Shown piece after piece: positions 1 through 64,000 of a DNA stretch of 64,000 bases. Position numbers and translations under genes: made by a program. Below the pieces are notes generated by a model that worked only from the letters and a program-made list of their open reading frames with translations, did not search any database and was not told where the DNA came from. Position 1 is the first letter of the stretch. Every line of letters begins with the position of its first letter. The stretch is taken from contig JABLXG010000007.1 in assembly GCA_013178165.1 (NCBI GenBank), forward strand, positions 71,168 to 135,167, read 5' to 3'. The DNA comes from Anaerolineae bacterium (lineage in GTDB: Bacteria; Chloroflexota; Anaerolineae; Aggregatilineales; Ch27).

Positions 1-464
1 CCGTCGAAGGTCTCCCACAGGAGCGGATCGGCGAAGGCGGGCAACAGTGTCAGAGCGAAGCTGCCGGAAGTCTGCCCCTGGGCGTAGCGGTAACGCCCTA
101 CCCGCAGGGTATAGCTCCCGTCGCCGGGGATGGCTACGTCTTCCAGAGCCGCATCCAGCCGATCCGGAAAGGCGATGTCGTCGTGTTCGGCTAGCAATCG
201 GCCGCCCGCATCAAGAACCTGCAGGACGGCATCCAGATCGCCATCCATCGCCTGAACCACGGCGGCGATCCGATCGCCAGCGCGGGCCTCAAATTGCCAG
301 CGCAACTCCGGGGTTTCGTCGTCCAGCGTCCCAAACACCGTCTGCATCAGGCGGATGGCGGGCAGTCCATCGTCCTGGGCGCGTATCACTGCCGGGCCTG
401 ACCACAGGGTCAGGCCAAGCGCCAGCAGCACGATGCTCACCGCTACCTGACGCCAGCGTATCAT
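1..464 (-). CDS. Secreted PPC-domain protein, 3' part beyond the window edge
   Basis: Read on the minus strand from ATG 464, the first 154 codons of a protein that continues past base 1. It opens with MIRWRQ and a hydrophobic stretch (about residues 7-24, ending GPAVIRAQ), a good signal peptide with likely cleavage after RAQ. The rest resembles a bacterial pre-peptidase C-terminal (PPC) beta-sandwich: LRWQFEARAGDRI, then DGDLDAVLQVLD, then GSYTLRVGRYR, the same pattern as the PPC domains at 22045-23090. Its start lies 7 bases after the stop of the upstream membrane-protein gene, so the two are probably co-transcribed. The function of the whole protein cannot be judged from this fragment. An open frame on the opposite strand over the same bases is treated as a shadow. 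Confidence 0.75.
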   Translation of the reverse strand, partial: MIRWRQVAVSIVLLALGLTLWSGPAVIRAQDDGLPAIRLMQTVFGTLDDETPELRWQFEARAGDRIAAVVQAMDGDLDAVLQVLDAGGRLLAEHDDIAFPDRLDAALEDVAIPGDGSYTLRVGRYRYAQGQTSGSFALTLLPAFADPLLWETFD

Positions 465-471
465 AGGCGCA

Positions 472-1158
472 CTATCCTTTAGCGACGGTCTGGCGACACA
501 CCAGCCGCCACAGTTCCACGAAATCTTCCGGCTGCAACTCCGCGCCGTTCTGCCAGCGCTCATCCTCCGCCTGGAGCAGCCGCCGCTGCTGGCCAGCTAC
601 GCGCAGGTTAAGCCGATCTTCCTGCAGGGCGCGGCGGGAGACCAGCGGCGTGAAGGCTTCGCCTTCCTCCACCTGGTCAAACTTCTTGGGGTCGTAGAAG
701 GTGTAGACGGTAACCTGCTGCTCATCCTGGAGCAACTGCATAGCCAGGCACAGGTAACCTTTGGGAACACGCCCGCGCCGCGGCACACTGAAGCGCCAGG
801 TCAGCAGATTGACCCGGCCATCCCAGCGCAGTACCCGCTCCGGATTCTTGCGGTCGCGCAACACCAGCCAGGTGTCGTCCACCAGCAACTCGCGCCCGCT
901 GGGCCAGTAGCGCTTGAGCAGCCGGTCAGCCAGCATGGCTGCGCCAATGGCCGCCAGGATGGCCAGCGGCAGTAGCAAACTACCGGCTGCCGTCCCCTCA
1001 AGATTCAGCGCCGCCAGCAGCACTGGTCCCACCACTAGCGTCAGAATTAGCGCCACCACCGCCAGCAGCGGGACGACTACCCGCACGCCCAGGTGCTCCA
1101 CATCCACCGGCAGGCGGCGCATCTGCTGTTCGTCATAGGGAGTATTCGCTCCAGACAT
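472..1158 (-). CDS. Two-TM membrane protein of unknown function
   Basis: 228 residues. I start at ATG 1158 because AGGTG lies 5 bases upstream; two GTG codons immediately before it (1161, 1164) are possible alternatives. Two long hydrophobic segments (about residues 27-50 and 58-80) are followed by a basic, soluble C-terminal domain of about 145 residues rich in Trp and Arg (for example LLTWRFSVPRRGRVPKG). The topology, two membrane helices followed by a cytoplasmic-looking domain, resembles small membrane-anchored PH-like proteins, but I recognise no specific family. It sits 7 bases upstream of the PPC-domain gene and presumably shares its mRNA. Confidence 0.7.
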   Translation of the reverse strand: MSGANTPYDEQQMRRLPVDVEHLGVRVVVPLLAVVALILTLVVGPVLLAALNLEGTAAGSLLLPLAILAAIGAAMLADRLLKRYWPSGRELLVDDTWLVLRDRKNPERVLRWDGRVNLLTWRFSVPRRGRVPKGYLCLAMQLLQDEQQVTVYTFYDPKKFDQVEEGEAFTPLVSRRALQEDRLNLRVAGQQRRLLQAEDERWQNGAELQPEDFVELWRLVCRQTVAKG

Positions 1159-1350
1159 CACCACACCTGTCCATCATCGTATACCATTGGCTGCAGGCCG
1201 AGGGGCCATTTTACCACGGAACGCCGCCAGCCCAAGGGAGCCAACCACGCCCAGCCGGATACTGGCCGCAGCACTGAACAGGCAGCCCGCTCTCACCCCG
1301 GCCAGTGCAAACCGACTGACTGCATAGCCCGCCAGGCCGTGCTCCGCTGA

Positions 1351-2115
1351 CTACAGGTCCCGCACCTTCGTAGCCAGGAAGATGGCCTGCCCGGTGCGAT
1401 CCGTCGTCGGATCAAACGGTTCCAGAGCCGGATTCACGACCTGATCGATCTTGAAGCCGTTGCGCTGCAGCAGCGCCCCAACCGCCTGCAGGGCAAAACC
1501 GCGCACAACCTGGACTTCATCTGCCCGCTGCCAGGCGCCTTCCACCTGCTGATAGAGGATGTAATGGCGCGTGTTGGCCATTGTCTCAAAGCTGTACTGG
1601 CTGCGCACGAGTAGAAGCAACTGGCTACGGTCATCATACAGCACACGATCGGCGTTGCCCCACTGCTCGGCCAGGCCCTGCAGGGTGACCAGGTCAAAGA
1701 GCAACAGCTTGCCCGGTTGCAGGGCGGCGTTGGCCTTCTGGAATACCGCCTCCAGGTCGCGGATGCTGGAGAGTTCGTTGAAGGTGTCCAGCGCCAGCAC
1801 CAGGTCGTAGCCTTTGTCAAAAGACGCCTGCCGCATATCGGCTTCCCGCCAGTCCACCACAACGCCCTGCCCTTCGGCCCGCTGGCGGGCTTGAGCCAGC
1901 ATCGCCGGCGACTGATCAATTGCTGTAACCCGGAAACCGTTCATACTGAACCAGCAGGCAGCGCGGCCAATGCCGCACCCCAGTTCTAGAATGCGCCGTC
2001 CCAGCCAGCCTTCCATCTGGATTTTGTCAAACAGGCGCTGCCGCAGCGCCTCGCTTGCATCGCCCAGACCAGCTGCCTCGTACACTCCCGCGCGTGCAGC
2101 ATAGATATCGCTCAT
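1351..2115 (-). CDS. Class I SAM-dependent methyltransferase
   Basis: 254 residues. Motif I for S-adenosylmethionine binding is clear (ILELGCGIGRAACWF, about residues 42-56), followed by the acidic end of strand beta-2 (VTAIDQSPAML), a DWREADM segment and FDKGYDLVLALDTFNEL as motif II/post-I. The fold is the Methyltransf_25/11 type of small-molecule methyltransferases; the substrate is unknown. ATG 2115 is preceded by GGAGATCGTGG. A possible role with the neighbouring DM13 gene is not evident, and the two are separated by about 39 bases on the same strand. About 190 bases between this gene and the next one downstream (1159-1350) hold nothing I can identify. Confidence 0.85.
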   Translation of the reverse strand: MSDIYAARAGVYEAAGLGDASEALRQRLFDKIQMEGWLGRRILELGCGIGRAACWFSMNGFRVTAIDQSPAMLAQARQRAEGQGVVVDWREADMRQASFDKGYDLVLALDTFNELSSIRDLEAVFQKANAALQPGKLLLFDLVTLQGLAEQWGNADRVLYDDRSQLLLLVRSQYSFETMANTRHYILYQQVEGAWQRADEVQVVRGFALQAVGALLQRNGFKIDQVVNPALEPFDPTTDRTGQAIFLATKVRDL

Positions 2116-2154
2116 CGTCCACGATCTCCGCTCAATTGCCGCAGACCACTTAGC

Positions 2155-2772
2155 TCACCGGCGGACAAACGCCGCCGAACTGAACACTTCCTGATAAGGC
2201 AGGCAGAAGATCACCACGCTCCGCACCGCATCCATATCGAAACCGGCTGGAAGAGCGTAGTTCTGGCTGCCCACCGTCCCGCGCAGCGCCCCCCAGTCAA
2301 AGCCAAGCCCCTGTTCGCGCACCTGCTCCGGCGTCCGGGGCTCAGGGTTGGCGGAAAGGAACAGGTGAAGTTGCGGGCCGGGGCGAACCTCAAAGTTCTC
2401 CAGCCGGATCACCCAGCTTTGATCAGCCAGCTGGTAAACGAGGACTGTACCGCGTGCCCAGCGCACTGCATCGATTGTCGTGAACTCGCCGGAGGCATAC
2501 AGAATCGGCCCCTGCATGGCGGGCGGAGCCTGCTCAGCGGTCGGTACGGGCACCGGCCCGGCCAGCCCGGCGTCGATCAGCGCTTCGGCAAAGGCCATAT
2601 CTTCACGGGCAATAGTCTCGATGACCTTTTGCTCTTCCTGCGGCAGATCGGTCAGCCCCGGCAGAGCGTCGGCGACCGGGGACCGGTTGACCAGCGGCCA
2701 CCACAGCGGGAACGCAAAGAGAGCAGCGACTATCAGCGCACCTGTCAACAACAATAACCAGCGAATGCGCAT
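2155..2772 (-). CDS. Membrane-anchored DM13-domain protein
   Basis: 205 residues from ATG 2772, chosen because the protein then starts with MRIRW and a hydrophobic segment (residues 5-26), a signal anchor; the open frame extends upstream to 3015 but that extension runs into the divergent promoter and looks non-coding. The C-terminal half (about residues 95-203) matches the DM13 domain: GEFTTIDAVRWARGTVLVYQ, then VIRLENFEVRPGPQLHLFLS, then ALPAGFDMDAVRSVVIFCLPYQEVFSSAAF. DM13 domains in other proteins are proposed to act in extracytoplasmic redox chemistry around a conserved Cys, here in FCLPY. The protein probably faces outward. It is divergent from the histidine kinase. Confidence 0.8.
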   Translation of the reverse strand: MRIRWLLLLTGALIVAALFAFPLWWPLVNRSPVADALPGLTDLPQEEQKVIETIAREDMAFAEALIDAGLAGPVPVPTAEQAPPAMQGPILYASGEFTTIDAVRWARGTVLVYQLADQSWVIRLENFEVRPGPQLHLFLSANPEPRTPEQVREQGLGFDWGALRGTVGSQNYALPAGFDMDAVRSVVIFCLPYQEVFSSAAFVRR

Positions 2773-2872
2773 CTCCGGCTTCTCTCCCAGGATGGCATGA
2801 ATCGGTTGCTTATCCACATTTCCAGGGGTAGCGATGCGCCTGCTGCCCGGCGATATCCCATGCCCGGCCCTC

Positions 2873-2901
2873 CAGCACAAAGCCACCGCCTGTAGTATAA
2901 T
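2873..2901 (+). promoter_or_regulatory. Putative promoter for the GAF/PAS histidine kinase gene
   Basis: A perfect TATAAT lies at 2896-2901, about 75 bases before the GTG start at 2978. The expected -35 region (about 2873-2878) has only a weak match, so an extended -10 (TGTAGTATAAT) may compensate. It lies in the divergent gap between the DM13 gene and the kinase. Confidence 0.45.
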
Positions 2902-2977
2902 ACATTCCCGGTAGCGAGCGGTAAGATCGGGGATCACACTGTCCGCCGCATGCATGTTGCGGCAAGGATAACCCGCC

Positions 2978-5900
2978 GTGAGTCTGTGGATTCCACCTGC
3001 GCTGCAACAGCGCACTGTCAGCCAGCCAGCCTACACAACCTCCAGAGCTGACCGCGTCGCCGGCGCTTTCAGCGGCGAGCGACTCCATGCTCTCCTGCAG
3101 ACACTCCGCCAGATGATCGGTGCTCGCGTCCGCGTCGAGCATCCGGACGCTTCAGCTGAGGCTATCGTCGCTGCTCAGACCAGTGCCATCGACGCCTGGC
3201 TGCGCCACCTGAATGCTGCCTGGCCGGAGGCGCCCTTTCCGCTAACAGCCGATCTCATCGCCAGCCAGCAGGTGCGTTGTTCAGTAGAGTTCTACAGCCT
3301 GGCCGATCACTACGCGCGTAGCCTGGCCGACAACCGCATCTTTCCCGAGCAGCATGGCAACGAACTGCTGCGGCTGCTCGTCCGCCCCTACATGCACTTT
3401 CTGCCGCTGCGCTTCAACTACCCTGTTGCTGCTGCCCTGTTGCGTCGCCAGGGCGTTGACATGACCACCCAGGACATCACCTGGCAATCGGCGACCATCC
3501 GCTGGCGGGCGCCAGAACTTGCCGCCGTACCCGCCGATCTTCAGGCTGAATACTTGGAGTCAAGCGCCACCGTATACCGATCTTTGTTCAGCATGTTGCC
3601 CGGCGAGATCACCGGCAGCCAGCGTGCCAGCGTACACACCAGTCACTCCCTCCTCCAAGGCGATCCCTATTGCGAGTGGCGCTACACCTGGCAACGCGAA
3701 AACCGCCTGCTCAACCGGGGCGTGCTGGCCGGGTTGATTCTCTCCGTGGTGCTGGCGGTAGCCGCCGGAACGATCGCGCCCTGGCTGGCCTGGATCGCCC
3801 TGCTGCCAGTCGTGATTGCCTGGTCGCTACACCGCCAGCACGAACTGCAAAGCGACCTGCGTTTGCGCGATGCTGAGCTGGCTGAAAAGGTCCGCCAGAC
3901 CCAGATTCAGGCCTCCGAGATGGCGGAAGTCTCCAGCGCCCTGCAGGCCGCCAACGAAGCCCTCCAACGCCAGGTGGAAATACTCACCAGCCTGCGTAAC
4001 GCAGCCCTGAGCCTGAGCACCTCGCTGAACCAGCGTGATCTGCTGAGCAACGTGCTCGCCATCCTCACCGGACAGATGCACTTCGATCGGGCGCTGGTGC
4101 TCCTGATGCATCCGGGGCGGAAATCCCTGATCTTCGGGGCGATCAGCCACCCTGCGACCACTCCGGAGGACCGGTTCCGGCTGGAGCAACTGGAGATTCC
4201 GCTGGCAGCGGCGAACGAATTCACCCTGCTGGATCACTGGCGCAATGGCCGCGCCGCCCAGGTGAATAACGCCAGCAGCCTGTATGGCCGCCGCTTTGGC
4301 TGGATCTTCCGCCTGCTGGGCATGGAAACATTTTTCAGCGTCCCGTTGCGCATTGGCGAGGAACTGCTGGGCGTTGTTATCGTCGACAACCAGCTGACAC
4401 GCCAGCCATTCAGCGAAGAGGACAAGAGCCTGCTGGAAGCCCTGGCTCCCAACCTCAGCATCGCCCTGCAAAACGCCCGCCTGTACCGGCTGACTGACGA
4501 GCAACTCACCAAGCACGTCCAGGAACTGGACATGATGCGCCAGGTCGACCGCGAGCTGATGGAAGCCCTGAGCTGGGAACGGGTGCTCAACATGACGCTG
4601 GATTGGGCCTTGCGCATCACCGGTGCCCATGCCGCCTCGCTGGCGATGATTGACAGCGAAAAGCATCAGCTGCGCGTGGTGGCCTCCTATGGCGCCGATC
4701 TGGGCCGTAGCCGGCTGGACAACGACACCCTGAGCATGGATGAGGGGATCATGGGCCGCGTAGCCCGCACCGGGCAATCAGCCCTCCTGACTGATGCCCG
4801 CACCGATCCGGATTACGTCCCCTGGAACGAGCAGACGGCGGCCTATATGTCCGTGCCCATCCGCCGGCGCGGGCGTGTTATTGCCGTGCTAAACCTGGAA
4901 AGCCCGCATCCCGGCGCGTTTAACGCCCAACACCTGGACTTTGTGGAACGCCTGGCCAATCGCGCTTCAGTCGCTATCGACAACGCCCGCCTCTTTGAGG
5001 AAACCCAGCGCGAACGCCAGAAGCTCTCCAGCATTCTGGAAAAGACAGCCGATATCATCATTGTTGTCGGCTTCGACCAGCGACTGGTCCTGCTTAACGA
5101 AGCGGCTATCTCGGCCTTTCACCTGGACCCGCATGTCGATTACGTCGGTCGGGACTTCTTTGAGGTCTTCGCCTTCACTCCGCTGGAGGAGTTTGGGCGG
5201 CGTTTCCTGGAGCGCAGCGGGCAGGATGTGAACATCGTGGCGGAAATCGCCCTCGATGGCGAACGCTACTTCCACACCAATGTCGCCTCCAACGAGCAGA
5301 TCGGGTGGCTGCTGGTCATGCATGATGTCACGCCCTTCAAGGAAACCGAACAACTGAAAAACGAGCTGATCGCCACGGTTTCCCATGACCTCAAGAACCC
5401 GCTCAGCGTGATCAACGGCTATATTGAATTGCTGGGGATGTACACCGAACTGAACCAGCGTGGGCAGGAATTCATGGCCATGATCCGTCGCTCCATCCGC
5501 ACCATGCGCCAGCTCATCGATGACCTGCTGGACCTGGCTCACATCGACAGCGGCCTGCAGATTAAGCCAGAGCCGGTGTTCTTGAAGGCGGTGATCATGG
5601 AAGCGGTCATGAGCCTGAAGAGCCTGGCGGATGAAAAGCAGATCGCGATCGCGGTGGATATTGCCGACGACCTGCCCCCTGCCGCTGGCGATGAGCACCG
5701 CCTGTACCAGATCATCGTCAACCTGCTCAGCAACGCAATCAAGTACACGCCGCCGGAAGGGCATGTCTGGGTGGAGGCGCGACCCGCCGGTGAATCCGTT
5801 CTGGTCTCTATCGCCGATGATGGCCTGGGGATCAGCCCGGAAGATCAGGCCCAGGTGTTCGAGCGCTTCTACCGCGTGCGGCGCCCGGAAACAGACGGCA

Positions 5901-6061
5901 TCGAAGGCACCGGGCTGGGACTGGCCATCGTCAAGAGCCTGGTGGAAGCGCATGGCGGCGAGATCGGCCTCAAGAGCCACCTCGGCGAAGGTTCAACCTT
6001 CTACTTCACCATCCCTGTTGCTTCAGTAGCTGACCGCCCGGTAGTTGCCGGCGTGGAGTAA
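2978..6061 (+). CDS. Hybrid-input sensor histidine kinase (TM, GAF, GAF, PAS, HisKA, HATPase)
   Basis: 1027 residues from GTG 2978. About residues 1-245 form a soluble N-terminal domain that ends in LLQGDPYCEWRYTW, resembling the end of V4R/heme-NO-type sensor folds. Two hydrophobic segments follow (about 248-290), then a coiled coil (about 295-335). GAF domains lie at about 345-490 and 520-675, and a PAS domain at about 685-795. The transmitter is complete: H-box SHDLKNPL with phosphoacceptor H803, N-box NLLSNAIKY, G1 DDGLGI, F-box ERFYR and G2 GTGLGLAI. No response regulator gene is adjacent, so the partner is an orphan elsewhere; the regulator at 29123 is a possible but unsupported candidate. 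Signal unknown. Confidence 0.9.
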   Translation: MSLWIPPALQQRTVSQPAYTTSRADRVAGAFSGERLHALLQTLRQMIGARVRVEHPDASAEAIVAAQTSAIDAWLRHLNAAWPEAPFPLTADLIASQQVRCSVEFYSLADHYARSLADNRIFPEQHGNELLRLLVRPYMHFLPLRFNYPVAAALLRRQGVDMTTQDITWQSATIRWRAPELAAVPADLQAEYLESSATVYRSLFSMLPGEITGSQRASVHTSHSLLQGDPYCEWRYTWQRENRLLNRGVLAGLILSVVLAVAAGTIAPWLAWIALLPVVIAWSLHRQHELQSDLRLRDAELAEKVRQTQIQASEMAEVSSALQAANEALQRQVEILTSLRNAALSLSTSLNQRDLLSNVLAILTGQMHFDRALVLLMHPGRKSLIFGAISHPATTPEDRFRLEQLEIPLAAANEFTLLDHWRNGRAAQVNNASSLYGRRFGWIFRLLGMETFFSVPLRIGEELLGVVIVDNQLTRQPFSEEDKSLLEALAPNLSIALQNARLYRLTDEQLTKHVQELDMMRQVDRELMEALSWERVLNMTLDWALRITGAHAASLAMIDSEKHQLRVVASYGADLGRSRLDNDTLSMDEGIMGRVARTGQSALLTDARTDPDYVPWNEQTAAYMSVPIRRRGRVIAVLNLESPHPGAFNAQHLDFVERLANRASVAIDNARLFEETQRERQKLSSILEKTADIIIVVGFDQRLVLLNEAAISAFHLDPHVDYVGRDFFEVFAFTPLEEFGRRFLERSGQDVNIVAEIALDGERYFHTNVASNEQIGWLLVMHDVTPFKETEQLKNELIATVSHDLKNPLSVINGYIELLGMYTELNQRGQEFMAMIRRSIRTMRQLIDDLLDLAHIDSGLQIKPEPVFLKAVIMEAVMSLKSLADEKQIAIAVDIADDLPPAAGDEHRLYQIIVNLLSNAIKYTPPEGHVWVEARPAGESVLVSIADDGLGISPEDQAQVFERFYRVRRPETDGIEGTGLGLAIVKSLVEAHGGEIGLKSHLGEGSTFYFTIPVASVADRPVVAGVE

Positions 6062-6075
6062 ATTGACGGCAGTCA

Positions 6076-7092
6076 TCAGCGTACGGGCAGACCATCCGGC
6101 GTGTAAGCCTCCCGGCGGGTCAGATCAGCTTCGACCTGGACGGTGAGCAACCGCCGCCGGTAGACGAACCCGACGATCATCCCGACAATCACCCCCCACC
6201 ACAGTTGTACAAAGCGCGCCAGCAGCGTCGCCAGGCCAGCAACCGGGGCCTCCAGGCCAATCACCGTCCGCAGGGTGACACCGATGCTCAAATCCGCCGC
6301 ACCCAGCCCGCCCGGTAGGGCACTCAGCGAACCGACCACCACACTCAGGCTGATCACCATCAGCGCCTGAAAGAACGTTGTCATCCCGGCGGGCTGGCCC
6401 AGCCCCACCAGGATCAGATACACGCCAACACCGTCAAGAAAGTTGGCGATCGTCCCCAGCCCAACCGCGATAAGCAGATTCCGCCAGCGCACGATCTCGT
6501 AGCTGCTGGCATAGAAATCGCGCAACGCGCCAGCCAGCCGTCGCACCAGCGGCAACCGCCCCGCTCCATCCAGCAGCCACAGACACACAGGCCGTACCTG
6601 TAGCACGACGATCAGTAATCCCAGCGCTGCCAGCGATCCGATCACTACCGGCCAGTACGTTTCCGCCGCCAGCACACCGATCGACACCGCAAGCAGGATG
6701 ATGACCGCCAGCCCGTCGGACAACCGTTCCGCCGCTACAACAGGCAGCGTCCGGGCGATCGCCATGCCGGTCAGGCCCTTCAGCACGACCGACTTGAGCG
6801 CTTCCGCCGCTTTGCCGGGGCTGAGCGCCAGCACAAAGCCGGAGACAAACACCGCTGCGCTATCATCCAGCCGAATATCCTGTACGCCCACGACATGCAG
6901 GTAGAAGTGCCACTTGGCAAAGCGCAGCACCCAGTTGGCTACCCGCAGCGCCAGCGCGGGAATCATCAGCAGCCAGGGAAAGTCCAGCGCCTGTTGCGCC
7001 AGCGCCCCCAGATCGCTGAGCAACATGGTGGCAACCACCACGCCAAAGCCCAGAGCCAGGCTGATAATGATCCCCCTCCAGTATCGCTTCAT
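6076..7092 (-). CDS. UPF0104 / lysylphosphatidylglycerol synthase TM-domain family membrane protein
   Basis: 338 residues, with about eight hydrophobic segments. Family features include SGFVLALSPGKAAEALKSVVLK near residue 90, a variant of the F..tPGk.GE.lR motif, and LSALPGGLGAADLSIG near residue 262. This family contains the membrane domain of MprF (lipid flippase) and proteins such as YbhN/AglD; the lysyl-transferase domain of MprF is absent here. Likely a lipid-handling or lipid-flipping membrane protein; substrate unknown. It ends convergently with the histidine kinase, 14 bases apart, and lies downstream of tRNA-Val but behind that gene's terminator. Confidence 0.85.
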   Translation of the reverse strand: MKRYWRGIIISLALGFGVVVATMLLSDLGALAQQALDFPWLLMIPALALRVANWVLRFAKWHFYLHVVGVQDIRLDDSAAVFVSGFVLALSPGKAAEALKSVVLKGLTGMAIARTLPVVAAERLSDGLAVIILLAVSIGVLAAETYWPVVIGSLAALGLLIVVLQVRPVCLWLLDGAGRLPLVRRLAGALRDFYASSYEIVRWRNLLIAVGLGTIANFLDGVGVYLILVGLGQPAGMTTFFQALMVISLSVVVGSLSALPGGLGAADLSIGVTLRTVIGLEAPVAGLATLLARFVQLWWGVIVGMIVGFVYRRRLLTVQVEADLTRREAYTPDGLPVR

Positions 7093-7139
7093 CCTGCGCG
7101 CTCGCCCATCAGCAGCCCAACGTTCTTCAGTTATACCGG

Positions 7140-7170
7140 AAAACGCAGACGCCTGCGGTGGCAGGCGTCT
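7140..7170 (-). terminator. Intrinsic terminator of the tRNA-Val gene
   Basis: Read on the minus strand: a perfect 10-bp stem (AGACGCCTGC, 4-base loop, GCAGGCGTCT; 7147-7170) followed by GCGTTTT (T run 7140-7143). It lies 10 bases beyond the 3' end of the tRNA. Confidence 0.85.
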
Positions 7171-7179
7171 GTCAGCGTC

Positions 7180-7256
7180 TGGTGGGCAGTACAGGACTCG
7201 AACCTGTGACCTCTCGCTTGTAAGGCGAGCGCTCTAACCAGCTGAGCTAACCGCCC
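7180..7256 (-). tRNA. tRNA-Val (anticodon UAC), CCA encoded
   Basis: 77 bases. The acceptor stem GGGCGGT pairs with ACTGCCC (one G-U). The D arm reads GCTC...GAGC, the anticodon stem is CTCGC/GCGAG around loop CTTACAA (anticodon TAC), and the T arm contains GGTTCGAGTCC. The discriminator A is followed by a genomically encoded CCA. It reads GUA and probably other valine codons by wobble. It is a single tRNA gene with its own promoter and terminator. Confidence 0.97.
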
Positions 7257-7269
7257 GCACTCCGCCTTC

Positions 7270-7298
7270 ATTCTAATCGACCCGTAGCAGTTTGTCCA
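7270..7298 (-). promoter_or_regulatory. Promoter of tRNA-Val
   Basis: On the minus strand, -35 TGGACA (7293-7298), a 17-base spacer and -10 TAGAAT (7270-7275) lie 13 bases upstream of the mature tRNA 5' end. This is a near-consensus sigma-70-type promoter in the right place for a stable RNA. Confidence 0.7.
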
Positions 7299-7316
7299 TA
7301 CTCCCGCGTGGCGCTG

Positions 7317-8678
7317 CTAGGCATAGCGCTCATGGGCGATGATCGCCAGCCCGGCGCTGATGCTCGTGAAGGCGTCCTGCGCGATCACTTTCTCGCGTCC
7401 AAAGCGCTCCTCCAGTAGAGCGATGTAGAGCGGGATCGATGCCGATCCCCCCGTACGCAGGACGACGTCGATCCGGTCCTCAGTCATCCCCGCCCGGGCC
7501 AGCACCGCATCCAGCCCGGCGTTGATCGGGTCCAGGGTGCGGCGAATCTGGTTCTCCAGCCGGTTGCGGGTATAGGTTTCGCTGATGTTGATGTTTGGCC
7601 CCTTAACCGCATAAATCGCATAAAGCGAATCGGAGAGCGTGATCTTGACGCGCTCGGCCTCGTTGCGCAGGGAAAAACCCAGATTGTTGTTGACCAGCGA
7701 CTTGAGTGCCCGGATGCGCGCCGGATTGCTGCTGGTCTTGATCGCGTGGTCAATCAGCTGGGCGTTCTCCGGGGTGGCCAGTTCCAGCAGGGATTGCCAG
7801 TCCTGGATGTGATGGGTGATATAGCGTGGAAAGGGCAACTCCTGATGGCTGAAACCGGGGCGGAAGGTCGTACCTGCACCAAAGTACTTTTCCATACTCG
7901 CCACAATCCGCCGGTCAATATCGTCTCCCCCCAGCAACACACCTTCCGTGGCGATGATTTCCGGGGCCTGTGGGCCGCCCAGCCGTACTACCGTGAAGTC
8001 CAGCGTCCCGCCGCCAAAGTCAAAGACCAGCGCAGTCTGGCGGCGATCGGTCCCAATGTGGTAGGCGTAAGCCGCCGCTACCGGCTCCAGTTCAAAGCTG
8101 ACTTTCCGGAAGCCGGCCTGCAGCGCCGCCTCGTGGAGCGTCTGCTGGGCCTGCGCATCAACAGCAGGATCATGGGAGAAGATCACCGGGCGTCCCAGCA
8201 CAATATCCGTGATTGCTGCGCCAAGCTCGTGCTCGGCCTGCGCTTTGGCCTGCCTGAGCACCAGGGCAATCAGGTCACGGGCGGTATAGTGCCGCTGAAA
8301 GATGAATGTTCCCCCGTAGTTTTCATCCCGCAGCACGGTCTTGACCGATTGCAGAAAGCGACCCGGCGCCTCAACATCCTCATAGGCATAGATTTGCTCA
8401 TTGTAGATGATGGGGCTGCCGCCAGTGCTGGCGACCATGATCTCGATGTCGCCCACGTAGCGCCGCTCATAGCGGATGGGCCGTCCCACATTCTCGGCAA
8501 TATAGCGGCGAGCGGCATCAAAGCCCACCACTGCCTTCTGATCGCGGGGGATATAGATCAGGGAGGGCAACAGACGCGGGTCTTTGTTGGCTGGATCGAG
8601 TGTGAAAGACCGCACCTGCTCCCCATCAAAGCGGGCGAGACTAGAATTCGTCGTCCCGAAGTCGATACCGGCTTCCAT
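7317..8678 (-). CDS. Hsp70-family ATPase without substrate-binding domain (YegD-like)
   Basis: 453 residues from ATG 8678, chosen for the strong AGAGGAGGA upstream; the open frame extends further but without another ribosome site. The Hsp70/actin-fold nucleotide-binding domain is intact: phosphate-1 GIDFGTTNSS at the very N-terminus, ALVFDFGGGTLDFTVV as phosphate-2, and adenosine motif LRTGGSASIPLYIALL near the C-terminus. The length covers only the NBD plus a small insertion; the beta-sandwich substrate-binding domain and lid of DnaK (normally about 610-640 residues) are missing, as in YegD-type proteins. Probably an ATPase of unknown client. It may have its own promoter at 8797-8825. Confidence 0.88.
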   Translation of the reverse strand: MEAGIDFGTTNSSLARFDGEQVRSFTLDPANKDPRLLPSLIYIPRDQKAVVGFDAARRYIAENVGRPIRYERRYVGDIEIMVASTGGSPIIYNEQIYAYEDVEAPGRFLQSVKTVLRDENYGGTFIFQRHYTARDLIALVLRQAKAQAEHELGAAITDIVLGRPVIFSHDPAVDAQAQQTLHEAALQAGFRKVSFELEPVAAAYAYHIGTDRRQTALVFDFGGGTLDFTVVRLGGPQAPEIIATEGVLLGGDDIDRRIVASMEKYFGAGTTFRPGFSHQELPFPRYITHHIQDWQSLLELATPENAQLIDHAIKTSSNPARIRALKSLVNNNLGFSLRNEAERVKITLSDSLYAIYAVKGPNINISETYTRNRLENQIRRTLDPINAGLDAVLARAGMTEDRIDVVLRTGGSASIPLYIALLEERFGREKVIAQDAFTSISAGLAIIAHERYA

Positions 8679-8796
8679 CGGCGGTAGATCCTCCTCTGGC
8701 AGGCCGCGGCCATGCGGCGAACGACTCACGAGTGCCAGCCGAGCCAATCCCTGTTACGAAAAATGGTGGCTCAGACCGGCAACAGGCAGATTATTT

Positions 8797-8825
8797 ATTC
8801 TACTTGAGACCTGCCGGGAATTGAA
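8797..8825 (-). promoter_or_regulatory. Putative promoter of the Hsp70-like gene
   Basis: Minus-strand -35 TTCAAT (8820-8825), 17-base spacer, -10 TAGAAT (8797-8802), between the stop of the site-2 protease gene (8845) and the Hsp70-like start (8678). No CIRCE element is seen. Confidence 0.4.
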
Positions 8826-8844
8826 GAGACAGTCTGGAATCCGG

Positions 8845-10134
8845 CTATTTGTACGCGCCAGGGTCAAAGGGCGTCGGCGTTGGAATGTTAGGTACGACCA
8901 GGGTCGGGATGGGTGACGCGTTGGGGTTGACCGTCAGTACCTGACGGCTGATGATCGGGCGTGGCACCACAATCAGCAGGAAGATGAGGATGGTCAGCCA
9001 GCCCAGTATCCGGCGTCGGATATCCAGCGGCGTAATATCATCATGGGGCGGCGGATGGCGCAGGCCGGTCAACGAGGCCAGGACAGCCCAGACCAGCCAG
9101 GTCGGCCAGAAGAAGATCCCGGCCAGGGCCAGCATGCCCAGAACCAGGTAAGCCAGCGGCCATGCCCGGCGGCCAAACAACGCATAAGCCACATGGCCGC
9201 CATCGAACTGACCCAGCGGAAGCAGGTTAAGCGCCGTCAGCAGCACACCGAACCATGCTGCCAGCGCCACCGGATGCAACAGGATAGCCCGGCTCAGGCT
9301 GCTTTCCACTAGCGGCGCGCCAAGCGCTTCCAGCAGAGGTGGTACCCCCACACCTCGGAAGATCAGATTGATCGGCGCGCCAAACGTAATCGGCGGCAAT
9401 AGCAACCCGATCACGAACATAGGCAGAGCTACCACCAGCCCGGCCAGCGGCCCGCTGATCCCTACATCAAACAGCGCCCGGCGTGTCTTGAGAGCACTGC
9501 GAATGAAGATCACCGCGCCCATCGTGCCCAGACTGCCGGGGATGGGCAGCGGGATGAAGAACGGTAGCGTAACCTTCACGCCGTGGCGACGAGCAGCAAG
9601 GTAATGGCCCATCTCATGCACGCCCAGAATAAACAGGAGCGTCAGGGCGAATGGCCCGCCCGCTGCCAGCGCTTCGGCCAGCCCCAGATCGGCGCCATTC
9701 AGGAGAAACGACGCAGCGTACACCGTCGAAGCGATCGTCGCCAGCAACAGGGCGATGTGTAACCACAGTGGCGAACGCCCGGAGGCGCGCACCGCCCGCC
9801 GCAGTGGGCCGCCGCCCGGTGCAGCCTGATCAGCATCGGCGATGCCCGGTACAACCAGAACGGTATCGACTTCGCCTTCCCGCTGCAAGAAGGCTGAATA
9901 GCCCAGCGGCGTCAGGCGTTCTTCCAGGTATAGAGCCGCCTCAGTGGCAGGCAGCACCAGTTGCCCGCGGAACAGCAGGCCACTGTGATCCCCACTGGCG
10001 ATCTGGTCGGTGATCTCGACGGCCATGACCGCCCTGACTGCTTCCTGTAGCGCGATCATCTGCGGATCGCTTTCAGACGCGGCAAAGGGCGGGGTTGGTT
10101 CTGGCGTTGCAGGCGGCAGCTCGTAGAGTGACAT
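8845..10134 (-). CDS. Site-2 protease family membrane metalloprotease (M50)
   Basis: 429 residues. The zinc motif HEMGH (H173-H177) sits inside a hydrophobic segment, and the second motif LLPLGQFDGGHVAYALFG supplies the conserved NxxPxxxxDG-like Asp. Several membrane segments lie between about residues 135 and 395. The first roughly 130 residues are soluble and resemble the N-terminal domain of EGY/YUP-type homologues. Such enzymes cut transmembrane segments of regulators; the substrate here is unknown. Its ATG shares the A of the dcd stop (TGATG at 10132-10136), so translation is probably coupled to dcd. The C-terminus ends in a Thr/Pro-rich tail (PNIPTPTPFDPGAYK). Confidence 0.88.
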   Translation of the reverse strand: MSLYELPPATPEPTPPFAASESDPQMIALQEAVRAVMAVEITDQIASGDHSGLLFRGQLVLPATEAALYLEERLTPLGYSAFLQREGEVDTVLVVPGIADADQAAPGGGPLRRAVRASGRSPLWLHIALLLATIASTVYAASFLLNGADLGLAEALAAGGPFALTLLFILGVHEMGHYLAARRHGVKVTLPFFIPLPIPGSLGTMGAVIFIRSALKTRRALFDVGISGPLAGLVVALPMFVIGLLLPPITFGAPINLIFRGVGVPPLLEALGAPLVESSLSRAILLHPVALAAWFGVLLTALNLLPLGQFDGGHVAYALFGRRAWPLAYLVLGMLALAGIFFWPTWLVWAVLASLTGLRHPPPHDDITPLDIRRRILGWLTILIFLLIVVPRPIISRQVLTVNPNASPIPTLVVPNIPTPTPFDPGAYK

Positions 10135-10697
10135 CAGACTTTAGGTAGCTCGATGTTCTGCTGATGCTGGTACTTGCCCTTCTTATCAGCGTAGGAAACT
10201 TCGCATTCCTCATCCGCCTCAAAAAATAGCACCTGGGCAATACCCTCATTGGGGTAAATCCGGGCGGGCAGCGGTGTGGTATTGCTGATCTCCAGTGTGA
10301 CATACCCTTCCCACTCCGGCTCAAAGGGCGTCACATTGACCACAATGCCACAGCGGGCATAGGTCGATTTACCCACGCAGATCGTCAGCACCCGGCGCGG
10401 GATGCGGAAGTACTCAACTGTGCGAGCCAGGGCGAACGAATTCGGCGGGATCAGAATCGGGTCGTCCGACACGATGTCCACCATCGAGGCCTTGTCAAAC
10501 CGCTTGGGGTCCACAATAGCGGAATGCACATTGGTGAACACCTTGAACTCGTTAGAAACCCGGATGTCGTAACCATACGATGATACGCCATAGCTGATCA
10601 CGCCGTTGCGAATCTGGCGATCCTCGAACGGCTCGATCATCCGGTGCTCCAGCGCCATTTTGCGAATCCAGTGATCCGGTTTCAGTCCCACCGGCAC
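10134..10697 (-). CDS. dcd: dCTP deaminase
   Basis: 187 residues, the usual length for dCTP deaminase of the dUTPase-like trimeric fold. Recognisable motifs are [15 protein letters not shown] (near residue 40), [11 protein letters not shown] (the Ser-Arg active-site loop), and [20 protein letters not shown] with the catalytic Glu in the TLEISN segment. The enzyme converts dCTP to dUTP, feeding thymidylate synthesis; some relatives also hydrolyse dUTP to dUMP, which I cannot decide here. argS lies 50 bases upstream and the site-2 protease overlaps downstream. Confidence 0.93.
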
Positions 10698-10747
10698 GCC
10701 CCTTCCTACTCACCAGCAATCGATTATGCTCCTGCCAGCCCGAACTG

Positions 10748-12457
10748 TTACATCACATCCGGCGCGCTCATGCCCATCAACGTCAGCAGGCGCTTGAAGA
10801 CCACCTTCGCCGCCCGGTAAAAGCGTAACCGCGCCCGTGCTACGTCTTCCGGCACCTCGCTATGGAATACCCGCACATTGTCATACATCGGGTGAAACAG
10901 CCGGGCCGTTTCCAGGGCAAAGAAGGCGATCTGGTGCGGGGCCATCTCCTCCAGCGCGTAGATCAGCGTCTCGCCCAGCCGCAGCGCCTGCCGCAGGAAG
11001 GTTATTTCCGGCTCACCCAGCAGGCTCAGATCAGCGCCCGCATCACTGAAGCCCCGTTGCTCCGCCATACGGAAGATACCCGCGCAACGTACATGAGCAT
11101 TCTGGATGTAGTACACCGGGTTTTCGTTGTTCTGAGCAACGGCCAGGTCGAGGTCAAACTCGACATCGGTATTGGCGCTGCGAGCCAGCAGGAAGTAACG
11201 CACCGAATCCGCGCCTACTTCGTCAATCACAGCATCCACCGGGATGACATCCCCGGCCCGTGTGCTGCCCTTGATCAGCGCCCCACCGCGATAGATACGC
11301 ACCATCTGGTGGATGATCACATGCAACCGCGACGGATCGTAGCCCAGCGCCTGCAGGCCGCGCTGCACGACTTTGTACTGCGTACCATGGTCAGCGCCCA
11401 GCACGTTCACCAGCAGGTCAAAGCCGCGCTCCATCTTGTTGACATGATAGGCGATGTCTGGCAGGGTATACGTTGGCTCACCGCTGGCCTTGACCAGAAC
11501 GCGATCCTTCTCATCACCCAGAGCGGTGGAGCGGAACCAGGCTGCATTCGCCGCACCGCTGGTGGCGGCCTGTGCCCGTTCGGCCTCGCTGGCCCCTTCC
11601 CAGACCGGCGCGTCGTAGATGTAGCCGCGCTCACGCAGCGCCTCCAGTGTCCGCCAGACCGAGCCATCTTCATACAGGCTGTTCTCGTTAAAGAACACGT
11701 CATGGCGCACGCCCAGCCGCAGGAGCGAGGCCCGGATCCATTCGAAGATCACCTTCTCGGCATATTCCTTGAAGGGCGGCCAGTCGGCTTCACGCCAAGC
11801 ATCACCCACCTCAGCGACCAGCCGCGCAGCTACCTCGGCCAGGTATTCGCCCGCGTAGCCTTCTTCCGGCAGCGGCGCATCCTGGCCGAGCGCCTGCAGG
11901 TAACGCGCTCGCAGGGAGCGCCCCAGCATCTCCATCTGGCGCCCGGCGTTGTTGAAGTAGTACTCGCGCTCAACCCGGTAACCGACGGCCTCCAGCACGC
12001 GGGCGATCGAATCGCCGATGACTGCGCCGCGCGTGCGGCCAATATGCAGCGGCCCGGTCGGGTTAGCGCTGACAAATTCCACCTGGGCGCGTTTGCCGGC
12101 CCCGATCTGCAGGGCACAGAAGTCATCGCCCTCGGCGATAATCGTCTCCACCTGCTGCTTGAGCCAGTCGTCGCTCAGGCGGAAGTTGATGAAACCCGGC
12201 CCGGCCACCTCCGCTGCGCCAGCAAACGGTGCATCCGGAAGATGCCGGACAATGATCGCTGCGATCTCCGCCGGTGGCTTGCGGGCCAGGCGGCCCAGCT
12301 GCATCGCCACTGGCGTGGCGTAGTCAGCGAAGCCGGGATTGTTCGGCGGCTGCACCCGGACCTCCGGGATTTCAAAAAGCGGCAGGTCCCCTGCCGCCTG
12401 GGCGTGTTCGATGGCTTCGTGCACCAGCCGGGCATATTCGTGCGTCAGAACCTTCAA
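10748..12457 (-). CDS. argS: Arginyl-tRNA synthetase
   Basis: 569 residues from TTG 12457. I prefer this start because GAGGAG ends 9 bases upstream and the N-terminal additional domain (LKVLTHEYARLVHEAIEHA) then begins as expected; there is no in-frame ATG nearby except one at 12511 inside the divergent-looking leader. The class I HIGH signature is in SANPTGPLHIGRTRGAVIGD. The ArgS region near KGSTRAGDVIPVDAVIDEVG replaces a KMSK motif, as in many ArgS. The C-terminal anticodon-binding DALR domain runs from about residue 450 to the end (QNAHVRCAGI ... FHPMYDNVRV). Charges tRNA-Arg in the cytoplasm. Confidence 0.94.
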   Translation of the reverse strand: MKVLTHEYARLVHEAIEHAQAAGDLPLFEIPEVRVQPPNNPGFADYATPVAMQLGRLARKPPAEIAAIIVRHLPDAPFAGAAEVAGPGFINFRLSDDWLKQQVETIIAEGDDFCALQIGAGKRAQVEFVSANPTGPLHIGRTRGAVIGDSIARVLEAVGYRVEREYYFNNAGRQMEMLGRSLRARYLQALGQDAPLPEEGYAGEYLAEVAARLVAEVGDAWREADWPPFKEYAEKVIFEWIRASLLRLGVRHDVFFNENSLYEDGSVWRTLEALRERGYIYDAPVWEGASEAERAQAATSGAANAAWFRSTALGDEKDRVLVKASGEPTYTLPDIAYHVNKMERGFDLLVNVLGADHGTQYKVVQRGLQALGYDPSRLHVIIHQMVRIYRGGALIKGSTRAGDVIPVDAVIDEVGADSVRYFLLARSANTDVEFDLDLAVAQNNENPVYYIQNAHVRCAGIFRMAEQRGFSDAGADLSLLGEPEITFLRQALRLGETLIYALEEMAPHQIAFFALETARLFHPMYDNVRVFHSEVPEDVARARLRFYRAAKVVFKRLLTLMGMSAPDVM

Positions 12458-12526
12458 CGTCGCACACTCCTCATGCGGATACCTGCGGGCTGACCCGCGC
12501 CATTCTAGCATGAGCCTGCGGGTGTT

Positions 12527-13405
12527 TCAACAGCCGCCTTCCCGGAGCAACGGTAGCAGTTCGATCACCCCATCTTCGCCTACCGTCGCTCGTTGCTCGC
12601 AGGAGAGGCAGACCCACACCCCGCCTTCCGCCGGGATCATCTGCCCGGTGCAACAGGCTGGACAGCGCAAAATCTCGGCCAGCGGGCGTGGCCCCACCGG
12701 CGTGGAAGTTCCCGCTTTGTGCGCCCAGAACAGGTCGTAATCGACCTGCCAGCGCTCATGCTGCACATCGACCAGCCCCAGTTCGTCCGTCAACCACGCC
12801 TGCATGGCCGCGGTGGAAAGTGTCTTGCCGGGCATCAGGCGGGCGTCCGTCCCGGTGCGGTTGGTGATCAGCAGTGTCCCACCGGGGCGCAGCACCCGAA
12901 CCAGTTCGCGTAGATCCTCCCGCGCTCCGGGGAAGAATTCCCAGGCCTCGATGCAGGTCACCACATCAAATGTATTATCGAAAAACGGCAAATCGCTGGC
13001 CGTGTGCCAGATCAGCGCTGCCCGATGCTGGCGGTACAGCTTGAGCGCCGCCCGAAAAAGCATCTTCCGGCTAATGTCCAGGCCAACCACCCGGCCCTGG
13101 AAATCATCCTGTTCCAGCAGCAGGGCGGGCATCCGTCCGGTGCCGGTAGCGACATCGAGCACCAGCGGCGCAGCCACGCCCTCCGCCTGCAACCGGTGAA
13201 GCAGCGGACGCGCCAGGAAGAAGGTCTCGTAGACTGGATCGTAGTTCTTGGTGCGATCGTAGCGGAAGGCATACCAGTCGTAGAGCAGCGCCACCACCCG
13301 CCAGCCGAGATACATCCCCTCTGTCAGCCACAGCAGGTACCACAGCCCGACGCCCAGCACGATCAGCGTGCCCAGCCCGATCAGAATCAACGCCAGCGGT
13401 TCCAT
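12527..13405 (-). CDS. Membrane-anchored methyltransferase with C-terminal zinc ribbon
   Basis: 292 residues. An N-terminal hydrophobic helix (about residues 4-30) is followed by a class I methyltransferase domain: VLDVATGTGRMPALLL (motif I), VVGLDISRKML, FDNTFDVVTCIEAWEFFP and LRELVRVLRPGGTLLITNRTG. After residue 230 a small ribbon follows with two Cys pairs, CPAC and CLSC, about 20 residues apart, consistent with one zinc ion. The order membrane anchor, methyltransferase, zinc ribbon is uncommon. Its ATG overlaps the stop of the upstream epimerase gene by one base (TGATG), so the two are translationally coupled and may act on the same, perhaps lipid, substrate (inference). Confidence 0.85.
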   Translation of the reverse strand: MEPLALILIGLGTLIVLGVGLWYLLWLTEGMYLGWRVVALLYDWYAFRYDRTKNYDPVYETFFLARPLLHRLQAEGVAAPLVLDVATGTGRMPALLLEQDDFQGRVVGLDISRKMLFRAALKLYRQHRAALIWHTASDLPFFDNTFDVVTCIEAWEFFPGAREDLRELVRVLRPGGTLLITNRTGTDARLMPGKTLSTAAMQAWLTDELGLVDVQHERWQVDYDLFWAHKAGTSTPVGPRPLAEILRCPACCTGQMIPAEGGVWVCLSCEQRATVGEDGVIELLPLLREGGC

Positions 13406-14400
13406 CAGGCCAGCTGCCCCGTCTCCCGCAGCCAGGCTTCAGCCCGGCGCATACCTTCCACCAGGCTGACGCGCGGACGCCAGCCCAGCCGGTCGGCGGC
13501 ACGGTTCATGCTGTAGCCCCGCCGCCGGGCCACCAGGCCCGCGACCATCTGACGGATCGGTTGTGGTTCCCCGCGCAAGCGTAGCCACGGCTCCAGTATT
13601 GCCGCGCCAGTCAGCAGCAGAGACGCTGGCACCGGGATCAACCACTGATGCCCGGCCATCGCCGCGTACGCGCCCAGGAATTGCCGCCAGGTCACCGGCT
13701 CATCGGAGACAGCGTTGAACACACATCCCACCGCCGCCGGATGCTCCGCCGCAACCAGCAGGAGGTCGACCACATCCTCGACATAGATCACCGGGCAGTA
13801 GGCCGTTCCATCGCCCGGCAGGGGAGCAGGTCGCCGCCGCATCACCGCGAAGAACCGTCCCGTCCAGAAGTGCGATCCCGGCCCGTAGATCATACCCGGT
13901 CGGATCACCGTCGCCTCCACGCCCAGTTCGCCCGCTCGACGAAACAGCACCTGCTCGCCCAGCGCCTTGCTCTGGGCATAATGCTCCAGGCCAGGACGCG
14001 GGGGCAAACCCTCATGCATGATTCCGGGCCGGTCATAACCATAGACAGCGATGCTGCTGACATGGACAATCCGGCGGACTTCGGCGGCGCAGGCCGCCTC
14101 AACCAGTTGCCCCACCGTCGTGACGTTGACCCGGTATTGCTCCGCTGCCGGGCCGCCTGTAGCCGCTGCGACGTTGAATACCACCGTGCAGCCAGCCACC
14201 GCACGCTGCAAAGCCTCTGCATCGTTCAGGTCGCCCACACATAGCTCTGTGCCACGCGCGGCAATCTCCGCACCGCGCGCCTCCGAGCGCACCAGACCAC
14301 GCACACGGACGCCTTCCGCCAGCAGGCGGGTAGCCAGCGCACCGCCCAGGAAACCACCTGCCCCGGTAACCAGCACCTGCTGGCCGCGCAATGCCGTCAT
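13405..14400 (-). CDS. NAD(P)-dependent epimerase/dehydratase (extended SDR)
   Basis: 331 residues. The Rossmann motif GAGGFLGG (residues 12-19) and the catalytic YAQSK (YxxxK) of extended short-chain dehydrogenases are present, with a preceding SSIAVYG as the Ser region. Relatives include NDP-sugar epimerases, 3-beta-hydroxysteroid dehydrogenase-like and hopanoid-associated sugar epimerases; the substrate cannot be named from sequence. Downstream overlap with the membrane methyltransferase suggests a shared pathway, perhaps lipid or glycolipid modification. Confidence 0.88.
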   Translation of the reverse strand: MTALRGQQVLVTGAGGFLGGALATRLLAEGVRVRGLVRSEARGAEIAARGTELCVGDLNDAEALQRAVAGCTVVFNVAAATGGPAAEQYRVNVTTVGQLVEAACAAEVRRIVHVSSIAVYGYDRPGIMHEGLPPRPGLEHYAQSKALGEQVLFRRAGELGVEATVIRPGMIYGPGSHFWTGRFFAVMRRRPAPLPGDGTAYCPVIYVEDVVDLLLVAAEHPAAVGCVFNAVSDEPVTWRQFLGAYAAMAGHQWLIPVPASLLLTGAAILEPWLRLRGEPQPIRQMVAGLVARRRGYSMNRAADRLGWRPRVSLVEGMRRAEAWLRETGQLA

Positions 14401-14413
14401 AGACCGTCTGCCC

Positions 14414-15331
14414 CTACTCCGGATGCATCTCCGCCGCTGTCACCACCACACCCTGCGTATCGACCAGCAGCGTCCAGACCCGCGAGAGGATATCCCGGCT
14501 GTCAAAGATGGACTGCACCGCATCGGCGATCCGGTAGTGGTTGGCCGCAGCGAAGATCAACAGGGCCGGGCCATTGCCGCTGATCGTCACGCCAAGCGCC
14601 CCGCTCTTGATCGCCGCTTCCACCGCTTCCCGATACCCCGGAATGTATTCGCCAAGATATGGATCAAGCACCCGATCGGCCAGCACCTGGCTCAACAGCC
14701 TGAAGTCACCACCACGAAGAGCCTCAACCATCAGCTCCGCCCGTCCAATATTGGCCACAGCGTCCGCATAAGCGATCGTCGCTGGCAGTGACATATCCTC
14801 CGGGTCGTAGTGTTCCAGCTGGGGAGCGACAACCAGGACTTTCAGCGGCGCCACATCGACGCGCCGGAAAACAGCGCCGCTGTCTCCCCTGGCGGCAATG
14901 GTCAGTCCGCCCAACATCGCCGCAACCAGCCCATCGGCGCGCCCCAGAATCTCCACCCCCAGGGCAATCAGATCATCGCGCGTCAGCGGCATCCCCATCA
15001 GGTTGTTGGCTCCGATCAGTCCGGCCACGGTCATCGCCTCTTCCGCGCCCAGGCCGATGTTGAGAGGGATGGCATTGCGCACATCCAGGCGCAACCCCAG
15101 CGGGGAATCCTCCACCTGCTGGAACACGCGCACCGCCGCGTACATCACTGGATGGTAGCAATCAGCAGGCAGATCGGCGCCGCCTTCGCCATGCGTTTCG
15201 ATCAACAGCGTGCTATCGCTGCGCTCGACAAAAGCGGCGCTCACATGCAGGCCCAGCGCCAGACCCAGGCTCTCAATGCCAGGCCCCAGATTGGTGCAGA
15301 CTGCGGGAACGGTCACTCGCGCTTTGCGCAT
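14414..15331 (-). CDS. Homoserine-kinase-like GHMP family protein with degenerate active site
   Basis: 305 residues from ATG 15331, preceded by AGGAG at 5 bases; an upstream in-frame GTG at 15373 lacks one. Overall ThrB-like: N-terminal VPAVCTNLGPGIESLGLAL, and C-terminal GALGVTISGNGPALLIFA (GHMP motif 3). Several kinase residues differ from the family. The ATP loop PxxxGLGSS reads PLNIGLGAE (A96, E97). The substrate segment usually GHPDNVAPALLGG reads GRADGLVAAMLGG (R131, A132, G134), and the Asp of GFDSLG is Glu20. It may be a diverged kinase, use another phosphodonor, or be a pseudo-enzyme. No other threonine-pathway gene is nearby, so I withhold the symbol thrB. Confidence 0.8.
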   Translation of the reverse strand: MRKARVTVPAVCTNLGPGIESLGLALGLHVSAAFVERSDSTLLIETHGEGGADLPADCYHPVMYAAVRVFQQVEDSPLGLRLDVRNAIPLNIGLGAEEAMTVAGLIGANNLMGMPLTRDDLIALGVEILGRADGLVAAMLGGLTIAARGDSGAVFRRVDVAPLKVLVVAPQLEHYDPEDMSLPATIAYADAVANIGRAELMVEALRGGDFRLLSQVLADRVLDPYLGEYIPGYREAVEAAIKSGALGVTISGNGPALLIFAAANHYRIADAVQSIFDSRDILSRVWTLLVDTQGVVVTAAEMHPE

Positions 15332-15381
15332 GGTCGCTCCTGTACCGGGCTGTACAGCGGCCCGTTTCACCACACGCCGGG

Positions 15382-17922
15382 TCAGGCCAACGGATCAGAT
15401 CGATCAGGTTTATCCGGCCTGACCCGCACCGACACCTGCTGCCGCCCGTTTGATCCTTTGCGCTGGCGCGGGCCGGGCGGCGGGGTTGGCCGGTAGTGAC
15501 TGGCGGCAGGGGCTGAGGGTTCAGGGGTAGCATCGTCGCTGATGATCTGCCAGCGGGCGCTCCGCACGCGCCGCTGTGTGCCGCTCGCAAACGTGATGAT
15601 CGCCCCGCCGGCGCTGCGCTGGACGGTCACGCCGTGCTGCCGCACTCGCACCGGCCAGGGCAGCGCATACGCCCCCCCGATCGCCACGCGGCGCGGCGAA
15701 AGTATCACAAAGCCCATCAGCCGCCACAGCAAATGCAGCGGCGCTATCCCGCTGATGTGGTTGCGCTCGCCCAGGCCTTCCGGCGCATCGCTGTTGTAGC
15801 CCGCTCGAAAGGCCTTCTCCGTCGTCAGCGTATGCATCCGGGCAGCCAGCAGGCGCTCCAGAAGTTGGACTGCCAGATCAGGCCGTCCGGCGTCAATCAG
15901 CGCTTCGCCCAGCAGGGCGTTCCACAGCGGCCATACCCCGCCGATCCCGTCGCGCTGAGCCGGGTCAAAGGCCGGATCATCCGCCGGGACAATTGAGATT
16001 CCATAAGGTCGCCAGTAACGCGCCGGGTCGATCAAAGCGGCAATCAACCGCGCGCGCCGGTCAGGATCGCCAGCCCCGGCCCACAGCGGCAACAGCAACG
16101 CGGCGTTATGGCGGGTCCAATCCACGCTGCGCACCTGCACCGTGTACACGCGGCTCAACCCCTCCGGGATCACCCGGCCAACGCGGGCAAAGATTCCGGC
16201 GGTTGTCGCCGTACCCAGACCACGGTGCCACAGGAAATCATCCCCTTCCAGCGTCTCCACGATCGCCCGCCCATCCGCCCCACCGCCTTCCAGCGTCAGG
16301 CGCATGGCGGGACGGTGATCGCGCCCGCCTTCCACACGAACGATCAGGCGGTTGGCTGGCTGCAGATCGAGCGCCGGGAACAGGGTCTGGTCACCCGGCC
16401 CTTCCGCTACAAGCAAGCCGGGCGCCGTCACATGAGCATCGCGGTCACGGTAATGGTAGGCGCCCGCAGCAGCATCCCACAGGGCATTCAGCTGAGCCTG
16501 CAGACCCTCCAGCCGCCGCTGCACAGATGCTGCAGCCGCCTTTTCGCCCAGCAGGTCGGCCATCAGCAGCAGGCTACGCGCTTCGCCAGTTAACAAAGCG
16601 GCCAGATCGGGTGCTTCTGCAGCACGGATATCGGCGTTCTGGGCGCCGCGCCAGGTGGGTGAAAAAGCGGGATTGCCGGGAAACGCGCTCTGGGTGACCG
16701 ATTGCCATTCCGGCAGGCCATCACCGTCCCGATCTACGTCCGGCGCAAACCACCGCTCGAAGAAACGCACCAGCGCGGGAAAGACCTCGCGCAGGAAAGC
16801 GCGATCCCCGCTATAGGTATGGATCTGCCAGGCGGTTGACGCCAGCAGCGGCAGGCTGAGCAACCCACTCCGCTGGCCGCCAGGGCCGGGCCGGGCATCT
16901 ACAAACCCGTCGGGGGCCGCCGAAGCCAGAACTTGCCGCAGAATACCCTGCGCCAGTTCCGGCCCAGCCGGGGCCAGCGCAGTCAACGCCAGGTAGAGTT
17001 CATCCGCTGCCGCACCGCGCCATGTGTCCGGGTGATCGCTGCCATCGCCCCGCAGGCTGTAACCGCGCCCCGGCGTGCGAGCCAGTACCAGCGCCGGTTC
17101 CGCTGCGCCTGCCACCGGCCCCACCAGACCGCCAAGCGCCACCCGGTAACTCATAGCGATGGTCGCGTCCCGCGCCAGGTCACCGGTTTCGATCTGCGGG
17201 ATGGCTGCATTGATCTCGCGGAGGCGCTCCAGATGGCTGTTCCAGTCCTCCTGATACAGCCAGTGATCCGCCAGGGCCAGCGATTCACCCAGGGATGGCC
17301 GCGCTGCATGAACCCAGCGGATAGCCACCTGTTCGCCCGGCGGGAGCGATAGCCGCGCCGCCAGTTTGGGGCTGGGGCTGCTGGAGGCGCGCACCGCATG
17401 CATCAGGATCACCGGTTGAAGGTTACCCACATCAGGCAGATGCAGGGCGTACTGGCCGCTATCGAGAGTCAGGACGTTGACCTTGCCGCTCTGCTGCTCG
17501 GTCATGATTTGGGCGAACAGATCAGCGCCGGCTTCCAGCTGGCGATCCCCCAGATTGTGCAGGGTGAAGCGCCCGCCGATCGCGTGCGAGGTCATCGCCC
17601 ATACTTCCAGCAGGACGCTGAGCACAGGCAGCGGTTGCGCGCTCAAGCGCAGGTAGCTGGGCCAGAATGTATGCAACACCGGCTTGCCACTGTAAGCAGA
17701 CGCCTCATAGACAACCTGCCCATCCACCACCCACATTGGCACCAGCCGCGCCAGACCACAGCGCCCGCCATAGCGCGTTTCCAGCACCAGGGCGGGCGAC
17801 TGTTCTTCCCCGATGACCAGTTCCCAGATCTGATCATCGCCATAGTCAGTATGAAATTGCCTGGCATCCGCCGCCAGGCACAGCGATAACGGGTCTGCGC
17901 TGGTGAGCTGCCAGTTACGCAT
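15382..17922 (-). CDS. Large (alpha/alpha)6-barrel glycosidase-like protein
   Basis: 846 residues. No signal peptide is seen, so it is probably cytoplasmic. The central part (about residues 280-720) has the alternating helix pattern of six-hairpin glycosidases: TWRGAAADELYLALTAL, LLASTAWQIHTYSGDRAFLREVFPALVRFFERWF, DRDGDGLPEWQS, GIGGVWPLWNALLGEALIDAGRPDLA. These resemble GH63/MGH-like and amylo-1,6-glucosidase-like families. The N-terminal 250 residues look like a beta-rich domain. The last 70 residues are a basic, Pro-rich tail. Substrate unknown. It lies between the lipoprotein gene (39 bases upstream) and the GHMP gene (50 bases downstream), probably in one transcript. Confidence 0.7.
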   Translation of the reverse strand: MRNWQLTSADPLSLCLAADARQFHTDYGDDQIWELVIGEEQSPALVLETRYGGRCGLARLVPMWVVDGQVVYEASAYSGKPVLHTFWPSYLRLSAQPLPVLSVLLEVWAMTSHAIGGRFTLHNLGDRQLEAGADLFAQIMTEQQSGKVNVLTLDSGQYALHLPDVGNLQPVILMHAVRASSSPSPKLAARLSLPPGEQVAIRWVHAARPSLGESLALADHWLYQEDWNSHLERLREINAAIPQIETGDLARDATIAMSYRVALGGLVGPVAGAAEPALVLARTPGRGYSLRGDGSDHPDTWRGAAADELYLALTALAPAGPELAQGILRQVLASAAPDGFVDARPGPGGQRSGLLSLPLLASTAWQIHTYSGDRAFLREVFPALVRFFERWFAPDVDRDGDGLPEWQSVTQSAFPGNPAFSPTWRGAQNADIRAAEAPDLAALLTGEARSLLLMADLLGEKAAAASVQRRLEGLQAQLNALWDAAAGAYHYRDRDAHVTAPGLLVAEGPGDQTLFPALDLQPANRLIVRVEGGRDHRPAMRLTLEGGGADGRAIVETLEGDDFLWHRGLGTATTAGIFARVGRVIPEGLSRVYTVQVRSVDWTRHNAALLLPLWAGAGDPDRRARLIAALIDPARYWRPYGISIVPADDPAFDPAQRDGIGGVWPLWNALLGEALIDAGRPDLAVQLLERLLAARMHTLTTEKAFRAGYNSDAPEGLGERNHISGIAPLHLLWRLMGFVILSPRRVAIGGAYALPWPVRVRQHGVTVQRSAGGAIITFASGTQRRVRSARWQIISDDATPEPSAPAASHYRPTPPPGPRQRKGSNGRQQVSVRVRPDKPDRSDPLA

Positions 17923-17961
17923 GATCCTCCTCCCCGGAGGCGCGGGGTGGCTGCTGCGGCG

Positions 17962-18645
17962 CTATTTGACCAGCCGCCAGGTCATATCTGCTTCTTCAAA
18001 GGCAAACACCTCGTTGCCCAGGCTGGTCAGCAGATGAATGCCGGGGCCGGGCACATAACGGCCAGCGCTATCCAGGTAGCCGCCAGCGCGATATTCGTAG
18101 GTCGTCACAAAGCCGTATTCCGGCGTTATCGCCCAGCCGACCAGATTGCGCACTTCTTCATCCTGCCGCCACAGCTTGCCAAAGCCACGCCGCGGCTGGA
18201 TGGTATCAGTAGGCGGAGTGAGTTCCGGATCGATCTCCACTTCGCCTTCAACAAAGGTATCGTCAAAGATCAGCCAGCGACCATGTTCGGTAGTACCTTC
18301 GTCATTGACCATGACCCAGATTTGGGTATTGGGCTGCAGCCAGAACATCCGTCCGTTCTGGAACACCTGCTCGGCCACCTGAATCTGCGTCACAACCGGC
18401 GTTGGCATAGCCGGGGTCGCTACCACTGTCAACGGGCCAAGACCAGCAGCCGGCGGAGTTGGCGTGGCGGAATTGCCGCTGCTGGCTTCTGATGTCTCCA
18501 CGGCCAGCGCGGTCAGGGTCGGCGGTTCATGGGTCGCCGTTAACACAATGTACACCTGCGTCTCAGGCGGACCGCTACAGGCGGCCGCCAGAAGGATTAA
18601 CGTCATCGCCACCAGGGCGAACAGCAACTTGCGCGATTCAATCAT
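17962..18645 (-). CDS. Lipoprotein of unknown function
   Basis: 227 residues from ATG 18645, preceded by GGGAGAG. The N-terminus MIESRKLLFALVAMTLILLAAAC has a typical lipobox ending at Cys23, so the mature protein is a membrane-anchored lipoprotein. A Thr/Pro/Ala-rich linker (about residues 30-75) leads to a compact domain (residues 80-227) containing RMFWLQPNTQIWVMVND and HGRWLIFDDTFVEGE, a beta-rich pattern that I do not recognise as a named family. It is expressed with the flanking genes on the minus strand. Confidence 0.8.
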   Translation of the reverse strand: MIESRKLLFALVAMTLILLAAACSGPPETQVYIVLTATHEPPTLTALAVETSEASSGNSATPTPPAAGLGPLTVVATPAMPTPVVTQIQVAEQVFQNGRMFWLQPNTQIWVMVNDEGTTEHGRWLIFDDTFVEGEVEIDPELTPPTDTIQPRRGFGKLWRQDEEVRNLVGWAITPEYGFVTTYEYRAGGYLDSAGRYVPGPGIHLLTSLGNEVFAFEEADMTWRLVK

Positions 18646-18755
18646 CGGGTCTCTCCCAGATCCATCGTCACACTGAGTCACCCCCCAACTCCCAAACTTC
18701 CCGCATTGTAACAGCCTTGTGAGCATACGAAAAGGCTGACTCTTCTGCCCGGCTG

Positions 18756-19349
18756 TTACCCTCCTCGAGCAGCGGCGTGCTCCTCGATCACCACCGTCTC
18801 GTACAGGTGCACCTCAACGTCAGGGCGTCGCCAGGCTCCAGCGGGCAAGCCCATCTTCTGGCACAGCATATCCAGAAAGCGATGGGGATCAGGGATTTTC
18901 TCCCAGACCTGTGGCAGGAATGTCGCCCTTCGTCCGCCGACCATCAGCACCACGCCATCCACGCCGGGCCGCAGCAACCGGGGAATGTCTTCCGGGCGGT
19001 CAAAAGCCAGCGGGCGCGGCGGAGTCAGGATCGAGATTTCAACCCGCAGGCCCGGCACTTCCTCACTACGCACCGGCATGAAGCGCGGATCGTAGAGAGC
19101 CGTCTGCACAGCCATAGCGCTCACTTCTTCCGCCAGCGGACGGCGGGCCGTCAGCGTCCCCGTGCACCCGCGCAGATCACCCTCGGCTGTGTACAGAGTC
19201 ACAAAACAGGCCCGCGGTCTGGTCAGCGCCGGCGGCAATCCGGCCAGGTCCAGCGGCGCAGGTTCCCGCCCAGCAGCTGCATCTTCCACAGCAGCGCGGG
19301 CGATCTTCAGCAGCGCAGCCTGCTCCTCAGGCGTGTACTCTTCGATCAT
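18756..19349 (-). CDS. amrA: AMMECR1-domain protein (AmmeMemoRadiSam system protein A type)
   Basis: 197 residues from ATG 19349, with GGGGAG 8 bases upstream. The AMMECR1 signature LRGCTGTL is present, with the typical following AVQTALYDPRFMPV and the core LRVEISILTPPRPL. It covers the whole AMMECR1 domain (about 180 residues). In many bacteria it is encoded beside a Memo-like protein and a radical SAM protein; neither is in this window. Its biochemical role is unknown. The next gene upstream, an alkaline-phosphatase-superfamily enzyme, ends about 57 bases before this start. Confidence 0.88.
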   Translation of the reverse strand: MIEEYTPEEQAALLKIARAAVEDAAAGREPAPLDLAGLPPALTRPRACFVTLYTAEGDLRGCTGTLTARRPLAEEVSAMAVQTALYDPRFMPVRSEEVPGLRVEISILTPPRPLAFDRPEDIPRLLRPGVDGVVLMVGGRRATFLPQVWEKIPDPHRFLDMLCQKMGLPAGAWRRPDVEVHLYETVVIEEHAAARGG

Positions 19350-19406
19350 CGGGTCTGCTCCCCGGGGCGTCTGCCCTGCCATGCCAATCTGCCTTATTGT
19401 AGCACG

Positions 19407-20330
19407 CTACGCGGGCGCGCCGTACAGCGCACGCAGAACCAACGGGGTCAGGTCAGTGAGATCACGCACGGAGGCTGCCAGCGCCGCATGCTCAGGACCG
19501 ACAAGCAATGTGGGAACGTCATTCTCGGTGTGACGCCGCGTGCTCAGGTCTTCCATATTGCCATGATCGCTGGTCACGATCAACAGGGCATCAGGTGGCC
19601 AGTCTGCCAGCAGCCCGGCCATCACCTGGTCAAAACGTTCCAGGAGCGCCACCGCCCGCTCAAACGGCCCGCGATGGCCCAGCACATCCGTTACCCAGGT
19701 GGAAAAGAAGGTCAGCGTCCGCTGTCGGGTGAGCGTTGCCAGCAACCGGCCTGCTTCTTCCGGCGCGTAAACCGGCGTATCAGTGTAGCCCAGTTCGCTG
19801 CGCCAGCCGTCGCCCGTCCAGTCAGGACTCATCGCCTGGCCCCGCCGCAACGCCGCCACATCCAGCAGCGGCAGCCCGGCGTTATGCACACACTGCTGGA
19901 TGGAGGACAGAAGCCGTTTCCCCCGGCTGACCGCCTGAAAAAAGCCAGGCGGATAGGCGTCGATCAGCGCTGCAGTTCCACCCCGTGCTACCACCTGCAT
20001 GAACAGATTATCCTCCGCCAGGATCGCCCGAATGCGGTCATCAGGGCGAGGGCCGTAGTGCTCGCCGATCTCCGCGGCTACGTTCCGGCCGGTCAGGATG
20101 GCCGCCTGCCCGGTGGCGCTCTGCGGGCGGCCAGTGACGCCCAGACGTGGATCAGTTGGCACAAAGCTGGCGCTCCCATTCTGGTGGCGGGGCCGATCGA
20201 TGAGCCAGCGCCCCCCGGCCAGGCTGTTGAGCAGCGGCATCTGCGCCACAGCAAACGGATTGTGGCGGGGATCATCCGCACCCAGGCCAATACCGTCCAG
20301 AAAGATGATCAGCACGTGGTTGACGGTCAC
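19407..20330 (-). CDS. Alkaline-phosphatase-superfamily metalloenzyme (phosphoglycerate-mutase-like)
   Basis: 307 residues from GTG 20330, where the protein begins VTVNHVLIIFLDGIGLG, the metal-binding Asp strand of this superfamily; the open frame extends 78 codons upstream but those residues are low-quality and cross the divergent promoter. The nucleophile Ser lies in RPQSATGQ, and the other metal ligands in VTDVLGHRG, TSDHGNMED and RRHTENDVPTLLVG, in the family order. No insertion domain typical of full 2,3-bisphosphoglycerate-independent mutase is present (that enzyme has about 510 residues), so it is a short superfamily member, possibly a phosphatase or phosphomutase. Divergent from the secreted repeat protein. 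Confidence 0.85.
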   Translation of the reverse strand: MTVNHVLIIFLDGIGLGADDPRHNPFAVAQMPLLNSLAGGRWLIDRPRHQNGSASFVPTDPRLGVTGRPQSATGQAAILTGRNVAAEIGEHYGPRPDDRIRAILAEDNLFMQVVARGGTAALIDAYPPGFFQAVSRGKRLLSSIQQCVHNAGLPLLDVAALRRGQAMSPDWTGDGWRSELGYTDTPVYAPEEAGRLLATLTRQRTLTFFSTWVTDVLGHRGPFERAVALLERFDQVMAGLLADWPPDALLIVTSDHGNMEDLSTRRHTENDVPTLLVGPEHAALAASVRDLTDLTPLVLRALYGAPA

Positions 20331-20409
20331 AAGACGGCGCTCCAGCCCTGCCGGGCACTCAGGTACTTTCCGGCCCCACTCCTCGCCTCGGATGGGACTA
20401 CAGGCATGG

Positions 20410-20437
20410 TTGCAGCAGGAAATACACCGAGTATGAT
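20410..20437 (+). promoter_or_regulatory. Putative promoter of the secreted repeat-protein gene
   Basis: -35 TTGCAG (20410-20415), 16-base spacer, -10 TATGAT (20432-20437), about 68 bases before ATG 20506. An imperfect hairpin with TGGCGC/GCGCCA arms and an internal run of seven T lies between it and the start (about 20450-20485). Its role is unknown. Confidence 0.45.
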
Positions 20438-20505
20438 GATAGTAGAGATAGTGGCGCCTGATTGTACCTTTTTTTGCGCCATCTACTGCAGATAAGGAAA
20501 GATCT

Positions 20506-23097
20506 ATGAAAGCTCCACGCTGCTTTGCCGTCTTCATGGTGGCGCTCACTATCTTCAGCGCCACTAGCCCGGTCCTGGCGCAGGGACTGGATCAGACCCT
20601 GAACTGGCCGGAAGTCGGTTTCGCGATCCGCTACCCGGCTGGCTGGGGCACCCAGGTCCCCGACGAACAGACCCGAATTCTGCTCTCCGACCCCGCCTTC
20701 GACGTCATCAACAGCGACGCACCACCTGATTCGCCCGCCGTTATCATCGCTGCCTTTTCATCCGAGATGGTCGGCGCGATAGGCTCACCGCAGGACGTTC
20801 TGAACGCGTTTGCCGGTGAATTTGGAGTAGAGGTAAGCACACCGCTGGCCATCACAGTGGCTGGCTTCCCGGCCCTGCGTATAAATGCTGCAGTACCGGA
20901 CTTTGTGGGATTCAGTTACGACATCGTTATCATCACCACCAACAACTATGCCTACATGGTAGCTGCAGTAGCTCCCACTGCTCAGGGATTCACCAGCCAG
21001 TTTGACAGCATGTTGCAGTCCATCACGATCAGCGAGTCGTCCTCTGGCGGCCCTACCAGCCCGACCAGCGGCCCAACAACCAGTAGCCCTGCCCAGGCAG
21101 TTACCACGCCGGTCAACGCCGTACGGATCACCCTCGACCAGACGCTGACCAACAACTGGAATGAAATCGACGCGGCTGAGCTGGTCGGGACAGATGCCAG
21201 CGGTGCCGAGATCCGCCAGTGGGCTATCCGCGCCGAGGCCACCTCGCAGTATGCCTCCAGCAGCTGGTCGGCCCAGCAGGCTACCGGTGCGCCCAACACC
21301 GCCACCTGCGGCGACAACAGCACCGCCTGGGCTTCCGCCACCGCCACCGGCCAGGACGCTCTGACTGTCTACTACGCCACGCCGGTCATCCCAACCCAGA
21401 TCAACATCTATCAGACCTTCAATCCCGGCGCGATCGTCCTGGTAGAAGTTCTCCCTGCTGACGGCTCCGCGCCGATCCCGGTCTTCAGGGGGTACGACTT
21501 GACCACCGCCTGCCCCGGCGTGTTGACCGTTGACGTCGGCGCAACTGTCGAGCCAGTAGTCCCGCCTGGAGGCGGCGCGCCGGTTGACACTGTACGGATC
21601 ACCCTCGACCAGGCGTTGATCAACAACTGGAATGAGATCGACGCGGTTGAGCTGGTCGGCACTGATTCCAGCGGTACGGAGATTCGCCAGTGGGCCTTCC
21701 GCGCCGAGGCCACCTCGCAGTACGCCTCCAGCAGCTGGTCAGCCCAGCAGGCTACCGGCGCACCCAACACCACCGGCTGCGGCGACTACAGCACCGCCTG
21801 GGCTTCTGCCACCGCCGCCGGCCGCGAAACCCTGACCGTACACTACCTCGTGCCAGTCTTCCCAACCCAGATCAACATCCACCAGACCTTCAACCCCGGT
21901 GCGATCGTCCTGGTAGAAGCTCTGCCGATCGATGGCTCTGCGCCGATCGTCGTCTTCAGCGGGCGGGATACTGCCACCGCCTGTCCCGGCATACTCAGCA
22001 TTCAGGTGCAGACTGCGGCAGCCCCTGGCGGCGAAGCGAGCCTGGCCTATGGCGACGCCGTCAGAGGCGCGATCAATAACGCCACCTACAGCCAGGACTG
22101 GACGTTCATGGGAAATGCCGGAGATGTCATCACCATCACCATGCAGACTGTCACCGGTGACCTGGACCCGTACCTTTACCTGCTTGACGCAGCGGGTAAC
22201 GAACTTGCCTACAACGATGACGCCGAAGATACCAGTATCGGCCAGTACAATGCCCAGATCGCCCGTTTCACCCTGCCCGCCACCGGCCTGTATACGATCC
22301 GCGCCACCCGCTTTGCCGAGGAGTCGGGCACCTCTAGCGGCGACTACCGGCTACGGCTGGAGGCCGGCGGGGTCGCTCAGCCCGGCGGAGCACCTGCGAC
22401 GATCGGCGGCGGCAGCATCAGCATAGGCCAGACCGTAACCGGCCAGATCAACAATACCACCTACGAGCAGGATTGGACCTTTGACGGCACAGCTGGCGAT
22501 ACCGTCACCGTCACCATGATCAGCACTGGCGGCGATCTCGACCCCTATCTGAGCCTGCTGGACAGCGCAGGAATGGAACTGGTCAGCAATGACGACTCTG
22601 TGATTCCTTTGCGCAACAGCCTGGATTCCCAGCTCTCGTTCATACTACCAGCGACCGGACGCTATGTCATCCGCGCTTCACGCTTCGCCGGATCGGATGG
22701 CTCAAGCAGTGGCACGTACGAGTTGACTCTGAGCGCCGGTGGGCCATTCTCCAGCAGCACGCCAATCAGTATCAACCAGACCGTCACGGGAGAGATCAGC
22801 AATACCTCTTTCGGCCAGGTATGGTCATTCGAAGGCCAGGCCGGCCAGGTGGTGGTCATCACCATGCGAGCTACCTCTGGCGACCTGGACTCAACCCTCA
22901 CCCTGATGGATGCTACCGGAGCGACATTGGACTACAACGATGATGCTGAAGACCCGGCTGTCGGCGGCTACAACGCCCAAATACCTCGCTACACCCTGCC
23001 AGCGTCCGGCACCTACTACATCTATGCTGCCCGCTATGGTGGTCAATCGGGTAGCACCAGCGGCCTCTACGAGCTAACCCTGGCGCAGAGCAAGTAA
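20506..23097 (+). CDS. Large secreted protein: N-terminal PsbP-like region, two tandem beta domains, three PPC domains
   Basis: 863 residues; AAGGAAAGATCT precedes the ATG. A signal peptide (residues 1-27, ending SPVLAQ) is followed by a PsbP/DUF1795-like domain (about 30-175), a Thr/Ser/Pro linker, and two near-identical repeats of about 138 residues (206-343 and 363-500) with NNWNEIDA.ELVG, W..RAEATSQYASSSWSAQQATGAPN and PTQIN(I)..TFNPGAIVLVE, a discoidin-like carbohydrate-binding pattern. Three PPC-type domains then follow (about 514-622, 634-745 and 750-863), each with QDWTF/VWSFEG, GDLD and ATGxYxIRA motifs. There is no C-terminal membrane anchor or sorting motif. Probably an extracellular adhesin or binding protein; the ligand is unknown. 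Confidence 0.88.
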   Translation: MKAPRCFAVFMVALTIFSATSPVLAQGLDQTLNWPEVGFAIRYPAGWGTQVPDEQTRILLSDPAFDVINSDAPPDSPAVIIAAFSSEMVGAIGSPQDVLNAFAGEFGVEVSTPLAITVAGFPALRINAAVPDFVGFSYDIVIITTNNYAYMVAAVAPTAQGFTSQFDSMLQSITISESSSGGPTSPTSGPTTSSPAQAVTTPVNAVRITLDQTLTNNWNEIDAAELVGTDASGAEIRQWAIRAEATSQYASSSWSAQQATGAPNTATCGDNSTAWASATATGQDALTVYYATPVIPTQINIYQTFNPGAIVLVEVLPADGSAPIPVFRGYDLTTACPGVLTVDVGATVEPVVPPGGGAPVDTVRITLDQALINNWNEIDAVELVGTDSSGTEIRQWAFRAEATSQYASSSWSAQQATGAPNTTGCGDYSTAWASATAAGRETLTVHYLVPVFPTQINIHQTFNPGAIVLVEALPIDGSAPIVVFSGRDTATACPGILSIQVQTAAAPGGEASLAYGDAVRGAINNATYSQDWTFMGNAGDVITITMQTVTGDLDPYLYLLDAAGNELAYNDDAEDTSIGQYNAQIARFTLPATGLYTIRATRFAEESGTSSGDYRLRLEAGGVAQPGGAPATIGGGSISIGQTVTGQINNTTYEQDWTFDGTAGDTVTVTMISTGGDLDPYLSLLDSAGMELVSNDDSVIPLRNSLDSQLSFILPATGRYVIRASRFAGSDGSSSGTYELTLSAGGPFSSSTPISINQTVTGEISNTSFGQVWSFEGQAGQVVVITMRATSGDLDSTLTLMDATGATLDYNDDAEDPAVGGYNAQIPRYTLPASGTYYIYAARYGGQSGSTSGLYELTLAQSK
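21121..22005 (+). repeat. Two direct in-gene repeats of about 414 bases
   Basis: Copies at 21121-21534 and 21592-22005 align with a constant 471-base offset and no indels that I can see (both begin GTACGGATCACCCTCGACCA). They encode the tandem discoidin-like domains. High DNA identity suggests a recent duplication or ongoing gene conversion. Confidence 0.85.
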
Positions 23098-23115
23098 AGG
23101 ATCCCAGCACTGTTT

Positions 23116-23149
23116 CAGGGGGCGATCTTCGCTTGAAGATCGCCCCCTG
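23116..23149. terminator. Long hairpin after the secreted-protein gene
   Basis: A perfect 15-bp inverted repeat (CAGGGGGCGATCTTC at 23116-23130, loop GCTT, matching arm 23135-23149) begins 18 bases after the stop codon. No clear T run follows on either strand, so it may end transcription inefficiently, stabilise the mRNA 3' end, or both. Confidence 0.6.
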
Positions 23150-23162
23150 CTGGATTATACGG

Positions 23163-23325
23163 GGTACTGTATCCTTTTCGGTTGAAATTCGTGGAATGGT
23201 TTTCATGTTCCTGCAACAGAATGAAGTCGCGTGTCATTTTGAGAGAAAATACACATGCGATTTGGTGCTTAGATGGGCAACCTTCCAACCGGCATCTGAA
23301 TTTCAACCGCGAAAGATACACTACC
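23163..23325. mobile_element. 163-bp MITE-like element with inverted repeats and 8-bp target duplication
   Basis: Imperfect terminal inverted repeats of 28 bases (23163-23190 and 23298-23325) match at 24 of 28 positions; both start GGTA, and the inner 11 bases GGTTGAAATTC are identical. The element is flanked by direct copies of TTATACGG (23155-23162 and 23326-23333), consistent with an 8-bp target-site duplication. The interior (23191-23297) is about 45% GC by hand count, lower than the neighbourhood, and encodes nothing. This is the pattern of a non-autonomous element mobilised by a transposase elsewhere. It lies just downstream of the 23116-23149 hairpin. No second copy was noticed in the window. 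Confidence 0.75.
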
Positions 23326-23367
23326 TTATACGGCATCGGTCGCCAGGCCAGCCGTACTCCGGTACAC

Positions 23368-23395
23368 TTGAGCCGCGGCCCTGATCCTCTACAAT
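23368..23395 (+). promoter_or_regulatory. Putative promoter of the roadblock gene
   Basis: -35 TTGAGC (23368-23373), 16-base spacer, -10 TACAAT (23390-23395). Transcription would begin near 23402, which makes the in-frame ATG at 23402 an unlikely start and supports ATG 23438. It lies 43 bases beyond the MITE-like element. Confidence 0.5.
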
Positions 23396-23437
23396 AGACT
23401 GATGACGGCATCAATTGTGAGCACGGGAAGTAGCAGG

Positions 23438-23830
23438 ATGTACCGCTCGGAAGCCCTTGGAGAGATTCTCAGGAGCCTCAAAGAAGGCCAGCGCGGGGTG
23501 CAGGCCGCGGTTGTACTGAGCGTGGAAGGGTTGCTCGTCGAAGCCTACCCTCCCGACACCAGTGCGGACAGCCACATCAACCCCACCAGCAGCCCGCAGG
23601 TCGCAGCCATGGCCAGCGTCATGGCCGGCCTCTCCCGTCGCACGCTGGAGCGCCTGGCCCAGGGGGCGCTGCAACGCCTGCTGGTGCAGGGCGAAGAAGG
23701 TGTGCTGCTGATCTATCCCTGTGGGCGCAACTTCCTGGCCGTGCTTGTTGATCGGGATGCCCGCCTGGCCCCCGTGATCACTGCGATGAACGCCAAGACC
23801 CCCCAGCTTCAGGCCATCCTGGAACGCTGA
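23438..23830 (+). CDS. Roadblock/LC7-domain protein
   Basis: 130 residues from ATG 23438 (GGGAAG 7 bases upstream). The sequence covers one roadblock/LC7 domain: EILRSLKEGQRGVQAAVVLSVEGLLVEAYPP, PQVAAMASVMAGLSRRTLERL, and GVLLIYPCGRNFLAVLVDRDARLAPV. Bacterial members such as MglB regulate small Ras-like GTPases or act as scaffolds. No MglA-like GTPase is encoded nearby, so the partner is unknown. Convergent with the MBL-fold gene, 7 bases apart. Confidence 0.85.
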   Translation: MYRSEALGEILRSLKEGQRGVQAAVVLSVEGLLVEAYPPDTSADSHINPTSSPQVAAMASVMAGLSRRTLERLAQGALQRLLVQGEEGVLLIYPCGRNFLAVLVDRDARLAPVITAMNAKTPQLQAILER

Positions 23831-23837
23831 AGCTACT

Positions 23838-24482
23838 TCAGAACGGGCCGCGTGTCAAAAATGGGTTGCTGGCCCGCTCCGCGCCAATGGTCGTCAGCGG
23901 CCCGTGGCCGGAAGCTACCGTAAAGGCGTCGCCCAGCGGCAGCAATTGTTCCCGGATCGAACGCAGCAACAGGTCATAGTCCCCGCCGGGCAGGTCCGTC
24001 CGCCCGATGCTCCCCTGGAACAGGCAATCGCCACTGAAGACCGTCCGGGCGGCGGGCAGCACGTAGCTGACATGGCCGGGCGTATGTCCCGGCGTGAACA
24101 GCACGCGCAGGGATAGGCCATCAACCGTGATCTGCTCGCCGGCCACAACAAAGCTGTCTGGCTCCGGAGCCGGGGGGAGTTCCAGCCCGAAGAGTTGCCC
24201 GGTCAACGCCATGGTCTGCAACACCGGCAGGTCGGCCTCGTGCAGGCAGAAGGGCGCTCCGGTTGCCTGGCGCAGATCATCCGCCGCCAGCACATGATCG
24301 AAGTGGGCGTGGGTCGCCAGAATCTGGTGAACTGTCCATCCATGCGCCTTGACCGCCTGCAGGATCGCCGCTGCATCATCAGCTGGATCGATCACCACTG
24401 CCGCGCCGGACCCAGTATCAGCGACGATGTAGCAGTTAGTCTGCACAATACCCAGTGTAAGCGTCACTATCTCAATAGCCAT
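23838..24482 (-). CDS. MBL-fold metallo-hydrolase (glyoxalase II-like)
   Basis: 214 residues. The metallo-beta-lactamase motif THAHFDHVLAADDL (HxHxDH) is intact, followed by the second ligand set GHTPGHVSYVL and FSGDCLFQGSIGRTDLPGGD, and SGHGPLT with the last His. The small size and the C-terminal GPLTTIGAERASNPFL are typical of YcbL/glyoxalase-II-like hydrolases that act on thioesters such as hydroxyacyl-glutathione or analogues. The ATG overlaps the murJ stop region by 11 bases, so translation is probably coupled to murJ. Confidence 0.88.
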   Translation of the reverse strand: MAIEIVTLTLGIVQTNCYIVADTGSGAAVVIDPADDAAAILQAVKAHGWTVHQILATHAHFDHVLAADDLRQATGAPFCLHEADLPVLQTMALTGQLFGLELPPAPEPDSFVVAGEQITVDGLSLRVLFTPGHTPGHVSYVLPAARTVFSGDCLFQGSIGRTDLPGGDYDLLLRSIREQLLPLGDAFTVASGHGPLTTIGAERASNPFLTRGPF

Positions 24483-26133
24483 CGACCTGCGCCTCTTCGC
24501 TATCCAGCAGCACCGGCGCCGCCTGTTCGTCGCGTGCGCCGCGCCGCAGCAACATCACCATCGCCTGGCGGATCTCGCCCATCCCCAGCAATAATGCAGC
24601 GCCGACATAGACGGCGCCACCAACCACCACTACTGCTACGACACGGACAACCAGTTCCAGTTTCTCACCGGTATCCTGCCCGAAGCCCGCCGCCGCCAGC
24701 GCCGCATCCAGGGCCAGAATCACAACGGCCATCGCCACACTGGCCAGCGCCGAGCGGGTCAGCGTCCCCAGCACCACCGGGCCGTTCAGACCGTGCCAGC
24801 GTCGCCGCAGGATGATCATTAGCATGGTCACTTCGACGCCGATCGCCGCCGAATTCGCCAGCGCCAGCGCCCCTACACCTAGCACCGGCGCTAGCAGGAG
24901 CGCCACCAGCACCCCGAACACCGCCCCGGTCACTGCCGCCAGCAGCGGGGTCAGCGTATCCTTATCCGCATAAAAGCCGCGCGCCGTGATCTCCAGTACA
25001 GAATGAAGGATGATCCCGATGGCAAAGAACTGCAACGCGCTATAGACCATATCCGTGGCGCTGGCGTCAAAGGCCCCGCCTTCCAGCAGGGCGATGCCCG
25101 GCCTGCCCACCAGCAACAGCCCCACCGCGGACGGGATCGTGGCCACCAGGATGAAGCGCAGCGCCCCGGCAAAAGCCCGGCGTTTGCCAGTCTCATCGCC
25201 CAGCTCGCTGAGCGCCGCCAGGGTGGGGAAAATCACGAATCCCATGGCCGTCCCGATCAACGTCTGCGGGATCTGCATCAGCTTCCAGCCCCAGTCAAAG
25301 GCACTGACCGCTCCTTCCCCCAGCCGCGACGCAATGTTGTTCGCCACCAGGAAGTTGAAGCTGACCACGCCCAGACCCAGCAGACGCGGGATCATCAGCA
25401 CGATCACCCGGCGCAGGTTGGGATCGCGCCAGCCCAGCTCCGGCCACCACCGCGCCCGGTAATGAATCAGGCCCGGCAATTGAATGCTGAAGTGCAGGGC
25501 CGCACCCAGCACCGCGCCCCAGGCCACCCCGTAAATATCAAAGCGATCCAGCAAAAAGACGATCCCGAAGAGCAGACCCAGGTCCTGCAGAATCGGGGCC
25601 AGCGCTGGCAACAGGAAATGGCTATGGCTGTGCAGAATGCCCTGGAAGATACCGCTAACGGAGAAGATCAGCGTGGAAAGCAGCAGGATGCGCATCAGCG
25701 CCGCCGCCTGCCCCACCTGTTCCGGCGGGAAGCCCGGCGCCAGGAAGGTGTGCACCAGCCACGGTGCCAGGATAAAGGCAAAGAGACTGAGCGTCGCCGT
25801 CACCACGAAGATCGTATTGATCACATGGCTGGCCAGCTTCCAGGCGTCGATACGTGCCCGGCGGGCCAGCAAGCCGCTGAAGACCGGGATGAACGCATAC
25901 CCCAGCGCCCCGCCGCCGATCATGAGGACCAGCAACTCCGGGATGCGGTTGGCCGTGATGTACGAATCCCAGCGGGTATCCAGCCCGATCTTGCGGGCGA
26001 TGATGAAGGTTTGCAGCAGGCTGATCGCCTTGGCCGCACCAAAAGCGATCATCAGCAACACAGTAGAACGCGCCAGATGCCCCAGCGTGGTATGCGCTGC
26101 ATCCGTTACCGGCGCGTCAGGCTTTGCGCTCAT
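24472..26133 (-). CDS. murJ: MurJ/MviN-family lipid flippase
   Basis: 553 residues from ATG 26133 (GGGAG 7 bases upstream). There are about 13-14 hydrophobic segments. Family landmarks include STVLLMIAFGAAKAISLLQTFIIARKIG at the N-terminus, GGGALGYAFIPVFSGLLARRA, ILLLSTLIFSVSGIFQGILHS, and NFLVANNIASRLGEGAVSAFDWGWKLMQIPQTLIGTAMG, all typical of MviN. It probably flips lipid II across the cytoplasmic membrane for peptidoglycan synthesis; MOP-superfamily polysaccharide flippases are the alternative. uppP at 52777 acts in the same lipid-carrier cycle. Confidence 0.9.
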   Translation of the reverse strand: MSAKPDAPVTDAAHTTLGHLARSTVLLMIAFGAAKAISLLQTFIIARKIGLDTRWDSYITANRIPELLVLMIGGGALGYAFIPVFSGLLARRARIDAWKLASHVINTIFVVTATLSLFAFILAPWLVHTFLAPGFPPEQVGQAAALMRILLLSTLIFSVSGIFQGILHSHSHFLLPALAPILQDLGLLFGIVFLLDRFDIYGVAWGAVLGAALHFSIQLPGLIHYRARWWPELGWRDPNLRRVIVLMIPRLLGLGVVSFNFLVANNIASRLGEGAVSAFDWGWKLMQIPQTLIGTAMGFVIFPTLAALSELGDETGKRRAFAGALRFILVATIPSAVGLLLVGRPGIALLEGGAFDASATDMVYSALQFFAIGIILHSVLEITARGFYADKDTLTPLLAAVTGAVFGVLVALLLAPVLGVGALALANSAAIGVEVTMLMIILRRRWHGLNGPVVLGTLTRSALASVAMAVVILALDAALAAAGFGQDTGEKLELVVRVVAVVVVGGAVYVGAALLLGMGEIRQAMVMLLRRGARDEQAAPVLLDSEEAQVDGY

Positions 26134-26167
26134 CAGCAGACTCCCGGTTGCAAGCGATCCTTCAAGC

Positions 26168-26193
26168 AAAAGGGCACGGCCACACCCGTGCCC
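26168..26193 (-). terminator. Intrinsic terminator of the C39-peptidase/TPR gene
   Basis: Minus strand: stem GGGCACGG / CCGTGCCC (26172-26193, 6-base loop) followed by TTTT (26168-26171), 35 bases after the stop at 26228. Confidence 0.8.
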
Positions 26194-26227
26194 TGGATAG
26201 TATCACCATCTCATGCGCCCGGCAGCC

Positions 26228-27796
26228 TCAACTGCCAGTGAGCGCCGCCAGTTGTTCAAGCGCCTCCCTGGCCGGGTCAAAGTACCGGTTATGCTCCAGC
26301 GCCAGGTTGAACTGGGTGCGGGCCGGGCCGTATTGCTCACGGGCCATATAGACCATCCCCGTCCAGTAGTATGTCTCTTCCACGTAGGGCGTTGTGCCCA
26401 GGTTGGCTTGCACCAGCGCCAGCACATCATCGTAACGCCCAACCTTGTAGTAGGCCTCGAATGGTCCGAACTGGTACCACAGCATACGCCAGGGCAATCC
26501 CCGGCCAGCATTGCGGGCCTGGTCATAAGCGCGAGCCGCCTCGTCATACATGTTCAGAGCCAGGTAGCTTGTGCCCATGTTGAACCAGGCAAACGGGTTA
26601 TCGGGCCGGGCGGTGGCTTCCTGCCGGGCCACTTCCAGGGCCAGCCGGGCATTGGTGGTCGGATCAGCGTGCTCGCCCAGCACCGCACGCAGATCATTCT
26701 CCCGCCCCTGCTCGTAAAGCACAATGTAGGTGCGGTTGAAGTGCTGCCACATTTCGTCGAAATAGTCGTAGGAGACTGTCAACCCCTGGAAGTTGCCATG
26801 ACCCAGAAAGCTGTCGTACACGTATATCTGCTGCAACTGATCGTCGTAAGCGATCACCAGCCGGTAGTGCCCCATCCAGTCGTAGCCTTCCGGCATGTAA
26901 CCTGTTTCGACAATGACGGGGAAGCCTTCCAGGATCAGCCGGCGAATCATGTTCAGATCGCCGCCCATCCGCCACAGAGCACGCACGCCGGTATGCTCAT
27001 TGACAAAGCGCACCATCTGCCAGGGGCTGACGTTTTTGTCCTCGACATCTGGCTTGAGGAAGCTGGCCGCAACACTCTGATCCTGTGTCCAGCCGAAATA
27101 GGTCAGGCCCATCGTCAGGGTGGCCGGGCCGCAGTTGTTCCAGGTCTGGTAGATGTGCTGGAAGCCATACAACCGCGCCGAAGGCAACAGCGCTACCGCC
27201 GTAGCCGGGACATCGGTCGGCGGAATCGGCGTGGGCGGCGGCAGGGTAGCCGTTGGCGTTGGCAGGATAGGTGTCGGAGGAGGCGTTGTCTCCTGCGGCG
27301 GAATGGTCAGGGTTGGACCACTGGTCGGGATAGGCGACGGCGTAGCCGTGATGATAATCAGCATGTCTTCATTGGGCGTTGGTGTGGCCAGCGGATCACC
27401 GACCACAGCCGCTGGTTCCTCCGTCGCCGGGGTAAGCAGCAACGCGGCTGCCGTGAGCGACTCGCTATTCGCTGCTACTGTAGGCAGGGTATCGGCAGTG
27501 TATTCACGTTGCGGGTCAAAGGCAGCCATGAACGGCAGATAGTGCTTGATCTGCTCGCGGTACTGCGGGCGCAAACTGCGGTACACCAGCGGAGAAACGA
27601 TCACGCCGATGATGATCAGGCCGATCAGGGCCACCAGCCCCCACTGGATCAATGCCCGCAACCAGCCGCCGCGCTGCGGCTGCCGCCGGCGTGTATGGCG
27701 CTGGCGCAAACGGGAAAGGGACCGCTCAGTCCGATCCTGACTCGCGGGGGTTACCCGCGGGATACGCTGTGTTGTATGTTCCGAGGAATCTACCAT
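26228..27796 (-). CDS. Membrane-anchored C39-like peptidase with C-terminal TPR repeats
   Basis: 522 residues from ATG 27796 (GGGGAGTGA 5 bases upstream). A basic N-terminus (SRLRQRHTRRRQPQRGG) precedes one membrane helix (about 46-68), placing the rest outside. A Thr/Pro-rich linker (about 105-200) leads to a peptidase_C39_2-type domain with the catalytic Cys in WNNCGPATLTMGLTYFGW, His in GHYRLVIAYDD and Asp in IYVYDSFLG. TPR-like repeats fill about residues 385-515 (NPFAWFNMGTSYLALNMYDEAARAYDQA). The substrate is unknown; the TPRs may hold a protein partner. It is probably monocistronic, with its own terminator. Confidence 0.88.
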   Translation of the reverse strand: MVDSSEHTTQRIPRVTPASQDRTERSLSRLRQRHTRRRQPQRGGWLRALIQWGLVALIGLIIIGVIVSPLVYRSLRPQYREQIKHYLPFMAAFDPQREYTADTLPTVAANSESLTAAALLLTPATEEPAAVVGDPLATPTPNEDMLIIITATPSPIPTSGPTLTIPPQETTPPPTPILPTPTATLPPPTPIPPTDVPATAVALLPSARLYGFQHIYQTWNNCGPATLTMGLTYFGWTQDQSVAASFLKPDVEDKNVSPWQMVRFVNEHTGVRALWRMGGDLNMIRRLILEGFPVIVETGYMPEGYDWMGHYRLVIAYDDQLQQIYVYDSFLGHGNFQGLTVSYDYFDEMWQHFNRTYIVLYEQGRENDLRAVLGEHADPTTNARLALEVARQEATARPDNPFAWFNMGTSYLALNMYDEAARAYDQARNAGRGLPWRMLWYQFGPFEAYYKVGRYDDVLALVQANLGTTPYVEETYYWTGMVYMAREQYGPARTQFNLALEHNRYFDPAREALEQLAALTGS

Positions 27797-28156
27797 GTAA
27801 GTCACTCCCCGATGCAGTACGCCCCGGCAGCAGCGCGCTGCACCCAGAAACCTGTTTCCTGGCCGCCAGCCATCTCCAAACGCTACGATAAAGCATGGCG
27901 ACGCGGACGGTTAGTGTAGCAGCATCTACCGGCCTTGACCAGAGTCTCTGATCCGGTCAGCCTTCCACCCGTGGCATACGCGGAACGTCTTGTAGCTAGA
28001 GGAACTGCGAGTGAGCTAGTATTTCCACCCGTCCAAGCTGCTGATACCGCTGCCTGGCCGCATCGCCACCGGACATCCGCATTCAAAAGCGGATGAAAAA
28101 CGTATTTGATTATAGCACCTGAGCGGCATCTGTTACCCTACGCTAAGGGCACGCTT
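27797..28156. other. 360-base intergenic region between divergent genes
   Basis: No gene seen. It contains a 10-base direct repeat TTCCACCCGT at 27963-27972 and 28023-28032, 60 bases apart. A 7-bp inverted repeat CATCCGC/GCGGATG at about 28074-28095 lacks a T run on either strand. The promoters of the two flanking genes must lie here, but I could not place them with confidence. Confidence 0.5.
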
Positions 28157-29017
28157 ATGCAACGTACGGCAACGGTAATCGCCCGGCTCTACCGCCTGAC
28201 CGCGCCCGTGTACGAAACAGCGATGGCCCCGGTATTCGGGCCACTGGCCCATGACCTGGTTTATAGCACACCCCCGACCCTCGCGGATACCGTCCTCGAT
28301 CTCGGCACGGGCACCGGCTTCGCCCTCCGGCAAGCGGCTCCCCACGCCCGGCGCAGCCTGGGCATCGACATTTCCCTGCCGATGTTGCAGGCAGCAGCGG
28401 CGGTCCGCGCCGTGCAACACTGGCCGCGTACCTGCCTCCTGCTGGCTGACGCCGCTACCCTTGATGCGCTGGCCGACCGCTGCGCCGATGTCGTTTTCAG
28501 TTCTTTCGGCCTGGGAGACTGCCCGCCGGAACAGGCACTACGCGCAGCAGCGCGGGTGTTGCGCCCCGGTGGGCGGCTGGCCCTTCAGGAATGGGGGCCG
28601 TATGACGGTGAAAACGACCCGCGCCTGATCGTGGATGAGACGCTGGCTTCCTGCATGCTCCCGGAGGCGGCAGGTCTGTGCGAGGAATTCCGCGCTGAAC
28701 TGACCCGCCCGCGGGCCTGGGAATCCCGGCTGCAGGATAGCGAGGACTATGCGCTGGCCCTGGCTGAGGCTGGCTTCGTGGCAATCCGGGCGACGGAATA
28801 CCGCCCGGTCACACTGCGCCTGAGTGTTGAAGCATTCCTGGCCTATATGCTGGGCTGGGCTTCCCGCGCCGTGGAAGTGGCGGCGCTAACCGGGGACGCC
28901 CGGCGGCATTTTCTGGCCCTGGCCCGCCAGCGTCTTCAGATTCGGGCAGATACTGAGGGTCTGTTATCCTGGTCGCCGGTGGTGTTGCGGGCAACGGCAA
29001 TCCGCGGCAGCCTGTAA
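28157..29017 (+). CDS. Class I SAM-dependent methyltransferase
   Basis: 286 residues from ATG 28157; a TTG at 28106 lies in frame but without support. Motif I is TVLDLGTGTGFALRQAA, followed by SLGIDISLPMLQAAAA, then CADVVFSSFGLGDCPPEQALRAAARVLRPGGRLALQEWG, as in UbiE/Methyltransf_11 enzymes. The substrate is unknown. The last 90 residues are helical, probably a cap. No operon partner is evident; the next gene is a response regulator on the same strand about 105 bases away. Confidence 0.85.
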   Translation: MQRTATVIARLYRLTAPVYETAMAPVFGPLAHDLVYSTPPTLADTVLDLGTGTGFALRQAAPHARRSLGIDISLPMLQAAAAVRAVQHWPRTCLLLADAATLDALADRCADVVFSSFGLGDCPPEQALRAAARVLRPGGRLALQEWGPYDGENDPRLIVDETLASCMLPEAAGLCEEFRAELTRPRAWESRLQDSEDYALALAEAGFVAIRATEYRPVTLRLSVEAFLAYMLGWASRAVEVAALTGDARRHFLALARQRLQIRADTEGLLSWSPVVLRATAIRGSL

Positions 29018-29122
29018 GTCATGAGTTGCGCACACTGCTTTCCGAGCTATGATTGCAGTCAGCCATCCGGTGCCACATGGTGAATAGAAAGCCTAAGTCT
29101 CCGTATTCCGCAGCGGGTACTG

Positions 29123-29812
29123 ATGATGCGCCAGCAGGAAGTACTGATCATTGAGGACGATCTGATCTTCGCTGATAGTCTGGTGACCACCCTGAAGGCA
29201 GCCAGCTATGCTGTTCGTATGGCTTACAGCGGGCAGCGCGGCCTGGAGGCAGTATGTCAGGCCATACCTGATCTGATCTTGCTGGACCCGCAACTGCCCG
29301 ATATCAGCGGTTGTGAAATCCTGCGTCGGATTCGGGTCTTTTCCAGCGTGCCCATCATCTTTGTCAGTAGCCTGGAAACCCCTCAGGACAGGGTTACCGC
29401 GCTGGAACAGGGCGCCGATGACTTCTTTTCCCGACCAATTCATCCCGATGAACTGCTGGCGCGCATCGGCGCGCTGTTGCGACGCATACGCTGGAATCCG
29501 GCTGCCAGGTCGGTGCTGGAAGCCGGGATATTGCGGTTGGAGGTTGCCCGCCGTATGTTGCTGGTCAATGGCGAGCCGATCGCGCTGACAGCGGTAGAGT
29601 TCGCTATCCTGAAGGCACTGGTGGAACAGGCGGGAACACCAGTAGCCTGTGAGCAACTGGTCAATACCGTCTGGGGACCCGGCAGCAGCAGCTTCGCTGC
29701 CCTGCGGGTGAACATCTCCCGTCTGCGACAGAAGATTGAGGCCGACCCGCGCCATCCCATCCTCATCCAGACGGTTCCGGGGCGGGGCTATCTTGTGCCC
29801 GATTCAGACTAG
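29123..29812 (+). CDS. OmpR-family response regulator
   Basis: 229 residues. The receiver has acidic pocket E11/D12/D13 (IIEDD), phosphoacceptor D55 in LILLDPQLPD, and a Ser-type switch residue in IIFVSS. The invariant Lys before Pro of beta-5 (usually KP) is R104 in SRPIHPDELL, a notable change. The C-terminal winged helix (about 130-228) shows the usual LTAVEFAILKALVEQAG, NISRLRQKIEADP and VPGRGYLV. It probably binds DNA. No histidine kinase is adjacent; the large kinase at 2978 is an unproven candidate partner. Start at 29123 or 29126. Confidence 0.9.
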   Translation: MMRQQEVLIIEDDLIFADSLVTTLKAASYAVRMAYSGQRGLEAVCQAIPDLILLDPQLPDISGCEILRRIRVFSSVPIIFVSSLETPQDRVTALEQGADDFFSRPIHPDELLARIGALLRRIRWNPAARSVLEAGILRLEVARRMLLVNGEPIALTAVEFAILKALVEQAGTPVACEQLVNTVWGPGSSSFAALRVNISRLRQKIEADPRHPILIQTVPGRGYLVPDSD

Positions 29813-29906
29813 AAGTCAGATAGAAGTAACAGGGGCTGGACGGTCACCTGCTGCCATCCAGCACTCTCCAACGCTTATTGCTTGACTACACAAAAAATGC
29901 TATCAG

Positions 29907-31130
29907 CTAGCGCCCGCGCCGCCCCCGCAGCAGCAACATCCCGCCCAGAAAGAGCGCACCAGCCATAGCCACCGCACCTCCGGCGGCAGCCGCCAGAATC
30001 CGTTCCGGGTCTTCGCCCGGCATGACAACCTCGCCATCGCCATAGGCCTGGAAGAGCTGCCCCCACTTGGTCTGCAGCGCTTCCTTCACCCGCTGGCGAC
30101 CTACAAACGGGTACCAGTACAGGTTGTGATACACATGACTGGCCGCGTAACTCCACGGCACCAGCGGCGTGCGCAACAGGAAGCCCTCTAGCCCCTTCAG
30201 CCAGCCATGATAGATCATCTTCTGTCCTTTGCTGGCAAAGGTGTCTTCCTGTACGAAGTTCCAGGCTGGCTCATCGCGGATGTCGTACCCCACCACCTCG
30301 ATCTGGTTCGGGTCGCCAATACCCAGCCCGCGCTCATGAGCCAGCCGGATGAAGTCCAGGGACATCGGATCGAATCCCTGCAACTTGGCGCTCATCGCGT
30401 CGATAGCTACCTGGTCGGCGGAAGCCAACAGGATATCCTTTTCATGCCAGCGCATGGCCCGCGGCCCTGGCCCATCCCCGGCAAAGGTGCCGTCCATGAC
30501 GGCAAAGAGACCGGTGTGAATATCCTGCTGGATTTGCAGCAGGTCCACTACCGTCTCGTGGATGGCGGCGTGCGTCCAGTGGCGCTTGCGGCTGAGCAGG
30601 CCGCCAAAGGCGTTCTTCATGGCGCCGGTGATCGTGGTAAAGACATGAGTTTTCACGGTAGGCAGCTGGATGATATTCCGCCCGTAAAAGCACTCCGGGA
30701 TGTAAATACCCTCCGGATAGATCCGGTCGAGCACCAGCAGTGGTTCCTTTGGCTCGTACCGCACCCAGCGAAACTGTGGCTCGTAAAGGTGCCAGTTCTC
30801 CAGGCCATACTTCTCGGTCACATAGGCATGCTTGTTGTTGCGCTCGCCGACTCGCGCATCAACCACGACCGTATCGTTATGCGCCGCAATCAGCCGGGGA
30901 TATCCCGCGCTCTGCAATTCCCGGATCACCCCTTCGATCTGCCAGGGGGTGCTGGAACAGGCCGGATACCAGGTATCCCAGGAAATGTTGATCTTGAGCA
31001 GGGTATCCTTGTCTTTGGGCAGGGCCTCCTGATACCCCGCCAGGCGCATCACCTGCCGGACATCCTCTAGTACGGTTTCAGGCCGGGTCTTGAGAATGGC
31101 GACCTTGCCCTTGCCCGGAAAATCGGCCAT
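29907..31130 (-). CDS. DUF362-domain protein with C-terminal membrane helix
   Basis: 407 residues. The DUF362 core is recognisable: KVAILKTRPETVLEDVRQVMRLAG at the N-terminus, LLKINISWDTWYPACSSTP, IIQLPTVKTHVFTTITGAMKNAFGGLL, and FAVMDGTFAGDGPGPRAM. Family members are thought to be iron-sulfur or redox-related, but no ferredoxin-like CxxCxxC cluster is seen here. The last about 30 residues form a hydrophobic helix followed by Arg-rich LLLRGRRGR, suggesting membrane anchoring with the body outside or inside (not decided). Divergent from the secreted protein at 31546. Confidence 0.85.
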   Translation of the reverse strand: MADFPGKGKVAILKTRPETVLEDVRQVMRLAGYQEALPKDKDTLLKINISWDTWYPACSSTPWQIEGVIRELQSAGYPRLIAAHNDTVVVDARVGERNNKHAYVTEKYGLENWHLYEPQFRWVRYEPKEPLLVLDRIYPEGIYIPECFYGRNIIQLPTVKTHVFTTITGAMKNAFGGLLSRKRHWTHAAIHETVVDLLQIQQDIHTGLFAVMDGTFAGDGPGPRAMRWHEKDILLASADQVAIDAMSAKLQGFDPMSLDFIRLAHERGLGIGDPNQIEVVGYDIRDEPAWNFVQEDTFASKGQKMIYHGWLKGLEGFLLRTPLVPWSYAASHVYHNLYWYPFVGRQRVKEALQTKWGQLFQAYGDGEVVMPGEDPERILAAAAGGAVAMAGALFLGGMLLLRGRRGR

Positions 31131-31545
31131 TGCTGTTGCTCCTCACAATTCGCCCATGCCCCATCAGTGGCATCTATCAGTACAGTATGCAACAGTTGCA
31201 GTATAGCGCACGCCTGACAGGCTGTCTACGCTGGAAATCCGCCAGAATTTATCGCAAATTGGGACGCAGTAGTACTGAAGCCATGCAACCTGCAGGGCAA
31301 TTCCGCGTAGAATAAGTGATAGCAGAAGACTCTTTCCACAGCAGGAACGGAGTCAGCACTTCGCCAGGGTGTTCACGGCCCACCGGACGCTACCACGCGG
31401 CAGTGATCTCTGTTCAGGCGGAAGAGTATCCGGCTATATAGTGTATCGCTCAAATGTGCCTTGCTGTGGCGTGAGGAGGTAGTATCAGTATCTTTATCCT
31501 GTGCGCCATCCAATTCTGCGCTATGAACTGAGAGGAGCCAACCAA
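31131..31545. other. 415-base divergent intergenic region
   Basis: No gene, RNA or repeat recognised. The right end carries AGAGGAG at about 31530, the ribosome site for the gene at 31546. A weak promoter (TTGCTG, 16 bases, TATCAG near 31461-31490) could serve it. The DUF362 promoter should lie near the left end but was not identified. Confidence 0.4.
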
Positions 31546-32634
31546 ATGAAGAAGCGTCTTGTTAGCCTAGCAATTATCCTGATCCTGCTTGTTGGCATGG
31601 CACCAGCCGTTCAGGCCCAGGGAGAGGACAACTACCTGGTTTGCGGCAACCTGCCAGAAGCTGACTGCGCCATCCTGTTGGCATCCGCGATGGCCAGCGA
31701 TGATGTCAGCTCCGCTGACATGAGCTTCACCATGGACCTGACCCTGTCCGGTCTGGCAGCGGTTGCCGCTATGTTCGGCGCCAGCCCTGACGAAGCTCCG
31801 GCGGGTGATGTGTCCTTCACCATTGACGGCGGCGGACCCTTCATGCTGGACACAGCCGCCATGCCGCCTATGAAGGGGTCGTTTGAGTTCACCTTCAGCG
31901 GCACTGATGGTTCCAGCCGGGAAGAAGGCAGCGTTGGGGTGGTCATCCTGGATGGCATCATCTATATACGCGATGAAAATGGCCAGTGGGAAGGCATGAC
32001 CTTCGAGGACCTGCTGGAATCCGACCCAACGACCGCTGGCATGCTGGAAGGATTGCTGGGTGGCGAGTCTTCTGAACTACCGGAAGGCGCGCTTAATCCG
32101 CAGGATCTGATGGGCGGCAACACCGCCGAACTGCTGGAAGCAGCCGGCCTTGGCCCAGAAGCCCTGGAGCTTGTCAAGACTCCCGGCTTCATCACTGTGA
32201 CCCGTCTGAACGATGTCGACATGATGGGCCAGAAGATGTACGTGTTTGAGACCCGGCTCGATACCACGCCTCTGTTCAATTCCCCGGACTTCCAGGCGCT
32301 CCTCAACCAGGCCCTCACCGCTGCAGCCAGTGAGGACGACGAGATGGCCGGCATGGCGATGATGGTCCCGATGCTGCTAAGCAGCACGACGATCAACGTG
32401 ACAGCCACCCAGATGATCGGTGCCACCGATATGATCCAGCATGGCCTGACCGTCAATCTGGTCGCCACCCTTGACCTGAGCACGATGATGGCGGCCTCCG
32501 GCGGTCAGAGCCAGGGCCAGCCCCAGATGCCGCCACTGGTGCTGGAGGTCAATATGGAAATCCTGCTCGATAAGGTCAACCAGCCCTTCACCATTACCGC
32601 GCCGGCCGGCGCCACAATGGTCAAACCGTCATAA
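31546..32634 (+). CDS. Secreted protein of unknown function (possible LolA/LppX-like fold)
   Basis: 362 residues from ATG 31546 (AGAGGAG 8 bases upstream); the earlier in-frame codons lack a ribosome site. The signal peptide MKKRLVSLAIILILLVGMAPAVQAQ is classical, with cleavage after VQAQ. The mature protein is acidic and rich in Met, Ala and Leu. It has repeated beta-like segments (DMSFTMDLTLSGLAAVAAMF, GSFEFTFSGTDGSSREEGSVGVVILDGIIYIRDENGQW) resembling lipoprotein-carrier-type LppX/LolA half-barrels, an inference from pattern only. There is no lipobox Cys; the Cys pair near residues 33 and 41 could form a disulfide. A terminator follows at 32651. Confidence 0.8.
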   Translation: MKKRLVSLAIILILLVGMAPAVQAQGEDNYLVCGNLPEADCAILLASAMASDDVSSADMSFTMDLTLSGLAAVAAMFGASPDEAPAGDVSFTIDGGGPFMLDTAAMPPMKGSFEFTFSGTDGSSREEGSVGVVILDGIIYIRDENGQWEGMTFEDLLESDPTTAGMLEGLLGGESSELPEGALNPQDLMGGNTAELLEAAGLGPEALELVKTPGFITVTRLNDVDMMGQKMYVFETRLDTTPLFNSPDFQALLNQALTAAASEDDEMAGMAMMVPMLLSSTTINVTATQMIGATDMIQHGLTVNLVATLDLSTMMAASGGQSQGQPQMPPLVLEVNMEILLDKVNQPFTITAPAGATMVKPS

Positions 32635-32650
32635 CATCCCATCGTCCCAG

Positions 32651-32685
32651 GACGGGCCGTCCGCCGGTGGCGGCCCGTCTCCTTT
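32651..32685 (+). terminator. Intrinsic terminator of the secreted-protein gene
   Basis: Stem GACGGGCCG/CGGCCCGTC (32651-32659 and 32671-32679) with a further inner pairing CCGCC/GGTGG, followed by TCCTTTC; it begins 17 bases after the stop codon. Confidence 0.75.
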
Positions 32686-32688
32686 CGC

Positions 32689-32717
32689 TTGCCCCTCCCC
32701 GCTCTAACATCTATAAT
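32689..32717 (+). promoter_or_regulatory. Promoter of the double-XRE regulator gene
   Basis: -35 TTGCCC (32689-32694), 17-base spacer, -10 TATAAT (32712-32717), 36 bases before ATG 32753. The -35 lies directly behind the preceding terminator. Confidence 0.65.
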
Positions 32718-32752
32718 GCCCCTACGCAGGCTTGATACGAACGGAGTGGCCC

Positions 32753-33568
32753 ATGAGCTTCAGCGATAGCTCCGGCAGCCTCGCCAACCGACTGAGAAAG
32801 GCGCGCGCCCAAAATACGCCGCCGGAAAAAAGCTCTCCCGACCGGGCTGAACAGCTGGCGCTGCGGGCGCGTATCCTGGGCGTGTTGATCCGCGACGCCC
32901 GCCTGGCCCGCAACCGCACGGCAGCGGCCTGCGCCACCAGCCTGGGCGTTGACGAACAAACGCTGCTCAACTGGGAATACGGCCTGGAACAACCCAGCCT
33001 GCCGCAACTGGAGTTGTTGGCTTACGATCTGGGCGTGCCGATCAGCCACTTCTGGGGAACCACTACCTTCGCCGGGGAAGGCACCGCCCATGTCATCACC
33101 CGCGAGGAATACCTGATTCTGCGCGACCGCGTTGTTGGCGCTCAGATGCGCCGCGCACGCACGGAAGCCGGCCTCAGCCTGGACGACCTGAGCCACCGGG
33201 TTGGCATCCCGGTAGAACTGTTGGATGCCTACGAACTGGGGCAGATTTCCGTCCCGTTGAGCGAACTCACCACCCTTGCCTCCGCCCTGAACGTCTCGCT
33301 CAATACCTTTCTGGAAGCCAGCAGCCGGGTTGGGCGTTGGCTGGCGTTGCAGGAGGAATTTCATCGCTTCAGCCAGCTACCAGAGGATATCCGCCATTTT
33401 GTCAGCAACCCGACCAATCGCAGCTTTCTGCAGCTGGCCATGTGGTTTAGCGCCCTGAAAGTGGATGAACTGCGTGGAATCGCCGAAAGCATCCTGCACC
33501 TGAGCCGTCTCGAGGCGGGCAAGATGCGCCAGATCGCTGAGAGTATCCTGAATGATATCACGCTTTAG
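32753..33568 (+). CDS. Transcriptional regulator with two tandem XRE helix-turn-helix domains
   Basis: 271 residues from ATG 32753 (GGAGTG upstream). The first XRE domain spans about residues 35-105 (LIRDARLARNRTAAACATSLGVDEQTLLNWEYGLEQPSLPQLELLAYDLG) and the second about 120-185 (QMRRARTEAGLSLDDLSHRVGIPVELLDAYELG). The C-terminal 75 residues contain two copies of an amphipathic helix R.IAESIL (LRGIAESIL and MRQIAESIL, about 22 residues apart), perhaps an oligomerisation or partner surface. It overlaps in reading space with the TPR gene that follows (28 bases between this stop and the TPR GTG), so the two are probably one operon. The target is unknown. Confidence 0.88.
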   Translation: MSFSDSSGSLANRLRKARAQNTPPEKSSPDRAEQLALRARILGVLIRDARLARNRTAAACATSLGVDEQTLLNWEYGLEQPSLPQLELLAYDLGVPISHFWGTTTFAGEGTAHVITREEYLILRDRVVGAQMRRARTEAGLSLDDLSHRVGIPVELLDAYELGQISVPLSELTTLASALNVSLNTFLEASSRVGRWLALQEEFHRFSQLPEDIRHFVSNPTNRSFLQLAMWFSALKVDELRGIAESILHLSRLEAGKMRQIAESILNDITL

Positions 33569-33596
33569 CCGTGACCCGATTACCGAGGAGTCAGGG

Positions 33597-34154
33597 GTGA
33601 GCACCGCGAACGAACTACAGGAACAAGGAGTTAAACTGTTCCAGGAACATGACTACACCGGCGCTGCCGAGCTTTTCCGTCAAGCCCAGGAGGCCTATAC
33701 AGCCGCTGGTCAGACCGACATGGCCGCCGAAATGATGGTCAATATCGGCCTGGTTCATCGTGCCCTGGGTGAACACGACCGGGCTGCTGCGCTGATCCAG
33801 GACGCGCTGAATGTGTTCACCGCCATGGGGGATGACCTGCGGGCGGCGCAGGCGCTGGGCAACCTGGGCGGCGTCTTTGCAGCGCGGGGCGATAAGGAAC
33901 AGGCCATGACCTGCTACCGCCAGGCTGCCGACACCTTCAAGGAACTGGGTGAAAACAGGCTTTACGGGGAGACTCTGCTGGCGCTGGCCGATCTGCAGGT
34001 GCGCAGTGGGCAGATCATGACCGGCGCAGCCACCTACGAAGCTGGTCTGGAGCACCTCGAGCGCCTCAGCGGCCCGCAGAAGATTCTGCGCGGCCTGCTG
34101 GATATCCGCCGCCGCCTGATCGGTTCTGGCGCCCCGCCTTCGGATGAAGCGTAA
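33597..34154 (+). CDS. TPR-repeat protein
   Basis: 185 residues from GTG 33597, chosen because GAGGAG lies upstream; an in-frame ATG at 33552 falls inside the preceding regulator gene. Four TPR-like helical pairs cover the length: NELQEQGVKLFQEHDYTGAAELFRQAQEAY, MAAEMMVNIGLVHRALGEHDRAAAL, RAAQALGNLGGVFAARGDKEQAM, and RLYGETLLALADLQVRSGQIMTGA. Presumably a cytoplasmic protein-protein adaptor. Co-transcribed with the XRE regulator and followed by a strong terminator. Confidence 0.85.
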   Translation: MSTANELQEQGVKLFQEHDYTGAAELFRQAQEAYTAAGQTDMAAEMMVNIGLVHRALGEHDRAAALIQDALNVFTAMGDDLRAAQALGNLGGVFAARGDKEQAMTCYRQAADTFKELGENRLYGETLLALADLQVRSGQIMTGAATYEAGLEHLERLSGPQKILRGLLDIRRRLIGSGAPPSDEA

Positions 34155-34174
34155 TTCTCCTTCTGGCCCTATAA

Positions 34175-34214
34175 ACAGAAAGGCGTACCCGCCCAGGGCA
34201 CGCCTTTCTGTTTT
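34175..34214. terminator. Intrinsic terminator, probably bidirectional
   Basis: A 12-bp stem ACAGAAAGGCGT/ACGCCTTTCTGT (34175-34186 and 34200-34211) followed by TTTT (34211-34214) on the plus strand. It lies between the ends of the TPR gene (+) and the EF-G gene (-), and A-rich bases on its left could serve the minus strand too. Confidence 0.8.
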
Positions 34215-34232
34215 CTGCACCGTCAGGGTGCG

Positions 34233-36308
34233 CTACTCTTCTTCCTGTTCCTTCTTGGCAGCGTCGATGATTGCCTGCTGCAGATGCGCCGGAACCGGCT
34301 CGTAATGGTCAAACTCCATCTCGTAGATGCCGCGTCCGCCGGTCATCGACCGCAGGTCGTTGCCGTACCGCTGCATTTCCGCCAGCGGCACCTGCGCTGT
34401 CACCACGCTCTTGCCACCTGAAGTGTCCATACCCTGGACACGTCCACGCCGGGTGTTCATGTCGCCCATAATGTCGCCCATGTATTCTTCCGGCACGATC
34501 ACGCGCACATTCATGATCGGCTCCAGCAGCGTCGGCCCGGCCTGGGACATCGCCTCACGGAAGGCGCCACGACCGGCGATCTGGAAGGCGATATCCTTGG
34601 AGTCAACCGGATGCTCCTTGCCGTCATAGACCACGGCCTTGACATCCACCACTGGATACCCGGCCACCGGGCCGGACTCCAGCGTCTGGCGCACGCCCTT
34701 TTCCGTAGAAGCCACAAATGGCTGGGAGATTGCGCCGCCCACGACCTCGGAGGCGAACTCAAAGCCCGCGCCGCGTTCCAGCGGCTCCACCCGCAGGTGA
34801 ACTTCCGCAAACTGGCCGGCGCCGCCGGTCTGCTTCTTGTGGCGGTAAACAGCCGTAGCGGTCTTGGTGACTGTCTCCAGGTAGGGCACTTTGGGCAGCG
34901 CCGTGTCCAACCCGACGCCCAGTTGCTCGGCGCGGCTGATGGCGATGTTGATGTGCATCTCGCCCATACCCTCCAGGATGGCCTGCTTGGTGGCCGCTTC
35001 CTGCCGCCAGGTGAGCGTGGGATCAGCGTCGCACAGGCTGGTCAGGATGCTGCCCATCTTGGCGCTATCGGCCTGGGTGCGCGGGGTGAGCGCCACCGCA
35101 TAGAGCGGGCGGGGGAAGCTGGGCACAGCCACCTGCAAGCCATCGCTCTTGGTGGTGAGTGTGTCGCAGGTGGTCGTCTTGCTCAACTTGGCCACCGCGC
35201 CAATATCGCCAACATGTAGCCGTTCCACCGGCATCTGCTCTTTGCCGCGCATGACCAGCAATGAGCCAACGCGCTCCTCGACATCTTTGTTCTTGTTGTA
35301 GTAGCGCGTATCGGGCGTCATGCTACCGGAGAAGATGCGCAGGTAGTTCAGCGTCCCCACAAACCGGTCGGTTGAGGACTTGAACACATACGCGGCCAGC
35401 TTGCCATCATCAGTCTGCGGGGGTTCCATCACCTGCACCTGGTCGCCAACAACCACCTTGAAGGCCCGTGTATCCGGCGTGGGTACATAGGTGATCAGGG
35501 CGTCCAGCAGCGGGACAATCGCCAGGTTGTGCGTCGCGCTGGCAGCAAATACCGGAACTGTCCGCAACGCGGGATCGGTCGCCGCCTTGCGAATGCCCTG
35601 CCGCACCTCTTCCAGTGAGAGGGCTTCCTCTGCGAAGTATTTCTCCATCAGCGTGTCATCAGATTCGGCGGCTGCCTCAACCAGCGCGACCCGCGCCTCC
35701 TCAACCTCGTCGGCCATATCCGCCGGGACATCGCTGGCCTGCTTGCCCGCCTCATAATAAGCCTTGCCCGTCAGGACATTCACCACGCCTTTGAAGGTAT
35801 GTTCCTCGCCAATCGGCAGGGTCACCGGCACAAACTTGTAACCCGGAAACGACTTGCGCAGCGACTCCAGCGTGCGGGCGTAGCTGGCATTCTCCCGATC
35901 CATCTTATTGATGATGACCAGCAGCGGCAGCCCGAATTCTTCGGCAAAGGACCAGGCCAGCTCCGTACCGACTTCTACGCCAGACACCGCATCCACGACC
36001 ACAGCCACGGCATCCGCCACGCTGATGGCGTTCTTGACTTCACCCTGGAAGTCCGTATAGCCGGGCGTGTCCAGCACATTGATCTTGTAGCCCTCGTATT
36101 CGCACGGCACCAGCGACGTGCTGATCGACATGCTGCGTTCGCGCTCGTCTTCTTCAAAGTCAGAAACGGTGTTTTTCTCCTCGATCCGACCCAGACGCGT
36201 CGTCGCTCCGGTGTTAAAGAGCAGGGCCTCCACAAGCGATGTCTTACCGGCGTCCTGGTGCCCGACAAGGGCAACATTCCGCAGTTTATCAGTGGTATAA
36301 ACCTTCAC
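34233..36308 (-). CDS. Elongation-factor-G-type GTPase (EF-G2-like)
   Basis: 691 residues, the full length of EF-G. G motifs are G1 GHQDAGKTS (residues 16-24), G3 DTPGYTDF and G4 NKMD, with domains II-V following (VPVFAASATHNLAIVP, LLVMRGKEQMPVERLHVGDIGAV, GMGEMHINIAISR, VIVPEEYMGDIMGDMNTRRGRVQGMD). The effector region reads RERSMSISTS instead of the RERGITI of canonical EF-G, which places it with the second, EF-G2-like group rather than with ribosomal-operon fusA. Ribosomal proteins are absent around it. It may act in translocation or ribosome recycling under special conditions. Confidence 0.88.
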   Translation of the reverse strand: MKVYTTDKLRNVALVGHQDAGKTSLVEALLFNTGATTRLGRIEEKNTVSDFEEDERERSMSISTSLVPCEYEGYKINVLDTPGYTDFQGEVKNAISVADAVAVVVDAVSGVEVGTELAWSFAEEFGLPLLVIINKMDRENASYARTLESLRKSFPGYKFVPVTLPIGEEHTFKGVVNVLTGKAYYEAGKQASDVPADMADEVEEARVALVEAAAESDDTLMEKYFAEEALSLEEVRQGIRKAATDPALRTVPVFAASATHNLAIVPLLDALITYVPTPDTRAFKVVVGDQVQVMEPPQTDDGKLAAYVFKSSTDRFVGTLNYLRIFSGSMTPDTRYYNKNKDVEERVGSLLVMRGKEQMPVERLHVGDIGAVAKLSKTTTCDTLTTKSDGLQVAVPSFPRPLYAVALTPRTQADSAKMGSILTSLCDADPTLTWRQEAATKQAILEGMGEMHINIAISRAEQLGVGLDTALPKVPYLETVTKTATAVYRHKKQTGGAGQFAEVHLRVEPLERGAGFEFASEVVGGAISQPFVASTEKGVRQTLESGPVAGYPVVDVKAVVYDGKEHPVDSKDIAFQIAGRGAFREAMSQAGPTLLEPIMNVRVIVPEEYMGDIMGDMNTRRGRVQGMDTSGGKSVVTAQVPLAEMQRYGNDLRSMTGGRGIYEMEFDHYEPVPAHLQQAIIDAAKKEQEEE

Positions 36309-36412
36309 CGAGCCTAACCTCCAAGGTAAAGCCAGGCCGAACGCCTGGCCAGATGGTAGTGGGGATTTTAGAGAATGAAACCTTGCTTGTCAACGAGCAG
36401 CCGTTGCGTCCC

Positions 36413-37321
36413 TCAACCCTGGCGCACCGGCAGGCCGACTGCCTCTGGCGGCGGAAAGGCCAGTGTTCCCCGGTACTGGATCTTGTGGGCGGCAACCTTC
36501 TGCCCGACCTGCAATGCCGCCGCCAGGTCCAGACCGGCGGAGAGACCGGCGCACACGCCTGCCGCCAGCGCATCCCCGGCGCCGACGGTGTCCACCACAT
36601 GCGGTACTCGCTCCGCAGGAAAGTGACGAGCCTCGCCGCTGGCAGCGTCTACCAGGATGGCTCCGCGTGCGCCATCCATCCCGATTACCTTCTCAACGCC
36701 AAACCCTTCGTGCAGATGGCGGGCGAATTCCACCAGCGGCGGGCGCAACCGGGCCAGACTGACAAAGATCAGGTTCGCCGCCAGGTAAAAGTCGCGGTGG
36801 TAATCGTCCACATCAACCACATCATGCACATCGGTCACCACGTACTTGCCCATGGTATGCGCGGTGTGCGCCGCATAACGCACCCAGTCATGCGTGGACG
36901 TGTACACCCAGGGGCCGGCCTTGCTGAGCGCCTCCCGCAGCGGCTCCTCAGGGTAGCGGTAGGTCGATGACTGGCCGAAATCGCACAGCAACTGGCGTTC
37001 GCCGCTGGGCGCTACCAGAATCACCGTGCGCGGCGAACGCTCCCAGTCAGCGCGGATGTACTCGGTCGCGATGCCGTAACCGGTCAGCCGCCACAGCAGC
37101 TCGGTGCCCATAAAATCCTGCCCCACCACCGAGACGACCTGCGTCGGCTGCCCCAGCGTCTGCAGCCCAACCGCTACGTTGGAGGCCACGCCGCCGACTT
37201 CATCCATGATCATGTTATTGACGTAATGGGCCGTGCCAAGTTGCAGCGGGAACCCGTACACCGGCACGTTGGTTTCCATATTTGCACCGGCGATGACCGT
37301 CCAGACTGGCGTTGCAACCAT
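36413..37321 (-). CDS. PfkB-family carbohydrate kinase
   Basis: 302 residues from ATG 37321 (AGGAGGGGGG upstream). The PfkB signatures are present: N-terminal GGVASNVAVGLQTLGQPTQVVSVVGQDFMG, and C-terminal HVVDTVGAGDALAAGVCAGLSAG with the catalytic Asp. Likely a ribokinase-like or nucleoside/sugar kinase; the substrate is not evident. It ends about 100 bases before the EF-G start on the same strand. Its start is divergent from the P-type ATPase gene, with the shared region holding that gene's promoter. Confidence 0.88.
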   Translation of the reverse strand: MVATPVWTVIAGANMETNVPVYGFPLQLGTAHYVNNMIMDEVGGVASNVAVGLQTLGQPTQVVSVVGQDFMGTELLWRLTGYGIATEYIRADWERSPRTVILVAPSGERQLLCDFGQSSTYRYPEEPLREALSKAGPWVYTSTHDWVRYAAHTAHTMGKYVVTDVHDVVDVDDYHRDFYLAANLIFVSLARLRPPLVEFARHLHEGFGVEKVIGMDGARGAILVDAASGEARHFPAERVPHVVDTVGAGDALAAGVCAGLSAGLDLAAALQVGQKVAAHKIQYRGTLAFPPPEAVGLPVRQG

Positions 37322-37369
37322 CTCTGACCCCCCCTCCTGAGCAGACGCAATGAGTTTACCCCGCCCGGC

Positions 37370-37398
37370 TTGACACGCCAACCATTCAATGTTAGGAT
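37370..37398 (+). promoter_or_regulatory. Promoter of the metal P-type ATPase gene
   Basis: -35 TTGACA (37370-37375), 17-base spacer, -10 TAGGAT (37393-37398): a consensus-like sigma-70 promoter. Transcription should begin near 37405, within the palindrome described next. Confidence 0.75.
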
Positions 37399-37404
37399 GG
37401 AGCC

Positions 37405-37430
37405 AATATATGAGCGAGTACTCATATATT
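37405..37430 (+). promoter_or_regulatory. ArsR/SmtB-type operator palindrome
   Basis: A perfect inverted repeat AATATATGAG / CTCATATATT with a 6-base centre (37405-37414, 37421-37430) lies at the predicted transcription start of the metal ATPase gene. The half-site with ATATGAG and a 6-base spacer closely resembles operators of SmtB/CadC/CzrA metal sensors, which block transcription until Zn, Cd or Pb releases them. No such repressor gene is in the window. Confidence 0.7.
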
Positions 37431-37462
37431 TATTCGAGAACTTCTGTTAATCAGGATACCTC

Positions 37463-39766
37463 ATGGACCTCAAAACATCCCTGCCAACCAACCTTGAACT
37501 GCAGATTACCGGGATGGACTGCGCCGATTGCGCCCTGACCCTGGAGCGCAGCATCGCCCGGCTGAAGGACATCAGCGCCGTTGAAGTGAACTTTTCCACC
37601 GGGCGGATGCGCGTCTCCGGCAACGCCGACCGGGCCGTCATCGAGGCGTGTATCCGCAACCTGGGCTACGGTGTCGCAGAAGCCGGCAAGACCCCGGTCG
37701 CTTTGCCGGATTACAGCGGGCCGGTTGGCCTGCTACGCTTCCTGCTCGCCCGGCGGATCACGACTCTGGCGCTGGTTGGTGCGCTGCTGTTGCTGCTCAG
37801 CGCTGCTCTGACTCTGCTGGGCGCTCCGTCAGGGCCGGTGACAGCCCTGCATCTGGCTGTCGTCGCTCTGGCTGGCCTGCCGATCATGGTCAACGGTTGG
37901 CGGGAACTGCGCTACAGCCACAACATCACCATCAACCTGCTGATGAGTATTGCCACCCTTGGCGCCGCGATCATCGGCGAGACCGGTGAGGCCGCGACCG
38001 TGATCGTTCTGTTCGCCATCGGCGAAGCACTGGAGGGGTATGCTGCCGACCGCGCCCGCTATTCCCTGCGCGGCCTGCTGGATCTCGTGCCGCAGACGGC
38101 GGCGGTTCTGCGCCCATGCCTGGATTGCGCGGAACACCTGGGCCAGGGTGGCTACACGGGTGGCCCCTGTCCCTTCTGCGGCGTCCACGAAACGCGCGTG
38201 CCAGTCAGCGATCTGGCCGTCGGCGACACCATCCTCATCGCTCCCGGCGAGCGCATCCCGATGGACGGCGTCATCCGGGAGGGCAACTCGGCCATCAATC
38301 AGGCCCCGATTACAGGGGAAAGCCTGCCAGTGGAGAAGGCTACCGGCGACGAAGTCTTCGCCGGGACGATCAATGGCGCCGGGGCGCTGGAAGTCGAGGT
38401 CACCCGCCTGGCTGAAGATAACACCCTCAACCGCATCATCCATCTGGTCGAAGAAGCGCAGGCCAGCCGCGCCCCCAGTCAGCGGTTTATCGACCGGTTC
38501 GCCCGCTGGTACACCCCGATAGTGGTCATCCTGGCGCTGCTGGTTGCTGTTGCGCCGCCGCTGCTGGCCGGAGCGCCTTTCTGGGATACGTCGGATGGGC
38601 GCGGGTGGCTGTACCGGGCGCTGGCGCTGTTGATCATTGCCTGCCCGTGTGCGCTGGTGATCAGCACGCCGGTCACGATCGTCAGCGCCCTGACCAGCGC
38701 CGCCCGGCAGGGCATCCTGATCAAAGGTGGCGCGCCGCTGGAAGCGCTGGCCGGGGTGCGCGCCTTCGCCTTTGACAAGACCGGCACGCTCACCCGCGGT
38801 GAGCCAGTGCTGACCCTGGCTCAGGCCGTGGACTGCCAGACCGGGACAGGCGATCTCACCTGCGAGCCGTGCCGCGATCTACTGGCGCTGGCTGCCGCCG
38901 TCGAGCGCCGCTCCGAACATCCGCTGGCCCAGGCCGTGGTCACGGCGGCCCAACATAACGCCCTGCTCGATCGCTATCCGGCTGCCCGCGCTGTCACCAG
39001 CCTGGTTGGTCGCGGCGTGCGCGGCGAGATCGCTGGCCGCCCGATCACCATCGGCAGCCATCAGTTCTTCGAAGCCAGCTACCCTCACCCGGACGCGCTG
39101 TGCACCCGGACAGCCTACCTGGAGCAACAGGGTCACACGGTAATGCTGGTGGCCGATGGCGATCAGGTGCGCGGCCTGCTGACTGTCGCCGACCAACCCC
39201 GCCCCAGCAGCCGGGCCGCCTTGGACGAACTGAAGGCCCTTCATCCCCGTCCACGGACGATCATGCTGACCGGCGACAATCGGGTCACCGCCCGCGCCAT
39301 TGCCGACCGCGTGGGCGTCGACGACGTGCGGGCTGACCTCCTGCCCGGCGATAAGCTGGCGGTTATCCGGGCATTGCAGGCTGACTACGGCCCAACCGCC
39401 ATGATCGGCGACGGCATCAACGACGCCCCAGCCCTGGCGGAAGCCAGCGTTGGCATTGCCATAGGGACAGGCGGCACCCAACAGGCAATGGAAACCGCCG
39501 ACATTGTACTGTTACAGGATGACCTGCGCCGCTTGCCGGAGGCCGTGCGCCTGAGCCGCCGTACGCTCAGCGTGATCCGGCAGAATATCACCCTGAGCCT
39601 GGGGCTGAAAGCTGCTGTCTTACTGCTGGCGCTCGCCGGATGGTCGACGCTGTGGCTCGCTGTGCTTGCCGACATGGGCGCTTCTCTGCTGGTGACGGCC
39701 AACGGCCTGCGCTTGCTGCGCAAGCATCCCGCCGCACCTCCTCTGGCACCCCGCAACCAGGCCTGA
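37463..39766 (+). CDS. Heavy-metal translocating P-type ATPase (P1B-2, Zn/Cd/Pb type)
   Basis: 767 residues. The N-terminal HMA domain has GMDCADC (C20, C23). Hydrophobic segments (about 95-165) precede the actuator domain. An unusual insertion carries two Cys pairs (C219-x2-C222 and C236-x2-C239). The transport motif is C394-P-C396 in CPCALVIS. The phosphorylation site is DKTGTL with D438, and the hinge is GDGINDAPAL. The CPC motif and the sequence after it fit exporters of Zn2+, Cd2+ or Pb2+ from the cytoplasm. The gene is monocistronic behind the promoter and SmtB-like operator at 37370-37430. The following URO-D gene starts 255 bases later. Confidence 0.93.
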   Translation: MDLKTSLPTNLELQITGMDCADCALTLERSIARLKDISAVEVNFSTGRMRVSGNADRAVIEACIRNLGYGVAEAGKTPVALPDYSGPVGLLRFLLARRITTLALVGALLLLLSAALTLLGAPSGPVTALHLAVVALAGLPIMVNGWRELRYSHNITINLLMSIATLGAAIIGETGEAATVIVLFAIGEALEGYAADRARYSLRGLLDLVPQTAAVLRPCLDCAEHLGQGGYTGGPCPFCGVHETRVPVSDLAVGDTILIAPGERIPMDGVIREGNSAINQAPITGESLPVEKATGDEVFAGTINGAGALEVEVTRLAEDNTLNRIIHLVEEAQASRAPSQRFIDRFARWYTPIVVILALLVAVAPPLLAGAPFWDTSDGRGWLYRALALLIIACPCALVISTPVTIVSALTSAARQGILIKGGAPLEALAGVRAFAFDKTGTLTRGEPVLTLAQAVDCQTGTGDLTCEPCRDLLALAAAVERRSEHPLAQAVVTAAQHNALLDRYPAARAVTSLVGRGVRGEIAGRPITIGSHQFFEASYPHPDALCTRTAYLEQQGHTVMLVADGDQVRGLLTVADQPRPSSRAALDELKALHPRPRTIMLTGDNRVTARAIADRVGVDDVRADLLPGDKLAVIRALQADYGPTAMIGDGINDAPALAEASVGIAIGTGGTQQAMETADIVLLQDDLRRLPEAVRLSRRTLSVIRQNITLSLGLKAAVLLLALAGWSTLWLAVLADMGASLLVTANGLRLLRKHPAAPPLAPRNQA

Positions 39767-40021
39767 GGCCTGAGGCGTACCCGCTGCCAGCCCCACCATA
39801 CAGCCGGCAACGGTCTACAACTGACCGGCAAGCCACCATACCTGAATATGGCCAGCAGGTCATGGGCCTTGGCGATAGCTACGGGTATACTGGGGGGGCG
39901 CCACGGCCAGCTTCATCGGCAAGCCCGGACGCTACAGCAGACTCTCTCCCCACCCCAACATCTCACCCTGAGCCGTCGGCCCGGCCCGCTTGCCATGCTT
40001 TCACCTAGAGGCACACAGGCA

Positions 40022-41110
40022 ATGCTTGAGTTCAAACCCGACCTGGAAAAGACCCTGGAACGTATGGAAGCGTTCTGGGCGTACGCCGTGCTGGATCGCC
40101 CGGTGGTGCAATTCCACCTGGAAAAGCCGCCGGAAGACCGCATCCCCCTGCCCGAATCGCACCACAGCAACGCGGAAGAGCGCTGGCTGGACGTGGAGTA
40201 TCAGGCCCGCCTGACTCACGCTACACTGACTAACCGCCTGTTCCTGGGCGACACGCTGCCGGTGGCCTTTCCTAACCTGGGGCCGGAGGTTCTGGCGGCG
40301 TTCTACGGTTGTCCATTGCGCTTCGGCGACTACGGCACCAGCTGGACCGAGCCGATCCTGAGCGATTGGTCCGAGGCCGACCGAATCGCGCTGGACTGGC
40401 AGAACCGTTACTTCACCAAACTGGTTGAGCTAACCGACGCCATGCTGGAACTTGGCAAAGGCAAGTACCTCGTCGGCATGCCAGACTGGCATCCCGGCGG
40501 CGACCTGCTGGCAGCGCTGCGCGACCCCCAGAATCTGGCGATTGACCTGATCGACCACCCCGAACAGGTAAAGGCTTTACTGGAACGGCTGCAGCCGGAC
40601 TACTTCGCCGTCTATGACTTCTGGTATGCCAAGCTCCGCGCCGCCGGTCAGCCCATCACCAGCTGGCTGGAACTGGCCGCAGAGGCCAAATACTACATCC
40701 CTTCCAACGATTTTTCCGCCCTGATCAGCGCTGCAATGTACCGGGAATTCTTCCTGCCGGGCATCATCGAGGAGTGCCGCTTCCTGGACCGCGCGATCTA
40801 TCACCTTGACGGCCCCGCGGCGCTTCGTCATCTGGATACAGTTCTGGAAATCCCCGGACTGCATGCCGTGCAATGGGTGCCAGGGGCAGGCCATGAAGGC
40901 TTTGCCCGATGGATACCGGTCTACCAGCGGATTCAGGCTGCCGGCAAAGGAGCCTACGTCTACTGCGACGTCACCGATCTTGACCTGCTGATGCAAACGC
41001 TCAAACCGGACGGCCTGGCCATTTCCATCAGTGGCATTCCCGATGCAGAAACAGGCGAGCGCGTCCTCGCTGCGTTTGAGCGCTGGACATTGCACCCGGA
41101 GCGTGCCTAG
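40022..41110 (+). CDS. Uroporphyrinogen-decarboxylase-family protein
   Basis: 362 residues from ATG 40022 (start LEFKPDLEKTLERMEAFWAYAVLDRPVVQF); an ATG at 39995 in frame is possible. The URO-D/methyltransferase TIM barrel is suggested by LVGMPDWHPGGDLLAALRDPQNLAIDLIDHPEQV, SWLELAAEAKYYIPSNDFSALISAAMYREFFLPGIIEECRFL, and IYHLDGPAALRHLDTVLEIPGLHAVQWVPGAG. Relatives include HemE and corrinoid-dependent methyltransferases (MtaA/CmuA type). No HemE-like decarboxylase arginines are obvious to me, and no corrinoid protein is adjacent. The region 39767-40021 before it holds no recognisable gene. Convergent with the phosphotriesterase-like gene. Confidence 0.78.
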   Translation: MLEFKPDLEKTLERMEAFWAYAVLDRPVVQFHLEKPPEDRIPLPESHHSNAEERWLDVEYQARLTHATLTNRLFLGDTLPVAFPNLGPEVLAAFYGCPLRFGDYGTSWTEPILSDWSEADRIALDWQNRYFTKLVELTDAMLELGKGKYLVGMPDWHPGGDLLAALRDPQNLAIDLIDHPEQVKALLERLQPDYFAVYDFWYAKLRAAGQPITSWLELAAEAKYYIPSNDFSALISAAMYREFFLPGIIEECRFLDRAIYHLDGPAALRHLDTVLEIPGLHAVQWVPGAGHEGFARWIPVYQRIQAAGKGAYVYCDVTDLDLLMQTLKPDGLAISISGIPDAETGERVLAAFERWTLHPERA

Positions 41111-41138
41111 CGCTCCGGTGCGGCAATTTCCCGGTCAG

Positions 41139-42083
41139 CTACCCTATTGAAAACGCCCGCGCCGGGTTAGTGACCGTGATCTGATAGATGATCTGCTCTG
41201 GGACGCTATGTGCTCGCAGGGCCGGGACGAACTGCTCGAACAGCGCTGTGTACCCCCGGAAACCATCCGGCCTGGGCACACCATCGGGCTGCGAACAGTC
41301 ATACCAGCCTGCATCATGCGAAAGCAGTAGATGATCTGCGTATCCCGCCTCAATGAACGCCAGCGTGGCCTGGAGCAATGCCGCCTGGGGATGCCAGTTC
41401 TCCGCGCCGATCGCATCGAATTCGATCCAGGCTCCCCTTCTGGCCGCTTCAACCTGTACGGCGGTATCCGGCTCGGTGTGAGCATGCACCCAGATGAAAC
41501 GTCGCAGGTCGTGCCCGGCCTGTTCTAGGATGTCCATCTCACGCCGGGCTACCGCCCCGCCGATAGTATGGCTGGCGATCACAGCGCCAGTCTGCCGGCT
41601 TGCCAGCGCAGCGGCCCGCAGGTTGCGCACTTCGATATCCGTCGGACCGTGGTCGCTCATAGCCAGCTTGATGAACCCGGCGCGGCTATCTGTGCCTTCC
41701 ATCCCCCGCGTCAACTCGTCCACCCACAGCGCCGCCAGCGCCTCGACATCCAGATCGGCGATAGCTGCCGGGATGAACCCTTCCCGGTAGGTACCGGTTG
41801 GGGCGATGATGTGAACGGAGGTGCTCTGCGCCAGGCGGCGCAGCACCGTCACGTTGCGCCCTACCCCAACCGGCGCGCAATCCACCAGGGCAGTCCCCCC
41901 TGCAGCCTCCAGAGCTGCCAGGTAAGGTCTCACCACAGCAACGACTTTCTCCGGTTCGGCCTCCGCGTAGCCAGGAACAAAAGGACCACGCAGATCAACA
42001 AACAGGTGCTCATGTGGCAGCATTGGGCCAAGCGATTGCGCAAGCACATCGCCTCTCACAGTTCGCACTACTCCGGAAGCCAT
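41139..42083 (-). CDS. Phosphotriesterase-like amidohydrolase
   Basis: 314 residues. The amidohydrolase-superfamily metal ligands are in place: HxH in MLPHEHLFVD (N-terminal), the carboxylated-Lys candidate in AGFIKLAMSDHG, His in ASHTIGG, His in WVHAHTEPD, and the final Asp in LLLSHDAGWY. The size and order match the phosphotriesterase/lactonase (PTE, YhfV) group of TIM-barrel enzymes with two metals. Substrates in this group include organophosphates, lactones and sugar phosphates. It ends 28 bases from the URO-D gene on the opposite strand. Confidence 0.88.
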   Translation of the reverse strand: MASGVVRTVRGDVLAQSLGPMLPHEHLFVDLRGPFVPGYAEAEPEKVVAVVRPYLAALEAAGGTALVDCAPVGVGRNVTVLRRLAQSTSVHIIAPTGTYREGFIPAAIADLDVEALAALWVDELTRGMEGTDSRAGFIKLAMSDHGPTDIEVRNLRAAALASRQTGAVIASHTIGGAVARREMDILEQAGHDLRRFIWVHAHTEPDTAVQVEAARRGAWIEFDAIGAENWHPQAALLQATLAFIEAGYADHLLLSHDAGWYDCSQPDGVPRPDGFRGYTALFEQFVPALRAHSVPEQIIYQITVTNPARAFSIG

Positions 42084-42328
42084 GACATCCTCCTCAGGGT
42101 CAGAGGCCCAGGACTCGGGTTTCAGGGGTGACTATGCATCATGACCCCGCGCCCTGTCAACGACTGATCACGCCAGAACCCTGGAACACCGGTCAGGCGG
42201 TCTTACCAGCGTCTATTCCAACATACCAAACAGTCTTTTCCTAGTACCTCTATCCCAGAGAAATCGGGGCTAAAGCGTGCTATTCTGACAATGACCTAGC
42301 AAGTGTGACTTATCAAGGAGTTGCTTCC

Positions 42329-42475
42329 ATGCTTTATCTGCCACGCGAAGAAGGTCAGGGTCTCGTTGAGTATGCGTTGATTCTCGTCCTGGTCGCGATC
42401 GTCGTGATCGTGATCCTCGCCCTGCTCGGCCCGGCCATCGGTAACATCTTCAGCAACATCGTCGCCGCACTGTAA
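42329..42475 (+). CDS. Flp/Fap-type pilin
   Basis: 48 residues, too short for many gene finders. The ATG is preceded by AAGGAG at 8 bases. A short basic/acidic leader (MLYLPREEGQ) ends in a Gly-type cleavage context, then GLVEYALILVLVAIVVIVIL gives the conserved Glu at +5 and a long hydrophobic helix, followed by GPAIGNIFSNIVAAL: the hallmark of Flp-type IV pilin subunits processed by a prepilin peptidase. No tad/cpa assembly gene is in the window, so the machinery must be elsewhere. A strong terminator follows, so it is a monocistronic, probably highly expressed gene. Confidence 0.88.
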   Translation: MLYLPREEGQGLVEYALILVLVAIVVIVILALLGPAIGNIFSNIVAAL

Positions 42476-42496
42476 CGTTTTTGGCTTGTCTTCACC

Positions 42497-42527
42497 GCCC
42501 CGCCCCCTCAGGCGGGGCCTTTGTTTT
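42497..42527 (+). terminator. Intrinsic terminator of the Flp pilin gene
   Basis: Stem GCCCCGCC/GGCGGGGC (42497-42504 and 42511-42518, loop CCCTCA) followed by CTTTGTTTT. It begins 21 bases after the pilin stop codon. Confidence 0.88.
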
Positions 42528-42691
42528 CCCCCTACAGTCAGCCCATCAACATGTGGGCAAACTGCCAAATAGTCATTAGAAATAGTGCTCAACTGCCATT
42601 CGCTCAACCTCCTCCGGCGTGTTACAATCCCGCTACCACGCAATATGCATTTTGCCTGCCTGTCCAGCGCAGTGGAAGGAGCTTTCGCCAC

Positions 42692-45600
42692 ATGGGGCAG
42701 AAGGATTTCCTGTTCCGCGACGACCTGGTCACACTCGACCCGGAAGTCGCCGCTTTGATCGGCTTTGAGGAAGCGCGCCAGCATCACCGCCTGATCCTGA
42801 TCCCATCCGAATCCACTATCTCAGCGGCAGTCCGTAGCGCTACCGCCTCTGTCTTCCAAAACATTTATGCGGAAGGCTACCCGCTGCAGAGCACGCGCAA
42901 ACTGACCGAAGCCGAGATACTGGATTACGAAGCCCGCCTGGCGGAATATCGCCGGAATTCCGATGAGCGCTACTACAAAGGGACGGAGTACGCGGATATT
43001 GTGGAAGCGCTGGCTCGCCGCCGCGCCGCCGAACTTTTCGCCACCCCTGCCATTCCGGCGGAGAAACTGTGGGTTAATGTCCAGCCTCTCTCCGGCGCGC
43101 CGGCCAACAACGCCGTTTATTCGGCACTTGTTCAACCCGGTGAGACGGTGATGGGCATGGATCTGCTCCATGGCGGGCATCTGACGCACGGCAGCCCTGT
43201 CAACCGCAGCGGTATCTACTATCACATCGTTAGCTACGGCGTCGATCCTCAGACCGAGCGGTTGGACTATGACGCCATCCAGAAGCTGGCGGAACAACAC
43301 CGCCCCCGGCTGATCATCTGCGGTTTCACCAGCTATCCCTATGTGGCTGACTATGCCCGCTTCCGCCAGATCGCCGATTCCGTCGGCGCTTACCTGCTGG
43401 CGGATATCTCTCACATTGCCGGTCTGACCGCCGCTGGCGTCGTCCCCAGCCCGATTGGCCATGCGCATGTGGTCAGCTTCACCACCCATAAGACGATGGA
43501 CGGCCCGCGTGGAGCCGTGCTGATCACCCACGACTCTGCCATCGGCCGCAAACTGGACCGCGCCGTCTTCCCCGGCGAACAGGGCGGCCCGCACATCAAC
43601 GCGATGGCTGGGATGGCTGTTGCCTTCAAGCTGGCCCGTACAGAACAGTTCCGCCGCCTGCAGGAACAAACCATCCGCAATGCCGTCCGCCTGGCGGAGA
43701 AACTGGCCGAGCACGGCTTTCGCATCCCCTATGGCGGCACCGATTCGCATATGCTCCTGCTCGACTGCAAGAGCATCACCGGCCCGGATGGCACGCCGCT
43801 CAGTGGCGACATGGCCGCTCGTATCCTGGACCTGGCCGGGATTGTCCTCAACCGCAACACCATCCCTGGCGACAAGAGCGCCTTCAGCGCCAGCGGTCTG
43901 CGCATGGGCACCCCCTGGCTGACCCAGCGCGGCTTCCGCGAGCCGGAGATTGATCGCCTGGCGGCCATCATCAGCAATGTGTTGCACGCCTGCACACCCT
44001 TCAGTTACCTCAAGGGCAACAAACCACAACTCCGCAGCAAGGTGGACTTCGATGTCCTGCAGCAGGCAGCGCTGGACGTGCGCACCCTGGTGCACGATGT
44101 GGGCATCGACACACCTGGGCCGGATGGCATTGGCTATCCCCACGTGTACTACATCGACAGCATCCCTGACACCGGCTGGCATGTCCTGGAGATCATCGGC
44201 GAGGATGCTGAGGCTTTCCTGCAGGCAGCCACCACCAACGATGTCCTGGCCCTGGGTGATGGCGACGCCCAGGCCACTAACCTGCTGAATCCGGATGGCA
44301 CACCGATCAGCCGGGGTGTCCTCAAACGGCTCAATCGTGACACTTACCATCTCCATGTGGATCGGAATGCCGGTCGGGCTGCGGCCTGGCTGCGCTCACT
44401 CTCTGACGGCTTTGTCCGCTTTGATCCGCTCGACCTGCACGGGAAATTGCCCGGCCCGGTCATCGTACGCGAGGTGAGCCACGCCCAGCCCATCCCCGGC
44501 GTCAGCGGCGATGGCTACACCGCCGGCAAGGCGTTCTTCATCGGGGTACACGGCGAACGGTACAGCGGCCCAAAGGCGGCTCCACTACCAGCCTTTAGCT
44601 GGGAAGAACCGGCCGATCAGCCCCTGCGCAAGACCACCCTGAATGCCCTACACCGCGAGCTGGGCGCCAAGATGGTGCCTTTCGCCGGCTGGGACATGCC
44701 GGTGTGGTATTCCAGCGTGGCAGAGGAGCATCTGGCCGTCCGCAACAGCGCGGGAGTTTTTGATGTTTCCCATATGGGCGTGTGGGACATCAGCGGTCGC
44801 GGCGCGGAAGCTTTCCTCGACGCCCTGACTACCAACGATGTGCGCGCCCTGAAGCCGGGCACGGCCCATTACAACTACCTGCTGGGCGTGGATGGCGTGC
44901 CGATCGATGACATTTTCGTCTACCGCCTGGCTGCCGACCACTTTATGATCGTCGTCAACGCCTCCAATGACGACAAGGACTGGGCCTGGGTCAGTGGCCT
45001 GATTGACGGCAAATATCTGGTTGATCCAGCTAATCCCGGCGCGGTGCTGCCGGGCCGCCATGAGGTCACCCTGCGCAATCTGCGCGATCCCAGGCACGGG
45101 CCAGACATGCGCGTAGATATTGCCCTGCAGGGTCCAAGTAGCCGCGACATCCTGCTCAGCCTGCATGCCAGCGAGGCTGACCGGACCGCGATCAAGAAGC
45201 TGCCCTGGGCGGGCATCGCTCATGTCACGCTCAAAGGCTACGATGTGATCGTCACCCGCACCGGCTACACCGGCGAGCGCATCGCCTATGAGTTGTTCCT
45301 CCATCCAGATAAAGCTCCCGCTTTCTTCAAGGACCTGGTGGACAGCGGCGCCGTACCCTGCGGTCTGGCCGCGCGGGATAGCCTGCGCACGGAAGCCGGT
45401 CTGCCCCTCTACGGCCACGAACTGGCCGGCATACTAGGGCTTGGCCCGGCGGACGCTGGCTTCGGCGGCTACGTCAAGACCTGGAAGCCCTTCTTCGTGG
45501 GCAAGCGGGCCTTCCTGGAACACGAGCGAACGCGCAGCGCGATGGTCACCCGCTTCCGCCTGAATGCCAAGGGCATGCGCCCGCCGCAGCCGGGTGACCC

Positions 45601-45844
45601 GGTAGTGGAGCCACGCGGGCGGGTGATCGGCATGGTCACCAGTTGCTCGATCGACAGCGAGGGTTACCAGCTGGGGCAGGCATACATCAAGACGGACTTC
45701 CTGGAGGAAGGCACACCAATCGCCATCTACACCGGCGCCGAGAAGCTGACCCTCAGCAAGCCGTTCGGCCAGCTCCGCATTGGCGACAAGGCCCCTGTGC
45801 CCACCCCGGCCACTGTGCTCAGTCGCTTCCCCAAGCGCGAGTAG
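42692..45844 (+). CDS. Fusion of serine hydroxymethyltransferase and glycine-cleavage T protein
   Basis: 1050 residues from ATG 42692 (AAGGAG 10 bases upstream). Residues about 1-450 are a complete SHMT with the PLP Lys in FTTHKTMDGPRGAVL (K267), converting serine and THF to glycine and 5,10-methylene-THF. Residues about 455-600 are a second, partial GcvT-like folate-binding segment. Residues about 647-1050 are a complete GcvT, starting KTTLNALHRELGAKMVPFAGWDMPVWYSS, with the catalytic IDD in VPIDDIFVYRL. The matching site in the partial copy is SRG, so that copy lacks the Asp pair. GcvT releases methylene-THF and ammonia from the aminomethyl-H protein. H and P proteins are encoded at 47879-51117. 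Confidence 0.93.
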   Translation: MGQKDFLFRDDLVTLDPEVAALIGFEEARQHHRLILIPSESTISAAVRSATASVFQNIYAEGYPLQSTRKLTEAEILDYEARLAEYRRNSDERYYKGTEYADIVEALARRRAAELFATPAIPAEKLWVNVQPLSGAPANNAVYSALVQPGETVMGMDLLHGGHLTHGSPVNRSGIYYHIVSYGVDPQTERLDYDAIQKLAEQHRPRLIICGFTSYPYVADYARFRQIADSVGAYLLADISHIAGLTAAGVVPSPIGHAHVVSFTTHKTMDGPRGAVLITHDSAIGRKLDRAVFPGEQGGPHINAMAGMAVAFKLARTEQFRRLQEQTIRNAVRLAEKLAEHGFRIPYGGTDSHMLLLDCKSITGPDGTPLSGDMAARILDLAGIVLNRNTIPGDKSAFSASGLRMGTPWLTQRGFREPEIDRLAAIISNVLHACTPFSYLKGNKPQLRSKVDFDVLQQAALDVRTLVHDVGIDTPGPDGIGYPHVYYIDSIPDTGWHVLEIIGEDAEAFLQAATTNDVLALGDGDAQATNLLNPDGTPISRGVLKRLNRDTYHLHVDRNAGRAAAWLRSLSDGFVRFDPLDLHGKLPGPVIVREVSHAQPIPGVSGDGYTAGKAFFIGVHGERYSGPKAAPLPAFSWEEPADQPLRKTTLNALHRELGAKMVPFAGWDMPVWYSSVAEEHLAVRNSAGVFDVSHMGVWDISGRGAEAFLDALTTNDVRALKPGTAHYNYLLGVDGVPIDDIFVYRLAADHFMIVVNASNDDKDWAWVSGLIDGKYLVDPANPGAVLPGRHEVTLRNLRDPRHGPDMRVDIALQGPSSRDILLSLHASEADRTAIKKLPWAGIAHVTLKGYDVIVTRTGYTGERIAYELFLHPDKAPAFFKDLVDSGAVPCGLAARDSLRTEAGLPLYGHELAGILGLGPADAGFGGYVKTWKPFFVGKRAFLEHERTRSAMVTRFRLNAKGMRPPQPGDPVVEPRGRVIGMVTSCSIDSEGYQLGQAYIKTDFLEEGTPIAIYTGAEKLTLSKPFGQLRIGDKAPVPTPATVLSRFPKRE
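44198..45010 (+). repeat. Internal duplicated GcvT folate-domain segment within the fusion gene
   Basis: Protein residues 503-573 (44198-44410) and 702-773 (44795-45010) align over about 70 residues: G..AEAFL.A.TTNDV.AL, then LL..DG.PI, then a RL......V segment and AW...L.DG. Only the second copy keeps the IDD motif. It looks like a partial duplication of the GcvT N-terminal domain placed between the SHMT and GcvT parts. Confidence 0.8.
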
Positions 45845-46035
45845 CTCTTCCCGGCCACATAGAAAAGCCACGACCGGCGCTCATCCCCGAATGGGCGCCG
45901 GTTGCTGTCTGGCGCTTATCGGGTAGCCGTCCAGCATCATGTGGCGTATGATTGGCGCAACCCGAAACAGACTGGCACGACGTAATCCGTCCCAGCATGA
46001 TCCCGGTGCTGTATACCGGAGGAGCGACCTTATCT

Positions 46036-46731
46036 ATGTCTGTGACTATCCCTGCTCGTCGCCTGTTGTGGCTTTTCCTGGCTATCGCAGTTCTCTTCAG
46101 TATCCTGGGCGGGCTGGGAGAGTATTCGGGCGAGTTCATGCCGGGCGATCCGCTACGCTCGCTACGGGCATTCGACTTTGCCCGAGGCAATGTCCCAACG
46201 TGGTTCACATCGGCGGCCTTTCTGAGCTGCACGCTGTTGCTGTTGACCATTGCCGCCCACGCTCGCCACGCCAGCCACCGCGCCGCCCTGCTCTGGGGAG
46301 GGCTGGCCGTGCTGATGCTGGCCTTGTCGATCAACGAGATCTTCGCTGTCGAGCACAACACATTGCTGGACTATGCGACTCGCGCCCTGCGCCTGACCCT
46401 GAGGACTGATGGCCTGACCGTCCTCGTCGTGATCAGCGGGGTAGTGAGCGTAGCAGGTATGGCGCTGTACTCCCGCCTGTTCCTCAGTCTTCCCGCCGGA
46501 ACTCGGCGCGCCTTCCTGGTGGCGGGCGCTGTTTATCTGGGCGGCGCGATCGGACTGCAGATGGTCGGAACCCTGATCGGACGCCAGCCGGGTGGCAATC
46601 CCCTGCTTCAGCTGGTGGTCAGCAACATCGAGGAGCTATGCGAGATCGCCGGGGTTCTGATCTTCCTGTACGGGCTGCTGACTTTTATCGAACAGTGTAT
46701 CGGCCCGATCACACTGACTGTCAGGCAGTAG
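46036..46731 (+). CDS. Multi-TM membrane protein of unknown function
   Basis: 231 residues from ATG 46036 (GGAGCGACC upstream). About six hydrophobic segments are seen (for example LLWLFLAIAVLFSILGGL, TSAAFLSCTLLLLTIAA, AALLWGGLAVLMLALSI, LTVLVVISGVVSVAGMALYSRLFL, FLVAGAVYLGGAIGLQMV, and EIAGVLIFLYGLLTFI). I recognise no family. Its stop codon overlaps the convergent glycosyltransferase-like gene by 11 bases. Between the fusion gene and this start (45845-46035) only a weak GCGCC/GGCGC-type hairpin near 45874-45900 is visible. Confidence 0.75.
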   Translation: MSVTIPARRLLWLFLAIAVLFSILGGLGEYSGEFMPGDPLRSLRAFDFARGNVPTWFTSAAFLSCTLLLLTIAAHARHASHRAALLWGGLAVLMLALSINEIFAVEHNTLLDYATRALRLTLRTDGLTVLVVISGVVSVAGMALYSRLFLSLPAGTRRAFLVAGAVYLGGAIGLQMVGTLIGRQPGGNPLLQLVVSNIEELCEIAGVLIFLYGLLTFIEQCIGPITLTVRQ

Positions 46732-47755
46732 TGGCACGCATGCTTTCGACGCGCCACAGCCGCTCGACAAGCAGAACAAGTGGAACGAATATGCTCAGAC
46801 TGAAGGTTCCAGCCAAAAACGCGAAGACCCATGCCGCTACACCGCCCACCAGCGCCACGCCGATCCGCCGCCGGTCACTGAGCAGGCACGGCAACAGGAA
46901 AATCAGGTCATAGGCATTCAGCAGAGGATTACTCAGGGCAAAAACCAGCACCCAGTCATAGAACACCATTCTGCCGCGCCGCCGCTTGAGCGCCAAGAAG
47001 ATCAACCCGGCGGCCAGCAGGCATCCCGCCCACCCGATCAGCGGCGGCAGCCCCAGCCGATCCGCAACCAGATACAGGCTAGCCCGGCCTATCGTGCTGT
47101 CATCTGCACGCCCGCCGAGAGCTACCGCCAGCCAAGCCAGCGGCCAGTCTGGCCGCAACACGAACGCAGGGACACTAAGCAGCAGCACGCCAGCCAACCA
47201 GCCTGCATATGCCCGCCATTGTCCGCGCCAACGCACGGCCAGCCAGACCCATGCCAGTGCAGCCACATGTGGCTTGAACACTCCGAGTGCCGCCAGTAAA
47301 CCGTGCCAGAAGGTAGCCCGATCACCCTGCGTGGTCCGTTCCGCCAGCCAGTACTGTGGCAAAAGCAACCACGTACTTTGACCCAGAATCAGTTGATCAC
47401 CCAGCGGCGGGATCAGCAAGGCCGCTGCTCGCCCCCGAGCCATCCACAGTCCCAGCGTTACCGGCGCCGTCATCCACAGCAGCCGTAGCAGCGGCTCCGC
47501 ATATCGTGCTGGCAGACACAAAGCAGTGTAGAGCGGCGCCGGGTAATAAACCCGCCCGGCATCCCCATAGCGGAAGTACTCCGGGTGGAAACAGAAACGC
47601 TCTGCGGCGCTCACAAACAGACCATAGTCATACGGCACACGCCCTACAGCTAGGGAAACCAGAGCAAAGGCCAGCGTCGCACCGATCAACAACGCTGCCA
47701 GCACCATATTGATCCACCACAACCAGCCTTGCGGCGGCTTGAAGCGATCAGGCAT
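46721..47755 (-). CDS. Membrane glycosyltransferase-like protein (GT87/DUF2029 type)
   Basis: 344 residues from ATG 47755 (alternative 47764). About nine hydrophobic segments follow a short N-terminus. An N-terminal loop has VGRVPYDYGLFVSAAERFCFHPEYF and YYPAPLYTALCLPARYAEPLLRLLW, close to the polyprenyl-phosphate-mannose-dependent GT87 (DUF2029) pattern of an Asp near the first outer loop followed by YPP.. . Probably an integral membrane glycosyltransferase of GT-C type; donor and acceptor unknown. It starts behind the gcvPB terminator and overlaps the convergent membrane-protein gene by 11 bases. Confidence 0.72.
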   Translation of the reverse strand: MPDRFKPPQGWLWWINMVLAALLIGATLAFALVSLAVGRVPYDYGLFVSAAERFCFHPEYFRYGDAGRVYYPAPLYTALCLPARYAEPLLRLLWMTAPVTLGLWMARGRAAALLIPPLGDQLILGQSTWLLLPQYWLAERTTQGDRATFWHGLLAALGVFKPHVAALAWVWLAVRWRGQWRAYAGWLAGVLLLSVPAFVLRPDWPLAWLAVALGGRADDSTIGRASLYLVADRLGLPPLIGWAGCLLAAGLIFLALKRRRGRMVFYDWVLVFALSNPLLNAYDLIFLLPCLLSDRRRIGVALVGGVAAWVFAFLAGTFSLSIFVPLVLLVERLWRVESMRATTA

Positions 47756-47820
47756 GGCGCACATTTCACCATACAAAGGCAGGATATACCGGCATTGTAG
47801 AGGTGATGCCCTGCGCACGC

Positions 47821-47856
47821 AAAAACAAACGCCCTTCCCGGCTTCCAGGAAGGGCG
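47821..47856 (-). terminator. Intrinsic terminator of the gcvH-gcvPA-gcvPB operon
   Basis: Minus strand: stem CGCCCTTCC/GGAAGGGCG (47830-47856, 9-base loop) followed by TTTGTTTTT (47821-47829), starting 22 bases after the gcvPB stop codon. Confidence 0.9.
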
Positions 47857-47878
47857 TCCGCGCCTTCAAACAGAATCA

Positions 47879-49381
47879 TCAGGCTGATTGAGTACTGAGT
47901 GTCGGCGGCTGTTCCGCCCAGTCAGGGATAGGCACGCAGCAGAGCACCAGTTGTTTGGCCGCCAGTACTTCATCAACGCGGCCCACCGGTGTGATATGCG
48001 GTGCCTCGTGGAGCAAATCGGGATTCTCGTGCGCTTCTCTGGCGATCGTCTTGAGCGTTTCGGCGAAGGCATCGAGTGTTTCTTTGCTCTCAGTCTCGGT
48101 CGGCTCGATCATCAACGCTTCAGGCACGATCAGCGGGAAGTAGTTGGTCGGCGGATGGTAGCCGTAATCCATCAGGCGCTTGGAGATGTCCAGCGCATGG
48201 ACATCCGGCGCATCCTTCCAGCGGCCCTCCATCACAAACTCATGCCCGCAGAAACGGTCGTAGGGCACATGGTACGTGTCACGCAACAGCGCCAGCACAT
48301 AGTTGGCATTCAGCACCGCATGGTAGGAAACATCGCGGAGGCCAGGGCCGCCATTTTCCCGGATGTACGTGTAGGCCCGGACGAGCATCCCGAAGTTGCC
48401 GTGGAACGCCTTAATACGCCCGATGCTCTTCTCCGGCATATGCCAGCCGTAGAGCGGTGGCTGTTCGTCATCGCCAGGCTCGATCTCAGTCACGATTGGC
48501 CCCGGCAGGAATGGCAGCAATTTCTCATTGCAGGCCACCGGCCCGCTGCCCGGCCCACCGCCGCCGTGCGGCGTGGAGAACGTCTTGTGCAGGTTGTAGT
48601 GCATCACATCGAAGCCGATCTCACCCGGCTTGAGCACACCCATCATGGCGTTCATGTTGGCGCCGTCCATGTACATCAGGCCGCCGCAGGCATGCACCGC
48701 CTCGATCACCTCCAGCATGTGCCTTTCAAAGAGGCCAAGTGTGCTGGGCACAGTGATCATCATGCCAGCCACGGTATCGTCGCAGGCCGCCCGCAGCGCT
48801 GCCAGATCAACGTCGCCATTCTCATCAGATGGGAGTTCCACTACCTCCAGGCCAGCCATGGAAGTCGTCGCCGGGTTGGTGCCATGAGCGCTGTTGGGCA
48901 CAAGGATTTTGGTGCGCTTGCTATCCCCACGATCCAGATGGTACTTACGAATCATGAGAATGCCGCTGAATTCTCCCTGTGCGCCAGCGGCAGGCTGCAG
49001 GCTGACCCCCTTCATCCCACTGATCTCGGCCAGCCAGGTCTGCAGGTAGTACATCAGCATCAGCGCACCCTGCGTTTCGTTGATGCCCAATCGCGGGTGT
49101 AACCCGGCAAAGCCTGGCAAGCGCGCTGCATCCTCATTGACCTTAGGGTTGTACTTCATCGTGCAGGAGCCGAGCGGGTAGAAGCCTTTGTCCACACCGT
49201 AGTTGAGGTGGCTCAGCCGCACATAATGGCGGATCACATCCACCTCACTGACTTCCGGCAAGTCAAGTTCCGCGCGGAGCAGTTCCTGAGGCAGGTCAGT
49301 CGTCGGGACATCCACCTCCGGCAAGCGCACGCCGCAACGGCCCGGCACGCTGATCTCGTAAATGAGCGGTTCGAGCTTCAT
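47879..49381 (-). CDS. gcvPB: Glycine dehydrogenase (decarboxylating) subunit 2
   Basis: 500 residues, the C-terminal half of P protein when it is split into two chains. The PLP-binding Lys lies in VMHYNLHKTFSTPHGGGGPGSGPV. It forms a heterotetramer with GcvPA, decarboxylates glycine and passes the aminomethyl group to lipoylated GcvH. The N-terminus (LIYEISVPGRCGVRLPEVDVP) matches family starts. The start ATG overlaps the gcvPA stop by four bases (ATGA), so translation is coupled. Last gene of the riboswitch-controlled operon. Confidence 0.96.
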   Translation of the reverse strand: MKLEPLIYEISVPGRCGVRLPEVDVPTTDLPQELLRAELDLPEVSEVDVIRHYVRLSHLNYGVDKGFYPLGSCTMKYNPKVNEDAARLPGFAGLHPRLGINETQGALMLMYYLQTWLAEISGMKGVSLQPAAGAQGEFSGILMIRKYHLDRGDSKRTKILVPNSAHGTNPATTSMAGLEVVELPSDENGDVDLAALRAACDDTVAGMMITVPSTLGLFERHMLEVIEAVHACGGLMYMDGANMNAMMGVLKPGEIGFDVMHYNLHKTFSTPHGGGGPGSGPVACNEKLLPFLPGPIVTEIEPGDDEQPPLYGWHMPEKSIGRIKAFHGNFGMLVRAYTYIRENGGPGLRDVSYHAVLNANYVLALLRDTYHVPYDRFCGHEFVMEGRWKDAPDVHALDISKRLMDYGYHPPTNYFPLIVPEALMIEPTETESKETLDAFAETLKTIAREAHENPDLLHEAPHITPVGRVDEVLAAKQLVLCCVPIPDWAEQPPTLSTQSA

Positions 49382-50718
49382 GAGGCGATCTCCTCCAGCG
49401 CGGCAACCAGCGCGTCAATCTCTTCGCGGGTATTCATCTCGGTCACGGCGATCAGCATGGTATTGGCCCGGTCAGGATAGTCCTGCGCCAGGTCATAGCC
49501 GCCGATGATGCCGTAATCTTCCAGCAACCGGGCGTTGATCTCCGCCACCGGTCTGGGACACCGAACCATGAACTCCTTGAAGAAGGGTTTGCTCCAGTCC
49601 ACGCTGAAGCCCGGTAGCTTGTCGATCTCCCTGGCGGCATAGTGCGATTTCTGGTAGCACAGGTTAGCGACCGTCTTCAGCCCACACTTACCCATTAGCG
49701 ACAGATAGATGCCCGCCGCCAGCGCCATCAGCCCCTGGTTAGTACAGATGTTGCTCGTTGCCTTTTCCCGGCGGATGTCCTGTTCGCGTGGGCGGAGGGT
49801 CATCACAAAGGCGCGCTGGCCGCGGTTGTCCCGCGTCTCGCCGATGATGCGCCCCGAAATCTTACGCACCAGTTGCTTGGTGCAGGCAAAGTAGCCCAGG
49901 TACGGTCCGCCAAAGCTGAGCGGGATGCCCAGCGGCTGGCCCTCGCCCACCGCCATATCCGCGCCAAGTTCGCCGGGACTCTTGAACAGCCCCAGCATGA
50001 TCGGGTCCGCGACCAGCGTCAGCAGAACCTTCTGGTTGTGCAGGCTGTCCGCCAGCCCGGTGAAGTCTTCAATCTGCCCGAAGAAGTTGGGGTACGCGAC
50101 CGCCAGCATCGCCGTCTGATCGTCAACCAGGCCGAGCAGTTCAGCCGGTGTGCGCACCCTGTCATCGCCGACAAAGGTGACATCCTGGCCCTGCAGGTAG
50201 GTGCGGACGACCTCCCGATATTGCGGATTGATTCCGGCGCTGAGCACAACCTTGCGCCGCTTGCCACGCGCCTCATTGATAGCGACAATGATTGCCTCAG
50301 CCAGGCTGGTTGCGCCGTCATAGTGGCTGGCGTTGGCGGCTTCCATGCCCGTCAGGGCGCATAGCATGCTCTGGTATTCGAAGATCGCCTGGAGCGTACC
50401 CTGGCTGACCTCCGGCTGGTAAGGCGTGTAGGCAGTGTAGAACTCCCCGCGCAGCAGGATGTGATTGATCGCGCTGGGGATGAAGTGATGGTACGCCCCG
50501 GCGCCAAGAAAGAGCGAAAAGTCCTGCACGCTGGCATTGGCGGCCTGCAGGCCATACAGCTCGGATAGCACCTCCATCTCGCTCAAAGGCTCAGGCAGTG
50601 CCAGGTGTGGAAAGCGATACTGTTCTGGCACAGCGTCAAACAGTTCCTCAATGGACTCAACGCCGATCGCCGCCAGCATCGCCCGGCGGTCGGCATCGGT
50701 ATGAGGGAGGTAGCTCAT
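49378..50718 (-). CDS. gcvPA: Glycine dehydrogenase (decarboxylating) subunit 1
   Basis: 446 residues, the N-terminal half of a split P protein. Typical segments are MSYLPHTDADRRAMLAAIGVESIEELFD, SLFLGAGAYHHFIPSAINHILLRGEFYTAYTPYQPEVSQGTLQAIFEYQSM and TGMEAANASHYDGATSLAEA. It works with GcvPB. It lies 9 bases after gcvH and overlaps gcvPB by four bases. The two-chain P protein is common in Gram-positive and Chloroflexota-like bacteria. Confidence 0.96.
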   Translation of the reverse strand: MSYLPHTDADRRAMLAAIGVESIEELFDAVPEQYRFPHLALPEPLSEMEVLSELYGLQAANASVQDFSLFLGAGAYHHFIPSAINHILLRGEFYTAYTPYQPEVSQGTLQAIFEYQSMLCALTGMEAANASHYDGATSLAEAIIVAINEARGKRRKVVLSAGINPQYREVVRTYLQGQDVTFVGDDRVRTPAELLGLVDDQTAMLAVAYPNFFGQIEDFTGLADSLHNQKVLLTLVADPIMLGLFKSPGELGADMAVGEGQPLGIPLSFGGPYLGYFACTKQLVRKISGRIIGETRDNRGQRAFVMTLRPREQDIRREKATSNICTNQGLMALAAGIYLSLMGKCGLKTVANLCYQKSHYAAREIDKLPGFSVDWSKPFFKEFMVRCPRPVAEINARLLEDYGIIGGYDLAQDYPDRANTMLIAVTEMNTREEIDALVAALEEIAS

Positions 50719-50727
50719 GGTCGCATC

Positions 50728-51117
50728 CTATTCACGCTCTGCGCAGTACTTTTCGTAGGCGTCGGCGTCCAGCAGATCATTCAGTTCGGCAGGGTTGCTG
50801 ATGGCAATCTTGATGAACCAGCCGGCGCCATAGGGATCGCTGTTGACCGTCTCCGGCGCATCCTGCAGCGCCTCGTTGATCTCAGTGACGGTACCGCTAA
50901 CCGGCATGTGCATATCCGACGCCGCCTTGACGGACTCCACCGACCCGAAAGATTCGCCTTTGGCGAATGTGGCGCCCACGTCAGGTAATTCAACGTAAAC
51001 GATATCGTTCAGAGCATCCTGGGCGTAATCGGTCAGGCCGATCACCCCCACGCTGCCTTCCACCCGAATCCATTCATCAGTCTGGGTGTACTTCAGTCCC
51101 TGTTCCACCTTGCTCAT
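50728..51117 (-). CDS. gcvH: Glycine cleavage system H protein
   Basis: 129 residues. The lipoyl-accepting Lys is in SFGSVESVKAASDMHMPVSG, preceded by the IGLTDYAQDALNDIVYVELPDVG core. It shuttles the aminomethyl group from the P to the T protein, here the C-terminal part of the 42692 fusion, and hands electrons to an L protein not seen in the window. AAAGGACC precedes the ATG. First gene after the glycine riboswitch. Confidence 0.97.
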   Translation of the reverse strand: MSKVEQGLKYTQTDEWIRVEGSVGVIGLTDYAQDALNDIVYVELPDVGATFAKGESFGSVESVKAASDMHMPVSGTVTEINEALQDAPETVNSDPYGAGWFIKIAISNPAELNDLLDADAYEKYCAERE

Positions 51118-51170
51118 TGTCCAGCGGTCCTTTCGCTACAAACGGTCAGGTATGAAGAAACGGACGCACC

Positions 51171-51205
51171 AAGCAAAGACGCGCAGCGCCACAACGCTGC
51201 GCGTC
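51171..51205 (-). terminator. Terminator-like hairpin of the glycine riboswitch expression platform
   Basis: Minus strand: an 11-bp stem GACGCGCAGCG/CGCTGCGCGTC (51178-51205, 6-base loop) followed by TTTGCTT. It lies immediately after the second aptamer and about 60 bases before gcvH, so it is the likely switching element. The T run is short. Confidence 0.75.
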
Positions 51206-51420
51206 TCCTGTCATTGAACCTGAGAGATTCGCCCGCACCGGCGGGTAACCGCACCGCCGCGCCGGGCTTGCCCCTTCGGCGCACAACCGCCAGGCAGTCT
51301 GTGCTTTCCAGGATGCTCAACCTGCGGGTCTCTGGTACCTGAGAGTTTCACCAGCGGATCAGCCAGGCCGCCAGCTTGCCCCTTCGGCGCTCCCGGACCG
51401 GGAGTCTCTCCCCGGCAGGT
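51206..51420 (-). promoter_or_regulatory. Tandem glycine riboswitch upstream of gcvH-gcvPA-gcvPB
   Basis: Two adjacent glycine aptamers, 5' to 3' on the minus strand. Aptamer 1 (about 51415-51330) runs from GGGGAGAGACTCC through GCGCCGAAGGGGCAAGC to GAAACTCTCAGGTACCAGAGACC. Aptamer 2 (about 51320-51210) contains GGAAAGCACAGACTGCC, a second GCGCCGAAGGGGCAAGC and GAATCTCTCAGGTTCAATGACAGGAGAC. Both carry the hallmark GCCGAAGG...GCAA and CTCTCAGG elements. In known cases glycine binding raises expression of the cleavage genes. Confidence 0.96.
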
Positions 51421-51536
51421 GGCCAGTGATTATCCAGTTGTTATCCGAATTGTACAGGATGCCCAGCCACCGGGCAACAGAATCGCCGTCCCTTCCCATC
51501 CCTTTCCTCCCGCTGCACAGCACCACGGCAAGCACA

Positions 51537-51566
51537 TTGTCAAGCGCCCCCACCTGCGGCTATAAT
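51537..51566 (+). promoter_or_regulatory. Promoter of tgt
   Basis: -35 TTGTCA (51537-51542), 18-base spacer, -10 TATAAT (51561-51566), 36 bases before the tgt ATG. It diverges from the riboswitch operon; the matching minus-strand promoter should lie near 51430-51480 but was not pinned down. Confidence 0.7.
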
Positions 51567-51602
51567 CGGCGGCTGGATTCCTGGAAGGCTGCGGTTTTAT
51601 CC

Positions 51603-52748
51603 ATGTTTGAATTCACGCTGGAAGCTACGGACGGGCACGCCCGCGCCGGACGGTTTACGACGCCTCATGGAACACTGGAGACGCCGGTCTTCGCCCCGGT
51701 GGGCACGCAGGCCACCGTCAAAGCAGCCAGCCCGCGTGTCCTGCGCGAGGTTGGCGCGACGCTGATCCTGGCCAATACCTACCACCTCTATCTCCGCCCC
51801 GGTGACGAGCTGATCCGCGACATGGGCGGGCTGCATGCTTTTATGGCCTGGGACCGCCCGATCCTGACCGACTCCGGGGGGTTTCAGGTATTCAGCCTGG
51901 CCAGCAACCGCCGGATCGACAGTGATGGCGTCGATTTCGTCTCGCACATCGACGGCAGCAAACACCGCTTTACCCCGGAAAAGTCGATTCGGATTCAGGA
52001 AAACCTGGGCGCTGACATCATCATGTGCTTTGATGAATGCCCGACCCCCAATGACCGGGTGGCGGTCGAAGCCGCCCTGGAGCGCACCCACGCCTGGGCG
52101 GTGCGTTGTCAGGCTGCACACACACGGGAGGATCAGGCGCTCTTTGGCATTGTGCAGGGCGGCATCTACCCTGACCTGCGGGCGCAATCGGCGGCCTTTC
52201 TGCGTGGGCTGGATTTCCCCGGCTATGCCATCGGCGGTCTGGCGGTTGGGGAAACCAAGGCCGAGATGTATGCCACCCTGGAACAGACCACACCGCTCCT
52301 GCCGGCGGACAAGCCGCGCTACCTGATGGGCGTTGGCAGTCCCGAAGACCTGGTGCACGGTGTGGCGCGCGGCGTGGATATCTTCGACTGCGTACTGCCC
52401 ACCCGCGTCGCCCGTAATGGCGCCGCCCTGACGCGTCAGGGGCGTATCAACATCCGCAACCTCAAGTACGCCCGCGACCCAGACCCGATTGAGCCAGGTT
52501 GTACATGCTATGCCTGCACGACCTTCTCCCGCGCCTACATCCGCCACCTGATCAAGGCAGAAGAAATACTGGCCCATAACCTGCTAACACTGCACAACAT
52601 CCATCTCCTGCAAACCCTGATGCGTGAGATGCGTGCGGCGATCCTGACCGGGACGTTTGGCGCGTATGCCGCCGCTTTCCTGGCGACGTACAGGCCGGTT
52701 GGCAACCCGCCTCCCCACCCGCTGCCGACCAATCCGACTGCGGGTTGA
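51603..52748 (+). CDS. tgt: tRNA-guanine transglycosylase
   Basis: 381 residues from ATG 51603. It exchanges G34 of tRNAs with GUN anticodons for preQ1, the first tRNA step of queuosine synthesis. Catalytic Asp regions are [13 protein letters not shown] and [17 protein letters not shown], with substrate loop [12 protein letters not shown]. The zinc site is CTCYAC...F (Cys-x-Cys-x2-Cys) with a distal His near [11 protein letters not shown]. queG, which completes queuosine, lies at 57165. A long upstream in-frame extension is non-coding (it spans the promoter). Confidence 0.96.
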
Positions 52749-52776
52749 CCCTCGCTGCCACTGAAAGGACTCCCTC

Positions 52777-53604
52777 TTGAGCATTCTACAGGCCATCATT
52801 CTGGGCATTATCCAGGGCGCAACCGAGTTTTTACCCATTTCCAGCTCCGGGCATCTGGTTCTGCTGCCCTGGTGGTTCAACTGGGAGCTTCCGCACAATC
52901 TGGTTTATCCTGTAGCTGTCCACCTGGGCACATTGCTCGCTGTACTGATCTACTTCCGGCAGGATTGGATACGCCTCTTCCATGGGCTGGTCCGCCTGAT
53001 CCAGACGCGCAAGCTGGATCATCCCGACAGTCTGTTGCTCGTCTACCTGACCATTGGCTCGATTCCAGTGGCTACCTTTGGATCATTCCTTGCCCGCAGG
53101 CTGGAGGAAACATTCCAGACACCGGTCGCCGTCGCCGCACTGCTGGTGGTCACCGCTGGCCTGCTCATCCTGGCCGAGCGCCTGACCGCGATCAGAGGCA
53201 AGACAGGTAACCAACTCGACCACATGACCTGGCAGGATGCTTTAGTCATCGGCATTGCTCAGCTTTTTGCTCTGCTGCCGGGTGTCTCCCGTTCAGGTAG
53301 CACCATTGCCGCCGGGCTGATCCGGGGTCTCAGCCGCGCCGAAAGCGCACGTTTCAGTTTTCTTCTCGGCGCGCCGGCGATCGTCGGCGCAGGCATCCTG
53401 ACCAGCATTCAGGCGATTAACGGCAACCAGTTTGACGGCCAGCTCTTGCCCCTGCTGGCGGGCTTCACCAGCGCGGCCATCGTCGGCTATGTGGCCATCG
53501 CCTTACTGCTCGCTTTTGTCCGCCGCCGCCGGCTATACCTGTTTGCCGCCTATTGTATCCTCTTTGCGGCGGTCAGCTTACTGGCCATTGGCCTCGGATG
53601 GTGA
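52777..53604 (+). CDS. uppP: Undecaprenyl-diphosphatase
   Basis: 275 residues from TTG 52777 (AAAGGA upstream). The BacA/UppP signatures are present: QGATEFLPISSSGHLVLLPWW near the N-terminus and LPGVSRSGSTIAAGLIRGLSR in the middle, with about eight membrane segments. It dephosphorylates undecaprenyl diphosphate to recycle the lipid carrier for cell-wall synthesis and can give bacitracin resistance. It begins 28 bases after tgt and the next gene starts 3 bases after its stop, indicating a tight operon. Confidence 0.95.
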   Translation: MSILQAIILGIIQGATEFLPISSSGHLVLLPWWFNWELPHNLVYPVAVHLGTLLAVLIYFRQDWIRLFHGLVRLIQTRKLDHPDSLLLVYLTIGSIPVATFGSFLARRLEETFQTPVAVAALLVVTAGLLILAERLTAIRGKTGNQLDHMTWQDALVIGIAQLFALLPGVSRSGSTIAAGLIRGLSRAESARFSFLLGAPAIVGAGILTSIQAINGNQFDGQLLPLLAGFTSAAIVGYVAIALLLAFVRRRRLYLFAAYCILFAAVSLLAIGLGW

Positions 53605-53607
53605 CCG

Positions 53608-54414
53608 GTGAAGCGGGGCAGGGGCAAGCGTGCGCTGATCCTGCTTGCGCTGGCGCTGGGAGCCTGCCAGTCGCCGCAATTGCGGCTGCCCCCCACTCCG
53701 CAGACTACCATCCTCGAACTGCGCAGCACCGAGTCCACCGCCCCCCTGTTGCGGACGCTGGTCAGCGGGTACCAGGCAGCGCGGCCAACGTTGCGCCTGG
53801 CGTTGCAGCTGAGCACCATCAGCGCCATGGAAGCATTGACCGCCGCCGGGGCGAAAGCGCCGCTAACCCTGACCGAATTCTTGCCGGCCAGTTCCTCCCT
53901 GTGGGCCGCGCCCATTGGCGACGATCTCCTGGCCGTGATCACCCATCCAGCTAACGCCATCGGTGCGTTATCGGTAGAGCAGCTTCGGGCCATCTACACA
54001 GGCCGCTTGTCCAGCTGGCGGGATGTCGGCGGCGAAGAAGCGCCAATCACCGTCGTCAGCCGTGAGGCGGGTTCCGCTACGCGGGCAGCCTTTGAGGCGC
54101 TGGTGATGGCAGGAAGCCCTTCTACCTCTAATGCACGCCTGGCGCCGGGTACCCAGGCGATGCTCGAAATCGTCGCGGGGACGCCTGGCGCGATCGGCTA
54201 CGTTCCCCTGCACAGCCTGACGCCGGATGTCCGCCCGCTGGCGCTGGAGGGTGTCTTGCCAGCGCTGGCTACCGCCGATGCTTACCCGCTGCGTATCCCC
54301 CTGCTATTGATTGCGGCGGCGGAACCAGAGGGCCTGGCCCGTGATTTTGTCGCCTGGGCGCAGGGCGCCGACGGCCAGCGCATCATCGCCCGTTATGCTG
54401 TGCCGTTACACTGA
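53608..54414 (+). CDS. PstS-like phosphate/anion-binding lipoprotein
   Basis: 268 residues from GTG 53608, three bases after uppP. The signal ends in a lipobox, LALALGAC, so the protein is lipid-anchored outside. The body is a PstS-like type II periplasmic-binding fold: ALSVEQLRAIYTGRLSSWRDVGG, ITVVSREAGSATRAAFEALVM and LEIVAGTPGAIGYVPLHSL are characteristic of phosphate-binding proteins. It is short (PstS is about 300-350 residues), lacks the first helix region and has no pst permease nearby, so the ligand is uncertain. Confidence 0.85.
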   Translation: MKRGRGKRALILLALALGACQSPQLRLPPTPQTTILELRSTESTAPLLRTLVSGYQAARPTLRLALQLSTISAMEALTAAGAKAPLTLTEFLPASSSLWAAPIGDDLLAVITHPANAIGALSVEQLRAIYTGRLSSWRDVGGEEAPITVVSREAGSATRAAFEALVMAGSPSTSNARLAPGTQAMLEIVAGTPGAIGYVPLHSLTPDVRPLALEGVLPALATADAYPLRIPLLLIAAAEPEGLARDFVAWAQGADGQRIIARYAVPLH

Positions 54415-54522
54415 GCCGGGTGCGCGGTTGCAGCTACGCCAGAAGACGGCATAATAGCTCCGGAGGCCGCCCGGCCTGCCGCTACACCACCCCGATCATC
54501 CTGCTGATGATGGAGGATTTCT

Positions 54523-55251
54523 GTGAAAACATCGTTGTTACCGCTGATCCTTGTCGCGCTGCTGCTGCCGGGCCTGATCGTTGTTGCTCAGGGCGGCGAT
54601 GTCAGCCTGACAGCAACTGTCATCTTCCCTGTGATCACCCTGCGGGAAGGCCCCGGCCTGGATCATCCGGCCAGCGGCAGGGCTGCTCAGGGCGAAATGC
54701 TGACGATCACCGGTCGCTCAGCCGACAGCGGGTGGTTCCAGGTGACTTTAGCTGACGGTGGGACAGCCTGGCTGGCGGCGTATCTGGTCACCCTGGACGG
54801 CGACGCGGCTCGTCTGCCGGTCGTTGAGGGTGTGCCGAGCGCGCAGGACGACAGACTGTTCGTCCCGCCGGGTTGCGATTACTTTGGCATCGGCCCATTC
54901 TACGGCCATGTCGGCCAGTCCATCGTCCTTACTCAGGGCTGGGAAGCAGCCACCCGCGCGCTGATTGACGATTATCTCAGCAACGTGATCCAGATCGTGA
55001 GTTTTGACGGGCGCCTGATCAGCACATACAGCGCCTACCGGGGCGAGCCGTTCTACCACGAAGCCACCGGCACCTGGCGGGTGTTCTGGAGCTTTGATAT
55101 GGGGCCGGTCGCCACTGGAACGCACGTCATCGAGTGGTCGCAGATGTTCAACCGCCCGGTCAGTGACGGCCTGGACAACAACGGCGACGGCCAGCCGGAT
55201 ACCTACGGCCCGGACATGACCACCTACCGTTGCACGCTGATCATCCAGTAA
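54523..55251 (+). CDS. Secreted SH3-like domain protein
   Basis: 242 residues from GTG 54523 (GGAGG 7 bases upstream). The signal peptide (LPLILVALLLPGLIVVAQ) is followed by a bacterial SH3_3-like domain (about residues 27-90: VITLREGPGLDHPASGRAAQGEMLTITGRSADSGWFQVTLADGGTAWL). The C-terminal half is unrecognised and ends with a DNNGDGQPDTYGPD stretch resembling a thrombospondin-type-3 calcium loop. It is secreted and may bind peptidoglycan or another ligand. It lies about 108 bases after the PstS-like gene. Confidence 0.82.
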   Translation: MKTSLLPLILVALLLPGLIVVAQGGDVSLTATVIFPVITLREGPGLDHPASGRAAQGEMLTITGRSADSGWFQVTLADGGTAWLAAYLVTLDGDAARLPVVEGVPSAQDDRLFVPPGCDYFGIGPFYGHVGQSIVLTQGWEAATRALIDDYLSNVIQIVSFDGRLISTYSAYRGEPFYHEATGTWRVFWSFDMGPVATGTHVIEWSQMFNRPVSDGLDNNGDGQPDTYGPDMTTYRCTLIIQ

Positions 55252-55257
55252 GGCACA

Positions 55258-55290
55258 ACAACGCCCGGCAAGGTATTTGCCGGGCGTTGT
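55258..55290. terminator. 14-bp hairpin between convergent genes
   Basis: A perfect inverted repeat ACAACGCCCGGCAA/TTGCCGGGCGTTGT (55258-55271 and 55277-55290, loop GGTAT) lies between the ends of the SH3 gene (+, stop at 55251) and the DUF3048 gene (-, stop at 55316). No long T run is seen on either side, so its strength as a terminator is unclear. Confidence 0.65.
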
Positions 55291-55315
55291 CGTCTACGCA
55301 TTTTGATCCGCCAGT

Positions 55316-56632
55316 TCAACCGCCCTGCGGGGCAGGAGTCGGAGTCCACAGCTTTGGCGCGGCTACAGTCGCGGTAGCGTTCATGTCGCCCAGTTCCTGA
55401 CTGATGAACACGCCCGGCATCCCCTCCCGGACAATCTCGAACCAGGTGGTGCCGGGGTGCAGTGGAATCGGCGTGTTATCGCCCCAGGTGAGCTGCAAGC
55501 CCATGCTCTCGTCGCGGGCGTGGCGCTGCCACCAGCCCTGGTAGACCAGACCATCACGGAAGATGTACGCCTGCCCAACGTCCCAGAGCTGGATTTCCAG
55601 CGAGTTGGCTTTGCTTTCCGGCTCAAAGAGGTCGGGGCGCTCGGCGTGGGGCACGGCCAGCACCACCACATTGTTGGCGCGGAGTTGCTCACCGGTCAGC
55701 TTGTCGAGATGCGGCACACCGGAATTCCAGCGGTAGTAGTAACCATCTTCAGCGTTGTACTGCCAGGTCACGTCCGTCTCCCCCCACCAGTCGATGAACA
55801 CCTGGTTGGCGGGCGAACCACCCTCCACCGGCTCCTCGCGGAAGGCCAGGCCGCGCACCAGCATCCCCGTGTTGACGCCGCGCTCATCAGCCTTCTTCCA
55901 GATCTCGTCCAGGTTGGCGAAGAGTGTGTGCTCAAAGGCCAGCCCTTCCTCCGGGAAGCGGGCGAACATCGGCTCATTGTCGCCCAGATGCGGGGAGAAG
56001 ACCCGCCAGCGCCATTCCGCGTTCAGGATCATCTGCCGGATCGGGTCGCTGGAGCCGCTGTAAGCAAACAGGGCGCGGAACATCGGCACAAGTTCCAGGT
56101 CGATCAACCGCCCGCTGCGGACCGAGCCAACGTGCGTGGCGCTATGGCTGCGGAAGATAGCGGCGAAACGGGTCACCCCACCTTCCGCCTCGTACTCAAA
56201 CACAATGTCAGCCAGACTCAGACCGCTCTGGGGACGCACCACCGGCGGCCAGTTGGAGATTTTGACGATCAGAGGACGGCGGGCCATCGAGGCCTCATCC
56301 GGGTATGGCAGGCCGGTCAACGGATTGATGCCCTCCGGGTAGCTGTACGGGCCGATCGGCGTCGCAGTGGGCGTTGGCGTGATGGTCGGGGTGAATGTTG
56401 GCGTCGGCGTATCCGAAGGCGTCGGGGTGACGCTCGGCGTGTATGTCGGCGTGAAGGTAGGGGTATTGGTCGGGATGGGGGTATTGCTGGCGGTCGGCGT
56501 CGGGCTGGGCGTGTTGGTCAGCGGCGGCGTGCCGGTGATGACCGGCCCGGCAGCCAGTGGTGCAGCGCCCCCGCCAAGCATCATCACCCATCCCAGCAAC
56601 GCCAGCAGCAACAGCGAAATGATTCGTTTCAT
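55316..56632 (-). CDS. DUF3048-domain secreted protein with Thr/Pro linker
   Basis: 438 residues. A signal peptide ([19 protein letters not shown]...) precedes a Thr/Pro-rich linker (about residues 34-92, coded at 56357-56533). The rest is a DUF3048 domain: [71 protein letters not shown], and the conserved [18 protein letters not shown]. This family is found mostly in Gram-positive and Chloroflexota envelopes; its biochemical role is unknown. The linker would let the domain reach through the cell wall. Confidence 0.88.
56357..56533 (-). repeat. Low-complexity Thr/Pro-coding repeat
   Basis: A run of GT-rich codons on the minus strand encoding TPTPT-like sequence with period-6 repeats (ACNCCN) inside the DUF3048 gene. 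Similar linkers occur in the C39-peptidase protein (27796) and in the lipoprotein (18645). Confidence 0.8.
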
Positions 56633-56747
56633 CCAGCAGCTTTCCTCTTCAAGCCCCCCAGGTTCACAGCAGCGCCTTACTATACCGGAAAAGGCAGGGG
56701 TGATCCAGCGTCAAACTGAGCCTGATTCTCTACGCTGGCCATGAATG

Positions 56748-57110
56748 TCATCGCTGCGATAGCAGCCAGCGGACGCGATCGTAGGACACCAGATAGTGCA
56801 GGACTACCAGTGCGCCGAGCGCGCCCGCCGCTACTGGTTGCCCGGCAGCGACCAGCGATCCCACCCCACCAGCGAAGAAAAGCGCTTCCAATAGCAGCCG
56901 CACCCGGCCACTAACAGCGACCGGTGCTGCTTTTGGATCGCCCGGCACGCGGAAGACGCCCCACAACGCAGCGGCGATGAGCGGTACGCCTAGCCCCAAA
57001 ATCGCACGCCAGGCCCCTTCCTGCGTCGTCCAACCCCAGACACCCATCCCGGCCAGCGCGGCCAGTTCCAATAGAAAGCGCAATAGCAGATTTGCCGGAT
57101 GCTTGCTCAT
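56748..57110 (-). CDS. YrdB/DUF2568-like small membrane protein
   Basis: 120 residues with four hydrophobic segments, matching the small DUF2568 (YrdB) pattern: LLLRFLLELAALAGMGVWGW, AILGLGVPLIAAALWGVFRVPGDP, LLLEALFFAGGVGSLVAAG and ALVVLHYLVSYDRVRWLL. Its function is unknown. It lies between queG (55 bases upstream on the same strand) and the DUF3048 gene. Confidence 0.82.
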   Translation of the reverse strand: MSKHPANLLLRFLLELAALAGMGVWGWTTQEGAWRAILGLGVPLIAAALWGVFRVPGDPKAAPVAVSGRVRLLLEALFFAGGVGSLVAAGQPVAAGALGALVVLHYLVSYDRVRWLLSQR

Positions 57111-57164
57111 GGATCTCTCCTCTACCTCTGCAATGCGAAGTGTGTATCGCCTGTGTGGCTCCGG

Positions 57165-58223
57165 TCAGGTGCTCCGCGCCAGCGCCCAGGCAGCATGTTC
57201 GCGCACCAGCGCCGATTCGTCACTCAGCAACCGCTCCAGCAGCGGAACAGCGTCCGCGCTACGCCAGTTGCTCGCCGCCACACACGCATTGCGCACCAGC
57301 CGGTCCCGCCCGATGCGCAGGATAGGCGATCCGGCAAAACGCTGGGCGAACGTTTCCCCCGTCAAGACCAGCAGATCGACCAGCGGCGGAGCTGCCCGGT
57401 CAATACTCACCGGCAAAAAGGCCCGTTCTGCGGTCTCCAACGCGAAACGGTTGAACGGGCAAACTTCCTGGCAGACATCACAGCCGTAGACCCAGTTGCC
57501 CAGCAGCGGACGCAAATCGACCGGGATCGCCCCCCTGTACTCGATCGTCAGGTAGCTGATGCAACGCCGGGCGTCCAGCAGACGCGGTGCGGGAAAGGCC
57601 TGGGTCGGGCAGGCGGTCAGGCAGCGGGTACACCGCCCGCAGCCAATACCGCCCTGTTCCGGTGCAGGATACGGCTCGTCGTAGTCGTCAAAGGCCAGCG
57701 TGGTGATGATCTCGCCGAGGAAGAAGTACGATCCGCGGCGAGGATGAATCAGCATCGTATTCTTGCCGGTGAAGCCCAGCCCGGCCTGAACGCCATAACT
57801 GCGCTCCAGAATGGCCCCGGTGTCTACATACACGCGGCAGGCGATCTCCGCCCGTGTCTCCGCCCGCAGCCAGTCGGCCAGCGCCTGCAGGCGCGAGGTC
57901 ATGATGTCGTGGTAGTCCGCTCCCCAGGCGTAACTGGAAATCCGTCCGCGCGCGGGATCAGCCAGAATCTCCGCCGGCAAAACAGTATGATAATCCAGGC
58001 CGACCACGATCAACGACCGCGCACCGGGCAGGATCGCAGTCAGATCGCGGCGGCGGAGTACACGGTCAGGGCGGGCCATATAGCCCATCGTGCCGTGATA
58101 ACCGGCCTCAATCCAGCGCAGGTAGGTTTCGAGTTGTGGAGAGGGAACAGCAGGGGTGATTCCCACCAGGTTGAAGCCCAGTCCGGCGGCCTGTTCCTTG
58201 ACACGTTGCGCCCATCCACCCAT
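57165..58223 (-). CDS. queG: Epoxyqueuosine reductase
   Basis: 352 residues. Two [4Fe-4S] motifs, CGRCTRCLTACPTQAF and CDVCQEVCPFN, flank a region that binds cobalamin in homologues, with LIVVGLDYHTVLPAEI and FLGEIITTLAF typical of QueG. A C-terminal HEAT-like segment (AWALARST) follows. It reduces epoxyqueuosine in tRNA to queuosine, the last step of the pathway that tgt (51603) enters. It starts 12 bases after the stop of the upstream TPR gene, suggesting co-transcription with it. Confidence 0.95.
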   Translation of the reverse strand: MGGWAQRVKEQAAGLGFNLVGITPAVPSPQLETYLRWIEAGYHGTMGYMARPDRVLRRRDLTAILPGARSLIVVGLDYHTVLPAEILADPARGRISSYAWGADYHDIMTSRLQALADWLRAETRAEIACRVYVDTGAILERSYGVQAGLGFTGKNTMLIHPRRGSYFFLGEIITTLAFDDYDEPYPAPEQGGIGCGRCTRCLTACPTQAFPAPRLLDARRCISYLTIEYRGAIPVDLRPLLGNWVYGCDVCQEVCPFNRFALETAERAFLPVSIDRAAPPLVDLLVLTGETFAQRFAGSPILRIGRDRLVRNACVAASNWRSADAVPLLERLLSDESALVREHAAWALARST

Positions 58224-58235
58224 GGCATCACCGGC

Positions 58236-60374
58236 TCAGACAAGTCGGCTGTACGCCTGCTCCGCGATCTTCTGCTCCGGCGCGTGAAGGATGCCAAACA
58301 GACGAACCGATTCCTGTAGCAGTTTGCGTGCCCGGCCATGCTGCTGGCGGGAAAGCGCCAACAGGCCATGCCCCAGATAGGCATGAGCCAGATCGCGCCG
58401 GGCGCCAATCGCCTGGGCGCTGAGCGCGGCCTGTTCGTAGCTGGCCTCAGCGGCGGCGGCCTCCCCCATTTCGCGCTGCAGATCGCCCAGCCGCCACAGC
58501 GTGCGCGCCTGCGTGGCGCTATCCCCGGCTTCCCGGCTCAGGTTGAGGGCCAGTTCGTAATGAGTCTGCGCCTCCCGGAACTTACGCTGGCGGGCCAGCG
58601 TCTCACCCAGGTCGCTGTGCAGGACGGCTTCCCAGCGGCTTTCCCCCAGTCCTTCCAGGCTGCGCAGCGCCTGCTGGTGATTCCGTTCTGCAGCGGCGAA
58701 GTCGCCCAGCCGGGCGCAGGTCAGGGCCAGGTTGTTGCGCTGAACAGCCTGCACCAGAGGAACACCCAGCGACTCGCTGATCTGCAAGGCCCGTTCCAAC
58801 GCGCTCTGTGCATCCTGCAGGCGGCCAGTGAGCATGTAGAACCAGCCCAGGTTGCCCAACCGTAGACTCTCCGCCATACGGTCGCCGGAAGCCCGGGCGA
58901 TCGCGATCGCTTCCTGGTAAAACGCCTCAGCGGTCTCGACATCTCCGGTTTCCGCGTACATATTGGCGACATTGGAAAGCACCAGCCCGCGTGTGGGGGC
59001 ATGCTTGACATGATTCAGGGCGACCAGTGCCTGTTCATAGAGCGTCAACGCCTGTTTGGTATCGCCGCGATCTTTGAGCAGGTTGGCGATGTCACACAGC
59101 AGCGGTGCCAGATAATGTGCATCGCTCAGTTCCTCGAACAGAGCTGCAGCTTCCCGCCAGGCCTCAAGGGCGGCCTGCACCTCTCCATGCTGATGCTCCA
59201 GCCGCCCCAGGTAAGTCAGCGTGCGGGCCAGGACCGCCTTTGCCCCGGCGCTCCGCGCCTCGCTGGCAACAGCGCGGTATGTTGCCAGCGCTTCCTCCGG
59301 CGCAACTTCCTGCTGCACCCGTGCCAGTTCAAGCTGAAGCTCAAAGCGGTCGTCCAGCGGTGTTTTCTGTGGCAGGTAACTGAGCCCGGTCTGCAGGTGG
59401 CCGATCGCCAGATCATGCTTTCCCAGCGCGCGGCAGGCCATGCCCAGCAAGCCATGAGCGCGTGTGATCTGCGCTACCAGGCCAAGGTCCTCGGCCTGTG
59501 GGATGGCCTGCTCGGCAAAGCGGATGGCATCTTCATAGCGGCCAATCTGATAGCTGATATCGGCGCGCTGCAGCAGGTAACGCACATATTCCGCCGGCTT
59601 CAGGCGCAGGCCGGACTTGAGCAGAGCAGCGGCGCGCTGGTACAAGCGCTCAGCTTCGTCCAGTCGCCCCTGGCCGACGTAGCGCTGAGCCAGCACCATG
59701 GCCCATTGGACTTCCTGCTCGGCATTGCCAAGCGCGTGGGACAGGCGCAATGCCTGGACGATCCAGCGATGGCCTTCCACTTCGCGCCCCACGGCCAGCG
59801 CCGCCTTACCCAGCCGCCCCACAAGCGCCGGCAACTGGTGCCCGGTGAGCTGGTTAGCCTCTTCAAGCAGGCGGTAGGCGTAGCTAGCGCTGTTGTCTTC
59901 CAGGTAAAGGTCACTCAAATCAGCCAGAATGTGGGCGGTCAGGTGTGAGTCAGTGCCCTGACGGGCATAACTTAACGCCTCTTCGAAGACTTCCTGAGCC
60001 GCCCGGCGCTCCCCCTTTGCCTGCAAAAAATGCGCCCGGTCGTTAAGCACCGCTGCCAGCAGGACGGCATTGCCCTGCTCGCGGGCGATGGCCAGCGCCT
60101 GCTCAAGCGCCTGCTCCGCCGCCGCCCACTGTTTGCGCTCCGTATGCAATACACCGAGATGACCGAGGGCAGTTGCTTCGGCTATGCGATTGCCAGCGGC
60201 GCGCGCTTCTTCCAGCACAGCCTCGAATGTCCGCCTGGCTTCCTCATATTGTCCCTGCTGGCGCTGGCGGGTGCCATTCAGCAGGATGTTTTGCCAGCGC
60301 TGCAGGTCGGTCGCTGGCGCAGGCGCTGTTCTGTCCAACCCCAAAAGCACATCAACGAATTTGCGAAAACTCAT
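58236..60374 (-). CDS. Large TPR-repeat protein
   Basis: 712 residues from ATG 60374 (GAGGGAGAGC upstream); an in-frame ATG at 60401 lacks a clear site. Nearly the whole sequence is built of tetratricopeptide-like helical pairs, about 14-16 of them, for example RIAEATALGHLGVLHTERKQWAAAEQALEQAL and RLGNLGWFYMLTGRLQDAQSALERALQ. There is no signal peptide or membrane segment, so it is cytoplasmic and probably a scaffold or a sensor fused to nothing else. No protein partner is evident. It is the first gene of a queG-containing operon. Confidence 0.9.
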   Translation of the reverse strand: MSFRKFVDVLLGLDRTAPAPATDLQRWQNILLNGTRQRQQGQYEEARRTFEAVLEEARAAGNRIAEATALGHLGVLHTERKQWAAAEQALEQALAIAREQGNAVLLAAVLNDRAHFLQAKGERRAAQEVFEEALSYARQGTDSHLTAHILADLSDLYLEDNSASYAYRLLEEANQLTGHQLPALVGRLGKAALAVGREVEGHRWIVQALRLSHALGNAEQEVQWAMVLAQRYVGQGRLDEAERLYQRAAALLKSGLRLKPAEYVRYLLQRADISYQIGRYEDAIRFAEQAIPQAEDLGLVAQITRAHGLLGMACRALGKHDLAIGHLQTGLSYLPQKTPLDDRFELQLELARVQQEVAPEEALATYRAVASEARSAGAKAVLARTLTYLGRLEHQHGEVQAALEAWREAAALFEELSDAHYLAPLLCDIANLLKDRGDTKQALTLYEQALVALNHVKHAPTRGLVLSNVANMYAETGDVETAEAFYQEAIAIARASGDRMAESLRLGNLGWFYMLTGRLQDAQSALERALQISESLGVPLVQAVQRNNLALTCARLGDFAAAERNHQQALRSLEGLGESRWEAVLHSDLGETLARQRKFREAQTHYELALNLSREAGDSATQARTLWRLGDLQREMGEAAAAEASYEQAALSAQAIGARRDLAHAYLGHGLLALSRQQHGRARKLLQESVRLFGILHAPEQKIAEQAYSRLV

Positions 60375-60455
60375 GCTCTCCCTCTTGCCCCAGCCAGCCA
60401 ACGCTCCCTGGAAGGCTAATTATAGCCCATTACCCGGTGGCAACCGACAATCCCG

Positions 60456-60485
60456 TTGACAGCTGGCCTGCAATCGTCCTATAAT
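60456..60485 (+). promoter_or_regulatory. Strong promoter of the SOS-box gene
   Basis: -35 TTGACA (60456-60461), 18-base spacer, -10 TATAAT (60480-60485): both hexamers are consensus. Transcription should start near 60492-60495. Confidence 0.85.
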
Positions 60486-60496
60486 GAACACAGATT

Positions 60497-60510
60497 AGAA
60501 CATAAGTTCT
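60497..60510 (+). promoter_or_regulatory. LexA/SOS-box-like operator
   Basis: AGAACATAAGTTCT is a palindrome AGAAC-N4-GTTCT, the core GAAC-N4-GTTC being the Gram-positive LexA (Cheo) box. It lies just after the predicted start of transcription, where a repressor would block elongation. Whether this organism's LexA uses this box is unknown. Confidence 0.6.
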
Positions 60511-60523
60511 ATTGAGGTGACCG

Positions 60524-61234
60524 ATGGCTATTCCCATTGCGCGTCATAGAATCCGGTTCCGGCGCGGGCTGGGCGGGTTTCTTGTTCTGCCCCTGGCGCT
60601 AGCAGCTTTTGAGCTGTTCAACTTCGCAACGACTGAATACGCCCTGCAGAGTTTCTTTGGCGACCATCAGGCGCTGGGCGCACTGAACTGGGCGACCATC
60701 CTGGCGCTGGCCTTCTGCGCCATTGATTTTGCCGGCCTCTCGCGGCTGTTCACGCCGGGGACGGACTGGCGTCGCGAGCCGCGGACCGTCTGGCTGCTGA
60801 CAACGGCCTGGTTCCTGGGCGCAGCGATGAACGCCATTATGACCTGGTGGGCTATCACCAGCACGCTCAGCGAGAACCCGGCCCTCGGCAACGAGGTGAT
60901 CACCCGCGCCCAGCTTCTACGCACGGCGCCAATCCTGATCGCCGCGCTGGTCTGGCTGACCCGCATCGCCCTGATCGCCAGCCTCGCCAGCAGCGGCGAT
61001 CGCCTCTTCAGCCCGGCGAGCAGCGGCCGCACGGTTGACGGCGCCGCCAGGCCAGTCGAAGCAGCACGGACGAGCGCCCTGCCCGGCGGCGCCCCCCGCC
61101 GCGAGTACAGCGACCGATCGCGGGCCTCCTCGGTGCGCAGTATCCCATCTCCGGAGCCAGCCACCGCACCGATCGGCACCTACGGGCACCGCGTCGCCAC
61201 CACTGAAGAACTATCTTACGTCGATCTGGATTGA
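60524..61234 (+). CDS. Integral membrane protein of unknown function under an SOS-like operator
   Basis: 236 residues; GAGGTGACC precedes the ATG. About five hydrophobic segments (FLVLPLALAAFELFNFATTEYAL, ALNWATILALAFCAIDFAGLSRLF, WLLTTAWFLGAAMNAIMTWWAI, LLRTAPILIAALVWLTRIALIASL) occupy residues 17-160, then an Arg/Ser/Pro-rich hydrophilic tail of about 75 residues (RTVDGAARPVEAARTSALPGG ...) follows. I recognise no family. It is convergent with uvrA and may be induced by DNA damage, judging from the upstream box. Confidence 0.78.
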   Translation: MAIPIARHRIRFRRGLGGFLVLPLALAAFELFNFATTEYALQSFFGDHQALGALNWATILALAFCAIDFAGLSRLFTPGTDWRREPRTVWLLTTAWFLGAAMNAIMTWWAITSTLSENPALGNEVITRAQLLRTAPILIAALVWLTRIALIASLASSGDRLFSPASSGRTVDGAARPVEAARTSALPGGAPRREYSDRSRASSVRSIPSPEPATAPIGTYGHRVATTEELSYVDLD

Positions 61235-61256
61235 AGGCGCCCGCCCCATCAAAGGC

Positions 61257-61319
61257 AACGCGGCGCCCCTGCCCTGGCCCGGCGAACCGGATCGGCAGGC
61301 AGCGCCGCGTTATGCTTTT
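61257..61319 (+). terminator. Large hairpin terminator between convergent genes
   Basis: Outer arms AACGCGGCGC/GCGCCGCGTT (61257-61266 and 61302-61311) plus inner CTGCC/GGCAG arms enclose a loop; ATGCTTTTC follows on the plus strand. It separates the membrane-protein gene (+) from uvrA (-). Confidence 0.75.
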
Positions 61320-61328
61320 CAGAGGTGA

Positions 61329-64000
61329 TCAATCAGCCGGGCAGTCGCCGCCACGTCCGTTGAGATACTCCCGCAGGAACTGGCCGGTATAGCTGTGCTC
61401 GTTGGCCGCCACCTGCTCCGGCGTCCCCTGCGCCACAATCTCGCCACCGTCGTCGCCGCCCTCCGGCCCCAGGTCAATCAGGTAATCGGCGACCTTGATG
61501 ATGTCGGGGTTATGCTCAATCACCACCACGGTGTTACCCTGGTCAACCAGCCGCTGCAGAACCTTGATCAATCGGGCCACATCCGCCGCGTGCAACCCTA
61601 CCGATGGCTCGTCCAGCACATAGAGCGTCCGGCCGGTGGCCCGTTTGCTCAGTTCGCGGCTCAGTTTGACGCGCTGGGCCTCGCCGCCGCTAAGCGTTGT
61701 GGCCGGTTGGCCGATACGGATGTAGCCCAGCCCGACCGCTTTGAGCGTGCGCAGTTTACTGACAATCGCCGGGATGTTCTCGAAGAATTCCAGCCCTTCA
61801 CTGACGGTCATGTCCAGCACTTCGGCGATGTTCTTACCCTTGTACTGGACCTGCAACGTCTCCCGGTTGTAGCGCGTCCCGTGGCAGACATCGCAGGGCA
61901 CGTAGATATCCGGCAGGAACTGCATGCTGATCAGCAACTGGCCCTGCCCCTGGCAATTCTCACACCGCCCGCCCTTGACGTTGAAGCTAAAGCGCCCCGG
62001 CGTATAGCCGCGTACCTTGCTCTCCGGCAACTCGGCGTACAAGGCCCGGATCGCATCGAACATCTTGGTATAAGTGGCCGGGTTGCTGCGCGGTGTCCGC
62101 CCGATCGGACTCTGGTCAATATTGATAACCTTGTCGATCTGCTCCAGACCCTCGATCGTGTCATGGTCACCGGGCCGTTCCCGGCTGCCATGCAACACCT
62201 GGGCTAACCGCTTGTACAGAATCTCCACCACCAGCGTGCTCTTGCCGCTGCCGCTGACGCCGGTCACACAGACCAGCTGACCCAGCGGGATATCCACATC
62301 GATGTTCTTGAGGTTGTTCTCCCGTGCGCCGCGAATCGTGATCCGGCTGCCAAGCCCCTTCCGCCGCTGAGCAGGCACAGGAACGCATTTGCGCCCGGAA
62401 AGATACGCGCCGGTCAGGCTGTTGGGGTCCTGCAGAATCTGCTCCAGCGTGCCCTGAGCCACCACCTGCCCGCCATGCTCACCCGCCCCCGGCCCCAGAT
62501 CGATGATCCAGTCAGCGTGGCGGATAGTCTCATCGTCATGCTCAACCACCAGCAGGGTATTGCCCAGATCGCGCATCTCCTCCAGCGTGCGGATCAGGCG
62601 CAGGTTGTCGCGCTGATGCAGGCCGATCGTTGGCTCATCCAGCACATAGAGCACGCCAGTCAGGCGGCTGCCGATCTGTGTCGCCAGGCGGATGCGCTGC
62701 GCCTCCCCGCCGCTGAGCGTGCCTGAAGCCCGCGAGAGAGTCAGGTAGTCCAGGCCGACATCGACCAGAAAGCCAACCCGCGACTCAATCTCCTTGAGAA
62801 TCTGGGCAGCAATGCGCAGTTCCAGATCGTTCAACCGTGGCGGCTGGCCATTTGTCCCCCGCAGCGCCTGCACCCAGGGCAGCAGGTTCTTAACGGTCAT
62901 CTGCGTCACCTCGACGATACTACGACCGTCCACTGTGACCGCCAGCGCCTCCGGACGCAGTCGCTTGCCCTGGCAGGCCGGGCACTTCACGCCAGACATC
63001 AGCGCCTCATATGCAGCGCGCATGTAGTCGGAGGTGGTCTCGTCATAGCGGCGTTGCAGCGTCTTGATCACACCCTCCCAGCGGCCATGATACTCCCGTG
63101 TATAGCCCTGAGCTGTGGTGAAGGAGCGCCGCACCGGGCGCGTTGGCGAGCCATACATCACAATGTTGCGCTGCTCTTCGGTCAGTTCTCGCCAGGGGCG
63201 CTTGACTGGCACGCCAAGCTGGACCAGAGCTTCCAGCATCCAGCGCACCGTATAGCTATCGGTACTGCTCCAGCCAGGAGCCTGAATCGCCCCATCCGCC
63301 AGCGACATATCGCCGTTAGGGACGATCCGATCCGGGTCGAACTCCAGCCGCATTCCCAGTCCCTGGCACTCTACACAGGCCCCGTTAGGGCTGTTGAAGC
63401 TGAAGGTGCGCGGTTCCATCTCCGGCAGGCTGCCATGGCCGTTGACACAGGCCAGATGTTCGCTGTAGAGGGTATCCACCGGGTTAGCCGGATCAGTCAC
63501 ATCGTTGATGATGACCACACCTTCGCCATGCTTGAGCGCTGTCTCGATTGCATCGGTCAGGCGACTCCGGGCGGCGAGGGCCTCTTCCGACTCTGGATCG
63601 TCAAAACGGCGGGTGATCAGGCGGTCCACCACGACATCGATCGAATGGTTCTTGTAGCGATCCAGATCGATGTCTTCATTGACGTCATGGATTTCCCCGT
63701 TCACCCGCACACGGACAAATCCGGCCTTGCGGATATCCTCAAAAACGCGCTCATGGCGCCCTTTGCGGTTCTTGATCACCGGCGCCAGGATCTGGATACG
63801 GCGGTCAGGCGGCAGCGCCAGAACACGATCGACGATTTGCTCAGCGCTCTGGGCCACCACTTCCTGACCGCAAACCGGGCAGTGGGGGATGCCAATACGG
63901 GCGTACAACAGACGGAGGTAGTCGTAGATTTCGGTGACTGTCCCGACAGTCGAGCGCGGGTTAGCGCTGACACCCTTCTGGTCGATCGATACCGCCGGGC
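61329..64000 (-). CDS. uvrA: Excinuclease ABC subunit A (5' part beyond the window)
   Basis: At least 890 residues; the coding frame runs on past base 64000 on the left of the protein (SIDQKGVSANPRSTVGTVTEIYDYLRLLYARIG precedes the internal Met at 63908). Features in order are the CPVC zinc knuckle, CVECQGLG, CPACQGKRL, the first signature TLSGGEAQRIRLA, the second Walker A TGVSGSGKSTL, zinc module CENCQGQG...CDVCHG, and the second signature TLSGGEAQRVKLS with Walker B LYVLDEPSVGLH. It recognises damaged DNA in nucleotide excision repair. Its promoter is outside the window. Confidence 0.96.
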   Translation of the reverse strand, partial: PAVSIDQKGVSANPRSTVGTVTEIYDYLRLLYARIGIPHCPVCGQEVVAQSAEQIVDRVLALPPDRRIQILAPVIKNRKGRHERVFEDIRKAGFVRVRVNGEIHDVNEDIDLDRYKNHSIDVVVDRLITRRFDDPESEEALAARSRLTDAIETALKHGEGVVIINDVTDPANPVDTLYSEHLACVNGHGSLPEMEPRTFSFNSPNGACVECQGLGMRLEFDPDRIVPNGDMSLADGAIQAPGWSSTDSYTVRWMLEALVQLGVPVKRPWRELTEEQRNIVMYGSPTRPVRRSFTTAQGYTREYHGRWEGVIKTLQRRYDETTSDYMRAAYEALMSGVKCPACQGKRLRPEALAVTVDGRSIVEVTQMTVKNLLPWVQALRGTNGQPPRLNDLELRIAAQILKEIESRVGFLVDVGLDYLTLSRASGTLSGGEAQRIRLATQIGSRLTGVLYVLDEPTIGLHQRDNLRLIRTLEEMRDLGNTLLVVEHDDETIRHADWIIDLGPGAGEHGGQVVAQGTLEQILQDPNSLTGAYLSGRKCVPVPAQRRKGLGSRITIRGARENNLKNIDVDIPLGQLVCVTGVSGSGKSTLVVEILYKRLAQVLHGSRERPGDHDTIEGLEQIDKVINIDQSPIGRTPRSNPATYTKMFDAIRALYAELPESKVRGYTPGRFSFNVKGGRCENCQGQGQLLISMQFLPDIYVPCDVCHGTRYNRETLQVQYKGKNIAEVLDMTVSEGLEFFENIPAIVSKLRTLKAVGLGYIRIGQPATTLSGGEAQRVKLSRELSKRATGRTLYVLDEPSVGLHAADVARLIKVLQRLVDQGNTVVVIEHNPDIIKVADYLIDLGPEGGDDGGEIVAQGTPEQVAANEHSYTGQFLREYLNGRGGDCPAD

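What the first reader, a model, noticed from the sequence alone, without database searches (positions are those of the whole stretch)
42692..45844. GlyA fused to GcvT through a partial, active-site-less GcvT repeat
One 1050-residue frame holds a full SHMT, a GcvT-like folate domain with SRG in place of the catalytic IDD, and a full GcvT. Seen directly: the two aligned segments (residues 503-573 and 702-773) and the different motif. The architecture suggests substrate channelling of methylene-THF between serine and glycine metabolism, with the middle copy as a folate-binding or structural spacer (inference). I cannot tell how widespread it is.
Basis: partly seen in the sequence, partly recalled or inferred. 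Interest (0 to 1): 0.7.

Follow-up and report, generated by a model that had tools for sequence, protein, structure and literature searches.

The report
SHMT–GcvT fusion with vestigial GcvT middle
One bacterial protein joins two successive enzymes of serine and glycine metabolism through a small, catalytically dead copy of part of the second enzyme, and this design is conserved across hundreds of Chloroflexota genomes, so it is a real joint enzyme and not an assembly accident.

Summary
Window 42692-45844 encodes one uninterrupted 1050-residue protein: SHMT (about 4-435), a partial GcvT-like domain ("MID", about 497-600), a linker, and a full GcvT (about 646-1046). MID is 42% identical to the protein's own GcvT over 90 residues (E 6e-15) but lacks the catalytic Asp pair. 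The same chain occurs in most sampled genomes of the order, in roughly 220 of 396 genomes of the class, and in other classes of the phylum, so a splice artefact is excluded. New points: (1) fused SHMTs carry a 28-residue insert beside the active-site tyrosines that nine standalone SHMTs lack; (2) MID has its own invariant signature (WLxxLSDG...PGPV) and is under purifying selection; (3) six genomes of one family have split the protein, and MID stays on SHMT, with GcvT separate. MID is therefore better read as a C-terminal domain of a special SHMT than as a linker. In this genome the fusion is the only SHMT found and the only convincing T-protein; gcvH, gcvPA and gcvPB lie 2-5 kb away. Best reading: a bifunctional enzyme passing folate between two sites, with MID as a non-catalytic docking domain (inferred). 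No description was found in the papers searched.

The parts
42692..45844 (+). whole fusion gene, 1050 aa, SHMT-MID-GcvT
   Evidence: conserved full length in relatives; AlphaFold2 model mean pLDDT 90.5, pTM 0.88
42701..43996 (+). SHMT part, residues about 4-435; the catalytic set S39, Y59, E61, Y94, Y95, H163, D238, H241, H266, K267, R273, R404 is invariant or nearly so in relatives
   Evidence: PF00464 1.5e-127; residue counts; Foldseek best match SHMT 6ymf E 1.5e-41, target TM-score 0.93
42884..42967 (+). 28-residue insert (residues 65-92) between AEGYP and RYY, specific to fused and split SHMT
   Evidence: 28 residues in 71 fusions with a readable motif and in 14 further fusions or splits, 2 residues in 9 standalone SHMTs
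43997..44179 (+). SHMT C-terminal tail, residues 436-496: beta hairpin, helix, variable loop
   Evidence: secondary structure; domain HMM hits
44180..44491 (+). MID: vestigial GcvT subdomain, residues about 497-600, with WLRSLSDG (566-573) and PGPV (587-590); no catalytic Asp (S540, R541)
44492..44626 (+). linker, residues about 601-645, with conserved K613 and G618 (KAFFIG) and LPAFSWEEP; absent from the split form
44627..45829 (+). full GcvT part, residues about 646-1046; D739-D740 catalytic pair
   Evidence: PF01571 4.7e-81, TIGR00528 above cut-off; PDB 1yx2 2.2e-59, 3a8i 1.6e-45; DD in 80 of 80 relatives
47879..49381 (-). gcvPB, glycine dehydrogenase subunit, partner enzyme
   Evidence: NF003346 9.6e-215
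49378..50718 (-). gcvPA, glycine dehydrogenase subunit, partner enzyme
   Evidence: NF001696 4.1e-180
50728..51117 (-). gcvH, lipoyl carrier, substrate donor of GcvT
   Evidence: TIGR00527 2e-44

Best explanation
The gene encodes a bifunctional enzyme. Its GcvT third takes the aminomethyl group from H-protein onto tetrahydrofolate and releases ammonia and methylene-THF; its SHMT third uses methylene-THF plus glycine to make serine and returns free THF (or runs in reverse). With GcvP, GcvH and a lipoamide dehydrogenase, the net reaction is two glycine to serine plus CO2 and ammonia, with the folate passed back and forth within one particle. The middle domain is one subdomain of an ancient GcvT copy that lost its catalytic residues and the rest of the enzyme. 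It is now a C-terminal domain of this special SHMT that, perhaps together with the 28-residue SHMT insert, holds or orients the GcvT part. Shown: domain content, intact catalytic residues in both enzymes, loss of them in the middle, clade-wide conservation, retention of the middle domain on SHMT where the gene is split. Inferred: both activities in vivo, folate hand-over, docking role of the middle domain.
For: Only SHMT found in the genome; the one other GCV_T-family ORF scores 65-67 bits against GcvT cut-offs of 236-300, so the fusion is the only convincing T-protein; gcvH-gcvPA-gcvPB nearby lacks a gcvT. Catalytic residues of SHMT and the GcvT DD conserved in relatives. Same chain in about 45 of 60 relatives, 384 loci encoding a relative of the middle segment in genome contigs, roughly 220 of 396 class genomes and other classes. 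MID fold: GcvT-family matches with VIA Z about 10-12, Foldseek 1yx2 E 6.5e-7. MID invariant LSDG 81/81, dN/dS 0.07-0.24. Split form keeps MID on SHMT, and the split GcvTs nest among fused ones. Fused and split SHMTs form one clade against standalone ones, and only they carry the insert. Full-length model with a confident overall arrangement, pTM 0.88.
Against: No activity, folate-binding or oligomer data exist. Coordinates of the models were not available, so no MID-SHMT, MID-insert or MID-GcvT contact was measured. Two out-of-class members (L153, L154) have strongly diverged GcvT thirds, so GcvT activity may not be universal. The split in one family shows that covalent fusion is not essential everywhere. 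Some genomes also keep separate glyA and gcvT (G050).
Confidence: 0.72

Rival explanations
1. MID is a folate store or hand-over site: paired MIDs in the SHMT oligomer bind THF at their interface, as the GcvT-related N-terminal domains of MnmE do, and pass it between the two enzymes.
For: MID is homologous to GcvT-type folate-binding domains. MnmE, which appears among the weaker matches (Z 4.6-5.7), binds two folates in the dimer interface of its N-terminal domains (PMC2749940). SHMT is an obligate oligomer, which would bring MIDs together (established knowledge).
Against: MID lacks the Asp pair and the other subdomains that form the GcvT folate site; the MnmE match lies near the Z of unrelated ferredoxin-like folds; no conserved folate motif was shown.
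Confidence: 0.17
2. MID is only a structural spacer left over from a duplicated GcvT, tolerated but not needed.
For: It lacks catalytic residues and evolves faster than the enzymes (lower column identity; higher dN).
Against: Invariant WL..LSDG and near-invariant PGPV, dN/dS well below 1, and retention on SHMT where GcvT is separate.
Confidence: 0.08
3. The chain is an assembly or frameshift artefact joining glyA and gcvT.
For: G015 shows a one-base frame break at about residue 484, and family f11 has two genes.
Against: The same open frame in dozens of independent genomes and hundreds of loci; the f11 break lies at another place, is shared by six genomes and goes with loss of the linker.
Confidence: 0.01

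Closest known systems
Serine hydroxymethyltransferase (GlyA, PF00464)
   Same: Full domain, conserved catalytic residues, model matches solved SHMTs at target TM-score about 0.93
   Different: 28-residue insert between AEGYP and RYY, extra C-terminal MID domain, fused to GcvT
Glycine cleavage T-protein (GcvT, PF01571/PF08669)
   Same: Full-length domain with the catalytic DD, 1yx2 E 2.2e-59
   Different: It is the C-terminal part of a larger chain; the C-terminal barrel scores weakly (18 bits against a cut-off of 25.9)
GcvT-containing multidomain enzymes (sarcosine oxidase alpha, DMGDH/DMGO, TMAO demethylase)
   Same: GcvT-type folate module joined to another one-carbon enzyme; found by profile and fold search
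   Different: Their partner domains are not SHMT (they make the one-carbon unit from methylated amines; general knowledge)
MnmE/TrmE N-terminal folate domain
   Same: Small GcvT-like domain; such a lone domain can bind folate as a dimer (PMC2749940)
   Different: Weak structural match to MID (Z 4.6-5.7); different protein context

Membership tests
SHMT (GlyA) | PF00464 and NF000586 above curated cut-off | tested here: met
   426 bits against 27; 438 against 335
SHMT (GlyA) | PLP lysine and active-site set conserved | tested here: met
   K267, H266, D238, H241, R404, Y94, Y95, E61
SHMT (GlyA) | SHMT activity | not testable with these tools
   needs an enzyme assay
GcvT (T-protein), C-terminal part | PF01571 and TIGR00528 above curated cut-off | tested here: met
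   272 bits against 25.6; 258 against 236; whole-protein scores that include the MID stretch, though the best stretch is 645-1011
GcvT (T-protein), C-terminal part | catalytic Asp equivalent to E. coli Asp97 | tested here: met
   D740 aligns with the residue changed in 3a8k (D97N) relative to 3a8i; DD in 80/80
GcvT (T-protein), C-terminal part | T-protein activity with H-protein | not testable with these tools
   needs an enzyme assay
GcvT, applied to MID | homology to the GcvT folate-binding domain | tested here: met
   76 of 79 members match PF01571; fold match Z about 10-12; 42% identity to own GcvT
GcvT, applied to MID | catalytic Asp and complete domains | tested here: not met
   no D at positions 540/541 in about 80 sequences; profile match covers only 49-127 of 255 positions
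MnmE-type folate domain, applied to MID | dimeric domain with folate in the interface | tested here: inconclusive
   weak fold match only; no binding or dimer test

The most novel reading that the evidence does not exclude
A phylum-wide one-chain glycine-to-serine module in which a decayed GcvT subdomain, paired with a new insert beside the SHMT active site, has become a dedicated device that couples SHMT to T-protein, working covalently in most lineages and non-covalently in the lineage that split the gene.
Probability: 0.45. Interest if true: 0.7.

Novelty: new variant of a known kind. Interest (0 to 1): 0.52.

Why it matters
SHMT and T-protein share folate in the glycine-to-serine conversion; whether they hand it over directly is a long-standing question (general knowledge). 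A natural single-chain version, together with a natural split version, gives a direct test system for folate channelling, and shows a dead enzyme fragment kept as a working domain. It could also be of use for engineered reductive-glycine pathways, which rely on both activities.

Tried and rejected
Assembly artefact: rejected by conservation. Recent internal duplication: despite 42% identity within the window protein, the MIDs form essentially one lineage apart from all GcvT copies (only 90 columns, long branches, and one row mislabelled by my script: L157_fG_630 is a MID). So the copy is old, and the tree cannot say whether it came from the fused GcvT or from another. Ancestral two-gene state for family f11: the full GcvT tree places the split GcvTs inside the fused ones (SH-aLRT 86-89), favouring secondary fission; the shorter domain tree disagreed, so this stays moderate. 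Presence on plasmids: none. Literature: eight searches, for a fused GlyA-GcvT, for the system in Anaerolineae, for SHMT/T-protein channelling and for related folate domains, gave no description of the fusion; only openly licensed papers are held, so absence is weak evidence. Distribution outside Chloroflexota was not tested beyond the best 80 of the 384 loci of the genome scan.

Full report
What is there. The + strand of the window carries an uninterrupted frame from ATG 42692 to the stop ending at 45844. Homologues begin with the same DFLFR motif at this ATG, so the upstream TTG extension is not needed. Pfam and NCBIfam find SHMT, a full GcvT at about 645-1016 and a partial GcvT match at about 503-575. 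The partial copy is 42% identical to the protein's own GcvT over 90 residues, E 6e-15.

It is conserved. A search of 60 relatives found the same full-length chain in about 45 genomes at 53-96% identity (some cut by contig ends), spread over all families of the order except f3, which has standalone short SHMT and GcvT genes. A genome-wide scan with the middle segment alone gave 384 loci; the best 80 are titled as Chloroflexota MAGs, or unclassified members of its classes, but one, and cover SHMT, middle and GcvT in one frame as far as their contigs reach. In 396 genomes of the class, roughly 220 have a match to the middle profile below 1e-15 (my hand count; weaker matches are mostly ordinary GcvT). 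Fusions also occur in other classes of the phylum.

The two enzymes look active. The SHMT catalytic residues, including the PLP lysine K267, are invariant or nearly so. The GcvT pair D739-D740 is present in 80 of 80 relatives; D740 corresponds to E. coli Asp97, identified from the difference between PDB chains 3a8i and 3a8k (D97N). This genome has no other SHMT, and its other GCV_T-family ORF is far below the GcvT cut-offs. gcvPB, gcvPA and gcvH lie at 47879-51117 on the other strand without a gcvT; in 16 of 80 related loci gcvPB also lies in the fetched flank.

The middle domain. Its predicted structure is confident (pLDDT 91.5, pTM 0.85) and matches the GcvT family with VIA Z about 10-12 over about 105-120 residues, mostly at 2.2-3.3 A, and Foldseek E down to 6.5e-7. 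The profile match covers only positions 49-127 of the 255-position GCV_T model, while the structural match to 1woo spans residues 50 to 274 with 111 aligned residues. I infer that it is one GcvT subdomain with the intervening part of another subdomain removed. The residues facing the catalytic IDD are I-S-R, and no D occurs at either position in about 80 relatives. Instead, MID has its own invariant residues: G536, W566, L567, L570, S571, D572, G573, D581 and G588, with K613 and G618 in the linker. dN/dS in MID is 0.07-0.24 against four close relatives.

A natural split. In six genomes of family f11 (G193, G175, G100, G131, G063, G210) a first gene encodes SHMT plus MID and stops shortly after the PGPV motif. 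In four of these my search also recovered the separate GcvT frame of 418-455 codons just downstream; the other two have GcvT hits elsewhere in the genome or frames my script did not score. Their MIDs keep ALSDGY in five of six (L147 has LLSEGY) and PGPV in all. The linker is gone. A tree of SHMT places fused and split forms in one clade against standalone SHMT (SH-aLRT 100), and a tree of full GcvT places the split GcvTs among fused ones, which favours secondary fission. MID thus belongs functionally with SHMT.

A linked trait. All fused and split SHMTs with a readable motif have 28 residues between AEGYP and RYY, where nine standalone SHMTs have two; more divergent members show the same length by alignment. 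The insert sits between residues that belong to the SHMT active site (Y59/E61 and Y94/Y95). The full-length model has pTM 0.88, which suggests a defined rather than a beads-on-string arrangement.

Mechanism. From established pathway knowledge, GcvT makes methylene-THF from H-protein-bound aminomethyl and SHMT consumes it with glycine to give serine, returning THF. Having both on one chain keeps the folate cycling locally. Direct channelling is plausible but untested. The most likely role of MID is docking or assembly; folate holding after the manner of the MnmE domain (PMC2749940) is a rival.

Novelty. Eight paper searches found no description, but the library is partial, and public domain databases probably already list such domain orders. 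I rate it a new variant of a known kind: known enzymes, a clade-wide fused architecture, a decayed but retained enzyme fragment, and a natural split control.

Noticed in passing
window 37463-39766 (+): Heavy-metal P-type ATPase with an N-terminal metal-binding (HMA-like) domain and an unusual Cys-rich insert (CLDCAEHLGQGGYTGGPCPFCGVHE) that resembles a zinc-binding motif.
   Followed up: no
L148 (G336:C80), L158/L159 (G104): Some family-f17 genomes carry two divergent SHMT-MID-GcvT fusions, lying close together in G336; one copy has RFYKG where the other has RYYMG.
   Followed up: partly
L153 (G619), L154 (G538): Out-of-class fusions with strongly diverged GcvT thirds: the first Asp of the pair is G or S while the second is kept; L154 also departs at several SHMT active-site positions.
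   Followed up: partly
L088 (JAOSJK010000001.1): A 1.65 Mb contig titled Acidimicrobiia carries a fusion that groups with Chloroflexota sequences: mislabelled bin or horizontal transfer; its SHMT N-terminus aligns poorly around residues 39-61, perhaps a local frame slip.
   Followed up: no
G007 and G054 (same order): No SHMT found at all, although G007 is rated 98% complete and two congeners (G020, G045) have the fusion.
   Followed up: partly
G000:C14:44281-45018: A second GCV_T-family ORF (363 aa) in the window's genome, scoring far below the GcvT cut-offs and about equally with sarcosine-oxidase alpha; function unclear.
   Followed up: partly
L037 (G015:C22): The fusion frame is shifted by one base at about residue 484, in a contig otherwise encoding both halves; probably a sequencing indel.
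   Followed up: partly
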